From: a virus
Virus record (IMG/VR): IMGVR_UViG_3300027659_000001
Span: 1 to 39,597 of that record
Length of the DNA: 39,597 nt
Direction: 5' to 3' (one strand)
The notes beneath the pieces are model-generated. The model was given only the letters and a program-made list of their open reading frames with translations. It was not told the DNA's origin and did not search any database. A program made the translations under genes and the position numbers. Shown piece by piece: positions 1 to 39,597 of this stretch. Position 1 is the first letter of the stretch. Each line of letters opens with the position of its first letter.

Positions 1-127
1 ATGGTAAGGTGGCTAGTTAATCATTATCTATCAGAACTTAAGCCTGATGGCAACGGGGGACATAACCTAGAGGGACGCATTACCCGATTGGAAACCCGTA
101 TTGACCAAATTTATATGCTCCTTAGTA
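1..127. repeat. Terminal direct repeat, left copy
   Basis: The first 127 bases are identical to the last 127 bases (39471-39597). The repeat lies inside a reading frame that is continuous across the junction, so the two ends are the same locus of a circular molecule. A length of exactly 127 equals a common maximum k-mer of de Bruijn assemblers, so it is most simply an assembly overlap marking circular closure rather than a biological terminal repeat. Confidence 0.95.
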
Positions 128-138
128 ATAGGGATTAG
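1..138 (+). CDS. Small membrane-anchored coiled-coil protein, C-terminal part (gene spans circular junction)
   Basis: This is the end of a 67-residue gene that starts at 39405 and runs through the circular junction; the frame stays open from the first base to the TAG at 136-138. The full protein begins MTPTDWAALAVAIS, has one N-terminal membrane helix (about residues 5-30, partly in the other piece), then a short Gly/Asn linker and a heptad-like helix (EGRITRLETRIDQIYMLL). Small anchored coiled-coil proteins of this shape often sit beside lysis genes in actinobacteriophages, but their role is not settled. The last 38 bases overlap the secreted protein gene that starts at 101 in another frame. 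A holin accessory or spanin-like role is only a guess. Confidence 0.75.
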   Translation: MVRWLVNHYLSELKPDGNGGHNLEGRITRLETRIDQIYMLLSNRD

Positions 139-1372
139 TCTACTCTTTATACCAACTCCTGCTAGTGCAGAAGATGTAATCATTAATCTTGATGCTACAA
201 CTGCCTATGTAGATGTAGTGGTTCAAGTAGATACAACAACAGCCTACACAATTACTACTACTACTGGACCACGATTTGAAGTAGTTGACTCAGTAACAGT
301 AGAGCGTGTGTCTTGGGTAGATTCTTGGATTACTTTATATCGTGGTATAGCAGTTGATAGTGGAACAGTAATTGCTCAAGATGATGACAGCAACCATAAC
401 TCTCAAACTAATTATTATGCATCACGCCTTAGTGGAATACTAAACGCTGATACCTATACGATTCGTGCTACATCATACGATTATATAGTTGCTGGTCAAA
501 GACCAATAGGAACTTATACTTTAAGTAGTGGTTTGATACCACCACCAGTAGATACAAATACTGTAGTGGTAGATACAGGTACTGTTGTAGTTGATACAAA
601 TACAGTAGTGGTTGATACCAATACAGTAACAGTTGATGGAACTACTGCAACGGTAGATACATCCACAGTCCCAACCAATATTCCAGAACCCACATCTCCA
701 GTTCAGCCACCGCTGCCAGAAACTGGGCCAATTCTAATAATGCCTCCATTTGATATCCCCCAAGAAATTATTGTTGTTGAAGAGATTATACCAGAAGAAC
801 TTCCCCCAGTGGAAGTCATTGAAGATATACCTGTGATAGAAGACCTTCCAGATATACCTGAAGAAATTATTGAAGTAATAGAAGATTTACCTATAGAAGA
901 AGTTGTAATAGATGAAGAACCAATTACCATTGAAGAGGCAGTAGCAGACATAATTGCTGAGGCTGAGGCTAACGGTGAGGCTATTACTACAGAGGATATG
1001 GAAGAGGCTGGCATTACCCTTGCTGACCTACCTGCTGATACACCTGTCCAACTAGATAATGGTGTAGTCATTGAGGCTGGCACAGTAGTAGCCCTACAGT
1101 TATTAGAAAGTCCAGCAGAGTTAATTTCTGCAATCTTTGATAATCCAGCAGAGGTATTTACTGCTCTCTCAAACATAGGTGCTGATATGTCTGAAGAAGA
1201 AAGAACAGAATCAGAGAATACAATCATTGCTTCCGTTATTGCTACTCAGGCTGCTGTTAATGCAGTAGCCGTAACCTCCGCTGCTAGAACAGCCACACCT
1301 ACACCTACAAGTGGAGGTACTAGCCTGCCATCAAATGACAACATTAAGTTATACAAAAGGAGAAAACCTTGA
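101..1372 (+). CDS. Secreted protein with PPC-like domain and repeat/acidic tail
   Basis: The protein has 423 residues and starts at TTG with a weak GGA upstream. It opens with a typical signal peptide (MTKFICSLVIGISLLF, cleavage after PTPASA near residue 23). Residues about 38-145 resemble a bacterial pre-peptidase C-terminal (PPC) beta-sandwich: WITLYRG, then AQDDDS, then DTYTIRATSY and GTYTLSSG. Residues about 150-190 are short repeats of the type VVVDTNTV. Residues about 200-290 are rich in Pro, Glu and Ile (for example VIEDLPDIPEEI). The C-terminus is helical, Ala-rich, and ends in basic residues; no sortase motif is visible. No catalytic domain is seen. It lies between two small membrane genes in the lysis region. 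It might act on the host surface, perhaps as an adhesin, in superinfection exclusion or in release. Function unknown. Confidence 0.8.
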   Translation: MTKFICSLVIGISLLFIPTPASAEDVIINLDATTAYVDVVVQVDTTTAYTITTTTGPRFEVVDSVTVERVSWVDSWITLYRGIAVDSGTVIAQDDDSNHNSQTNYYASRLSGILNADTYTIRATSYDYIVAGQRPIGTYTLSSGLIPPPVDTNTVVVDTGTVVVDTNTVVVDTNTVTVDGTTATVDTSTVPTNIPEPTSPVQPPLPETGPILIMPPFDIPQEIIVVEEIIPEELPPVEVIEDIPVIEDLPDIPEEIIEVIEDLPIEEVVIDEEPITIEEAVADIIAEAEANGEAITTEDMEEAGITLADLPADTPVQLDNGVVIEAGTVVALQLLESPAELISAIFDNPAEVFTALSNIGADMSEEERTESENTIIASVIATQAAVNAVAVTSAARTATPTPTSGGTSLPSNDNIKLYKRRKP

Positions 1373-1536
1373 AAGTACTAAAAGATATGGTCCAACAACT
1401 ATGGACCTTACTAGGTATGTTTATTGCTTGGGTTGTATTGACTGGCTCTGCTAAGACTGTAGTTGGTTATGCAATTATATTAACCTTAATAGTCTGGGCT
1501 ATTACTTATCCATTGCGAAACTCTAACGATGAGTAA
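1369..1536 (+). CDS. Two-helix small membrane protein, holin-like
   Basis: The protein has 55 residues with a TTG start at 1369, chosen because an AAAGGAGA ribosome site lies six bases upstream and the start overlaps the previous stop. Two hydrophobic segments are visible: about residues 11-25 (LWTLLGMFIAWVVL) and 33-48 (VVGYAIILTLIVWAI), with a short turn between them and a charged tail (RNSNDE). This is the build of a class II holin. It sits upstream of the endolysin gene and may form the membrane lesion together with, or instead of, the holin-like protein at 2142. No sequence family was recognised. Confidence 0.7.
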   Translation: MKVLKDMVQQLWTLLGMFIAWVVLTGSAKTVVGYAIILTLIVWAITYPLRNSNDE

Positions 1537-1627
1537 TGATATTGATTGGGAACACCAGAATAAATTAAGACAACAATGGCTAATGGATAATCCAGAGGCT
1601 GAATACCAGGGATGGATGTCAATATGA
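1529..1627 (+). CDS. 32-residue hypothetical peptide in lysis operon
   Basis: The reading frame begins ATGAGTAATGATATTG, overlaps the end of the previous gene by 8 bases, and ends TGA inside an ATGA that also holds the proposed endolysin start at 1624. The peptide (MSNDIDWEHQNKLRQQ and so on) is hydrophilic and rich in Trp and Gln, with no recognisable domain. The tight overlaps on both sides suggest it is translated, perhaps to couple translation into the endolysin gene, but it could be a chance frame. Confidence 0.4.
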   Translation: MSNDIDWEHQNKLRQQWLMDNPEAEYQGWMSI

Positions 1628-2130
1628 ATGCAAAGAAAGCAACACCTGCTGCAATAGCAGTACTACGTCAAGCAACAGCAATCAAACCAACAAGAAAAAA
1701 ACTATCAGATGGTTTACTACCATCTGCTGCTCATATGAAAGCAAGCCCAACCTCTGACCATAACACAGGGTATGCAGTTGATTTAACTCACGACCCTAAG
1801 AATGGTATTGACTGTGTTGAAATATTTGAGAAGTTAAAAGAAGATGCAAGGGTTAAGTACCTAATATTTCAGGGAAAGATTTGGTCTAAAGAAAAGGCTA
1901 AAGAAGGCAACCGTACTTATACTGGCAGTAATCAACACAATAAACATTTACATATTTCCATTAACGATGGGTCAGGAAATGACACATCACCTTGGTTTTG
2001 GTGGATGAATCAACCTAATCCATTGGCAATATTAGTTGCATCTATTACATCAGTACCAGCAAAGAAACCTTATCCAGTAGTAAAACCTCTAGTTTGTACC
2101 TGTTGTAAGGTGCATAGTAATACCAAATAA
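1624..2130 (+). CDS. Peptidase M15-type endolysin
   Basis: This is a peptidoglycan peptidase of the M15 (VanY/D-Ala-D-Ala carboxypeptidase-like) fold, which cleaves peptide cross-links or stems in the wall. With the 1624 start it has 168 residues. The zinc motif is visible as SDHNTGYAVDLTH (His46, Asp53) and NKHLHIS (His108 and His110). An in-frame ATG at 1612 is also open, but an AGGGATGG site at 1609-1616 is well spaced only for 1624, and 1624 forms an ATGA overlap with the preceding small frame. No signal peptide is present, so access to the wall would need a holin. The C-terminal tail carries an unusual CTCCK cluster. No separate cell-wall-binding domain is seen. Confidence 0.85.
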   Translation: MNAKKATPAAIAVLRQATAIKPTRKKLSDGLLPSAAHMKASPTSDHNTGYAVDLTHDPKNGIDCVEIFEKLKEDARVKYLIFQGKIWSKEKAKEGNRTYTGSNQHNKHLHISINDGSGNDTSPWFWWMNQPNPLAILVASITSVPAKKPYPVVKPLVCTCCKVHSNTK

Positions 2131-2141
2131 AGGAGCAATAA

Positions 2142-2330
2142 ATGAACGAACAGTTCAAGCAAGTAGTAATAAGTTGGTTCCGAGCATCAGCAGCAGCGGT
2201 AGTTGCACTGTATGTAACTGGAATTACAGACCCTAAGCAACTAGGTGCAGCCGCACTAGCAGGACTTGCAGGCCCAGTTCTTAAATGGTTAGACCCATCA
2301 GCCACACAGTTTGGTCGTGGCAGCGAGTAG
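2142..2330 (+). CDS. Holin, actinophage type
   Basis: The protein has 62 residues and is preceded by a clear AAAGGAG. Two hydrophobic stretches are visible: FRASAAAVVALYVTG and LGAAALAGLAGPVLKWL, separated by the turn ITDPKQ. It ends WLDPSATQFGRGSE. The order, the DPK turn and the WLDPS ending match small holins often found directly after endolysin genes in actinobacteriophages. It would form the inner-membrane lesion that releases the M15 enzyme. It is the last gene before the 2347 terminator. Confidence 0.8.
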   Translation: MNEQFKQVVISWFRASAAAVVALYVTGITDPKQLGAAALAGLAGPVLKWLDPSATQFGRGSE

Positions 2331-2346
2331 TTGTAAATAAAAGAAT

Positions 2347-2386
2347 CCCCCGCCCAGTATTACTACTGGAGCGGGGGTCTTTTTTG
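2347..2386 (+). terminator. Strong rho-independent terminator between convergent operons
   Basis: CCCCCGC plus CCAGTA (2347-2359) pairs with TACTGG plus GCGGGGG (2364-2377) with one bulged A and a four-base loop, followed by TC and a run of six Ts. It ends the plus-strand late/lysis transcript. The A-rich flank on the left (AAAAGAA) gives a weaker T tract for the opposite strand. The minus-strand early operon ends just to the right at 2406, so it may serve both directions. Confidence 0.95.
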
Positions 2387-2405
2387 TTTTCTAAGCAGTT
2401 CCCCT

Positions 2406-2789
2406 CTACTTAGCCAACTCTTGTATTACTTGCAGGATTTTATCTGGTTGTATCAGATAACCCTTTGACGGATTGGGTGGTATGTTACATGTAATTGGGT
2501 GTCCATATAAAGTAACTGCATGTTTAAGATGTTCTATAGGTACTATCAATACGCTTCCTTCTAATACAAATGCCCAGTATGCAGCCTTACTTACAGATAT
2601 ACCAGATGGATACCACTCTTCATTATTATGTGACCAGCATACAGTTTCTATATATAAGTTACTCGTATTTCTCCATTTAAGGTCTGTCTTAACTTCAATA
2701 GTTTTGCCCTTGGTAAGGAGTTGATTGACTAAGGATTCTCCCTCATGCCCAACTGATAGGTCTAAATCAAAATCAGATAGTTTACTCAT
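2406..2789 (-). CDS. PD-(D/E)XK superfamily nuclease-like protein
   Basis: The protein has 127 residues starting MSKLSDFDLDLS at 2789, overlapping the upstream WhiB gene by eight bases (ATGAGTAA). A longer in-frame start at 2831 exists but would lie deep in the WhiB gene. The core HEGESLVNQLL, then KTIEVKTDLKWRNTSNLYIE, then PSGISVSKAAYW is the pattern of small phage nucleases in which Glu and the EVK motif hold the metal. Such proteins act as resolvase-like or DNA-processing nucleases. This is the last gene of the early operon. Confidence 0.7.
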   Translation of the reverse strand: MSKLSDFDLDLSVGHEGESLVNQLLTKGKTIEVKTDLKWRNTSNLYIETVCWSHNNEEWYPSGISVSKAAYWAFVLEGSVLIVPIEHLKHAVTLYGHPITCNIPPNPSKGYLIQPDKILQVIQELAK

Positions 2790-3066
2790 AGTTATTATTA
2801 AATACAGAAGCAGGAACAACTGTCTTACCAATTATTCCACGTTTACTTCTATATTTATCCCTTTCTTTTTTGGTAGTGGCACCCCAAATTCCTTCAACTA
2901 AATTTTCAATTGCATAGTTAAAACATTGGATTTGCACTGGACAAGTATTGCATAATTTTTTAATATAATCAAGGTTGGGATAGTTACCTTTTTCTTCAGT
3001 GAAGAATATTTCTACATCAATACCAGTGCATGCTGGTACATCTTTCCATACTGGATAGTCAATCAA
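2782..3066 (-). CDS. WhiB-family iron-sulfur transcription regulator
   Basis: The protein has 94 residues. The four iron-sulfur cysteines are visible as Cys13, Cys39, Cys42 and Cys48 (PACTG, LCNTCPVQIQC), followed by the WhiB turn GIWGATT at 59-65 (usual form GxWGGTT) and a basic C-terminus (KKERDKYRSKRG). The start is TTG at 3066, supported by GGAGG nine bases upstream; no ATG gives the family's N-terminus. WhiB proteins bind the host principal sigma factor and DNA and are confined to Actinobacteria and their phages, so this gene points to the host. Phage WhiB proteins can repress host genes; that role is inferred here. It overlaps the nuclease gene downstream. Confidence 0.92.
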   Translation of the reverse strand: MIDYPVWKDVPACTGIDVEIFFTEEKGNYPNLDYIKKLCNTCPVQIQCFNYAIENLVEGIWGATTKKERDKYRSKRGIIGKTVVPASVFNNNYE

Positions 3067-3071
3067 AACTT

Positions 3072-3233
3072 TTATCCTCCCGTTGAGTAGAAACCACTTC
3101 CTTTAAAATGTACTGGTATAGAGGACCATATACGAGTCATAAGATTTCCGCAAGAGGCACAGAATGGTGCAGCAGAATCATTTGTTTCTTGTACTTTAGT
3201 ACATATCTTGCACTCGAAATCATAGTAAGGCAT
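3072..3233 (-). CDS. FmdB-family zinc ribbon protein
   Basis: The protein has 53 residues, starting MPYYDFECKICTKV. It shows the FmdB pattern: an N-terminal Y-x-F-x-C-x-x-C, a second CASC knuckle, and the family's ending VHFKGSGFYSTGG. FmdB-like zinc ribbons are putative regulatory proteins, common in actinobacteria and their phages; their biochemical role is uncertain. The ATG overlaps the upstream stop as TAATG. The GGAGG that serves the WhiB start lies at its 3' end, so the two genes are translationally linked. Confidence 0.88.
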   Translation of the reverse strand: MPYYDFECKICTKVQETNDSAAPFCASCGNLMTRIWSSIPVHFKGSGFYSTGG

Positions 3234-3472
3234 TACATACAATCCATTCCTATATCATCTATTGGTGTGGGTAGGGTTACCAATGAGCCACAATCTACAC
3301 ACTCACCATCTAAAAAGTAAAATGCTATCTCGCCAGATTCAAAGGCTACTATTGCTGTAAATAATTGTGAACCACATACACAGATATCTCCAATGGGATG
3401 ACCACGTAAATCCATAGCATTGGTGTAATCTTTTTGAAATAAATCTTTTATTTCTTTAGGCTCTTGTGTCAT
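3233..3472 (-). CDS. Small cysteine-pair protein, hypothetical
   Basis: The protein has 79 residues starting MTQEPKEIKDLF. Two cysteine pairs (CVC and CVDC, about 26 residues apart) flank a beta-rich stretch, which suggests a zinc ribbon. The start at 3472 overlaps the upstream sigma-like gene by 17 bases; in-frame ATGs further upstream at 3484 and 3517 are possible but lie deeper in that gene, and no start has a strong ribosome site. The gene ends in TAATG shared with the FmdB gene. No family was recognised. Confidence 0.65.
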   Translation of the reverse strand: MTQEPKEIKDLFQKDYTNAMDLRGHPIGDICVCGSQLFTAIVAFESGEIAFYFLDGECVDCGSLVTLPTPIDDIGMDCM

Positions 3473-4124
3473 CTTCTTCTTCATCTTGTTCTTTATCCAC
3501 GAGATTATCTGTATCATTAAACGACCTCCAACCTCCTAGTATTCTGATTAAAGAATTAATTGCACGGTTAACTCTCATGCGTGCACCATCAGCAGAGGTA
3601 TTTAATTCTTTACCAAGTTCTGTCCACTCGCAATTTTCTATTGTAAATTTTAATCTTAAAATATTTTGTTTGGCCTCTGGCAACTGGTTGAATGCTTTTT
3701 CTATATCTGACCTAAGTACTAGCCAGTTAGTTCCATCTGTAACCTCACCTGATTTACCAAACTGAAAGTTAAGGTCTTGTATCTTGCTTGGTATCTCATA
3801 ACTATCTGCCAAAATAGATGGAAGAAATGCTTCAATAACTGATGGGTCATAGTAATAAAGGTCAACCATATCGTAGCCAAACTTACGGGCTTTTTCTTTT
3901 TCACAATAAGTTATGGCTGCATTGCGTAATGATTTAGCAATAAGTTTTTCTTTATCTTTAGGTGGTAACTTAGACCACTCTGTATATTTATTTGGATGTG
4001 TAACAAACCAAAGCCATAAGATTTGTCTTATATCTGCAGGCTCAATTATAGAATATTTTCTGGCGTATTCCATGCCAAGGGTGGACACAAGCAAATCATA
4101 TTCCTGTACCCACGCCTCAGTCAT
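3456..4124 (-). CDS. Sigma-70-like RNA polymerase sigma factor
   Basis: The protein has 222 residues. The N-terminal third (DIRQILWLWF and LIAKSLRNAAITYCEKEKARK) resembles sigma region 2. The segment around residues 145-200 (AFNQLPEAKQNILRLKF, then WTELGKELNTSADGARMRVNRAI) is a region 4 helix-turn-helix of the kind that reads the -35 box. The C-terminus is very acidic (DKEQDEEEDDTR). It probably directs host RNA polymerase to phage promoters, alongside the WhiB protein two genes downstream; no phage RNA polymerase is seen. The middle part is divergent, so an anti-sigma or sigma-mimic role cannot be excluded. A three-base gap separates it from the upstream gene. Confidence 0.78.
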   Translation of the reverse strand: MTEAWVQEYDLLVSTLGMEYARKYSIIEPADIRQILWLWFVTHPNKYTEWSKLPPKDKEKLIAKSLRNAAITYCEKEKARKFGYDMVDLYYYDPSVIEAFLPSILADSYEIPSKIQDLNFQFGKSGEVTDGTNWLVLRSDIEKAFNQLPEAKQNILRLKFTIENCEWTELGKELNTSADGARMRVNRAINSLIRILGGWRSFNDTDNLVDKEQDEEEDDTRA

Positions 4125-4127
4125 TAG

Positions 4128-4409
4128 TTAATCTGTGCCTTCCCACTGTCCTCTTTGTACCAATAGTCCTATTATTGCATAGTTAGCCAGGTCTATAAGG
4201 GTATCTTCTATTGATTCAAAATTGGGCGTGGCGCTTTTATCAGCCAAGTTATTTAACCTAGCCAACTTATCATACATTCTTACACGCAGCCCATTCATAG
4301 CCCCACCAGGGGCAAGGGCTATATTCAGAGGACCATAGTCCTCTTGCTTCTTCATCATAATACTACGCAACTCATTAAGTATTACATCAACATCACTCGG
4401 ATTTTTCAT
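4128..4409 (-). CDS. MazG/Nmad1-like (DUF1599-type) nucleotide protein
   Basis: The protein has 93 residues. The pattern KKQEDYGPLN, then GLRVRMYDKLARLNNL, then NFESIEDTLIDLANYAIIGLL matches the all-alpha nucleotide modification-associated / MazG-like family. Acidic residues in the ED-Y-G and ED-x-x-x-D-L-A-N helices would hold magnesium in such pyrophosphatase-like folds. Related phage proteins are linked to nucleotide pools or modified bases, but no partner modification enzyme is seen here. It overlaps the upstream gene by 17 bases. Confidence 0.72.
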   Translation of the reverse strand: MKNPSDVDVILNELRSIMMKKQEDYGPLNIALAPGGAMNGLRVRMYDKLARLNNLADKSATPNFESIEDTLIDLANYAIIGLLVQRGQWEGTD

Positions 4410-4704
4410 CTAACATCCTATTCATATGTATATCAAACTCTTCCATTGCTGCTTGAACTGCTATCTCATTACTAATAACTGCTCCTTGCCCATTGCTACT
4501 TGCTAATAATATTATACCTAACATTGTTAACATTTGTTTTGCATCTTCTGGCTCTTCATCTATTCTTAAATAGATATCTCTTAATGCATTTAAAATATCT
4601 AATCCTTGCTCGTCAGATACTGCTATGCCAACTAATTTTTTATTAGACTTTACGTGCTTCCAAAAATCTTCAGGATTGTCCCAAACATTTTCTGATTCGC
4701 TCAT
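4393..4704 (-). CDS. Hypothetical helical protein
   Basis: The protein has 103 residues, starting MSESENVWDNPEDFW. It looks mostly helical and acidic, with a hydrophobic stretch (MLTMLGIILLASS, about 60-72) that is short for a membrane helix and more likely a buried helix. It overlaps the TOPRIM gene by 35 bases and the MazG-like gene by 17, which supports a real gene in the operon. No family recognised. Confidence 0.65.
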   Translation of the reverse strand: MSESENVWDNPEDFWKHVKSNKKLVGIAVSDEQGLDILNALRDIYLRIDEEPEDAKQMLTMLGIILLASSNGQGAVISNEIAVQAAMEEFDIHMNRMLDEKSE

Positions 4705-5305
4705 CTATCCACTCCTTTCCTTCTTGTACTATGATGCTATTAACATCATGTCCTTCTGGCATTTGCAATAAGTTAACATTGTGTAGTTCTCTGCTTAATC
4801 TTTTACCAAACTCTAAGCCAGCATTATCACCATCTGCTAATACAATTACTGTTTCAAAATCATCCAGTATTTTTGCATAGTATGGTCTCCAATTATTAAC
4901 TCCAGGTATACCAACTGATGGGTGCCCTGTCTTGACTGACAGAACAACTGTGTCTAGTTCACCTTCGGTTACACATATATAACTACCTGCTGTTAATACT
5001 ACTTGTGCATTAAACATTGTAGTCTTAGCCCCAGGCATACCCATATACTTAGCATCGTCATGGTTGTTGATACTTCTAAATCTTATATCAACTACACCTG
5101 ATGGTGTAATGTAAGGGATTGCTAATCTATTTTTGTAAGTCTCATGCCCTGGTAATGGGTCTGCTACTACACCTAGATTAAAACTTCTGCCCTCTTCTAC
5201 CGATAGATGCCGAGTTGAAAGATACTCTTCCGCTAGATGCAGGTCCTTTGCGTACTGGTCTGTTGCCTGCAAGAGATATGCTCTCTGCGAATTTGATAGC
5301 CTCAA
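4670..5305 (-). CDS. DNA primase, catalytic TOPRIM half
   Basis: The protein has 211 residues. The TOPRIM core is clear: ICVTEGELDTVVL (catalytic Glu), GIPGVNNWRPYY, and TVIVLADGDNAGLEFGKRL (metal-binding DGD). The N-terminal LAEEYLSTRHLSVEEGRSF matches the segment that precedes TOPRIM in phage primases. It makes RNA primers at the fork with the CHC2 half encoded upstream and the helicase. The start is TTG at 5305, preceded by a GGAGG with eight-base spacing that lies inside the CHC2 gene, so it is probably initiated independently in a +1 frame relative to that gene. The two genes overlap by 128 bases. Confidence 0.9.
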   Translation of the reverse strand: MRLSNSQRAYLLQATDQYAKDLHLAEEYLSTRHLSVEEGRSFNLGVVADPLPGHETYKNRLAIPYITPSGVVDIRFRSINNHDDAKYMGMPGAKTTMFNAQVVLTAGSYICVTEGELDTVVLSVKTGHPSVGIPGVNNWRPYYAKILDDFETVIVLADGDNAGLEFGKRLSRELHNVNLLQMPEGHDVNSIIVQEGKEWIDERIRKCLGQS

Positions 5306-5519
5306 TATAATTACCTCCTTCTTTGTACATTATTAAATCGTATACGTCACCTTGTGCTTCACAGCCAAAACATTTAAATCTATTTTGTTCATAATTAACG
5401 GCTGATGATGCGTGTTTATCTCCGTGAAATGGGCATTTCATTTTGCGCCAACCATGCCCCACTGATGGCAGGGTGGCGCCTACATGTACTAAGTAGGCAG
5501 ATACATCATGTTTGTCCAT
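5178..5519 (-). CDS. DNA primase, CHC2 zinc-finger half
   Basis: The protein has 113 residues. The CHC2 zinc finger is visible as CPFHGDKHASS (Cys29, His32) and FKCFGCEAQGDVYD (Cys50, Cys53), the template-recognition domain of bacterial primases. After about residue 75 the protein runs into a low-complexity basic tail (NRPVRKGPASSGRV) that overlaps, in another frame, the conserved start of the TOPRIM protein. The start ATG has AGGA six bases upstream and overlaps the resolvase gene by 14 bases. Together with the next gene it forms a split primase. Confidence 0.9.
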   Translation of the reverse strand: MDKHDVSAYLVHVGATLPSVGHGWRKMKCPFHGDKHASSAVNYEQNRFKCFGCEAQGDVYDLIMYKEGGNYIEAIKFAESISLAGNRPVRKGPASSGRVSFNSASIGRRGQKF

Positions 5520-5847
5520 TAATTTTCCTAATTAATTCTATCCATATTTTTGCTGGCATTGTTGCATACCATTCTCCTACATCTCCTTTGCCTATTCGTT
5601 TGTGTATTATTACACCTGTCCACGCTTTATCATTATGTATTTCTATTTCTAACTCTTTTACCCATGCGGATAGGTCTAACTTTTTGTGGTTTTTTACTTC
5701 TATTACTACTCCATTAACTCCTGCTATATCTCCTTTGTCTAGGTGTGCACCTGCAATCCTGCGTTCTACATATGGGTACCATTTTTTTAACCAATTAACT
5801 ACATCTCGTTCTGCACTGGAACCCTTTGCTTTACTTGGATTACTCAC
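5506..5847 (-). CDS. Holliday junction resolvase-like PD-(D/E)XK nuclease
   Basis: The protein has 113 residues. The Hjc-like signature is complete: KGSSAERDVVNWL (Glu13), LDKGDIAG (Asp40), VVIEVKNHKKLDLSAWVKELE (Glu50 and Lys52), and a conserved GVIIHKRIGKG strand. These enzymes cut branched DNA, which phages need before packaging and in recombination. Its stop overlaps the CHC2 primase start, and its start overlaps the helicase stop by four bases, so it sits in the middle of the replication block. Confidence 0.85.
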   Translation of the reverse strand: MSNPSKAKGSSAERDVVNWLKKWYPYVERRIAGAHLDKGDIAGVNGVVIEVKNHKKLDLSAWVKELEIEIHNDKAWTGVIIHKRIGKGDVGEWYATMPAKIWIELIRKINGQT

Positions 5848-6662
5848 ATTAACTCCTCTTGATTAGATATATACCTAATCATAACGTCATCTAGATACAT
5901 AGATTCTGGATTGAATGCAAGAGTAACATAGTTATTACCTGTCTGGTCAGCCTTACCATAACGATTTTTAACTGCTGCTACACATAAGTAATTCATATCC
6001 CCTTGTTTCATCTGACCAATAGTTAATACCATCGCTGGTATCTGGTTAACTAAACCTTGGATTGATGAACGTGGTTGGCATGGACTGCCTTCATATCCTT
6101 CTTTAGTATGGTGTAATACAAGTAATGCTGCATTTGTATCTCTGGCTAGATACTTAAGTTCTTTCATGGCTGCACGCATACCACCAAACTCATCGTGTCC
6201 ATCCATTGCTATATCCATTAGGTTATCTACAACAATAAGTGCTGGACTTCTACCCCAAATGGTTTCGAATGCTGATACTTCTTCATCTAAATCTTTTAAT
6301 GTTGGGCTTGATTCAAAACACCAGAACAAATGATTGCCATTGGCTAATACTTCTTTTGCTTTTTCTGGTTGTCTTTTAATTAATTGTTCTGCTTGTTGCT
6401 GACTAATGTTGCCAGTCATAGCAATCAATCTCATTGCCATGGTATGTGCATTGGTATCTGCACTAAAGTAAAGAGTAGGTAATTTAGTTTTTGCTGCAAT
6501 TGCTAATGCAATTGATGACTTGCCTGCACCTGGGGTGCCTGCTATTACTGTCACCTCTGCTCTGCGTAATATCATTCCCGCATTTTCAAATACTTTAAAC
6601 ACAGCAGGTAATGGCTCACCACCTACATTAGTGTTGTTAACACTTCTTATTAATGTTTTCAT
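5844..6662 (-). CDS. DnaB-like replicative helicase (RecA-fold ATPase)
   Basis: The protein has 272 residues. Walker A is AGTPGAGKSS at 41-50 and Walker B is ALIVVDN at 141-147. The motif LLVLHHTKEG and the later loop around SSIQGLVNQIPAMVLTIGQM match DnaB/RepA-type hexameric helicases. It lacks the DnaB N-terminal domain, which is usual for small phage helicases. It would unwind the fork and recruit the split primase encoded next. An AAAGGAGAGAG ribosome site supports the start. A hairpin at 6681-6711 lies in its leader. Confidence 0.88.
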   Translation of the reverse strand: MKTLIRSVNNTNVGGEPLPAVFKVFENAGMILRRAEVTVIAGTPGAGKSSIALAIAAKTKLPTLYFSADTNAHTMAMRLIAMTGNISQQQAEQLIKRQPEKAKEVLANGNHLFWCFESSPTLKDLDEEVSAFETIWGRSPALIVVDNLMDIAMDGHDEFGGMRAAMKELKYLARDTNAALLVLHHTKEGYEGSPCQPRSSIQGLVNQIPAMVLTIGQMKQGDMNYLCVAAVKNRYGKADQTGNNYVTLAFNPESMYLDDVMIRYISNQEELM

Positions 6663-6680
6663 CTCTCTCCTTTAATATAA

Positions 6681-6711
6681 ACGGGGCGAAGGGCTATACC
6701 CCACGCCCCGT
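6681..6711 (-). terminator. Intercistronic hairpin before the helicase gene
   Basis: ACGGGGCG (6681-6688) pairs perfectly with CGCCCCGT (6704-6711), with an inner GGG/CCC pairing. On the minus strand it is followed by TTTATATT, so it could be a weak terminator or an RNA-processing/stability element between the 150-residue gene and the helicase. Confidence 0.6.
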
Positions 6712-6724
6712 CTACTGTTAATTA

Positions 6725-7177
6725 CTAAGCAAAGATAGGCTTAGTACGTAGTTCGGCAGGAATCTTTGGTCCTGTCCAATTTGGTGCTGCTGCTGGGTCA
6801 TAGAACGCTTTGTATGGTTTGCCTGTTGCCTGTGCTTTGCCATACTTTAGAACCATTACACCTCGTTCACACGATGGTGCACCTGGCTTGTTGTATACCC
6901 AAGTGTTGCCCCATTTATCTTCTACTGTTTGTTCTCCACCTGATTCATTGGATGAAATGTTTGAATTAAAACTAGAAGCAATATCTGATACGGACATTGG
7001 CTTGTTTGCCGATGTACCCTTTACTGCTAGTTCTACTTCAGTAACTGCATCGGTAATGATATGTATACCTTGTGCAATCATGTCAGCAAACTGGTCTGCT
7101 GTATCTGCACGCAAAGTTATTTGCGTACCTCCTGCTGTTTTGAGGTTGATACTGATTGGTGATTCAGTGCTACTCAT
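6725..7177 (-). CDS. Hypothetical protein of the replication block
   Basis: The protein has 150 residues, starting MSSTESPISINL, chosen because AGGAGA lies just upstream; an in-frame ATG 15 bases earlier is less well placed. The N-terminal part predicts strand and helix (TQITLRADTADQFADMI). A Ser/Asn-rich linker follows, then a C-terminal segment WVYNKPGAPSCERGVMVLKYGKAQATGKPYKAFYD. That ending resembles the small treble-clef-like C-termini of actinophage DNA-binding proteins, but only one cysteine remains, so zinc binding is doubtful. It lies between the exonuclease and the helicase, so a role in DNA handling is plausible, not shown. Confidence 0.7.
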   Translation of the reverse strand: MSSTESPISINLKTAGGTQITLRADTADQFADMIAQGIHIITDAVTEVELAVKGTSANKPMSVSDIASSFNSNISSNESGGEQTVEDKWGNTWVYNKPGAPSCERGVMVLKYGKAQATGKPYKAFYDPAAAPNWTGPKIPAELRTKPIFA

Positions 7178-7184
7178 TTTTCTC

Positions 7185-7943
7185 CTATTCAAATGTAGTG
7201 ATTAGACCTTTCTGGTCTCTCCACTTTCGTGCTTTCATGGCTAATTGTAAACCCTTTAAGCCTTCTTTAATATCTATCCACACTAACTTACACGTGCCTG
7301 TTCCTGCGGGTAGATGGATAATGATTGCTTTATCTTTGTTTACTTCGCCCCATGTACCACGGGTTGCCGTGGCGGTGTCGTACGGCAAGCCGTTAGCATA
7401 TATTGCTAACTGTATTGCGATATTACTTGGATGGTCTATCCGACCAGTCTTAATATCTGCAATAAATAACTCACCGTTATACTCAACAACTCTGTCTGGT
7501 GTGCCAGCAATTTTGTACTTGTCAAACACACTGAACTGTTCAATGAACTTGTTGTTGAGAATTTTAGTTGCATGTTCATAGGCTTTTACATCTGGCATCC
7601 ACTCTGGTGGCACCAATCCTAAATCATGCCCTAAATCTAATTGTTCAGCAAATGAATGGATTGCTGTACCTATATTGGCTGCTTTGTTTGCACCTGCTAC
7701 TTGCATAGCATCTTCAATCAAAGAATTAACAGCCAACTTATCTTCTTGTGCTGCAGTAATAGATAATAATATATCTGGTCTGGTTGTTAAACCTATTGCA
7801 GCCATCCGCATTTTCCATGCTACTAATGCTGATGCATCATCTAATGAGTTGGCAATTGTTGTTGCTCGTGTGTAAGCAACTGCCTTACCACCATTGGGTG
7901 GTACTACTAATGGCCTGCCATATCTATCTCTATCTATTTCTAT
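7185..7943 (-). CDS. RecB/Cas4-like PD-(D/E)XK exonuclease with non-AUG start
   Basis: The protein has about 252 residues. The nuclease core is AGTPDRVVEYNGELFIADIKTG (Asp150, Asp163, Lys165 in this numbering), with the conserved GTAIHSFAE helix (His96) upstream and IQLAIYANG (Gln178) downstream. These enzymes degrade DNA ends in recombination and replication. The first in-frame ATG is at 7811, but the 44 codons upstream read as conserved family sequence (RYGRPLVVPPNGGKAVAYTRATTI, then LDD) and run back to an AAAGGAG at 7950-7956. There is no ATG, GTG or TTG there, only ATC at 7946 and ATA at 7943. I place the start at ATA 7943, which has the best spacing. A point change or assembly error in the start codon is an alternative. 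Confidence 0.8.
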   Translation of the reverse strand: MEIDRDRYGRPLVVPPNGGKAVAYTRATTIANSLDDASALVAWKMRMAAIGLTTRPDILLSITAAQEDKLAVNSLIEDAMQVAGANKAANIGTAIHSFAEQLDLGHDLGLVPPEWMPDVKAYEHATKILNNKFIEQFSVFDKYKIAGTPDRVVEYNGELFIADIKTGRIDHPSNIAIQLAIYANGLPYDTATATRGTWGEVNKDKAIIIHLPAGTGTCKLVWIDIKEGLKGLQLAMKARKWRDQKGLITTFE

Positions 7944-7962
7944 GATGTTCTCCTTTATGAGT

Positions 7963-7998
7963 CAGCCCTAAGAAAGGAGATAGCCGAAACTAGGGCTG
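7963..7998 (-). terminator. Intercistronic hairpin upstream of the exonuclease
   Basis: CAGCCCTA (7963-7970) pairs with TAGGGCTG (7991-7998) around a 20-base loop. It lies between the stop of the upstream gene and the ribosome site of the exonuclease. No T tract follows, so an RNA processing or stability role is as likely as termination. Confidence 0.45.
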
Positions 7999-8018
7999 CT
8001 CAAGATTAGTATATCACA

Positions 8019-8471
8019 TTATGATTCAGCGTGTACTGATTCAACTGATACATCATCTACCCATACATCACCATCAACCGTTAGGTTAACCTCAAAAGCA
8101 TCATCAAGAATTTCTTGGGCTGCTTCTGCATTAGGTGCTTCTATACCTGTAACTGTGGCTGTGATAGTGACTGTTGCTGACCAAGACCTAGTTAACGCTT
8201 CGGTTTCTAGGTTTATAAGTAGATTATTAACATCGTCTACTTCACATACAATCTCATCACTATCTGTTTCATATCTAGATTGAAAGAATTCTCTTACATC
8301 AAAGCGAGCACTTCTAAACTTGCGTTCAAGTTGTGCTAGTTCTACTTTAAGTTGTTCTTTTTCTTCTATTAATTTAGTAAGTGATTCATTGGTAAAGGTA
8401 TACTTAATACCACCTACCTGTGTAGATACTGTTGGTTCAGTACCATCTACTTCCGTATAATACATTGTCAT
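8019..8471 (-). CDS. Hypothetical coiled-coil protein
   Basis: The protein has 150 residues with AAAGGAGATAGA before the ATG. Residues about 25-60 form a charged coiled coil (LTKLIEEKEQLKVELAQLERKF). The C-terminal half alternates hydrophobic and polar residues (SATVTITATVTGIEAP, then VNLTVDGDVWVDDVSV) with one helix between, which suggests a small alpha/beta sandwich. Phage early operons often contain such proteins, but no function is known. It overlaps the upstream small gene as ATGA. Confidence 0.7.
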   Translation of the reverse strand: MTMYYTEVDGTEPTVSTQVGGIKYTFTNESLTKLIEEKEQLKVELAQLERKFRSARFDVREFFQSRYETDSDEIVCEVDDVNNLLINLETEALTRSWSATVTITATVTGIEAPNAEAAQEILDDAFEVNLTVDGDVWVDDVSVESVHAES

Positions 8472-8635
8472 TCTATCTCCTTTGCAAAATTAAAATTATT
8501 ACCGAATAAAGTTAATGTAAACCCATCAGTAATTCCATACTTTTCTGAATCTGTTTTATAAAAATACATTGCAAACAAACCTTTATACCATTTGTCTACG
8601 TAAGTATCTCTATCTTCATACTTGTACATTCTCAT
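8468..8635 (-). CDS. 55-residue hypothetical protein
   Basis: The frame reads MRMYKYEDRDTYVDKWYKG and is rich in Tyr and Phe. Its start overlaps the upstream stop (ATGA) and its stop overlaps the downstream start (ATGA), so it is firmly embedded in the operon. No domain recognised; a small soluble alpha/beta fold is plausible. Confidence 0.6.
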   Translation of the reverse strand: MRMYKYEDRDTYVDKWYKGLFAMYFYKTDSEKYGITDGFTLTLFGNNFNFAKEIE

Positions 8636-9012
8636 GCTATCTCCCTTTGTAGTTGTTCTAACTCTTTCTTCAACAAAAGAATTTTTTCTTCTGTTGTTGG
8701 TTCTGGTTTTTTACCATGTGCCCTCCACCATATCATAGCAAAGTCAAATGACCTATCGTTAAATTGATAGCACCATTTTTCTTTGTGCAAATGATGGCAG
8801 TTTTTATCTTTATTACCTGAATAGATAATTACTCTACCACCATACTGATTAATCTCCATCATAATATTATCAGGAGGAATACCAGCATCAAGTAACTTAC
8901 CTACCCATTCCCTTACTCTATTTTGACGGCAAGTTAGGCAAGGACATTTGTGTTGCACTTGGTGCTCTGCTGTTTTTACTTGCATTACATTTGATGTAGA
9001 TATCATACTCAT
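8632..9012 (-). CDS. Hypothetical zinc-knuckle protein with C-terminal coiled coil
   Basis: The protein has 126 residues. Near the N-terminus KCPCLTCRQNRVREW carries three cysteines, and CHHLHKEKWCYQF adds His and Cys ligands, so at least one zinc site is likely. The C-terminal 25 residues form a charged helix (EEKILLLKKELEQLQREI). Its start overlaps the stop of the DUF932 gene (TAATG). No known family was recognised. Confidence 0.65.
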   Translation of the reverse strand: MSMISTSNVMQVKTAEHQVQHKCPCLTCRQNRVREWVGKLLDAGIPPDNIMMEINQYGGRVIIYSGNKDKNCHHLHKEKWCYQFNDRSFDFAMIWWRAHGKKPEPTTEEKILLLKKELEQLQREIA

Positions 9013-10010
9013 TACACACCCAACAATTCAAGTGCTCTAGTTTTAACACCATCATTACGACCAGCCATTGTGCTAACTGCTAGGTTCTTACCCTTAGCAT
9101 TGTAGTCAGCCCACTCTACAACTGCATGCCACATACCAAACTCTGTATCTCTTATGTTCTCTTGTGTAGGAGAGTTAGCATAGATATTAAATGATTTAGT
9201 TCTGGCATTAATTGCATTAGTAAATTGTTTCTTTTCACCTGTTGATAACAAATCATATGGTGCTTCCTCTATCTTGGTAGGTAATGGAAACACACGCTTG
9301 AAATAATTTCTTGCGTGCTCATGACTTGCTTTTCTATTAAGTAATGTATCTGCTAATGCAGTGTAATCATTAGCCATGTCATAACTTAATCGTATGATGT
9401 TAGCAATTTCTGAAATTGATAGCATTGCATTGCTTGTATGATTTAAACTATAAGTATACTTGTTATTGTTCTTGTATATCTTATTGATTTGATTCATGCA
9501 AAACAAACGCTCAATCACTGGTTTAATTATGACTGAACTACTACCATCATGGCTAGTACGGGCTAGTAAAAAGACTGAGTGCGGGTCATCTGCAATGGTC
9601 ATCTCCATTGGAGTTTCCATTAGCATCCATACCTTTGCACCACCATCATACTCACCTGCGGCTGCGTATCTCATACCACCAGAATCAATTAGGTTATCTA
9701 ATGCTCCAAAAATTTCAGCATTCTGAAATACTTTGTAGCGATTACCAACTACACCAATGGCTGATGTCTGACCATATGGGTCTGTTTTAATAACTGCTTT
9801 TTTGTTTTCTACTGGGATATAATCTTTAACCATATCTATACCATTCTCACCTGGAACTGTATAGGTTGCAGTTATATCATGTAATGAAACTGTCCAGTCT
9901 AATCCTGCTTGACTGGCTACTTCACTGGCTGATGTAGCCTCTACTGCTACACCTGCTTTGTGCCATGCACTTTTACGCACGGCTCCGTGTATAAGGGTTT
10001 CAGTTGTCAT
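9012..10010 (-). CDS. DUF932 / TIGR03299-type phage-plasmid protein
   Basis: The protein has 332 residues. It shows the DUF932 layout: N-terminal WHKAGVAVEATSASEVASQAGLDWTV, central GVVGNRYKVFQNAEIFGALDNLI and GGAKVWMLMETP, then SSVIIKPVIERLFCMNQI, and a helical C-terminus ending in the loop NAKGKNLAVSTMAGRNDGVKTRALELL. The family is widespread in phages and plasmids, often near recombination or replication genes, but its activity is unknown. It overlaps the upstream gene by 11 bases and ends in TAATG with the zinc-knuckle gene. Confidence 0.85.
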   Translation of the reverse strand: MTTETLIHGAVRKSAWHKAGVAVEATSASEVASQAGLDWTVSLHDITATYTVPGENGIDMVKDYIPVENKKAVIKTDPYGQTSAIGVVGNRYKVFQNAEIFGALDNLIDSGGMRYAAAGEYDGGAKVWMLMETPMEMTIADDPHSVFLLARTSHDGSSSVIIKPVIERLFCMNQINKIYKNNNKYTYSLNHTSNAMLSISEIANIIRLSYDMANDYTALADTLLNRKASHEHARNYFKRVFPLPTKIEEAPYDLLSTGEKKQFTNAINARTKSFNIYANSPTQENIRDTEFGMWHAVVEWADYNAKGKNLAVSTMAGRNDGVKTRALELLGV

Positions 10011-10548
10011 TGTTTATCACTTCGCCATCTATTGCATAAATAGTGTCAACAACTTTGGTATGTAATTGCTCAGACATTTTAGCAAACTCATCTGCTGGCC
10101 ACTCGGCAGCAAATATCCTGCTTAATAGTTTTGCTAATGGATAGTCTGGGTTAAGAGTTAATACTTCAAGCAACATAATCTTTGCTTGTTCTATCTCTTC
10201 AACCTGATATAGGTATCCACAAAATACTGTGGCTAATGGAACTGCTTTGTCTTTAGTAATAACATTACCAAGTAATGCTATATATTCACCTACATAGTTG
10301 ATATCTTTTTCTTGTTGAATACCCATGATAAAGTCACGGATTTGTAGGTTGTCATTAGTAGCAATGGCTACCTCTGCTATGTGTGTGGCTGATGGTATAA
10401 CACCATCTGCTAATCCATCAATTGCTTTACGAATCTCCTCAACAATACGGACATTAGTATCACGGTCATCTGGATTATACTTACCTTCTTGATTAATCAA
10501 CTCGTTCCTTACTTCATTGCGAAGTGGGTCGTAGTCTATCTCTATCAT
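10000..10548 (-). CDS. Hypothetical protein, DUF4192-like
   Basis: The protein has 182 residues, starting MIEIDYDPLRNE, chosen because GGAGATAAC lies just upstream; the frame stays open to 10599 but that extension runs through a hairpin. The C-terminal half (IEQAKIMLLEVLTLNPDYPLAKLLSRIFAAEWPADEF) resembles the ending of DUF4192 proteins, which are found in actinobacteria and their phages and have no assigned function. The match is from memory and partial. Confidence 0.65.
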   Translation of the reverse strand: MIEIDYDPLRNEVRNELINQEGKYNPDDRDTNVRIVEEIRKAIDGLADGVIPSATHIAEVAIATNDNLQIRDFIMGIQQEKDINYVGEYIALLGNVITKDKAVPLATVFCGYLYQVEEIEQAKIMLLEVLTLNPDYPLAKLLSRIFAAEWPADEFAKMSEQLHTKVVDTIYAIDGEVINNDN

Positions 10549-10567
10549 GTTATCTCCTTTTTTCTGA

Positions 10568-10597
10568 GGCCGTTCTGCCCCTGTTGGCAGGGCGGCC
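10568..10597 (-). terminator. Intercistronic hairpin before the DUF4192-like gene
   Basis: GGCC (10568-10571) pairs with GGCC at 10594-10597, and the inner CTGCC (10575-10579) pairs with GGCAG (10586-10590). It lies between two early genes, immediately upstream of a run of Ts and the GGAG ribosome site on the minus strand, so it could be a leaky terminator or an RNA processing site. Confidence 0.5.
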
Positions 10598-10604
10598 AAC
10601 TTAC

Positions 10605-11033
10605 TTATAGGTATCTTGCTATTGAATTGTAAGTAGATGTTGACACCACTTCCTCATCAGTTAATTGAAGGATACGGATAGCATTGGTTATCTCCTCCTT
10701 CATATCTTTATAAGTATTGATATGCATTGTTTCAAATTCACGTTGTGGTTCGGCTGGAAACTCACTCTCTTTAATTGTTAAATCAAAATCAACATTAAGA
10801 TTGCCAGACCATTGACGATAGTTAGTACGTATGTTTTCTGCTTTTGATATGTTATCAACAGCAAACTTGATAACTTCTTTGCGCCATTTTTCTGCAGCCT
10901 TTTGATATTGTACTTCGGCTTCATCTTGTGATGTGTAGTCAAGTTCTAACTTGGCTAGTGCTTGTTGTAACGCAGTGATTACCTTTGCTGTAGGTAACTT
11001 TACGTTGATTGTTCTGCCATTTCCTCTTGCCAT
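10605..11033 (-). CDS. Hypothetical early protein
   Basis: The protein has 142 residues, starting MARGNGRTINVKLPTAKVI, supported by AAAGGAGATAGAC before the ATG; the frame is open further upstream but that part covers a hairpin. It looks mainly helical, with a coiled-coil-like middle (ALQQALAKLELDY, then YQKAAEKWRKEVIKFAVDN) and a polar C-terminus. I recall similar openings in actinophage proteins of unknown function. Promoter-like or operator-like DNA lies upstream (11121-11185). Confidence 0.68.
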   Translation of the reverse strand: MARGNGRTINVKLPTAKVITALQQALAKLELDYTSQDEAEVQYQKAAEKWRKEVIKFAVDNISKAENIRTNYRQWSGNLNVDFDLTIKESEFPAEPQREFETMHINTYKDMKEEITNAIRILQLTDEEVVSTSTYNSIARYL

Positions 11034-11058
11034 GTCTATCTCCTTTGTTAGTTGTTGT

Positions 11059-11185
11059 GTTCCGTGTTCGCAGGTAGCGGAACAACCCACCTTCCATAAT
11101 CATCTATCTAGATGGTGCGAATTTTTGGCATAAACTACGCTGCTTTTCAGACTGTAATGTCCTTACGCTGGTTCACTATGCCAAA
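11059..11185. promoter_or_regulatory. Intergenic region with two inverted repeats, possible control site
   Basis: This is the largest gap inside the early operon. GTTCCG (11059-11064) pairs with CGGAAC (11078-11083). Further upstream TTTGGCATA (11124-11132) faces TATGCCAAA (11177-11185) 44 bases away. The 12-mer ATTTTTGGCATA (11121-11132) recurs exactly at 14954-14965, just before the late promoter, which suggests a shared regulator site. No convincing -10/-35 pair was found. Confidence 0.4.
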
Positions 11186-11186
11186 C

Positions 11187-11606
11187 TTAGTACCACCCAT
11201 TTGCACGCCAATGTGCCCATGCAACTGATGGTTTTTTGTAGCGGTGTTGGATATACTCCAGCCCACGCTCAATCTGGAGCGGGGCTGGGGTGTTAGGGTC
11301 AAGCCCTAAAATTTGTGGGATTCCACCAGCAGTAGACTCAGGGTTATCTGCCGTATGTTTCCAGGCAGATTCTTTACCCCAAAGTTTTGCTAGTGCTGTG
11401 TATTCAGACTTGTTCCAATGTGGGTATTCCCATTTCATCAAGGCTTTGGCGTACGCCTTGGCTACTCTTGGTGTCCACGTAGATGTGTCTATACAATTGT
11501 CTTGCAATTGTGTTGCTACTGCTACTGCGTATGCTGGACTGGGAAAGAATGGTATTGATAAGAACGCCAGTAGCCAACTTAAATACCCTGCTAACAATCT
11601 CTTCAT
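11187..11606 (-). CDS. Secreted lytic transglycosylase-like protein
   Basis: The protein has 139 residues. It has a signal peptide (residues 1 to about 27, MKRLLAGYLSWLLAFLSIPF then PAYA) and then an SLT/lysozyme-like domain: LAKLWGKESAWKHTADNP (probable catalytic Glu79), GGIPQILG, RGLEYIQHRY, and the typical actinobacterial ending VAWAHWRANGWY. Such enzymes cleave the glycan strand of the wall. Its place in the early operon, far from the M15 endolysin, is odd. It may loosen the host wall early, aid release, or be a virion-associated enzyme. A 32-residue membrane peptide is encoded just upstream with an ATGA overlap. Confidence 0.85.
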   Translation of the reverse strand: MKRLLAGYLSWLLAFLSIPFFPSPAYAVAVATQLQDNCIDTSTWTPRVAKAYAKALMKWEYPHWNKSEYTALAKLWGKESAWKHTADNPESTAGGIPQILGLDPNTPAPLQIERGLEYIQHRYKKPSVAWAHWRANGWY

Positions 11607-11701
11607 CTAATAAACCTCCATGTGATATATCCAAAGAGTAATAAGAATGTCCAGGACTGTGTTGTTGTGAGGTATGAACTTGCAAAGACTTGTTCAATCA
11701 T
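11603..11701 (-). CDS. 32-residue single-helix membrane peptide
   Basis: The peptide begins MIEQVFASSYLTTTQ and contains one hydrophobic helix (WTFLLLFGYITW) with a basic end (RFIR). Both ends overlap neighbours as ATGA, which supports real translation. Because it directly precedes the secreted transglycosylase it may help its export or act as a small holin-like peptide; this is a guess. Confidence 0.6.
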   Translation of the reverse strand: MIEQVFASSYLTTTQSWTFLLLFGYITWRFIR

Positions 11702-11883
11702 CTCACCCTAACAATCTCTTGACTATGCTTAACCCCTTTATCAAACTCTAACACGTACCACTCATTGGGGTCATCAAGGGCTTCATCACCTGCGGTGTCT
11801 ATGTTTATGTGTGTAGTTCGGCATCTAACTTTTGCCATAATCCACACGGTGTGCTCCCATTGAGGAGTATCTTCGTCAAGCAT
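11698..11883 (-). CDS. 61-residue hypothetical protein
   Basis: The protein starts MLDEDTPQWEHTVWIMAKV; GGAGG five bases before the ATG fixes the start (the frame stays open to 11928 inside the upstream gene). It is beta-rich by appearance (WIMAKVRCRTTHINI, then WYVLEF). No family recognised. It overlaps both neighbours. Confidence 0.6.
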   Translation of the reverse strand: MLDEDTPQWEHTVWIMAKVRCRTTHINIDTAGDEALDDPNEWYVLEFDKGVKHSQEIVRVR

Positions 11884-12037
11884 TTGATTCCTCCTGATTT
11901 TTGGCAAGGTCATTAACTGTAGGTTCATCTACATATACTCTGCCTGTTGCAAGTAACTCGTCATATACATCTAACAAGTCAAGCATTGCGTATGCAAATG
12001 CTTCTTTTATTTTGAATAGTTCTTCTCTGGTTCTCAT
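11876..12037 (-). CDS. 53-residue hypothetical helical protein
   Basis: The protein starts MRTREELFKIKEAFAYAML and is mostly amphipathic helix. Its 3' end contains the GGAGG for the next gene and overlaps that start. Two bases separate it from the upstream stop at 12040. No function is suggested by the sequence. Confidence 0.55.
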   Translation of the reverse strand: MRTREELFKIKEAFAYAMLDLLDVYDELLATGRVYVDEPTVNDLAKNQEESNA

Positions 12038-12039
12038 TG

Positions 12040-12195
12040 TTATCTATTCATCTTACGTCTGGTTGCAGTAGCATCATTCATACGCTGAATGATTTCATTC
12101 TGTGTCTTGATTATATAGATGCTATAGCCCATGGTCAAGATGCTGGCGACTAGGGCTATCATGATACCTATCATTGTTCCTGTGTCTAGATACAT
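12040..12195 (-). CDS. 51-residue single-pass membrane protein
   Basis: The protein starts MYLDTGTMIGIMIALVASIL, has one membrane helix (about 7-29), and a polar, basic cytoplasmic-type tail (NDATATRRKMNR). The start ATG overlaps the upstream stop as TAATG. Possibly a host-membrane takeover or exclusion peptide; unknown. Confidence 0.6.
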   Translation of the reverse strand: MYLDTGTMIGIMIALVASILTMGYSIYIIKTQNEIIQRMNDATATRRKMNR

Positions 12196-12323
12196 TACTT
12201 GCTCCGTTTCTGTGCACGCTCAGCCAATTTGGCTGGGCTATATCCATCAATAGTCTTACCTGTTTTCTTTTGTACCTTAGGCTTTTTCTTCCAAGCCTTG
12301 CCATTCTTTCTGTCGTTACTCAC
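12195..12323 (-). CDS. 42-residue Lys-rich peptide
   Basis: A GTG start with GGAG five bases upstream gives MSNDRKNGKAWKKKPKVQKK and so on. The peptide is very basic (about one third Lys/Arg), so nucleic acid binding is plausible. It ends TAATG with the membrane protein gene. A strong hairpin precedes its ribosome site. Confidence 0.6.
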   Translation of the reverse strand: MSNDRKNGKAWKKKPKVQKKTGKTIDGYSPAKLAERAQKRSK

Positions 12324-12341
12324 ATTATCTCCTTTGTTATA

Positions 12342-12373
12342 GGGCTGGCTGCGCAGGTAGTGCCAGCCAGCCC
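12342..12373 (-). terminator. Intercistronic hairpin
   Basis: GGGCTGGCT (12342-12350) pairs perfectly with AGCCAGCCC (12365-12373) around a 14-base loop holding GCGCAGGTAG; a similar CGCAGGTAG is in the hairpin loop at 11070-11077. It lies directly before the ribosome site of the Lys-rich peptide, without a long T tract. Confidence 0.55.
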
Positions 12374-12381
12374 GTTGTATG

Positions 12382-12681
12382 TTACCCTACTGTTATTGAG
12401 TGGGCAACAATTTGTTGGCGGGTTTCCAGTTTATCTGGATTGCGGCGGTCAAAGTAAGTCTTTAAAGACCCTTTGACACGGATGATGTCAGAGACACCAT
12501 CACGTAATGGCACAGATAATAACTGTGTCTTTACTTCATCATCAAGAGCAACTATCTGGCCTGTGTATACACACTTGCCAAACGCATCTCTTTGGCTGAT
12601 ACTTGCTAGTAACACTTTATAGTTACTAGTTCCTGCTTCACGAACTGACTTTATATAGCCAGTTATGTCTACATTATTCAT
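12382..12681 (-). CDS. OB-fold, single-strand DNA-binding-like protein
   Basis: The protein has 99 residues, starting MNNVDITGYIKSVREAG; GGAGATAGAC supports this start rather than the in-frame ATG 18 bases earlier. The strand pattern (ITGYIKSV, YKVLLASIS, VYTGQIVAL, IIRVKGSLKTYFDRRN, RQQIVAHSITV) is that of an OB fold of SSB type. It may coat single-stranded DNA during replication. A second OB-like protein is encoded at 13897-14202. The assignment rests on pattern only. Confidence 0.6.
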   Translation of the reverse strand: MNNVDITGYIKSVREAGTSNYKVLLASISQRDAFGKCVYTGQIVALDDEVKTQLLSVPLRDGVSDIIRVKGSLKTYFDRRNPDKLETRQQIVAHSITVG

Positions 12682-12707
12682 GTCTATCTCCTTATTCATT
12701 TAGGGCG

Positions 12708-12738
12708 GTTGCCCCTGTCAACTTGTTACAGGGGCAAC
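12708..12738 (-). terminator. Perfect 11-bp intercistronic hairpin
   Basis: GTTGCCCCTGT (12708-12718) pairs with ACAGGGGCAAC (12728-12738) around nine bases. It lies between the zinc protein gene and the OB-fold gene. No T run follows on the minus strand, so it looks more like an RNA stability or processing element. The GCCCCTG core recurs in other hairpins of this region (10577-10583, 14302-14308). Confidence 0.6.
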
Positions 12739-12748
12739 TGCTATTCAA

Positions 12749-13129
12749 TTAGTTACAGTTCGGACAAACTGTATGTTTATTACAAACATAATGGCAACTA
12801 CTACATATAGTCTCGCATGTTTGTAATTCGATGGCATCTTCTAAGTCAAAGAATCTATCTGCCATCTCTACTACTGGGTCAAGATATTCATCTTCTCGCT
12901 CAGTCCATTTATGATTGGCACCCTTATCATGGGTCCAATCAGTTGGCTTACTCCATACTTTTAGATATGTAAGATTGCCTTCGTCAACAATCTCATGCGC
13001 TATGTCTGCTGCTTGTGCTTCTCTTTTATCTAAGCATTCTCCACATAACTCGTTGAGTTGTGTGCATTGGTAACAGTCGTTAGTTACAGTAATACCATTA
13101 CTAATTACTAGTTCATGTTTTATTTCCAT
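12749..13129 (-). CDS. Cysteine-rich zinc-binding hypothetical protein
   Basis: The protein has 126 residues. An N-terminal cluster (CYQCTQLNELCGEC) and a C-terminal cluster (CETICSSCHYVCNKHTVCPNC) could each hold zinc; between them lies a charged helical middle. The start overlaps the upstream zinc-ribbon gene by ten bases. Possibly a DNA- or protein-binding adaptor; family not recognised. Confidence 0.68.
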   Translation of the reverse strand: MEIKHELVISNGITVTNDCYQCTQLNELCGECLDKREAQAADIAHEIVDEGNLTYLKVWSKPTDWTHDKGANHKWTEREDEYLDPVVEMADRFFDLEDAIELQTCETICSSCHYVCNKHTVCPNCN

Positions 13130-13287
13130 AAGTATTCCTCATCCTTTCCACATTTACAACACATAGTATAAACAACACCAGTTATATTTAACTCGTGCCA
13201 TTCATGCTCATCAAACTTACATTCATTCACACCTACTACATCTATATCATATCTACATTTATCACATGCTCTATATAATTTATTCAT
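13120..13287 (-). CDS. 55-residue zinc ribbon protein
   Basis: The protein starts MNKLYRACDKCRYDID and carries CDKC and CCKC knuckles about 35 residues apart, a classic zinc ribbon spacing, with an EHEWHEL stretch between. A GGAGATATAA site supports the start. The stop overlaps the downstream zinc protein. Phage ribbons like this may bind nucleic acid; the function is unknown. Confidence 0.68.
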   Translation of the reverse strand: MNKLYRACDKCRYDIDVVGVNECKFDEHEWHELNITGVVYTMCCKCGKDEEYLWK

Positions 13288-13290
13288 TAT

Positions 13291-13605
13291 TTATATCTCC
13301 TTATCATTACGCTTTATTACTTTAATAAAGCGGCTAATCCACACCATGTCCAGCGGGTTAGTCAAGGGCGAGCAATTAGTTATCATTGACTGCGACCCCT
13401 TGACGAACCCATCTTGCTGGGCATGGTATTTTTGGGCCGCTTTAGTAAGGCGTAAGGCAGAGTTATATTGTGTATAACATATTGATATGGGGCTAGTGCT
13501 GTGTGTGTGTATCATTGACTCGTCAAACACATATGGTCTTATCATAGATTTCTTTGTTTCACAAAGAAATCTAAGCGACTGGTTGGGCTGATAACTGGCT
13601 GTCAT
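13291..13605 (-). CDS. Doubtful 104-residue frame across structured DNA
   Basis: A frame from ATG 13605 (MTASYQPNQSLRFLCE) runs to TAA at 13291 and has AGGAAGG upstream. Against it, the composition is unusual (rich in Ser, Thr, Gln), much of it lies in a long hairpin (13327-13443) and a perfect 12-bp hairpin (13546-13572), and its first part belongs to the giant inverted repeat. If it is not a gene, 13288-13896 is wholly non-coding structured DNA. Confidence 0.3.
   Translation of the reverse strand: MTASYQPNQSLRFLCETKKSMIRPYVFDESMIHTHSTSPISICYTQYNSALRLTKAAQKYHAQQDGFVKGSQSMITNCSPLTNPLDMVWISRFIKVIKRNDKEI
13310..13443 (-). promoter_or_regulatory. Long imperfect hairpin with a competing small hairpin
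   Basis: Five paired blocks line up in order: AAAGCGGC (13327-13334) with GCCGCTTT (13436-13443), ACCATG with CATGGT, CCAGC with GCTGG, GGGTT with AACCC, and GTCAAGGG (13361-13368) with CCCTTGAC (13397-13404). A second hairpin, CGCTTTATTA (13310-13319) with TAATAAAGCG (13323-13332), uses some of the same bases, so the two cannot form together. On the minus strand this is the leader of the zinc-ribbon gene, so an attenuation-like switch or a structured RNA is possible. Confidence 0.55.
13546..13572. repeat. Perfect 12-bp hairpin
   Basis: AGATTTCTTTGT (13546-13557) and ACAAAGAAATCT (13561-13572) are exact inverted copies separated by TTC. It sits directly outside the left end of the giant inverted repeat. 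Confidence 0.75.
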
Positions 13606-13681
13606 AATGAGCACCTTCCTAAGTAATGACAAAGAAATCATGATGTTTAGTTCCAATACTTCGTAAGCGTAGAACCGATGA

Positions 13682-13791
13682 GAGCGGGCGCTCAGGTTTC
13701 CTTGGACTTTGGTCTGCTTGCAGACGCCAAAGGAATCGTTAGTATTTAAACGATTCGCAAAGGCTTGTCCTTTGCACTGCTCGCAGACGCC
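13682..13791. repeat. Array of small hairpins
   Basis: Four hairpins stand almost end to end: GAGCG/CGCTC (13682-13693), CTTTGG TCTGC with GCAGA CG CCAAAG (13707-13732), GAATCGTT/AACGATTC (13733-13756), and GCAAAGG/CCTTTGC (13757-13775). A 15-base near-repeat CTGC(T or C)(T or C)GCAGACGCC occurs at 13714-13728 and 13777-13791. No coding frame fits. It may be part of an origin, a structured RNA, or a nest of small palindromic elements. Confidence 0.7.
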
Positions 13792-13859
13792 AAGTTAAGC
13801 AATATGGATTGGAACAAACATCAAGGTTTCTTTCTTAGCCGTATTTAGTGGAGATAAAT

Positions 13860-13890
13860 AAAAAGGGCTAACTGATTTCTCAGTTAGCCC
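13860..13890 (-). terminator. Rho-independent terminator of the SSB-like gene
   Basis: GGGCTAACTGA (13865-13875) pairs perfectly with TCAGTTAGCCC (13880-13890) around a four-base loop, followed on the minus strand by five Ts and then ATTT. It lies seven bases after the stop codon of the SSB-like gene, so that gene appears to be transcribed largely on its own. Confidence 0.92.
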
Positions 13891-13896
13891 GATTTA

Positions 13897-14202
13897 TTAG
13901 GCTACAGAATTTACAGTGAAATTCGTTAGCCAGGTCTTATCAGGTGTTTGAGAAGTCCTGAACCAGCCTGAAACAGTAGCCACTGGACGCTTTGCGTCTG
14001 CACCAGCAACTCTAGGAGTTGAATCTAGCAGTTTTGCCAGTGGCTCCACTGCGGTGAATGTAATGAACGGCAAAGATGCTTGGAATTTGCCTTCCTCATT
14101 ACGGAGAATCAATACGCCCTTTGCGTATTGATTGCTGTTCTTGGCTGTCTTGATTTCAAGACCAGCCAGTTCAGCGTTCTGAAATGTTACTTCGTGTGAC
14201 AT
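13897..14202 (-). CDS. OB-fold, single-strand DNA-binding-like protein in the repeat
   Basis: The protein has 101 residues, starting MSHEVTFQNAELAGLEIKT. Strand pattern and ending (RPVATVSGWFRTSQTP, then TWLTNFTVNSVA) suggest an SSB-type OB fold. An AGG lies eight bases before the ATG. The coding DNA is full of small hairpins: CAATACGC/GCGTATTG (14110-14130), GGCAAA/TTTGCC (14069-14091), CAACTC/GAGTTG (14007-14021), GACGC/GCGTC (13986-13998), and one across the stop codon (13900-13931). A decayed inverted copy lies at 14361-14688. It is closed by its own strong terminator, so it may be expressed at a high level and independently of the early operon. Confidence 0.72.
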   Translation of the reverse strand: MSHEVTFQNAELAGLEIKTAKNSNQYAKGVLILRNEEGKFQASLPFITFTAVEPLAKLLDSTPRVAGADAKRPVATVSGWFRTSQTPDKTWLTNFTVNSVA

Positions 14203-14235
14203 TTCTACCTGCTTTCTGCCAGTTTTTTCTGGCAG

Positions 14236-14319
14236 GCATCAGATAACACAGGGGTGGTTCCTGCTGTCAAGGAATGTCTTTCCAATTCCTTGATGGCAGG
14301 TGCCCCTGTGTTATGATGC
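14236..14319. repeat. 84-bp central palindrome
   Basis: GCATCA, ATAACACAGGGG, CCTGC and TCAAGGAAT on the left pair with ATTCCTTGA, GCAGG, CCCCTGTGTTAT and GATGC on the right, leaving a nine-base loop near 14276-14284. It is flanked on the left by CTGCCAG/CTGGCAG (14216-14235) with a run of six Ts, and on the right by the inverted counterpart. It is the centre of the giant inverted repeat and could extrude as a cruciform or act as a barrier or terminator between divergent units. Confidence 0.85.
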
Positions 14320-14360
14320 GCTTCTGTCAGAAAAAAGGCAGAATAGCAGGTGTCTCAGAA

Positions 14361-14688
14361 ATGTCATGACGAAGTGCTTTACATTTCAGGTTGCTGAATC
14401 TGGCAGTCTTGGAATCAGGTTAGACAGCCAGTTCAGAACAGTAATCAAACGCAAGGTCAAGGGCGTTTGATGACACCGTAATGGGGAACTCTAGGCAAAG
14501 GACAAGCCTTTGCCACCAGTTCATTACAGGCAACGCAGTAGCCACGCTAGCATAACTGCTTCAACTCTGACGAGTTGATGAGCAGATGCCAGCGTCAGGC
14601 TACAGTTTCGCTTAGGCTGGTTCAGGCTTATCAGACACGAAGTCTGATAAGACGGCTATCAATTTCTTAACAGGAAATTGTAGCCGAA
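14361..14688 (+). pseudogene. Decayed inverted copy of the SSB-like gene
   Basis: Read on the plus strand this follows the 13897-14202 gene from its ATGTCA start to its GTAGCC end, with shared blocks such as GACGAAGT/CACGAAGT, ACATTTCAG, AGACAGCCA, CCGTAATG, GTTCATTACA and AGGCTGGTTCAGG in the same order. The third codon is TGA and there are many insertions, so it cannot encode the protein. The substituted and inserted bases often complete local hairpins, for example a perfect 10-bp stem at 14627-14651. The copy includes the terminator counterpart at 14688-14729. Confidence 0.75.
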
Positions 14689-14857
14689 TTAAATTGGGCA
14701 ACTGATTAGAAATCAGTTAGCAATTTAATTTATCGGAACCTCTCTGGCGCTCTCATTTAAATAGTTAGCCAGAGGGTCAGTACTGATTAGCGAACTGGAA
14801 CGGTACTGACAGCGCTATCAGCCCGTAAGCCGAAGGGTCTAAATGACCCTAGGCTTA
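14688..14857. repeat. Hairpin series in the right arm
   Basis: ATTAAATTG/CAATTTAAT plus AACTGATT/AATCAGTT (14688-14729), CTCTGGC/GCCAGAG (14742-14774), GTCAGTAC/GTACTGAC (14776-14810), and TAAGCC AGGGTC with GACCCT GGCTTA (14826-14857). No gene is visible. The first is the counterpart of the terminator at 13860-13890 but has no T tract in a useful position. Confidence 0.7.
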
Positions 14858-14880
14858 TTAACCAGTCGCTAACCTATATA

Positions 14881-14952
14881 TGTACTCATCATAAAAGATT
14901 TTCCCGTACAGAAGTATCCCCAGTACAGATACAGTTTGTCCTATTTTGTACT
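14881..14952. promoter_or_regulatory. Cluster of four GTAC half-sites, possible operator
   Basis: TGTACT (14881), CGTACA (14905), AGTACA (14922) and TGTACT (14947) lie within 72 bases; TGTACT and AGTACA are reverse complements. The cluster sits between the structured region and the late promoter. A weak leftward promoter (minus-strand TATGAT at 14888-14893, with poor -35) could overlap it. A regulator binding here could set the early/late choice; this is inference. Confidence 0.4.
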
Positions 14953-14984
14953 GATTTTTGGCATACTAAAAAAATACTTTAAAA

Positions 14985-15027
14985 CAAAACGTTCGTTTTG
15001 ACTGTTTGAACGGGTTAATACTATATA
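14985..15027 (+). promoter_or_regulatory. Probable late promoter with overlapping palindrome
   Basis: TTGACT (14998-15003) and TATATA (15022-15027) form a sigma-70-type promoter with an 18-base spacer (17 if CTATAT is used), pointing at the terminase gene. A perfect palindrome CAAAACG TT CGTTTTG (14985-15000) covers the first half of the -35 box, as expected for a repressor or activator site. The 12-mer ATTTTTGGCATA lies 20 bases further upstream (14954-14965). Confidence 0.65.
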
Positions 15028-15050
15028 GAGGCTGTTTCTTTTTAACAGTA

Positions 15051-15071
15051 GCAAGTCCTTGGGGGACTTGC
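15051..15071 (+). promoter_or_regulatory. Leader hairpin upstream of terminase
   Basis: GCAAGTCC (15051-15058) pairs with GGACTTGC (15064-15071) around a five-base loop. It lies in the 5' leader, about 25-45 bases after the promoter, with no T tract. It may protect the transcript end or block translation from the upstream in-frame TTG at 15059. Confidence 0.5.
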
Positions 15072-15124
15072 GTTACAGACTGTATTTAACAACTGTTACA
15101 ACTGATGAAAACGGGACAGGAATA

Positions 15125-17017
15125 ATGACATTTACTAAGGGTGCAAGTAACCCCAGAACCAATGCTATGGCAGGAGCAAAGGCTAAAGTTCTAGCCTTAG
15201 TGGCCGAGGGCCACTCTGTACATAAGGCTATGGAGATAGTTGGCAAGAAACCAGATACGGTTAGAATCTGGATACTTAGGGATAAGAAGTTTGCATCAGA
15301 CCTAACAGATGCCAAAGCCACCGCAAAGGATGCTTCTCTAGCAGCCCTAGGTATCCCAAAAGAAGAAATAGATTTCCCAAAGTTTTCTGAGATATTCTTA
15401 AATCAAAGATTGTTTCCACACCATCAAGATTGGATTGACTTACTAGAAGATAGGGAGCCTTCGTGGCTCCACCCTAGTATGGTTTACGAGAAGGCTGACC
15501 CAACTCGTCTATTGGTTAACGTGCCACCTGAGCACGCCAAGAGTACGGTCATTACCGTAAACTACTCCACATATCGTATCGCTCTCAATCCTAATGTCCG
15601 CATTATCGTGGTTTCTAAAACGCTAGTCAAGGCACGTGAATTCGTGTACGCTATCAAGCAGAGACTCTCCCATCCACGCTGGTTAAAGTTGCAAACAACT
15701 TTTGGCCCCGAAGGTGGTTGGAAAGAAGATTCAGACACTTGGCGAGTTGACACCGTTTATCTTGGGAGCGATGCACGAAATTCATCAGAGAAAGACCCCA
15801 CCATCCAGGCGCTTGGTATGGGTGGGCAAATTTATGGAGCACGTGCTGACCTTATCATCCTAGATGACTGCATCACTACGGCTAACGCCCATGAGTGGGA
15901 AAAACAAATCAATTGGTTACAGAAGGAAGTTATTACCCGTTTGGGTAAGAACGGTAAGTTACTAATCGTAGGGACACGAATTGCAGCGCAAGACTTCTAC
16001 AAAGAACTCCGTGAGACCAAGCACTGGTCTAGTGGTAAAAGCCCTTTTACTTATATGGGCATGCCTGCTGTTTTGGAATATTCGGAAGACCCTAAAGAGT
16101 GGAAGACCCTCTGGCCTAAGTCGGACATTGCGTGGGATGGGGATTCTGACGTTCCTGACGAAGAAGGACTCTTCCCGAAATGGGATGGCTTAGCATTAAA
16201 AAGAAGACGCAGTGAGGTAACACCATCAACATGGGCCTTGGTGTATCAGCAGGAGGATGTCGAAGAAGATTCTATCTTCCCACCCGCTTTGGTGCAAGGC
16301 AGTACTAATGGTTTAAGAAAGAAGGGTCCATTGCGCCAAGGCGTGGTGGGACATCCGACTAATGTTGAAGGTTACACAATTATTGGATTTGACCCTGCTA
16401 TGGGTGATAAGGCACATGCTGGTTTTGTAGCAGTTACTTATAACAGAATAGATTCTAAAATATATGTTTTAGATTGTATAAACATGGCCGAACCTAATCC
16501 GCAAAAAATTAGAAGTACAATAGAAGAACTTGTATTGAAATACAAGCCACAAGAATTTAGAGTAGAAATCAACGCCCACCAAAAAGCATATTCTTTAGAT
16601 GAAGACTTGCGACAATGGCTTAGCATGCATGGTACAAGACTTGAATCTCATGTTACTAATAAAAATAAGTGGGACGCAGCATTTGGTGTAGCATCTATGT
16701 CTACCCTATTTGGAACTATACGAGAAGAAAAATTTCAAAAGAATAATATGATTGAACTACCATCTACTACTGACTCTGAAGGACTCAAGTCCCTTACTCA
16801 GCAGTTGATAACTTGGAAACCTAACACTAGAGGTAAGACCGACTGTGTTATGGCACTATGGTTTGCCGTGCTTAGAGCACGGGAGTTTATGCAACAAACA
16901 AATCACTTACAAAAGTTTTCATCTAACAGATGGACAACTAGAGCACAGTCAGCCCAAAGATATACAATCAACTTAGACGAAGCCTTTTCAGAACAATGGG
17001 CTGAACAATATGGATAG
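15125..17017 (+). CDS. terL: Terminase large subunit (packaging ATPase-nuclease)
   Basis: The protein has 630 residues. Residues about 20-60 contain a helix-turn-helix (AKVLALVAEGHSVHKAMEIVGKKPDTVRIW) of the kind seen in small terminase subunits; no separate TerS gene is visible, so the domain may serve that role. Walker A-like PPEHAKST is near 134-141, Walker B ADLIILDD near 242-248, and the RNase H-like nuclease begins with GFDPAMGDKAHAGFVAV (Asp near 423). It drives DNA into the prohead through the portal encoded next. I chose ATG 15125, with AGGA upstream, over the in-frame TTG at 15059, which sits in a leader hairpin. Confidence 0.93.
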   Translation: MTFTKGASNPRTNAMAGAKAKVLALVAEGHSVHKAMEIVGKKPDTVRIWILRDKKFASDLTDAKATAKDASLAALGIPKEEIDFPKFSEIFLNQRLFPHHQDWIDLLEDREPSWLHPSMVYEKADPTRLLVNVPPEHAKSTVITVNYSTYRIALNPNVRIIVVSKTLVKAREFVYAIKQRLSHPRWLKLQTTFGPEGGWKEDSDTWRVDTVYLGSDARNSSEKDPTIQALGMGGQIYGARADLIILDDCITTANAHEWEKQINWLQKEVITRLGKNGKLLIVGTRIAAQDFYKELRETKHWSSGKSPFTYMGMPAVLEYSEDPKEWKTLWPKSDIAWDGDSDVPDEEGLFPKWDGLALKRRRSEVTPSTWALVYQQEDVEEDSIFPPALVQGSTNGLRKKGPLRQGVVGHPTNVEGYTIIGFDPAMGDKAHAGFVAVTYNRIDSKIYVLDCINMAEPNPQKIRSTIEELVLKYKPQEFRVEINAHQKAYSLDEDLRQWLSMHGTRLESHVTNKNKWDAAFGVASMSTLFGTIREEKFQKNNMIELPSTTDSEGLKSLTQQLITWKPNTRGKTDCVMALWFAVLRAREFMQQTNHLQKFSSNRWTTRAQSAQRYTINLDEAFSEQWAEQYG

Positions 17018-17024
17018 GACTTAA

Positions 17025-18785
17025 ATGTTATCAGTAGACCAAATATCTGCAAGGGTAGAGTCTTTACGCTCACGTTCAGTAGAGCGAGATAGAAGACAAC
17101 TAGATGTACTTGCTGTTCGTAAAGGACAGATATCACAGGTATACCCTGAGTTTTTTCCAGAAGGTGTAGACGCTAACGTAGTAGCAAACTTTATTGACAT
17201 TGTTGCCCGTGACCTATCTGAGGTAATGGCTCCACTACCAGCAATTAATTGTTCTGCAGCCAATCAGGTATCAGATAGAGCAAGAACCTTTGCTGATAAG
17301 CGTACCCGTATTGCAACAAATTATTTTAGTAATTCAGATTTACAAGTGCAGATGTATCAAGGTGCAGACCAATACATTACATTTGGTTTCGTCCCATTCA
17401 TTATTGAATTAGACGAAGAAGCAGGGCTGCCACGTATACGCATAGAAAGTCCAATTGGGGCTTACCCAGAATTTGACCGCTATGGACGTTGCATTGCCTT
17501 TGCAAAAAAATACTCACTTACACTTGCGGAACTGGTTTCACAGTATCCTGAGTTTGAAATCCAACTATTAGGTGCTGACCGTTATGAGCAGAACCTAAAT
17601 GCACGTATTGACCTTATTCGTTATTACGATAAAGAGCAATCAACCATCTTTATTCCATCACGGAATAATCTAGTTCTATCTCAAGCAAAAAATCCACTTG
17701 GTAAAATGCAAGTGATAATAGCAAAACGGCCGTCAGTAGATGGTGAGATGCGTGGTCAATTTGATGACGTGCTAGGTATCCAACTGCTTCGTAATAGGTT
17801 CGCATTACTTGCGATGGAAGCAGCAGAGAAATCAGTACAGGCACCAATTGTTGTACCAGGCGATGTTCAAGAACTACAGTTGGGTGGAGATGCAATTATC
17901 CGCACCAACTCACCAGCAGGTGTGCGCCGTGTAGATTTAAATATTCCACCAGGTGCATTCACTGAGCAACAAGTATTACTTAATGAGTTGCGTACTGGAA
18001 CACGTTATCCAGAATCAAGAACTGGAAACATTGATGCATCAATAATCACGGGACAAGGCGTTCAGGCGCTTATGGGTGGTTTTGATACACAAGTTAAATC
18101 AGCACAAGCAATCTTTGCTTCTGCTCTTAAAGATGTTATTTCCGTCTGCTTTGAGATGGATGAAAAATTATTTAACTTTGTTAAAACAATTCGTGGTGTA
18201 GATGCTGGTTCACCTTACTCACTTGAGTACACACCATCAAAAGATATTAAGAGTGACTATACAGCCGATGTTCGCTATGGCATGCTTGCTGGTCTTAATC
18301 CAGCGCAGGGACTTATCTTTATGCTACAAGCACTTGGTGGTAAATTAATTTCTAAAGATATGGCTATGCGTGAGTTACCATTTGGTATTAACGTAACCCA
18401 AGAGCAAGAGAAAATTGAAATAGAAGATATGCGAACTGCATTAATTGGAGCAATGCAGGCTTACTCTCAAGCAATACCACAAATGGCAGTTCAGGGACAA
18501 GACCCAACAGCAATTGTTAAGAAAATAGCAGAGGTTATTAAAGCACGTCAAAAAGGTAAAACTCTTGAAGATGCAATAGAAGATATATTTGCACCAGAAT
18601 TGCCTCCTGCTGGCGAACAACAAATGGTTGAGCAAACGTCCCCTGCTCCCGAGCAGCCAGTAGGAGGTCCTACTCCAATGCCGCCGCAAGGTCAAGAGGC
18701 TACTCCAGATATTCAAAGTTTACTTTCTAGTTTAAGTTCAACTGGTAGAGGAACGGCTAGCGCAAGGCGTGTAATTAGAAGATAA
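17025..18785 (+). CDS. Portal protein
   Basis: The protein has 586 residues. It follows TerL and shows the usual portal layout: helical N-terminus (ARVESLRSRSVERDRRQL, then VYPEFFPEGVDANVVANFIDIVARDLSE), a beta-rich wing (FVPFIIELDEEAGLPRIRIE, then YPEFDRYGRCIAFAKKY), the clip/stem region with TGRNIDAS-like TGNIDASIITGQGVQAL, and a Pro/Gln-rich C-terminus (PAPEQPVGGPTPMPPQGQ). Twelve copies would form the vertex ring for DNA entry. Only a weak GGA precedes the ATG, eight bases after the terminase stop. Confidence 0.88.
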   Translation: MLSVDQISARVESLRSRSVERDRRQLDVLAVRKGQISQVYPEFFPEGVDANVVANFIDIVARDLSEVMAPLPAINCSAANQVSDRARTFADKRTRIATNYFSNSDLQVQMYQGADQYITFGFVPFIIELDEEAGLPRIRIESPIGAYPEFDRYGRCIAFAKKYSLTLAELVSQYPEFEIQLLGADRYEQNLNARIDLIRYYDKEQSTIFIPSRNNLVLSQAKNPLGKMQVIIAKRPSVDGEMRGQFDDVLGIQLLRNRFALLAMEAAEKSVQAPIVVPGDVQELQLGGDAIIRTNSPAGVRRVDLNIPPGAFTEQQVLLNELRTGTRYPESRTGNIDASIITGQGVQALMGGFDTQVKSAQAIFASALKDVISVCFEMDEKLFNFVKTIRGVDAGSPYSLEYTPSKDIKSDYTADVRYGMLAGLNPAQGLIFMLQALGGKLISKDMAMRELPFGINVTQEQEKIEIEDMRTALIGAMQAYSQAIPQMAVQGQDPTAIVKKIAEVIKARQKGKTLEDAIEDIFAPELPPAGEQQMVEQTSPAPEQPVGGPTPMPPQGQEATPDIQSLLSSLSSTGRGTASARRVIRR

Positions 18786-18800
18786 ACTAGGTGGGGGACA

Positions 18801-19370
18801 ATGACAGCAATAGTTGGAATACAAGGTAAAGGCTGGGCTGTTTTAGGCGCAGATACTACAACTTCATATCTAGATAGACCATACGTGGCTAAAGGATGCG
18901 ATAAAATAGTTAAGATTGGTGAGTATCTAATTGCAGTTGCAGGTGATGCAATTGTAGGAGATATTCTTAATAACTTATGGCAACCACCAAAGGTAATTAA
19001 GACGCAAGACCCAGATAGATTTATGATGATTAGAGTATTACCATCTATAAAGCAAACCATAATAGATGGCGGATATGACCCAACACCTAAAACAAAGAAT
19101 GATGATGATTCAGGTTGGGATGCATTAGTTTGTTTTAATGGTAAGTTATATCAAGTTAGTGATGACTATGGATATATGAGAGATGACAAAGGTTTATATG
19201 CAATAGGTTCTGGTGGAACTTTAGCCCTTGGTGCATTAGCAGCACTAGAGCCTGAAACTAAAACTCACGCTAAAGCATCTGGTGCAGCAAAAAAAGCAAT
19301 TAATATAGCAATTCAATACAATGTGTGGTGCGGTGGTACTGCAAATGTTAAAACACAATTTACTAAGTAG
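18801..19370 (+). CDS. Proteasome/HslV-like Ntn hydrolase, candidate prohead protease
   Basis: The protein has 189 residues. After removal of Met1 the N-terminus is Thr (TAIVGIQGKGWAVLGAD), as in HslV and proteasome beta subunits. Catalytic counterparts are visible: Thr2 as nucleophile, Asp18 (LGAD), Lys35 (CDKIVKI), then IAVAGD and the signature YAIGSGGTLALGALAAL. It looks active, not decayed. The gene lies directly after portal, where many phages encode their capsid maturation protease, and no other prohead protease is seen. It could process scaffold or capsid; a role in degrading host or virion proteins is also possible. A GGGGG ribosome site precedes the ATG. Confidence 0.85.
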   Translation: MTAIVGIQGKGWAVLGADTTTSYLDRPYVAKGCDKIVKIGEYLIAVAGDAIVGDILNNLWQPPKVIKTQDPDRFMMIRVLPSIKQTIIDGGYDPTPKTKNDDDSGWDALVCFNGKLYQVSDDYGYMRDDKGLYAIGSGGTLALGALAALEPETKTHAKASGAAKKAINIAIQYNVWCGGTANVKTQFTK

Positions 19371-19378
19371 GAGATATT

Positions 19379-19798
19379 ATGTCAATGATGGAGCCAGGTG
19401 GATATAGAAAACCGACTAACCCAGCCCCAGTATCAGGCCCTGGCGCTCTTAGCCAGCGTACTGACGGGAGTCCAACACAACCCGCAACTTATATTTCAGG
19501 ATTACCACAAGGAGAAGGACAAGCAACCTACGACCAACAATTAGCAGCGCCTATGATGGGTGCTGTAAAAATGTCAGATATTAATATGGATATTAGTACT
19601 ACTGATTTAGATGCACCATCAGAATTTCCTAATGAAGAAATACATCATGGAGCATCATGGGGTAATAGTCCAACTTTAAATCTTAATGCTGTTAGTGGTA
19701 TGGCTGGAACTAATCCTGTAAATGTAATTTATAGAGCAATGAGTATGGACACAACTGGAAGATTAGAAGCAATCTATAATAGAATAAATATTTACTAA
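19379..19798 (+). CDS. Hypothetical virion-region protein
   Basis: The protein has 139 residues. The N-terminal half is Pro/Gly-rich and probably disordered (MEPGGYRKPTNPAPVSGPGA, then SQRTDGSPTQPATYISGLPQ); the C-terminal part has a short helical end. It has AGGAGA upstream and ends TAATG with the giant gene. Its place between the Ntn hydrolase and the large virion proteins suggests a structural or assembly role. No family recognised. Confidence 0.7.
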   Translation: MSMMEPGGYRKPTNPAPVSGPGALSQRTDGSPTQPATYISGLPQGEGQATYDQQLAAPMMGAVKMSDINMDISTTDLDAPSEFPNEEIHHGASWGNSPTLNLNAVSGMAGTNPVNVIYRAMSMDTTGRLEAIYNRINIY

Positions 19799-22700
19799 TG
19801 TCACAAAATATGCCATTACCACCATTACAAGATAATCCTTTTAATTCACAACTTGCAGATGCAGAGCCATTGCTCTATGCAATTAGTAATTCTGGTCAAT
19901 GGAATTCAGAAGAACAGGCTGTAATAAATAATTTAACTGGTTATATAGCACTAGATAGTAAATTATTAACAATGGAAGATGTATCAAAAGCAAGAAAAGA
20001 ATATTCTAAATTTCCTAAAGCAACACAAGAATTTTTAAAACAATTAAATCCAGAAGCAGATTATCAACAACAACCTAGAAGTCTTGTAAGAAAAATTTTA
20101 TCAGTACCAGAGCAATTGTTTATTCAACCATTTAGAGAAGTTTTAGGTGGTATTGAACAATTTGGTAAATTACTTAAATCTGGTTATAAAGCAACTCAAG
20201 TATTTGAACAATCTATTAGTAAAGATTTAATGGATTTATTTACTAAAGGTGTACCAAGTAAACAAGGCCCTGATAAATTTGCAACTGCGGGCGAAACAAT
20301 GGACGCTTTTAAAAAAACATTAACTAGTAAATCTTGGTCCGACATATATGAAGGTACAAATATGTGGCGTGATTCTTCTCTTAAAGAACTTGAAAATAAA
20401 TATGGATATGCTGCATCTTATTTAGCCAAAGAATTAATTGATGGTGTAAAAGTAAGTGATATTATACGACAGTATCAAACAGAACAGGGTCAACTTGATA
20501 CACCATTTGTTAATGCTTTTCAAAGTTTTGCGGAAAACACTCCTGAATGGAATAAATTATATTTAGACCACAAAGATAAACAAATTAATCCAGGAAATGA
20601 TATACAAAATTTTTTAGATAAAAGATTTCCTGCTAAAGATTTTAGTCCTATTTGGAAAAGTACCTTAGGTACAATTCCGTTTATTCCTGTACCAGTTCCA
20701 GAAGAAGATAGATGGGCAGTTAAAAACTTAGGTCCTGAATATAAACAACAACCATGGGCTTCACTTTCTGGTCAGGTTAATTTTGGATATACATTAGCAA
20801 TTGACCCACTTACATATCTTACATTTGGTGGAAGTAAGTCTGCAATGGCTGCTGGAAAATTATCACAAAAACTTTATGATGATAATTCACTTAGAACAAT
20901 TAATGATTTATTTAATAATCCAATGTTTACTAATAAACATACTAAACTTGCAGAAGAAATTAATTTACTTAGAAAAGCAGAAGATGAAAAAGATGCTATT
21001 CAGGCAGGATTAATTAAAACTCGTATAGCCACATTACATCCAGAATATGACAATGATGTTGTGCTTAATCTTTTTACAAAAACAAAAGTTCAAAATGATA
21101 ATTTAGAAGAAGTATTTGTTACCGACCTTGACACTATGCGAAAATTTTTTAGTCGAGGCGATATGATGCATTACATTACCAATATGAAAGTTAATGGTAT
21201 AATTCAACAAAGAGCACACCATGTTGCTTTAGAGCGCAGAACAAGAGCACTTACTGATAGTTGGAAAATAGGATTTGACCAAGCCTTTAATGGAATTAGA
21301 GGAGATGTTTTAACGGGAAAAAAACCTATACCACTTGAAACTTCAAAGGTTATAAAGGCATGGGAAGAATATATTGTTAAAGATGTTGATATAAAATCAA
21401 TTGTTAAACCAGATAGCGATACTTTAAAAACTTTAACTTTACATAAAAATAATCTTACTAAAGCGTATAATAGATTATTTGCAAAACTACCTGCAAATAA
21501 ACCTATATACCATACAGACGAAGGTGTTGATTCATCATTAACCACTTTTAGACAACTAGCAAGATTTTTAACTGGAGATAAATTAGTTGCTGGTATACTT
21601 GCAGAAAAATTTAAATTTGCTGCTCAAGAAGATAGACTTCATACTCTTAAAGTAATGTATGGTATGTACCTTGATAAAATAGGTTTAACCTCAACAGCAA
21701 ATGGAGTAACTGCAAAACGTGCTATATTAGAGGGAGTGTTTGGTTCTCAATTTGGATTAAGAACAATAACTAATATAGAAATTCCTAAACACATGGATAA
21801 GACAGCATTAAGTTTAGAAGATGTTGGAATGAGTTTACCGCCTGCTGCTAGTCAAATATTTCATTTAAAGCCAGCAATTTCTCAAATTCCTTTTGATGAT
21901 GTACTTAAACAAACTTATGATTTAGGTGGCATGGACCGCCCAGTAACAGGTATATATAAAGAAAAAGGTGTACGAGGTACATTAAATATTGCAAATAATA
22001 TAGCAGTAAATGCAGGAGCATTCTCAACTTATAATAGTGGATTACGTGCTATTCAAACTGGTTGGACTGGTGCTGTATTACTTCCCAAAATTGGTTTTAA
22101 AGCATCCTTTGACCACGTTGTTGTAGGCTTTCTTGTAAATGCCCCTGCTGAAATAATTGGTTTATTAAATAGAAAAGGTGCAAATTTATCTGCAGCAATG
22201 CAGGCAAAAACTGGTAGTAAAGAAAGTCAAGGATTACTTAAAGGTTGGTTCCTTAGTAAAATTGGAAAGAACCCAGCAGAAGCAATTTCTATTGCTGAAA
22301 GAAAAGCCCTTATGGGTATTGAAAATGTATCAACAACCTATACACTAGAAAGTGGATTAACAGTAACTGTTAAAGAATCTTTCCCAATAGGAAAAATGTT
22401 TGAAGGTACTTTTACTGAACGAGTTTCTAGAACTGCACTTGAAAAATTTACTAAGTTAAAAGGTGATGATTTAGAACATGCAGTTGACTTGTTTGCTTTA
22501 AATCCTCATAGTATTGAAGGAGTTACAAAATCAGCAGTTGCTGCTACTTTTGCTAATCAAATACCAGAGGGTAGTATTGCTAAAGAATTATATGGTCAAT
22601 CATCTTTTTCTTTATTTTTAGAAGAACAAGGTTTAAAACAAACTGGTAAATATATAATTGATGAAGCCAATGCTATAACAGATAGTAATAGAATATTTGC

Positions 22701-25431
22701 TCACATGAATGCATTTCGTCAACATTTTGCATTTAATAAAATAGGTTCAATAGATTTTGGTTCTGCTTTCTTTACCAACAATGGTTTAAAAACAACTGAT
22801 GATGTTGAAAATTTTGTTACTCAACTTATGGGTCAAGTTGGTTGGGTTAAAAATTCATCTGGTAGTTATGTTGCCAAGGGTGGCGGTGTTAAGAAAACTA
22901 AAGATGGTAAAGTAATTATTGATGATAAAAAATCTTTAGCAAAAATTAAAGAATTTAATGGCAGTTGGCTTAAGACATCTAATTATAAAGCAACAGGTTT
23001 AACAGATGCTCAAATAAGCGAACAAATTATTCGTGGCAGTATGGCAGAAATGTATACCATATGGCATGGTAGCGCTAAAGGATTTAATGCAGATTTAATA
23101 GAAGCATTAACAATGAAAATAAATGCTGTTAAAAAAATTCTAGGTAAAGATGTTCCAGGTGAAACAGATTTAGAAAAAGCATTACGTTTAAAAAATCTTA
23201 AAGAACAAGCAACTTTAACTTATCAAATTGATACATTAACTGTTGATGAGTTTGCACAACTTACTAAGAATAATCCTTTAAAGGGTACTATAAAAACAGA
23301 TATTGATTTTCCAGAACTTGCAAATACTAGAACTAAACCATTTGAAAAATTAGGTAAAATGGGTGCTAGATTTTGGGAAGCAATGGATAAACAAATAGGT
23401 GATTTTTATAGTTCTGATATTTATATGATTAAATATTTAGAAAATCGTAAACGTTATAAAAATTTTGAAAATAAATATTATAACGAAATTCGTGAGGCAA
23501 GTATAGAAAATGCTTTAGAAAATTTTTCTAAACTTACACCAAAACAAATAAAAATAATTGATGATAGTGCAAAACTACAAGCAAAACATTATTATAATGG
23601 TGTAGCACAAAGCAATGCTATGAACGAAGTACTAATGTATATAGATAATCCAGCAATTAAAAATCAAATTGATTTTAGTGCACGAGTAACTGGTAGATTT
23701 ATTAGAGCAACAAATGATTACGCTAGACGTTTAGTACGATATATGAGTCAAAATCCAGACCAAGTTATTTTTAGAGGTGGCTTATATGTTAATGCCTCTA
23801 ATGGTACTGGCCTTCTTTATGAAGACCAAAATGGTGTTCAATATATAATGATTCCAAATGATACTATGTTTTGGAAAATGGTTGCACCAACAATAGCATC
23901 CCTTGCTAATCCTTTAAATGCATTAGGTGGATTAAAAAGAGGAGTAATGGATGAAGACTGGAGTTTCTTTAAACAACCAGAATGGAATCAATATACTCTT
24001 AAGGTATCTTTATTAAATCCATCCTATGCCGAGGGTGCTGGTATGTGGACATTAGTAGGACCAACAATTGCTACACCAGTTTTGGCTAGTAAGGCTTTAA
24101 TACAAAACGTAAGCAGAAGTATAGATACAAAATTTTTTGGTTATGATGTAGGTGCTGCTGGTATAAAGTTTTCTGAAGGATTAGATAATTGGATACTTGG
24201 CCCACAAAGTGATAACACTACATGGGCACGGGCTTTAATACCAGGCAATTTAACAAACTTATATAATCAACTTCCTATTGAACAAAAGCAAGGCCTAGAA
24301 GTAAATATAATGTTAAGGGCTTTAGTAGCATTACAATCTAATCCGCTTACAAAGGTATCTGGTGATGACCTTAGGGATGAAGAAAAAATGCAAAAATTTA
24401 TTGAGAGACTAAGAATTGCTTCTCATAATATTGTAGCAATAACTGCTGGCTTTAATACACTTTCTCCTGTTCCGTTGGGAACAACAGAATCAGGTATTCC
24501 AGATGTTTTAAGAAAACAAGGCATAACTACCTTTAATCAATTTTGGGGAGAAGTTGTTCGTGGTGCCTTTGCTAGCAATTCGGAAAATGGATTTTATTTA
24601 CACGACCCATTAGCCCTTGCTACTAATATGTACATTGGACAATACCCAGATAAACTTGTTCATACTGTATCTAAAACTTCTAAAGCAGGCAAACGTGCAA
24701 TTAATATTACTAAAGAAACAAAAAAGTGGAGTATAGAAAATAGACAATTAATAGAAAGATATCCAGACGCAGCATGGGTATTTGCTCCACATATTGGTGA
24801 GTATGACCCAGGCGTAATATCTTTTTTACAGGCTAGTGACATACTTCCTCCAAAAGAAAATTTATTTGCTGATGGTAAAAAAGGTCTTAAAAGATATATT
24901 ATAGATGTTACTGCTGCTAAAGATATTTATCAATATTATAAAATAGATAAAGATGTTTATAAAATATTAAATGACCCAAATAATCTTGAAAGAAATAGTG
25001 CTACTTATCGTAGGCAATTATTGGCTGAAGCAGAAACAAGAAAAAATGTAATGAAGACTGGCAATTGGGCTTTAGCAAAAGCACTAACAAATGAATCATT
25101 AGAACAAAGACAAGAACAACTTGATAAATTTGTACAATTAGAAAATATGATTAAAGATAAACAATTTATTAAAACATTTCCATCAGCGCAATTAGAGTTA
25201 TTGCAAACAGTAGTTGGTAAATCAAGGGTAATGATAAATACATTTACGGACCGTAATGTTAGAACTCAATTTGAAGGTATGGATGAATTGGAAAAAATAA
25301 AAATGGATGGTATAAAAAATATAGAAAGCGTAGTAAAAGGCAATCCAGCATTAGTGGATGCATATTCACTATTCATTCGTCCACTATTAGATGAATTATT
25401 ATCAACTCCTCTAAAAGAAATGACTAAATAA
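19798..25431 (+). CDS. Giant (1877-residue) putative internal virion / ejection protein
   Basis: This single frame takes up one seventh of the genome. It is largely helical and rich in Lys, Asn and Ile. Several amphipathic or hydrophobic stretches are visible (AVLLPKIGFKASFDHVVVGF near 760; MWTLVGPTIATPVLASKAL near 1420), as expected for proteins ejected into or through the host membrane. No peptidase, transglycosylase or coiled tape-measure repeat was recognised. It starts in a TAATG overlap without a ribosome site, as do the next two genes, so the three are probably translated as a coupled set. Its size and position suggest an internal virion protein; a different structural role is possible. 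Confidence 0.7.
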   Translation: MSQNMPLPPLQDNPFNSQLADAEPLLYAISNSGQWNSEEQAVINNLTGYIALDSKLLTMEDVSKARKEYSKFPKATQEFLKQLNPEADYQQQPRSLVRKILSVPEQLFIQPFREVLGGIEQFGKLLKSGYKATQVFEQSISKDLMDLFTKGVPSKQGPDKFATAGETMDAFKKTLTSKSWSDIYEGTNMWRDSSLKELENKYGYAASYLAKELIDGVKVSDIIRQYQTEQGQLDTPFVNAFQSFAENTPEWNKLYLDHKDKQINPGNDIQNFLDKRFPAKDFSPIWKSTLGTIPFIPVPVPEEDRWAVKNLGPEYKQQPWASLSGQVNFGYTLAIDPLTYLTFGGSKSAMAAGKLSQKLYDDNSLRTINDLFNNPMFTNKHTKLAEEINLLRKAEDEKDAIQAGLIKTRIATLHPEYDNDVVLNLFTKTKVQNDNLEEVFVTDLDTMRKFFSRGDMMHYITNMKVNGIIQQRAHHVALERRTRALTDSWKIGFDQAFNGIRGDVLTGKKPIPLETSKVIKAWEEYIVKDVDIKSIVKPDSDTLKTLTLHKNNLTKAYNRLFAKLPANKPIYHTDEGVDSSLTTFRQLARFLTGDKLVAGILAEKFKFAAQEDRLHTLKVMYGMYLDKIGLTSTANGVTAKRAILEGVFGSQFGLRTITNIEIPKHMDKTALSLEDVGMSLPPAASQIFHLKPAISQIPFDDVLKQTYDLGGMDRPVTGIYKEKGVRGTLNIANNIAVNAGAFSTYNSGLRAIQTGWTGAVLLPKIGFKASFDHVVVGFLVNAPAEIIGLLNRKGANLSAAMQAKTGSKESQGLLKGWFLSKIGKNPAEAISIAERKALMGIENVSTTYTLESGLTVTVKESFPIGKMFEGTFTERVSRTALEKFTKLKGDDLEHAVDLFALNPHSIEGVTKSAVAATFANQIPEGSIAKELYGQSSFSLFLEEQGLKQTGKYIIDEANAITDSNRIFAHMNAFRQHFAFNKIGSIDFGSAFFTNNGLKTTDDVENFVTQLMGQVGWVKNSSGSYVAKGGGVKKTKDGKVIIDDKKSLAKIKEFNGSWLKTSNYKATGLTDAQISEQIIRGSMAEMYTIWHGSAKGFNADLIEALTMKINAVKKILGKDVPGETDLEKALRLKNLKEQATLTYQIDTLTVDEFAQLTKNNPLKGTIKTDIDFPELANTRTKPFEKLGKMGARFWEAMDKQIGDFYSSDIYMIKYLENRKRYKNFENKYYNEIREASIENALENFSKLTPKQIKIIDDSAKLQAKHYYNGVAQSNAMNEVLMYIDNPAIKNQIDFSARVTGRFIRATNDYARRLVRYMSQNPDQVIFRGGLYVNASNGTGLLYEDQNGVQYIMIPNDTMFWKMVAPTIASLANPLNALGGLKRGVMDEDWSFFKQPEWNQYTLKVSLLNPSYAEGAGMWTLVGPTIATPVLASKALIQNVSRSIDTKFFGYDVGAAGIKFSEGLDNWILGPQSDNTTWARALIPGNLTNLYNQLPIEQKQGLEVNIMLRALVALQSNPLTKVSGDDLRDEEKMQKFIERLRIASHNIVAITAGFNTLSPVPLGTTESGIPDVLRKQGITTFNQFWGEVVRGAFASNSENGFYLHDPLALATNMYIGQYPDKLVHTVSKTSKAGKRAINITKETKKWSIENRQLIERYPDAAWVFAPHIGEYDPGVISFLQASDILPPKENLFADGKKGLKRYIIDVTAAKDIYQYYKIDKDVYKILNDPNNLERNSATYRRQLLAEAETRKNVMKTGNWALAKALTNESLEQRQEQLDKFVQLENMIKDKQFIKTFPSAQLELLQTVVGKSRVMINTFTDRNVRTQFEGMDELEKIKMDGIKNIESVVKGNPALVDAYSLFIRPLLDELLSTPLKEMTK

Positions 25432-26984
25432 TGGGCTGGAAAAAAGATGCTAATGGTAAAATGGTATTTACAAATGATGGTTTTGGATATAAAAATAATC
25501 CAGAATTAGGAAACATTGCTAATCCTGAAAGATTAGAAACTTTTGTTCCTATTTCCACACCTAGTGGTACAAAAGATGACCCATCAAATGTTCCAGTAGA
25601 TGAAAGTTTAAAACCAGTAGGCACTAAGCCTATGATTGAGTGGAGTAAATTTACTGATGGCACTCTTAAGGAGCAATCAGGGGGAACAGCAGGTGCTATT
25701 ACTGGTGAGCCATATATATCTTATGGTACATTGTCAGATGGCACACCAAATCCTAGGTCAATAGTTGTTTTGCCTACTACTGGTTGGATTGGACCAGAGA
25801 CTGGTGGTGGAGTTAGACAAATAAGAAAAGATTATGAAGGCGAAGCGGGTTTTTATGTACAAGATTTAGATTCTGCTGTTCAAGAATATATAAATAGAAT
25901 ATCACCATCAGATATTTTAGCATACAAATTTCAATTACAAGATTTTTATGCTGGTGGTCAAGGCGGTAAAGATTTTGCAGTATCGGTAGAAACTAATCCA
26001 CAAGATAAAGACTTAGGATTTGCAAAAGCGGTTAAAAAAGCACTTCAGGCCTTAAGTATTGATAACTATAAAAGAGGCGTAAGCATTGCTGAAGCAAAAA
26101 AAGTAAATCCTGCTTATAATGCAACTGGAGAACTTTATGATTTTGAAGGTTTTGTTAGGTCAAGAAATCCACTACCTGCAAAGGTAACTGAAAGCACGAG
26201 AAGTAGTCAATTAACTACAGAACAAGATGCTTTAAGAGAGTTTTATAGAACTGTTCAAGAATATGTTGGAGACCCACTACTGGTTGATGAGTTAGATAAA
26301 CTAGCCAATCAATATGTAAAAGATTTACGTGCTGCAGAAACAGACCCAAGTCGAATAAGTAGAAGTACTAGTACAACTAATCAAACAGGAACTAAAAGAA
26401 CAGGTACCTCTGTAAGTTTTTCACAATTAAATGATGTAGATAGACTTGAAATGCGTATTAAACTTATAACCAAAGGCAGTACTGCAGCAAAAAGTACTGG
26501 TATTAAATTAGTTGACCCAACAAAACTTCAAGATGCTGGTGGTAAAATTGGTAATTACTATACTGATTTAACTGAGTATTCATATAAAACTGGAATCAAA
26601 CTTAGCCCTGAAACATTATTGTCAAAAGTTTCAGAAATGAATAAACCAGGTGGTTCTATTGAAGAGCAACAACGTACTTTAATGCAAGCATCTAAGTTAA
26701 AGTATAAAGCCCTTGCTCCATATATAGATGCTGGTATTATGCCAGGAGATTTTATTGCAGACCTTGCTGCTATTAAAGCAAGAGAGTTAGATTTAAATGC
26801 AAAAGAAGTAAATATTTTTGATGAAGATATTCAAAAAGGAATTACTGGAGACACATTACTAGGTCCAGAAGATTTTACTAACTTAGTTAGAAAAAATCCT
26901 AATTGGCGATATGGTTCTACTGCCAATAATTTGGCTGCTCAATTTATAAATTCAATTTCAACTACATTTGGAAAGTTAGGCTAA
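25431..26984 (+). CDS. Putative internal virion protein 2
   Basis: The protein has 517 residues. The N-terminal 130 residues are Pro/Gly/Thr-rich and look disordered; the rest is mainly helical (LDSAVQEYINRISPSDILAY, then ALREFYRTVQEYVGDPLLVDEL). A Ser/Thr-rich linker near 305-330 splits two helical parts, and the C-terminus carries YIDAGIMPGDFIADLAAIKA. It starts TAATG with the giant gene and ends TAATG with the next one. It probably works with both in the virion interior or neck; this is inferred from position. Confidence 0.65.
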   Translation: MGWKKDANGKMVFTNDGFGYKNNPELGNIANPERLETFVPISTPSGTKDDPSNVPVDESLKPVGTKPMIEWSKFTDGTLKEQSGGTAGAITGEPYISYGTLSDGTPNPRSIVVLPTTGWIGPETGGGVRQIRKDYEGEAGFYVQDLDSAVQEYINRISPSDILAYKFQLQDFYAGGQGGKDFAVSVETNPQDKDLGFAKAVKKALQALSIDNYKRGVSIAEAKKVNPAYNATGELYDFEGFVRSRNPLPAKVTESTRSSQLTTEQDALREFYRTVQEYVGDPLLVDELDKLANQYVKDLRAAETDPSRISRSTSTTNQTGTKRTGTSVSFSQLNDVDRLEMRIKLITKGSTAAKSTGIKLVDPTKLQDAGGKIGNYYTDLTEYSYKTGIKLSPETLLSKVSEMNKPGGSIEEQQRTLMQASKLKYKALAPYIDAGIMPGDFIADLAAIKARELDLNAKEVNIFDEDIQKGITGDTLLGPEDFTNLVRKNPNWRYGSTANNLAAQFINSISTTFGKLG

Positions 26985-28174
26985 TGGCATACGACCCAGT
27001 TACAGGTGTATATACTCCAGACTACAGACCAAATCCTGATGCATACATGGAAAGATTATCAAAACAAGGTTTATCTAAAGCAATGGCTGCATCATCTGCT
27101 AGATACCAAGCACAGGCAGATGATTACTTTGCTCCAACTGGGCCAGGTGCAAACATTAATCCACTTACTGGTGGACCTAGATTTGAAACACCAGCAGGTA
27201 AAACTCCAGAACAATTAGCAGCAGAAGAAGCGGCTAGATTAAAAGCAATTGCGGATGCTAAAGCAGCAGCAGATAAAAAGGCTCAAGATGAAAAAGATTT
27301 AGCATCAAAGCGTGATGCTTTTGCTTTAATTAAATCTACCTTAATAAGTTATGGATTTACTCAAACCGAAATGACAGAGTTAGATGCCTTTATTGAGTCC
27401 GTAATTACAGATGTAAAAATAGGACCAGAGTTGGCTAAAATAAAATTGAGAGAACAACCTACTTATCAAGCACGCTTTATAGGAAACAAAGCAAGAGTTG
27501 CTAAAGGGTTTAATGCTTTAACTGAAGCACAATATTTACAACAAGAAACTGATTATTCACAAACATTAAGTTCATATGGTGTAGGTCAACTATCTAGTAG
27601 AAGTCAATTTGCTACATTTATTGAAAACAATACTTCAGTAACAGAGGTAGGTAGAAGATTAAATGCTTCAGTAAGAAGAGTTAAGAATGCTGACCCAACA
27701 ATTTTAGAAAATCTTAAAAGACTTTATCCAACTATTACCGATACGGATATTGTTAGTTACTTTTTAAAACCAGTAGAAACAATAGAAGAGTTAGAAAGAA
27801 AAACTACGGTTGCAGAAATTGGTGCTACGGCACAACAATATAAAATGAAAGAAACTGGCTTAGCAAATTTAACAAGATTTGAAGACCTTCAAAAATATGG
27901 AGTAACCCTTGAAACCGCAAGAAAAGGTTATTCAACTATTGCAGAAGAACTTCCCGATGCTACTAAACTTGGTAATGTTTATAGTGAAACTGGTATTACT
28001 TATGGGCAAACAGAAGCAGAAGCAGAACAGTTTAAAGACTCTGCAGAGGCTAAACGTAAGAAACAAAAATTAATAGAAACAGAAAAAGCATCCTTTAAGG
28101 GTTCAGCAGGAGTAGGTGATGCTGGATTGTCAACACAATACTTGCGTAGAGGTTCCTCAGCAGGTCAGTTCTAA
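26984..28174 (+). CDS. Putative internal virion protein 3
   Basis: The protein has 396 residues. Residues about 75-110 are an Ala/Lys/Asp helix (EEAARLKAIADAKAAADKKA). The middle (YQARFIGNKARVAKGFNALT, then EAQYLQQETDYSQTLSSYG) is a pattern I recall from structural proteins of several actinophages. The C-terminus is charged and ends in a Gly/Ser tail. It shares the TAATG coupling with the two preceding genes. A scaffold-associated or ejection role is plausible, not shown. Confidence 0.65.
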   Translation: MAYDPVTGVYTPDYRPNPDAYMERLSKQGLSKAMAASSARYQAQADDYFAPTGPGANINPLTGGPRFETPAGKTPEQLAAEEAARLKAIADAKAAADKKAQDEKDLASKRDAFALIKSTLISYGFTQTEMTELDAFIESVITDVKIGPELAKIKLREQPTYQARFIGNKARVAKGFNALTEAQYLQQETDYSQTLSSYGVGQLSSRSQFATFIENNTSVTEVGRRLNASVRRVKNADPTILENLKRLYPTITDTDIVSYFLKPVETIEELERKTTVAEIGATAQQYKMKETGLANLTRFEDLQKYGVTLETARKGYSTIAEELPDATKLGNVYSETGITYGQTEAEAEQFKDSAEAKRKKQKLIETEKASFKGSAGVGDAGLSTQYLRRGSSAGQF

Positions 28175-28298
28175 ATAGATTCCCTACACGGACCTACCAG
28201 CCCCGTGAGGTGTATAAGTCTGGTAGCAAGAGCCAACCAATTTCCCCGAATTGACTTGTGGCTTGCGACTAAACCAACGAATAGAAGGGTGGGTTGCT
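28175..28298 (+). promoter_or_regulatory. Structured leader before scaffold and capsid genes
   Basis: The 124-base gap can fold: CTACCAG (28194-28200) pairs with CTGGTAG (28220-28226) around GCCCCGTGAGG, and TACACGG (28184-28190) can alternatively pair with CCGTGAGGTGTA (28203-28214), so two folds compete. TTGACT at 28251 could be a -35 box, but no good -10 follows. This may set the high expression of scaffold and capsid through a promoter or RNA processing site. Confidence 0.4.
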
Positions 28299-28769
28299 AT
28301 GAGCAACAACTACTGGGAAGAAGAAGACGAAGACCAAGATAACGATGCAAATCTGCAAGGCGATGACTTAGTTAAAAGACTAAGAAAAGCCAAACGTGCA
28401 GACGAGAAACGTATCAAGGAACTTACTGAGCAACTTGAGGGATTGTCCAAGGTGCAGCGTGAGAGAGTCGTCAAAGAAGTCCTAGAAAAGAAGGGCGTTA
28501 ATCTAAAGGCACAACGCTTAATTATGAAAGACTTAGAAGACATTAACGAGGAGTCAGTTAATACCTGGCTCGATGATAATGCTGATTTGTTTGGATTAAA
28601 AAGTGCGGAGCCTGTGAATCCTGAGCAAGAACTTAATCGAGCAGCCTTACGGCAGCAAGATATTCTTACACAGAACTCATTAACCCCTGAACGTACGGAT
28701 GATTTAGAAACAAAAATAGCAAATGCACAATCTGCAGATGAGATTCTTTCTATACTTCGTGCACAATAA
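28299..28769 (+). CDS. Scaffolding protein
   Basis: The protein has 156 residues. The N-terminus is strongly acidic (NYWEEEDEDQDNDAN), followed by a charged coiled coil (LVKRLRKAKRADEKRIKELTEQLEGL) and a helical C-terminus. Size, charge pattern and place directly before the major capsid gene are those of a phage scaffold. The start MSNNYW at 28299 is chosen over an upstream in-frame ATG because GGGTGGG lies just before it and the acidic start fits the family. Confidence 0.85.
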   Translation: MSNNYWEEEDEDQDNDANLQGDDLVKRLRKAKRADEKRIKELTEQLEGLSKVQRERVVKEVLEKKGVNLKAQRLIMKDLEDINEESVNTWLDDNADLFGLKSAEPVNPEQELNRAALRQQDILTQNSLTPERTDDLETKIANAQSADEILSILRAQ

Positions 28770-28813
28770 TATTTAATCCATAGTAATTCCTATCACCTTG
28801 GAGGTGACAACAA

Positions 28814-30007
28814 ATGGCAAACGCCTTTGTATCAACTAGTTCGTCCTCATTAGGAGGAACTTCTGGCAGTGCAGGTCTTGTTCAAGCAGCGTATGACCGC
28901 TTACTTGAATTTGCTCTTCGCTCAGAACCATTAATTCGTTCTGTCGCAGATAAAACACCTGCCCGTCAATCAATACCAGGTTCAACCGTTGTTCTACAAC
29001 GTTATGTTGACTTGGCTCAAAACACTACCGCTCTGACAGAAACAACTGACCCAGATGCAGTAGCAATGTCCACACCAACCAACGTTTCTATTACTCTTGC
29101 TGAGTATGGAAATTCTGTGTTGGTAACTCGTGCGTTGGAACTATTCAGCCTTGCTGATGTAGACCCAGCAATCGCTAACATTATCGCTTTCAACCTAGCA
29201 GATTCTATCGATGCTATTGCAATGGAAACATTGCGTGGCGGAACATATAAAATCTTTGGTGGTTCAGCGACATCAACAGGAACAGTTGCAGCATCATCAA
29301 CACTTGACTCAGCAGACATCCGTAAGGCTGTTGCTAAGTTACGTTCTGCTAAGGCTATTGGCCGTAAAGGCTCACTATACTGGGCTGGTATCCACCCAGA
29401 AGTATCACATGACCTACGTGCTGAGTCCTCTTCAGGACAAGGCTGGTTGCTACCTAACCAATACGGTTCTTCACAAGACCGCATTTGGGCAGGAGAAATC
29501 GGTAACTATGAGGGTGCATACTATGTTGAATCAGCACGTATGTATAATGCAAAGACTGGCGCAGACCAAACAGCACTAGCAACTGCTTCTGCAGTTAGCG
29601 GTGCTTCAGGTGCGTTTACTATTGTTGCAGCAAATGCTGCATTCGGTGGACGTGCTGAGGTTGGAGATAAAATCTCTGGTACTAACGTAGGTTCTTCTGC
29701 AAAGATTACAGCAATCTCTGTAGGTGCAACTAACACTACATTCACTGTAGACGTTGCTAACTCTGGAACAGTAGGAACTAATACTCTTACAGTAACTCCA
29801 GTAACCCGTGTATACAATACAATCGTATGTGGACAGCAAGCAATGGCACAAGCCGTTGCTGAAGAGCCACACGTAGTTATTGGACCAGTAGTTGACAAGT
29901 TAATGCGTCACCGCCCAATGGGTTGGTACGGCGTACTTGGCTTTGCTCGCTACCGTGAAGAGGCATTGTACAGAATCGAAACTGGTTCATCAATCGCTGC
30001 TCTTTAG
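28814..30007 (+). CDS. Major capsid protein, N4-gp56-like (HK97 fold) with insertion domain
   Basis: The protein has 397 residues. The pattern of the N4-gp56 family is seen: LLEFALRSEPLIRSVADKTP, ALELFSLADVDPAIANIIAFNLADSIDAIAMETL, SLYWAGIHPEVSHDLRAE, and the end GWYGVLGFARYREEALYRIE. Between about residues 247 and 331 there is an extra Ala/Thr/Gly-rich segment with alternating strands (FTIVAANAAF, AKITAISVGATNTTFTVDVA), probably a surface Ig-like or decoration domain. A GGAGG site precedes the ATG. The base composition is less AT-rich than the preceding genes, which fits a highly expressed gene. Confidence 0.9.
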   Translation: MANAFVSTSSSSLGGTSGSAGLVQAAYDRLLEFALRSEPLIRSVADKTPARQSIPGSTVVLQRYVDLAQNTTALTETTDPDAVAMSTPTNVSITLAEYGNSVLVTRALELFSLADVDPAIANIIAFNLADSIDAIAMETLRGGTYKIFGGSATSTGTVAASSTLDSADIRKAVAKLRSAKAIGRKGSLYWAGIHPEVSHDLRAESSSGQGWLLPNQYGSSQDRIWAGEIGNYEGAYYVESARMYNAKTGADQTALATASAVSGASGAFTIVAANAAFGGRAEVGDKISGTNVGSSAKITAISVGATNTTFTVDVANSGTVGTNTLTVTPVTRVYNTIVCGQQAMAQAVAEEPHVVIGPVVDKLMRHRPMGWYGVLGFARYREEALYRIETGSSIAAL

Positions 30008-30017
30008 TAGTAATGGA

Positions 30018-30044
30018 GGGTGGGGCTTATGCCCCACTCTTCTC
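30018..30044 (+). terminator. Hairpin after the capsid gene, leaky terminator
   Basis: GTGGGGC (30020-30026) pairs with GCCCCAC (30031-30037), extended by AG/CT, and is followed by TTCTCT. The weak T tract would let some transcripts through, giving more capsid than tail mRNA. Confidence 0.6.
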
Positions 30045-30059
30045 TAAACAGAGGACAAT

Positions 30060-30329
30060 ATGGCTACATATGTTTTTGAAACACCAATAGTTAGAGAAGG
30101 CCCAGCGGGCGGACACCGCTTATTTCATTTTTATAAATTAAATGTGGGCATTAGTATTGTTAAAGATGCTGGTGTGTATAGGCAAGTTAGATACTTGCAA
30201 GATGAAGATTTAAGAAGTTATCAAGAAGTTTATCTAGGCGGTAATAAACACATAGTTGATGATACTATTAAAGCAGCATTAATTGCTGGTGGTGTTGATG
30301 TTACTGAAGCCAATTTTACGGTACAATGA
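30060..30329 (+). CDS. Small virion-region protein
   Basis: The protein has 89 residues, starting MATYVFETPIVREGPAGGHR. It is beta-rich at the start and carries YRQVRYLQDEDLRSYQEVYLGG and a C-terminal helix. Proteins of this size and opening are common just after the capsid gene in actinophages; a head completion or decoration role is plausible. The stop overlaps the next start (ATGAG). Confidence 0.68.
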   Translation: MATYVFETPIVREGPAGGHRLFHFYKLNVGISIVKDAGVYRQVRYLQDEDLRSYQEVYLGGNKHIVDDTIKAALIAGGVDVTEANFTVQ

Positions 30330-30652
30330 GTTTGCATCAAGAAAGAACCCATCCAGAGTTTGTTGAAGGATGCTTTGGTTGCAAGATAAGTACATTAGAA
30401 TTAAGCCCAGGAGATGCTCATAGCAGAGCAGCAATGCCAAAGCGTAAATGGGAGGGTGAGTTAAAAAGATATAAAGAAGCACGCAGACAAGGTATCCAAC
30501 CAGCAGGCACAACAATGGATAAGATAATTGCTGCAGAGAAAGCATCAGAGAATTTGGGACGGGCATACAATGCTGAAAAAGACCCAAATGCAAAAAGTAT
30601 AAATAAGAAAACAGCCAATGCAATGAAACAACTAAAGGAAGCAGGAATATAA
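30326..30652 (+). CDS. Small protein with Cys pair, hypothetical
   Basis: The protein has 108 residues. The N-terminal HPEFVEGCFGCKISTLELSPG holds a CxxC with a nearby His and may bind a metal; the rest is a basic, helical segment (KRYKEARRQGIQP, then NKKTANAMKQLKEAG). It overlaps the upstream stop (ATGA) and ends TAATG with the next gene. Known to me only as a recurring actinophage hypothetical. Confidence 0.65.
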   Translation: MSLHQERTHPEFVEGCFGCKISTLELSPGDAHSRAAMPKRKWEGELKRYKEARRQGIQPAGTTMDKIIAAEKASENLGRAYNAEKDPNAKSINKKTANAMKQLKEAGI

Positions 30653-30774
30653 TGCCAATGGTAGACGGAAAGAAGTTCCCTTACACAATGAAGGGCAAGG
30701 CAATGGCTAAGAAAGCAGCAGCCAAAAAGCCAGCAAAGAAAATGATGATGAAAAAAATGGGTAAGAAGAAGTAA
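30652..30774 (+). CDS. 40-residue Lys/Met-rich peptide
   Basis: The peptide starts MPMVDGKKFPYTMKGKA and ends in a run of Lys, Ala and Met (AKKPAKKMMMKKMGKKK). It is strongly basic and probably binds DNA. The start overlaps the upstream stop as TAATG. It is the first of six small basic proteins in a row. Confidence 0.65.
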   Translation: MPMVDGKKFPYTMKGKAMAKKAAAKKPAKKMMMKKMGKKK

Positions 30775-30775
30775 C

Positions 30776-30940
30776 ATGGCTAACAAACCCAATGAATTAT
30801 CTGCTCAACAAAAAGCAGAACGTGGTCGGGCAAAAACTCGTTCATTTAAAATGAACACTCTTGACCCGTATTTAAATAAAGAGGGTAAGCATGATATTAC
30901 CAAAATCCCTGGATTTAAATTTGGTAAAGAAACTGAGTAA
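30776..30940 (+). CDS. 54-residue basic hypothetical protein
   Basis: The protein starts MANKPNELSAQQKAERGRAK and ends GFKFGKETE. It is basic and hydrophilic with no recognised domain. One base separates it from the previous stop, so it is translated in the same coupled run. Confidence 0.6.
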   Translation: MANKPNELSAQQKAERGRAKTRSFKMNTLDPYLNKEGKHDITKIPGFKFGKETE

Positions 30941-30943
30941 ATA

Positions 30944-31087
30944 ATGTCATCAGGTCAATTTGTACGTAGTGATGGTTTCAATAAAACTATTATGCGTGAT
31001 GGTCTCATCCTTACCTTGCGTAAGGATGGAACTGTCAAGGTTCAAAGAGACCCTAAGACTGGGGATATAATTAAGGGGAGCAAATGA
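30944..31087 (+). CDS. 47-residue hypothetical protein
   Basis: The protein starts MSSGQFVRSDGFNKTIMRDG and looks beta-rich (LILTLRKDGTVKVQRD). It ends in ATGA shared with the next start, and GGGGAG near its end serves as that gene's ribosome site. No family recognised. Confidence 0.6.
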   Translation: MSSGQFVRSDGFNKTIMRDGLILTLRKDGTVKVQRDPKTGDIIKGSK

Positions 31088-31266
31088 AGAAGAAAGCAAA
31101 GTCTAAAGTTAATGAGGCTGGCAATTATACCAAGCCTGGTATGAGAGCATCCTTGTTTAAAAAGATTAAGGCTGGTTCTAAGGGCGGAGACCCTGGGGAA
31201 TGGTCAGCCCGTAAAGCACAACTACTTGCAGTTCAATATAAGAAAGCAGGCGGAGGTTACAAGTAA
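31084..31266 (+). CDS. Small basic phage protein (KGGxPGxWSARKAQ type)
   Basis: The protein has 60 residues. The segment SLFKKIKAGSKGGDPGEWSARKAQLLAVQYKKAGGGYK is a pattern seen in many marine and freshwater phages, often next to the two proteins that follow. It is strongly basic; a DNA-binding virion role is possible. The stop overlaps the next start (TAATG). Confidence 0.75.
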   Translation: MKKKAKSKVNEAGNYTKPGMRASLFKKIKAGSKGGDPGEWSARKAQLLAVQYKKAGGGYK

Positions 31267-31508
31267 TGGCACTTGCTAAATCTCAACAGTCACTTAAGAA
31301 GTGGTCTGCCGAAAAATGGAAAACATCTGATGGTAAACCATCTAAAGGTAAGAAGAGATATTTACCTACTGCAGCATGGGCTGCTTTAAGTCCTGCAGAA
31401 AAAGCAGCAACTAATAAAGCCAAGGCTGCTGGTAATGCTAAGGGCAAACAGTTTGTTAAACAACCTAAAAACATAGCCAAAAAAACAGCAAAGTATAGGG
31501 GCAAGTAA
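31266..31508 (+). CDS. DUF5872-like small basic protein
   Basis: The protein has 80 residues. It shows the pattern LKKWSAEKWKTSDGKPSKGKKRYLP, then LSPAEKAATNKAKAAGNAKGKQFVKQP, which I recall from DUF5872 proteins of phages. About one quarter of residues are Lys. Function unknown; its neighbours are the same in other phages as far as I remember. Confidence 0.72.
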   Translation: MALAKSQQSLKKWSAEKWKTSDGKPSKGKKRYLPTAAWAALSPAEKAATNKAKAAGNAKGKQFVKQPKNIAKKTAKYRGK

Positions 31509-31808
31509 ATGGCAAGTACTCCAGCGTGGACACGTAAAGAAGGCAAGAACCCTAAGGGTGGCCTAAATGCGAAAGGCAGAGCATCCTATAAGGGTGGAAC
31601 CCTCAAGGCACCTGTAAAGAGCGGGGATAACCCCCGTAGAGCCTCATTCTTGGCCCGTATGGGCGGAATGCCAGGACCAGAACGCAAGCCTAATGGGGAG
31701 CCAACAAGATTACTTCTATCACTTCAAGCGTGGGGTGCTAGTTCAAAGTCTGATGCTAAACGTAAAGCAGCAGCAATATCTAAAAGAAATAAGGGTAAAA
31801 CTAAATGA
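31509..31808 (+). CDS. DUF6321-like small basic protein
   Basis: The protein has 99 residues. The pattern PAWTRKEGKNPKGGLNAKGR, then PVKSGDNPRRASFLARMGGMPGP is very typical of a widespread phage family (DUF6321 as I recall). It is basic and Gly-rich, with a helical C-terminus. It starts right after the previous stop and overlaps the connector gene by four bases. Confidence 0.75.
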   Translation: MASTPAWTRKEGKNPKGGLNAKGRASYKGGTLKAPVKSGDNPRRASFLARMGGMPGPERKPNGEPTRLLLSLQAWGASSKSDAKRKAAAISKRNKGKTK

Positions 31809-32755
31809 CAGCAACTCTTTCGGATATGATTAATGAAGTATCTATGAATCTTTCTGGATACACATTAACTCAAGACCGCTCTACGTATCTTAGGTCAGCA
31901 GTTGCTGCTACAGCATCATCTAGTGCATCACCAATAGTTCTTAGCCTTGGCTCAACAGAGAATGTGGGTAAGGGTATTGTTGAAGTTAATGAAGAATTAT
32001 TTTGGATAGATACTTATGACAGAATTGGTAACACTGCAACCGTTGCTCCTTATGGTAGAGCATATTTAGGTACTACTCTTGCTGCCCACGCAGCAGATAC
32101 TAAGGTAACTATTGCTCCTACCTTCCCTAGATTTTCAATTAAACGAGCCATTAACGATACTATCAAAGGCTTAAGCGGTATATTATTTGCTGCCGATACA
32201 ACTACTATTACATATAGTTCTGCTGTTTCTACATACAGACTACCTGCTACTGGCGATTCATTAAATATTCGTAATATATTAAGTGTTGCCTATGAATCAA
32301 TTGGTCCAAGTAAAGAATGGATTCCTATTAAGTCTTGGCGTCTTGACTCTAATGCTAACTCAACTGCATTTACTAGTGAGCAAACTATATCTATCTACGA
32401 TATGATTACTTCAGGTAGAACTATTCAGATTGTTTACTCTAAAGACCCAACTCCATTTTCCGAACTAGCAACATTAGCATTAACAAATGCACAAGTATTT
32501 ACATCAATAACTGGATTACCTGTTTCTTGTAGAGATTTAATTATTACTGGGGCTACCTATCGTTTGTTATCCAACCTTGACCCAGCCCGTGCTGCAATGG
32601 TTAGCGCACAAGCAGATGAAACAGATAGCAAACGTCCATACGGTTCATCTCAATCTCTAACAAGACAAATTTATGCTTTGTATACTCAACGATTAGCCGA
32701 AGAGGTTAAGAGTCAACAAAACAAATATCCTATCCGTGTCCACTACTCCCTCTAA
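31805..32755 (+). CDS. Putative head-tail connector / tail adaptor protein
   Basis: The protein has 316 residues. The N-terminus (MTATLSDMINEVSMNLSGYT) and the later FPRFSIKRAINDTIKGLSGI form helices like those of connector proteins that dock under the portal; between them is a beta-rich domain (IVEVNEELFWIDTYDRIGNTATV). The C-terminal part (LIITGATYRLLSNLDPARAAM) is helical again. It follows the head genes and precedes the fibre genes, which fits an adaptor. The assignment is from layout, not a firm family match. Confidence 0.6.
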   Translation: MTATLSDMINEVSMNLSGYTLTQDRSTYLRSAVAATASSSASPIVLSLGSTENVGKGIVEVNEELFWIDTYDRIGNTATVAPYGRAYLGTTLAAHAADTKVTIAPTFPRFSIKRAINDTIKGLSGILFAADTTTITYSSAVSTYRLPATGDSLNIRNILSVAYESIGPSKEWIPIKSWRLDSNANSTAFTSEQTISIYDMITSGRTIQIVYSKDPTPFSELATLALTNAQVFTSITGLPVSCRDLIITGATYRLLSNLDPARAAMVSAQADETDSKRPYGSSQSLTRQIYALYTQRLAEEVKSQQNKYPIRVHYSL

Positions 32756-32767
32756 ATAGGAACCTAA

Positions 32768-34531
32768 ATGACAACTAGAAAATACTCATCCCGCTCTCAA
32801 CAGACCACGCTATCTGCTGGTATCACATCTAGTGATGCAACGGCAACTGTAGTTTCTGGTGCAAACCTTTTAGCATCCGTAACCTTTAGTCCTGCTGGAA
32901 CATTTACAGTGGTAATTGACCCAGATACAGCCCTTGAAGAAATTGTAGATGTAACAGACCGAAGTGGTAATACACTTACTATTACTAGAGGTGTAGAAAA
33001 TAGCGGTACTGGCGTAGCCCACTCTGCTGGTGCAGTAGTTAGACATATGGTTACTGGCCGTGATTTAAGAGAAGCCAATGACCACATTGAAGGTACTACA
33101 ACCGCACACGGAATTACTCTTGCTAACCTAGTTAAAACCACAGATACTGGCACAGTAACTAGTGGAATGATTTTAGACGGAACAATTGTAAATGCTGATA
33201 TTAATGCTAGTGCAGCAATTGCAGATACTAAATTAGGAACTATTTCAACTGCTTCTAAGGTATCTAACTCTGCTACAACTGCTACATCAGCCAACACAGC
33301 ATCAGCCATTGTGGCTCGTGATGCTTCAGGTAACTTTACTGCGGGAACTATTACCGCTAACCTTACAGGTAACGTAACTGGTAACGTATCAGGCTCAGCA
33401 GGTAGTGCAACAGGTAATGCTGCTACTGCCACAGCCCTTGCTACTGGTCGCACATTCCAACTTACAGGAGATGTAGAGGCAAGTGGAGTTACATTTGATG
33501 GCACTGGCAACGTAAGCCTTACAACTGTAATTGGTACTGGTGCAATTGTTAACGCTGATGTTAACTCATCTGCCCAGATTGCTTACAGTAAAACTAACCT
33601 TACAAATAGCATTGTAGATGCAGATGTTAATGCCTCCGCTGCTATTGCTTGGACAAAAATTGCTCCATCATCAACAGTATCTGCAACAGAACTTGGATAC
33701 TTAGATGGCGTAACTTCTGCAGTCCAGACTCAATTAGATTCTAAATTATCTACATCTACAGCATCAAGCACATACGCCCCATTAGCAAGTCCAGCATTAA
33801 CTGGTGTTCCTACTGCCCCAACTGCTGCAGCAAATACTAATACAACTCAAATTGCAACAACTGCTTATGTTCAAACAGAACTTACAGACCTTATTGGTGG
33901 TGCTCCAGGAGCACTTGATACTCTTAATGAGTTGGCTGCTGCACTGTCTAATGATGCAAATTATTCAACAACTATAACTACTGCACTTGCTACTAAGTTG
34001 CCTCTTGCTGGTGGCACTATGACTGGTGCTCTTGCTATGGGTACTAATAAGATTACAGGTCTTGGAGACCCTACTAGCGCACAGGATGCGGCAACAAAGT
34101 ATTACATTGATAACGTAGTACTTGCTCCATCTAACCTTACTGGACCAATTACATCTGTTGGAAGTGCAACATCTATTGCATCTCAGACTGGTACTGGAAC
34201 TAAGTTTGTAGTAGATACCAGCCCGACACTTGTTACTCCAGTGCTTGGTGTGGCTACTGCTACAAGCATCAATGGAACTACAATTCCATCAAGCAAAACT
34301 CTAGTTGCTACTGACTCAACTACATACGTAGTACCAAGTCAGACTGGTAACTCAGGAAAATATTTAACTACAAATGGAACTGTTTCTTCTTGGACGCCTC
34401 CTACTGGAGCATCTGCTGGAACATATACACTTACCACAGTTACCGTAGATTCAGATGGTAGAATTACTGCTATCTCATCAGGAACTGCACAAGGCGAAAC
34501 ATTCAACCCGTTAATGCTAATGGGTGCTTAA
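32768..34531 (+). CDS. Tail fibre protein
   Basis: The protein has 587 residues, almost all Ala, Thr, Ser, Gly and Asn in beta-type repeats. Typical fibre motifs are present: ANDHIEGTTTAHGI, SGSAGSATGNAATATALAT, PLASPALTGVPTAPTA, TTQIATTAYV, LPLAGGTMTGALAMGTNKITGL. The N-terminal 100 residues form a separate domain that probably attaches to the tail. It would form a trimeric fibre that contacts the host. A long antisense frame over the first third is a composition artefact. Confidence 0.88.
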   Translation: MTTRKYSSRSQQTTLSAGITSSDATATVVSGANLLASVTFSPAGTFTVVIDPDTALEEIVDVTDRSGNTLTITRGVENSGTGVAHSAGAVVRHMVTGRDLREANDHIEGTTTAHGITLANLVKTTDTGTVTSGMILDGTIVNADINASAAIADTKLGTISTASKVSNSATTATSANTASAIVARDASGNFTAGTITANLTGNVTGNVSGSAGSATGNAATATALATGRTFQLTGDVEASGVTFDGTGNVSLTTVIGTGAIVNADVNSSAQIAYSKTNLTNSIVDADVNASAAIAWTKIAPSSTVSATELGYLDGVTSAVQTQLDSKLSTSTASSTYAPLASPALTGVPTAPTAAANTNTTQIATTAYVQTELTDLIGGAPGALDTLNELAAALSNDANYSTTITTALATKLPLAGGTMTGALAMGTNKITGLGDPTSAQDAATKYYIDNVVLAPSNLTGPITSVGSATSIASQTGTGTKFVVDTSPTLVTPVLGVATATSINGTTIPSSKTLVATDSTTYVVPSQTGNSGKYLTTNGTVSSWTPPTGASAGTYTLTTVTVDSDGRITAISSGTAQGETFNPLMLMGA

Positions 34532-34551
34532 CCAACACTAAGGAGAAATAA

Positions 34552-34881
34552 ATGCCAACAACATACAAGGTGCTTGGTCAAGTAAACCCAAGCGCAACAA
34601 CAGCAACAACTCTATATACAGTACCCTCTGCTACACAGACAGTAGTATCAACAATCTCAGTATGTAACCAAGCATCAACTGCTGCTACATATCGTATTGC
34701 AGTACGTGTGGCTGGCTCTGCATTATCTGCAGAAGAGTACATTGTTTACGGAGCAACAGTGGCTGCATCTGATTCAACATTCATTACAGTAGGCGTAACA
34801 CTTGGTGCTACAGATGTACTTACAGTGTATGCCTCATCTGCTAACCTATCATTCAACGCATTTGGAAGCGAGATTGCATAA
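34552..34881 (+). CDS. Small tail appendage protein
   Basis: The protein has 109 residues, starting MPTTYKVLGQVNPSATTATT. It is a single beta-sandwich-like domain (TVVSTISVCNQASTAATYRIAVRV, then TFITVGVTLGATDVLTVYASS). Proteins with this opening are common next to fibre genes in phages. It has a GGAG site and its stop overlaps the next start (TAATG). It may cap or decorate the fibre. Confidence 0.75.
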   Translation: MPTTYKVLGQVNPSATTATTLYTVPSATQTVVSTISVCNQASTAATYRIAVRVAGSALSAEEYIVYGATVAASDSTFITVGVTLGATDVLTVYASSANLSFNAFGSEIA

Positions 34882-35339
34882 TGGCTACAAGTAACGTAAG
34901 CGCAATAGACAGAGAAGAATGGCAACTGATTGAAAGCAAGTCTGCTACTGGAACAAGCGTAACATTTAATGCTTTTTCTGGATATAAACATTTATGGATA
35001 ACTGGTAAGGCTATAACTAAAGGTTCTTCCGATTATATTGTTGTTAGACCTAATAATAATTCAACAGCAGGTAATTATGCATATCATAATAGTGCTGGAA
35101 CAGATACTAAATTTTTCAGTGCGGGCAGTGTAGCAACCGCTCAAGCATTTACTTTTCAAATTTTTGATGTAGATAAAACTACACCTAAACACGTTGCTTC
35201 TAGTTATGACGCAAGCCAAACTTCTGAGGAGCAGCACGCATTTATTGACACTGTTGCAGTTACTAGCGTTGTAGTATTTACAAACGGTGGAGCATCATTT
35301 ACTGGTGGAACTTTCTATCTATACGGAATCGTGGCGTAA
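34881..35339 (+). CDS. Tail appendage paralogue 1
   Basis: The protein has 152 residues. It belongs to a local family of four that share a beta-sandwich and the ending (G-x-x-F/Y-x-L-Y-G-I): here GGTFYLYGIVA. It opens with WQLIESKSATGTSVTFNAFSGYKHLWITG, matching the T-Y-x-x-L-x-I turn of the paralogues. The family probably forms receptor-binding knobs on the tail. It is the most divergent member, with a charged central part (DVDKTTPKHVASSYDASQTS). Confidence 0.75.
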   Translation: MATSNVSAIDREEWQLIESKSATGTSVTFNAFSGYKHLWITGKAITKGSSDYIVVRPNNNSTAGNYAYHNSAGTDTKFFSAGSVATAQAFTFQIFDVDKTTPKHVASSYDASQTSEEQHAFIDTVAVTSVVVFTNGGASFTGGTFYLYGIVA

Positions 35340-35342
35340 ACT

Positions 35343-36134
35343 ATGGCATCAGGTCGTTTATCTAAAGTTAAAGGTAAGGTAGTAGATATACCTACGGTGC
35401 CTACCATTGGTACGGCTACTGCTGGTGCCGAGTTAGCAACTGTTGCATTTACTCCATCAACCATTGGTGGAACTGCTTCTACTTATACAGCCTTATCTAA
35501 CCCTGGTTCAGTTACTGGAAGCGGAGCAAGTAGCCCTGTTACTGTATCTGGATTGACTGCTGGTACTGCATATACTTTTACTGTGCGTGGTAATAACGCT
35601 ACTGGTAGCAGTGAGTACAGTTCTGCAAGTAACTCTGTTACACCTACGGTAGCAACTTCTTATGAATCTATTGCAACAGTAACTTTGAGTAGTGCAAACT
35701 CAACTATTGAATTCACTTCTATACCAGGAACTTTTAAACATTTACAAATTAGATATATGTCGCCTTCAGGTTCATATGGAACATTAAGATTTAACAACGA
35801 TACTACTGCATCAAATTATTACAATCATTATTTATATGGAGATGGCAGTAGTACTGGGTCTGGTGCAAATGCAAATAACGCTTATCTTCCTGAACCTGGT
35901 GGTTGGTCAAATCCTGCGGCAGGAATAACAGATATTTTAGATTATACGAATACTTCAAAATATAAAACAATTAGAAGTTTGGAAGGTTATGAAAGTAATG
36001 GTAGTGGTGCAATTTATTTTGTTTCTAATTTGTGGAAATCTACTTCGGCAATAACTTCCATTAAGTTAATTGCGCAAGGAGCAAATTTTGGGCAATACAG
36101 TTCATTTGCCCTATACGGAATTAAAGGAGCATAG
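35343..36134 (+). CDS. Tail appendage paralogue 2 with fibronectin type III domain
   Basis: The protein has 263 residues. Residues about 15-105 form a fibronectin type III-like domain (VPTIGTATAGAELATVAFTP, then SGLTAGTAYTFTVRGNNATGSS). The rest is the shared appendage domain: YESIATVTLSSANSTIEFTSIPGTFKHLQIRYM, NYYNHYLYGDGSSTG, LWKSTSAITSIKLIAQGANF, and SSFALYGIKGA. The Fn3 part is missing from the other three paralogues, so it is a lineage-specific fusion. Fn3 domains in phage tails are thought to help weak binding to surface sugars. Confidence 0.8.
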   Translation: MASGRLSKVKGKVVDIPTVPTIGTATAGAELATVAFTPSTIGGTASTYTALSNPGSVTGSGASSPVTVSGLTAGTAYTFTVRGNNATGSSEYSSASNSVTPTVATSYESIATVTLSSANSTIEFTSIPGTFKHLQIRYMSPSGSYGTLRFNNDTTASNYYNHYLYGDGSSTGSGANANNAYLPEPGGWSNPAAGITDILDYTNTSKYKTIRSLEGYESNGSGAIYFVSNLWKSTSAITSIKLIAQGANFGQYSSFALYGIKGA

Positions 36135-36137
36135 ACA

Positions 36138-36656
36138 ATGGCCGCAGGAACAACATACGAACCGATAGCGACAACTACACTTGGAAGCGCAAGTGCAACA
36201 GTAGATTTTACTTCAATTAGTTCTGCCTATACAGATTTAGTTTTAGTTGGTAATTTTGGATTAACTTTACCTGATGAATCACCAATGCTAAGGGTTGGAA
36301 ATGGTTCTTTTGATACTGGCACTAACTACTCATCAACTGAATTATATGGAAATGGTTCATCTGCTGGTTCACAAAGGACTTCTAGTGCCACAGGTGCAAG
36401 AATCACATTTGCACTTGGTGGCGGCAGTAGCGTCAGTTCTAATTTTGTTTTGCAATTTCAGAATTATGCAAATACAACAACATATAAAACAGTTTTAGAT
36501 AGAGTTAATGTTACAACTGGAACATATCAAGGAACTGCTGCAATAGTTTCATTATGGCGTTCTACATCTGCTATTAACCAAATTAGGTTATATATAACAG
36601 GTGGCAATTATTTAACAGGCTCAACCTTCACACTCTACGGAATAGCGGCGGCATAA
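36138..36656 (+). CDS. Tail appendage paralogue 3
   Basis: The protein has 172 residues: YEPIATTTLGSASATVDFTSISSAYTDLVLVGNF, NYSSTELYGNGSSAGS, SLWRSTSAINQIRLYITGGNY, and STFTLYGIAAA. It aligns over its full length with the last 160 residues of the preceding gene and with the following gene, with variable central loops, as expected for receptor-binding parts. The stop overlaps the next start (TAATG). Confidence 0.78.
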   Translation: MAAGTTYEPIATTTLGSASATVDFTSISSAYTDLVLVGNFGLTLPDESPMLRVGNGSFDTGTNYSSTELYGNGSSAGSQRTSSATGARITFALGGGSSVSSNFVLQFQNYANTTTYKTVLDRVNVTTGTYQGTAAIVSLWRSTSAINQIRLYITGGNYLTGSTFTLYGIAAA

Positions 36657-37162
36657 TGGCAAATACATATAAATTAATTGCAAGTTCAACTGTTGGTAGT
36701 GGTGGTGCGGCTAACATAGAGTTTACCTCTATACCTGCCACCTATACAGATTTATTGGTATTGGCAACAGCACGCTCAACAAGGACTGGAAGCGTAGACG
36801 ATTTAGTTATTCAGTTTAATAGTTCTACTAGTAATTTAAGTGGTAAGCGTTTATATGGTACTGGTTCAGGTACTGCTTCCGATAACTTAACTGATATAAG
36901 AGGATTTGCAGTTGCTTCAGGCTCCACAGCAAATACATTTTCTAATAATAGTTTTTATATTCCTAATTATACAAGTTCTACTAATTACAAATCAGTAAGC
37001 GTAGATGCCGTAAATGAAAATAATGCTACTGAATCTTATGGTGGAATAACTGCTGGATTATGGAGTAATACTGCTGCTATTACCTCAATTAAATTACTTG
37101 CCAATAACGGAAATCTAGAACAATACTCAACCGCTTACTTATACGGAATCAAAAACTCATAA
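36656..37162 (+). CDS. Tail appendage paralogue 4
   Basis: The protein has 168 residues: YKLIASSTVGSGGAANIEFTSIPATYTDLLVLAT, GLWSNTAAITSIKLLANNGN, and STAYLYGIKNS. It is the closest in layout to paralogue 3. The central segment (GKRLYGTGSGTASDNL) keeps the LYG turn. Together the four genes look like a tandem duplication array that lets the phage vary its receptor contacts. Confidence 0.78.
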   Translation: MANTYKLIASSTVGSGGAANIEFTSIPATYTDLLVLATARSTRTGSVDDLVIQFNSSTSNLSGKRLYGTGSGTASDNLTDIRGFAVASGSTANTFSNNSFYIPNYTSSTNYKSVSVDAVNENNATESYGGITAGLWSNTAAITSIKLLANNGNLEQYSTAYLYGIKNS

Positions 37163-37178
37163 CAACTAAGGAGAAACA

Positions 37179-37403
37179 ATGCCAAACCCAACTAAACTAA
37201 TCGTGGACTGTTCCACAGGAATATCTACTGAGGTAGAACTTACCGATGCAGAGGTTGCTCAAAGAGAAGCAGATGCAGCAGCATACGCTGCCGAAGAAGC
37301 AGCCAAAGAAGCAGCAGCAACAGCCAAGGCTACAGCCAAAGCATCAGCAGAGGCTAAGTTAGCGGCACTAGGACTAACTGCAGACGAAATAGCAGCACTG
37401 TAA
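37179..37403 (+). CDS. Small helical tail-region protein, possible fibre chaperone
   Basis: The protein has 74 residues. A short N-terminal beta part (TKLIVDCSTGISTEVELTD) is followed by a long Ala/Glu/Lys helix (EVAQREADAAAYAAEEAAKE, then ASAEAKLAALGLTADEIAAL). Proteins of this build are common after fibre genes and may assist fibre folding or assembly. It has a GGAG site. The repeated Ala-Lys-Ala segment is low complexity. Confidence 0.72.
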   Translation: MPNPTKLIVDCSTGISTEVELTDAEVAQREADAAAYAAEEAAKEAAATAKATAKASAEAKLAALGLTADEIAAL

Positions 37404-37429
37404 TACCCGTAACTATTTAAAGGAGCACT

Positions 37430-39597: not shown

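Follow-up and report, generated by a model that had tools for sequence, protein, structure and literature searches.

A degenerate inverted gene duplication carrying a conserved hairpin array in a group of freshwater phages

Genome context of the locus

The window, i.e. the whole stretch of DNA analysed here, comprises 39,597 nt (IMG/VR virus record IMGVR_UViG_3300027659_000001, positions 1–39,597) and contains two divergent transcription units. The leftward unit encodes a sigma factor, a primase, a DnaB-like helicase and an exonuclease, and the rightward unit encodes the terminase, portal, capsid and tail genes. The sigma factor (3456–4124; PHROG 354) may set the promoter specificity of the late unit. 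Based on the terminase, the nearest named isolates are Streptomyces phages (46% identity), and the genome contains matches to DUF4192 and DUF932, from which the host is probably actinobacterial. The viruses that carry the region described below form a freshwater group.

Several other features of the genome stand out. A 1877-aa ORF (19798–25431) has a GC content of 30–34%, compared to ~39% for the genome, and has no Pfam match. A second small ORF (12382–12699) has a weak match to DUF3217 (E 0.011), and the 250-nt stretch overlying it folds with a z-score of −5.2. A separate long hairpin of 125 nt (13323–13447, not assigned to a strand) is near-invariant in the module-bearing phages, with a fold z-score of approximately −8 to −10; in L004/L005, its stem differs by two-sided changes at two neighbouring pairs, and its core is matched exactly by seven contigs.

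The inverted duplication

The two transcription units diverge from an inverted duplication. Local alignment of the plus strand of 14276–15100 with the reverse complement of 13300–14284 scores 489.5, compared to 150±12 (maximum 193) for 200 dinucleotide shuffles and at most 187 for other segments of the window. This bears out the 1.3-kb degenerate inverted duplication that the original prediction had placed at 13574–14870, and disposes of the concern raised with it that the arms might be no more alike than shuffled sequences. The similarity is strongest in a well-aligned core centred near 14284, which BLAST recovers as a match of the window to its own reverse complement (13853–14734, 72% identity, E 2e-100). 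In this core, the left arm (13853–14284, minus strand) consists of half of a central palindrome, a promoter, a 5′ UTR, an ssb-like gene and an intrinsic terminator, and the right arm (14285–14734, plus strand) is a copy without coding capacity that has been remodelled into a hairpin array. One arm is therefore coding and the other is not, as had been predicted: the left arm contains an ORF of 101 aa, and the right arm lacks any ORF of 60 aa.

Past the terminators, the homology is weaker. The outer left arm (13574–13852, minus strand) is weakly homologous to the outer right arm (14735–14877, plus strand), which contains three further hairpins (at approximately 14741–14776, 14776–14810 and 14824–14857) and ends at the edge of the module at 14877. 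In relatives without an insertion of ~210 nt in the left arm, the outer arms score 37–46.5, compared to ~28±5 for shuffles, and the score exceeds all 300 shuffles in L008 only. In line with the original prediction, the blocks TATCAGCCC and AACCAGTCGCT are present on both sides (adjacent in the left arm, and separated by a 35-nt hairpin in the right arm). The insertion itself (13624–13836) contains repeated, partly hairpin-forming sequence and is present in the left outer arm of the window only, with a shorter version in L001.

The arms differ in a distinctive way. Aligned bases are 89–92% identical between arms, with 39–46 gap events per pair, approximately as many as substitutions (39 indel events and 41 substitutions in the window), and the small indels are often located in hairpin loops. 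The longest exact match between the arms of the window is 13 bp, compared to a simulated mean of 25 (P<0.001; P=0.017 when 50% more substitutions are simulated), and it is 12–14 bp in all eight phages tested, such that the differences are spaced more evenly than expected by chance. Long perfect inverted repeats are probably selected against, due to instability or recombination, with small indels as the means of avoiding them.

The coding arm

The 101-aa ORF (13897–14202, minus strand) is coding, differing from its counterpart in L006 by seven synonymous and two nonsynonymous changes. Its mRNA is dense in hairpins (fold z-score −8.2) and is followed by the intrinsic terminator (13865–13890, minus strand), which has 11 pairs and a T run, and carries a two-sided change in L004/L005. 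The designation of the protein as an SSB is unproven: it has no PHROG or Pfam match, it matches only designed repeat proteins in the PDB, and a comparison of its profile with small proteins encoded nearby in relatives gives a non-significant probability of 1%. The low-confidence AlphaFold2 model (pLDDT 41) has the element order b-b-b-a-b-b, which an OB fold would allow.

Constraint seems to act on the coding copy as well, as synonymous sites of the gene change less (7/74) than do loop positions in the right arm of the same module (43/184, p=0.009). Within the gene arm, the contrast between paired and unpaired positions is in the same direction, yet weak (p=0.07). The synonymous divergence of the gene (0.095) is below that of neighbouring genes (0.2–0.5), but we do not use this as proof of constraint, because the module is exchanged between phage backbones (see below) and the low divergence is therefore partly a matter of recency.

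The non-coding arm is a conserved hairpin array

The right arm folds with a z-score of −10, compared to a genome mean of −1.3±1.8 in 250-nt windows. In an alignment of 10 right arms, variation is seen in 16 of 367 paired columns and in 68 of 202 unpaired columns (p=2e-20), with the hairpins having been chosen by an RNA folding programme run on the same sequences. Between the window and L006, 8/356 paired positions (2.2%) have changed in this arm versus 43/184 unpaired positions (23%). In this contrast between paired and unpaired positions, the right arm behaves as an evolutionarily conserved structured element, at the level of either RNA or DNA. Two-sided changes inside the right arm are few (1/184 pairs), because the stems hardly vary at all.

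The fold of the array mirrors that of the gene. Hairpins of the ssb mRNA sit at places homologous to those of the right arm, and 61 base pairs are exactly common to both arms, compared to 24±10 in simulations that distribute as many changes as observed randomly along the sequence. Between the arms, 7/81 consensus pairs show two-sided differences, such as the joint loss of a T and the A paired to it from the stem AATCAATACGC/GCGTATTGATT versus ATCAAACGC/GCGTTTGAT. The right-arm counterpart of the ssb terminator (14687–14731, plus strand) has a longer stem and has lost the T run. Overall, the right arm folds with an energy of −155.6 kcal/mol, while simulated decay of a gene copy gives −104±8.5 (minimum −131). 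The search of Rfam 15 (including GOLLD and ROOL) gives no match to a known RNA family at the gathering score and only sub-threshold matches to miRNAs and CsrB; no tRNA or tmRNA was found.

A module exchanged between phage backbones

The left-arm gene is present in nine IMG/VR contigs, accompanied by the same right arm wherever the contig is long enough, and a 21-base right-arm pattern matches 11 contigs from separate metagenomes. The same arrangement, which the original prediction had proposed to look for in related phages, is thus present in independent contigs. Module and 101-aa protein have no copy in isolated phages, as judged by DNA and protein searches of 50,697 phage records, and neither the right-arm pattern nor the terminase is matched in genome contigs.

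A search with the terminase identified 473 relatives, the best 80 of which were fetched. Among the 67 of these with enough upstream sequence, the module is present in eight and absent in 59, and some of the relatives without it have terminases 94–95% identical to that of the window. Homology across the family (~60 relatives without the module) starts sharply at 14877, where the right arm ends and a terminase leader common to the whole phage family begins (14877–15124, plus strand). Read from these alignments, the region is a discrete module that ends sharply at 14877 on its right side. It has passed between phage backbones, as L003/L089 match the window at ~98% identity in the right arm and at only 83% in the terminase. 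It is single-copy, at one site in the window and one in a 39-kb relative, and does not show the more than one copy or location expected of a mobile element.

Phages without the module have in common a leader element of ~155 nt (TTAACTGAGGCGCC..GGCGCCGAAGACTG; L017:733–886 and its homologues), with two-sided changes in its first stem and no Rfam match. Its homology to positions 14735–14877 of the window rests on the last ~40 nt. We considered it as a nested structured RNA, but it is not clearly so, with only six consensus pairs among 30 aligned phages.

The central palindrome and the origin of the duplication

The two arms meet in a palindrome (14243–14314) with back-to-back −35 elements, which is found family-wide and whose arms covary. 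A rightward promoter is predicted at 14290–14317 (plus strand; TTGATG-16-TATGAT, with an extended −10 element, TG), matching the consensus at 9/12 positions plus the TG, and its −10 region is invariant in all copies read. The predicted leftward promoter (14242–14270, minus strand; TTGACA-17-TTATCT) has a weak −10 element. The promoter search gave five promoter-like sites, compared to 3.3±1.8 in shuffles, and the rightward promoter is to be read as a consensus match only.

Relatives without the duplication also have the palindrome (TGTCAA..TTGAC/T, with covarying arms) ahead of their terminase leader (seen upstream of the terminase in L058, L060, L063, L064, L076, L078 and L086), and in several relatives without the module it lies beside a small minus-strand gene. 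Because a palindromic divergent promoter is found there without the duplication, the simplest history, and a likely one, is that a fold-back event at the palindrome copied the leftward unit in the rightward direction. In the module clade, the central stem has changed blockwise on both sides (TCAAGGAAT/ATTCCTTGA versus TCAAATAAC/GTTATTTGA), the kind of multibase compensatory change that has been reported for template switching (PMC8794818).

A proposed structured RNA born from a protein gene, and its alternatives

We propose an inverted gene-copy module in which the right arm would be a structured RNA that mimics the ssb mRNA and acts ahead of the late genes, a proposal to which we give about an even chance of being correct. 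A small unit (promoter, ssb-like gene and terminator) would have been duplicated by fold-back at a pre-existing palindromic divergent promoter, as the palindrome shared with other relatives suggests. The right copy has lost its coding capacity and become a compact hairpin array that, as the comparison of the arms shows, keeps and improves the fold of the ssb mRNA. Transcribed rightward from the extended −10 promoter, it would form a structured leader or non-coding RNA of 550–800 nt, running into or ahead of the late operon. As a non-coding mimic of the ssb mRNA, this RNA would probably bind the partners of that mRNA, i.e. the small protein or a host factor, and could thereby link early ssb expression to late transcription. 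Evenly spaced small indels would hold the arms apart, probably since long perfect inverted repeats are unstable. We favour an RNA because the promoter is conserved, the array mirrors an mRNA, and conservation concerns short local hairpins instead of pairing between the arms. Short conserved hairpins, with evenly spaced arm-to-arm matches of at most 14 bp, are the opposite of what is expected for one large cruciform and better fit a structured transcript.

The original prediction had suggested a cis-acting DNA role for the repeat, such as an origin, a barrier to replication forks or transcription, or a recombination hot spot. Its account of a duplication, loss of coding on the right side and conservation agrees with our results, while the DNA role now stands as a rival that we consider unlikely, though far from negligible. 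In such a DNA-level element, hairpins and palindrome would extrude from single-stranded or supercoiled DNA and serve as an origin, a site of primosome loading, or a packaging or recombination signal. Wobble changes in the array without strand preference (6 GU versus 7 AC changes, a neutral result), the family-wide palindrome with its two-sided changes, and the presence of phage genes for a primase, a DnaB-like helicase and an exonuclease are all consistent with it. The GC skew, which had been put forward as a means to map the start of replication, changes sign here with a cumulative minimum near 14 kb, but this coincides with, and is accounted for by, the switch in gene orientation. Moreover, hallmarks of an origin were not found in the module, relatives with equally close terminases do without it, outward-facing promoters are predicted in each arm, and the left arm, which contains the same hairpins, is clearly a gene.

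Rather improbable, in our view, is a decoy for autoregulation, in which the small protein represses its own mRNA via the hairpins and the right-arm RNA titrates the protein. Despite being non-coding, the right arm retains the fold of the ssb mRNA along with much of its sequence, the module and the gene are found together wherever a contig is of sufficient length, and gp32 acts as an autogenous repressor of translation in both T4 and RB69 (PMC535899). However, the 101-aa protein is only putatively RNA-binding and its fold is uncertain, and gp32 operators are located at the initiation region, whereas here the hairpins extend along the whole gene.

Template switching is known to create and maintain hairpins (PMC8794818), and repeated switching in quasi-palindromes might have made the stems and keep correcting them with little function involved, which we regard as a poor prospect. 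Such a mutational origin is in line with the multi-base blocks that changed on the two sides of the central stem, and with a clustered change that perfects a stem in R6/R7, but homogenization alone would permit the stems to drift, and 351/367 paired columns are invariant. A decaying pseudogene copy, conserved merely by youth or recent exchange, is very improbable. The right arm does have gene homology with a broken frame, and the module has moved between backbones, as seen in L003/L089; it does not have the relaxed constraint of a pseudogene. Plain decay is ruled out by the ten-fold lower rate of change in paired than in unpaired positions of the same sequences (unless template-switch mutation alone makes that contrast) and by a fold energy far better than that of random decay, and the near-equal numbers of indels and substitutions in the window are unusual for neutral drift. 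Finally, inverted duplications are a frequent assembly artefact, yet a chimeric assembly has a negligible chance here and is excluded by the presence of the same junctions in contigs of many separate metagenomes, at 90–100% identity.

Returning to the proposed structured RNA, a broader and more tentative reading, which we would sooner doubt than assert, is that a phage non-coding RNA gene was born from a protein gene by fold-back at a divergent promoter, with selection acting on the parent for its protein as well as its RNA fold, and with arms that diverge just far enough to avoid a long perfect palindrome. If true, a dozen related phages still display the parent gene, the structured element derived from it and the mechanism of duplication together, which would allow direct study of how a large structured RNA originates and how its parent is constrained in both coding and structure. 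The module also illustrates how a compact phage genome can retain a large inverted repeat, namely with evenly spaced small indels that limit perfect matches to at most 14 bp.

Comparison with known systems

The put RNAs of phage HK022, which function in antitermination, are ~65 nt in length and form two stem-loops. Compared by description only, the right arm resembles these leaders as a proposed structured leader RNA that opens a long phage operon. On a larger scale, GOLLD and ROOL RNAs are often carried by phages or prophages. Together with OLE, they are large, ornate RNAs that are highly structured and non-coding (PMC12286853), and the right arm is similarly large, highly structured and proposed to be a non-coding RNA. 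Unlike these RNAs, it derives from a neighbouring protein gene, consists of a string of local hairpins ahead of a late operon and has no match in Rfam.

The left arm, in turn, resembles the gene 32 operators of T4 and RB69 as the structured mRNA of a phage ssb(-like) gene (PMC535899). Those operators each consist of one element in the initiation region. Here, hairpins are dense throughout the gene, which in addition has a separate non-coding copy. The module also has features of hairpins and quasi-palindromes born by template switching, in which inverted copies and multi-base compensatory changes create or perfect stems (PMC8794818, PMC7202029). In contrast to these single stems, a complete transcription unit has been duplicated here and remodelled along its length. 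The original prediction knew of no described phage element of this kind, and none was found in a limited and incomplete search of the open-access literature or in Rfam 15. The nearest known kinds are the large phage RNAs and the autogenous ssb operators, and neither kind represents a neighbouring gene copied in inverted, non-coding form.
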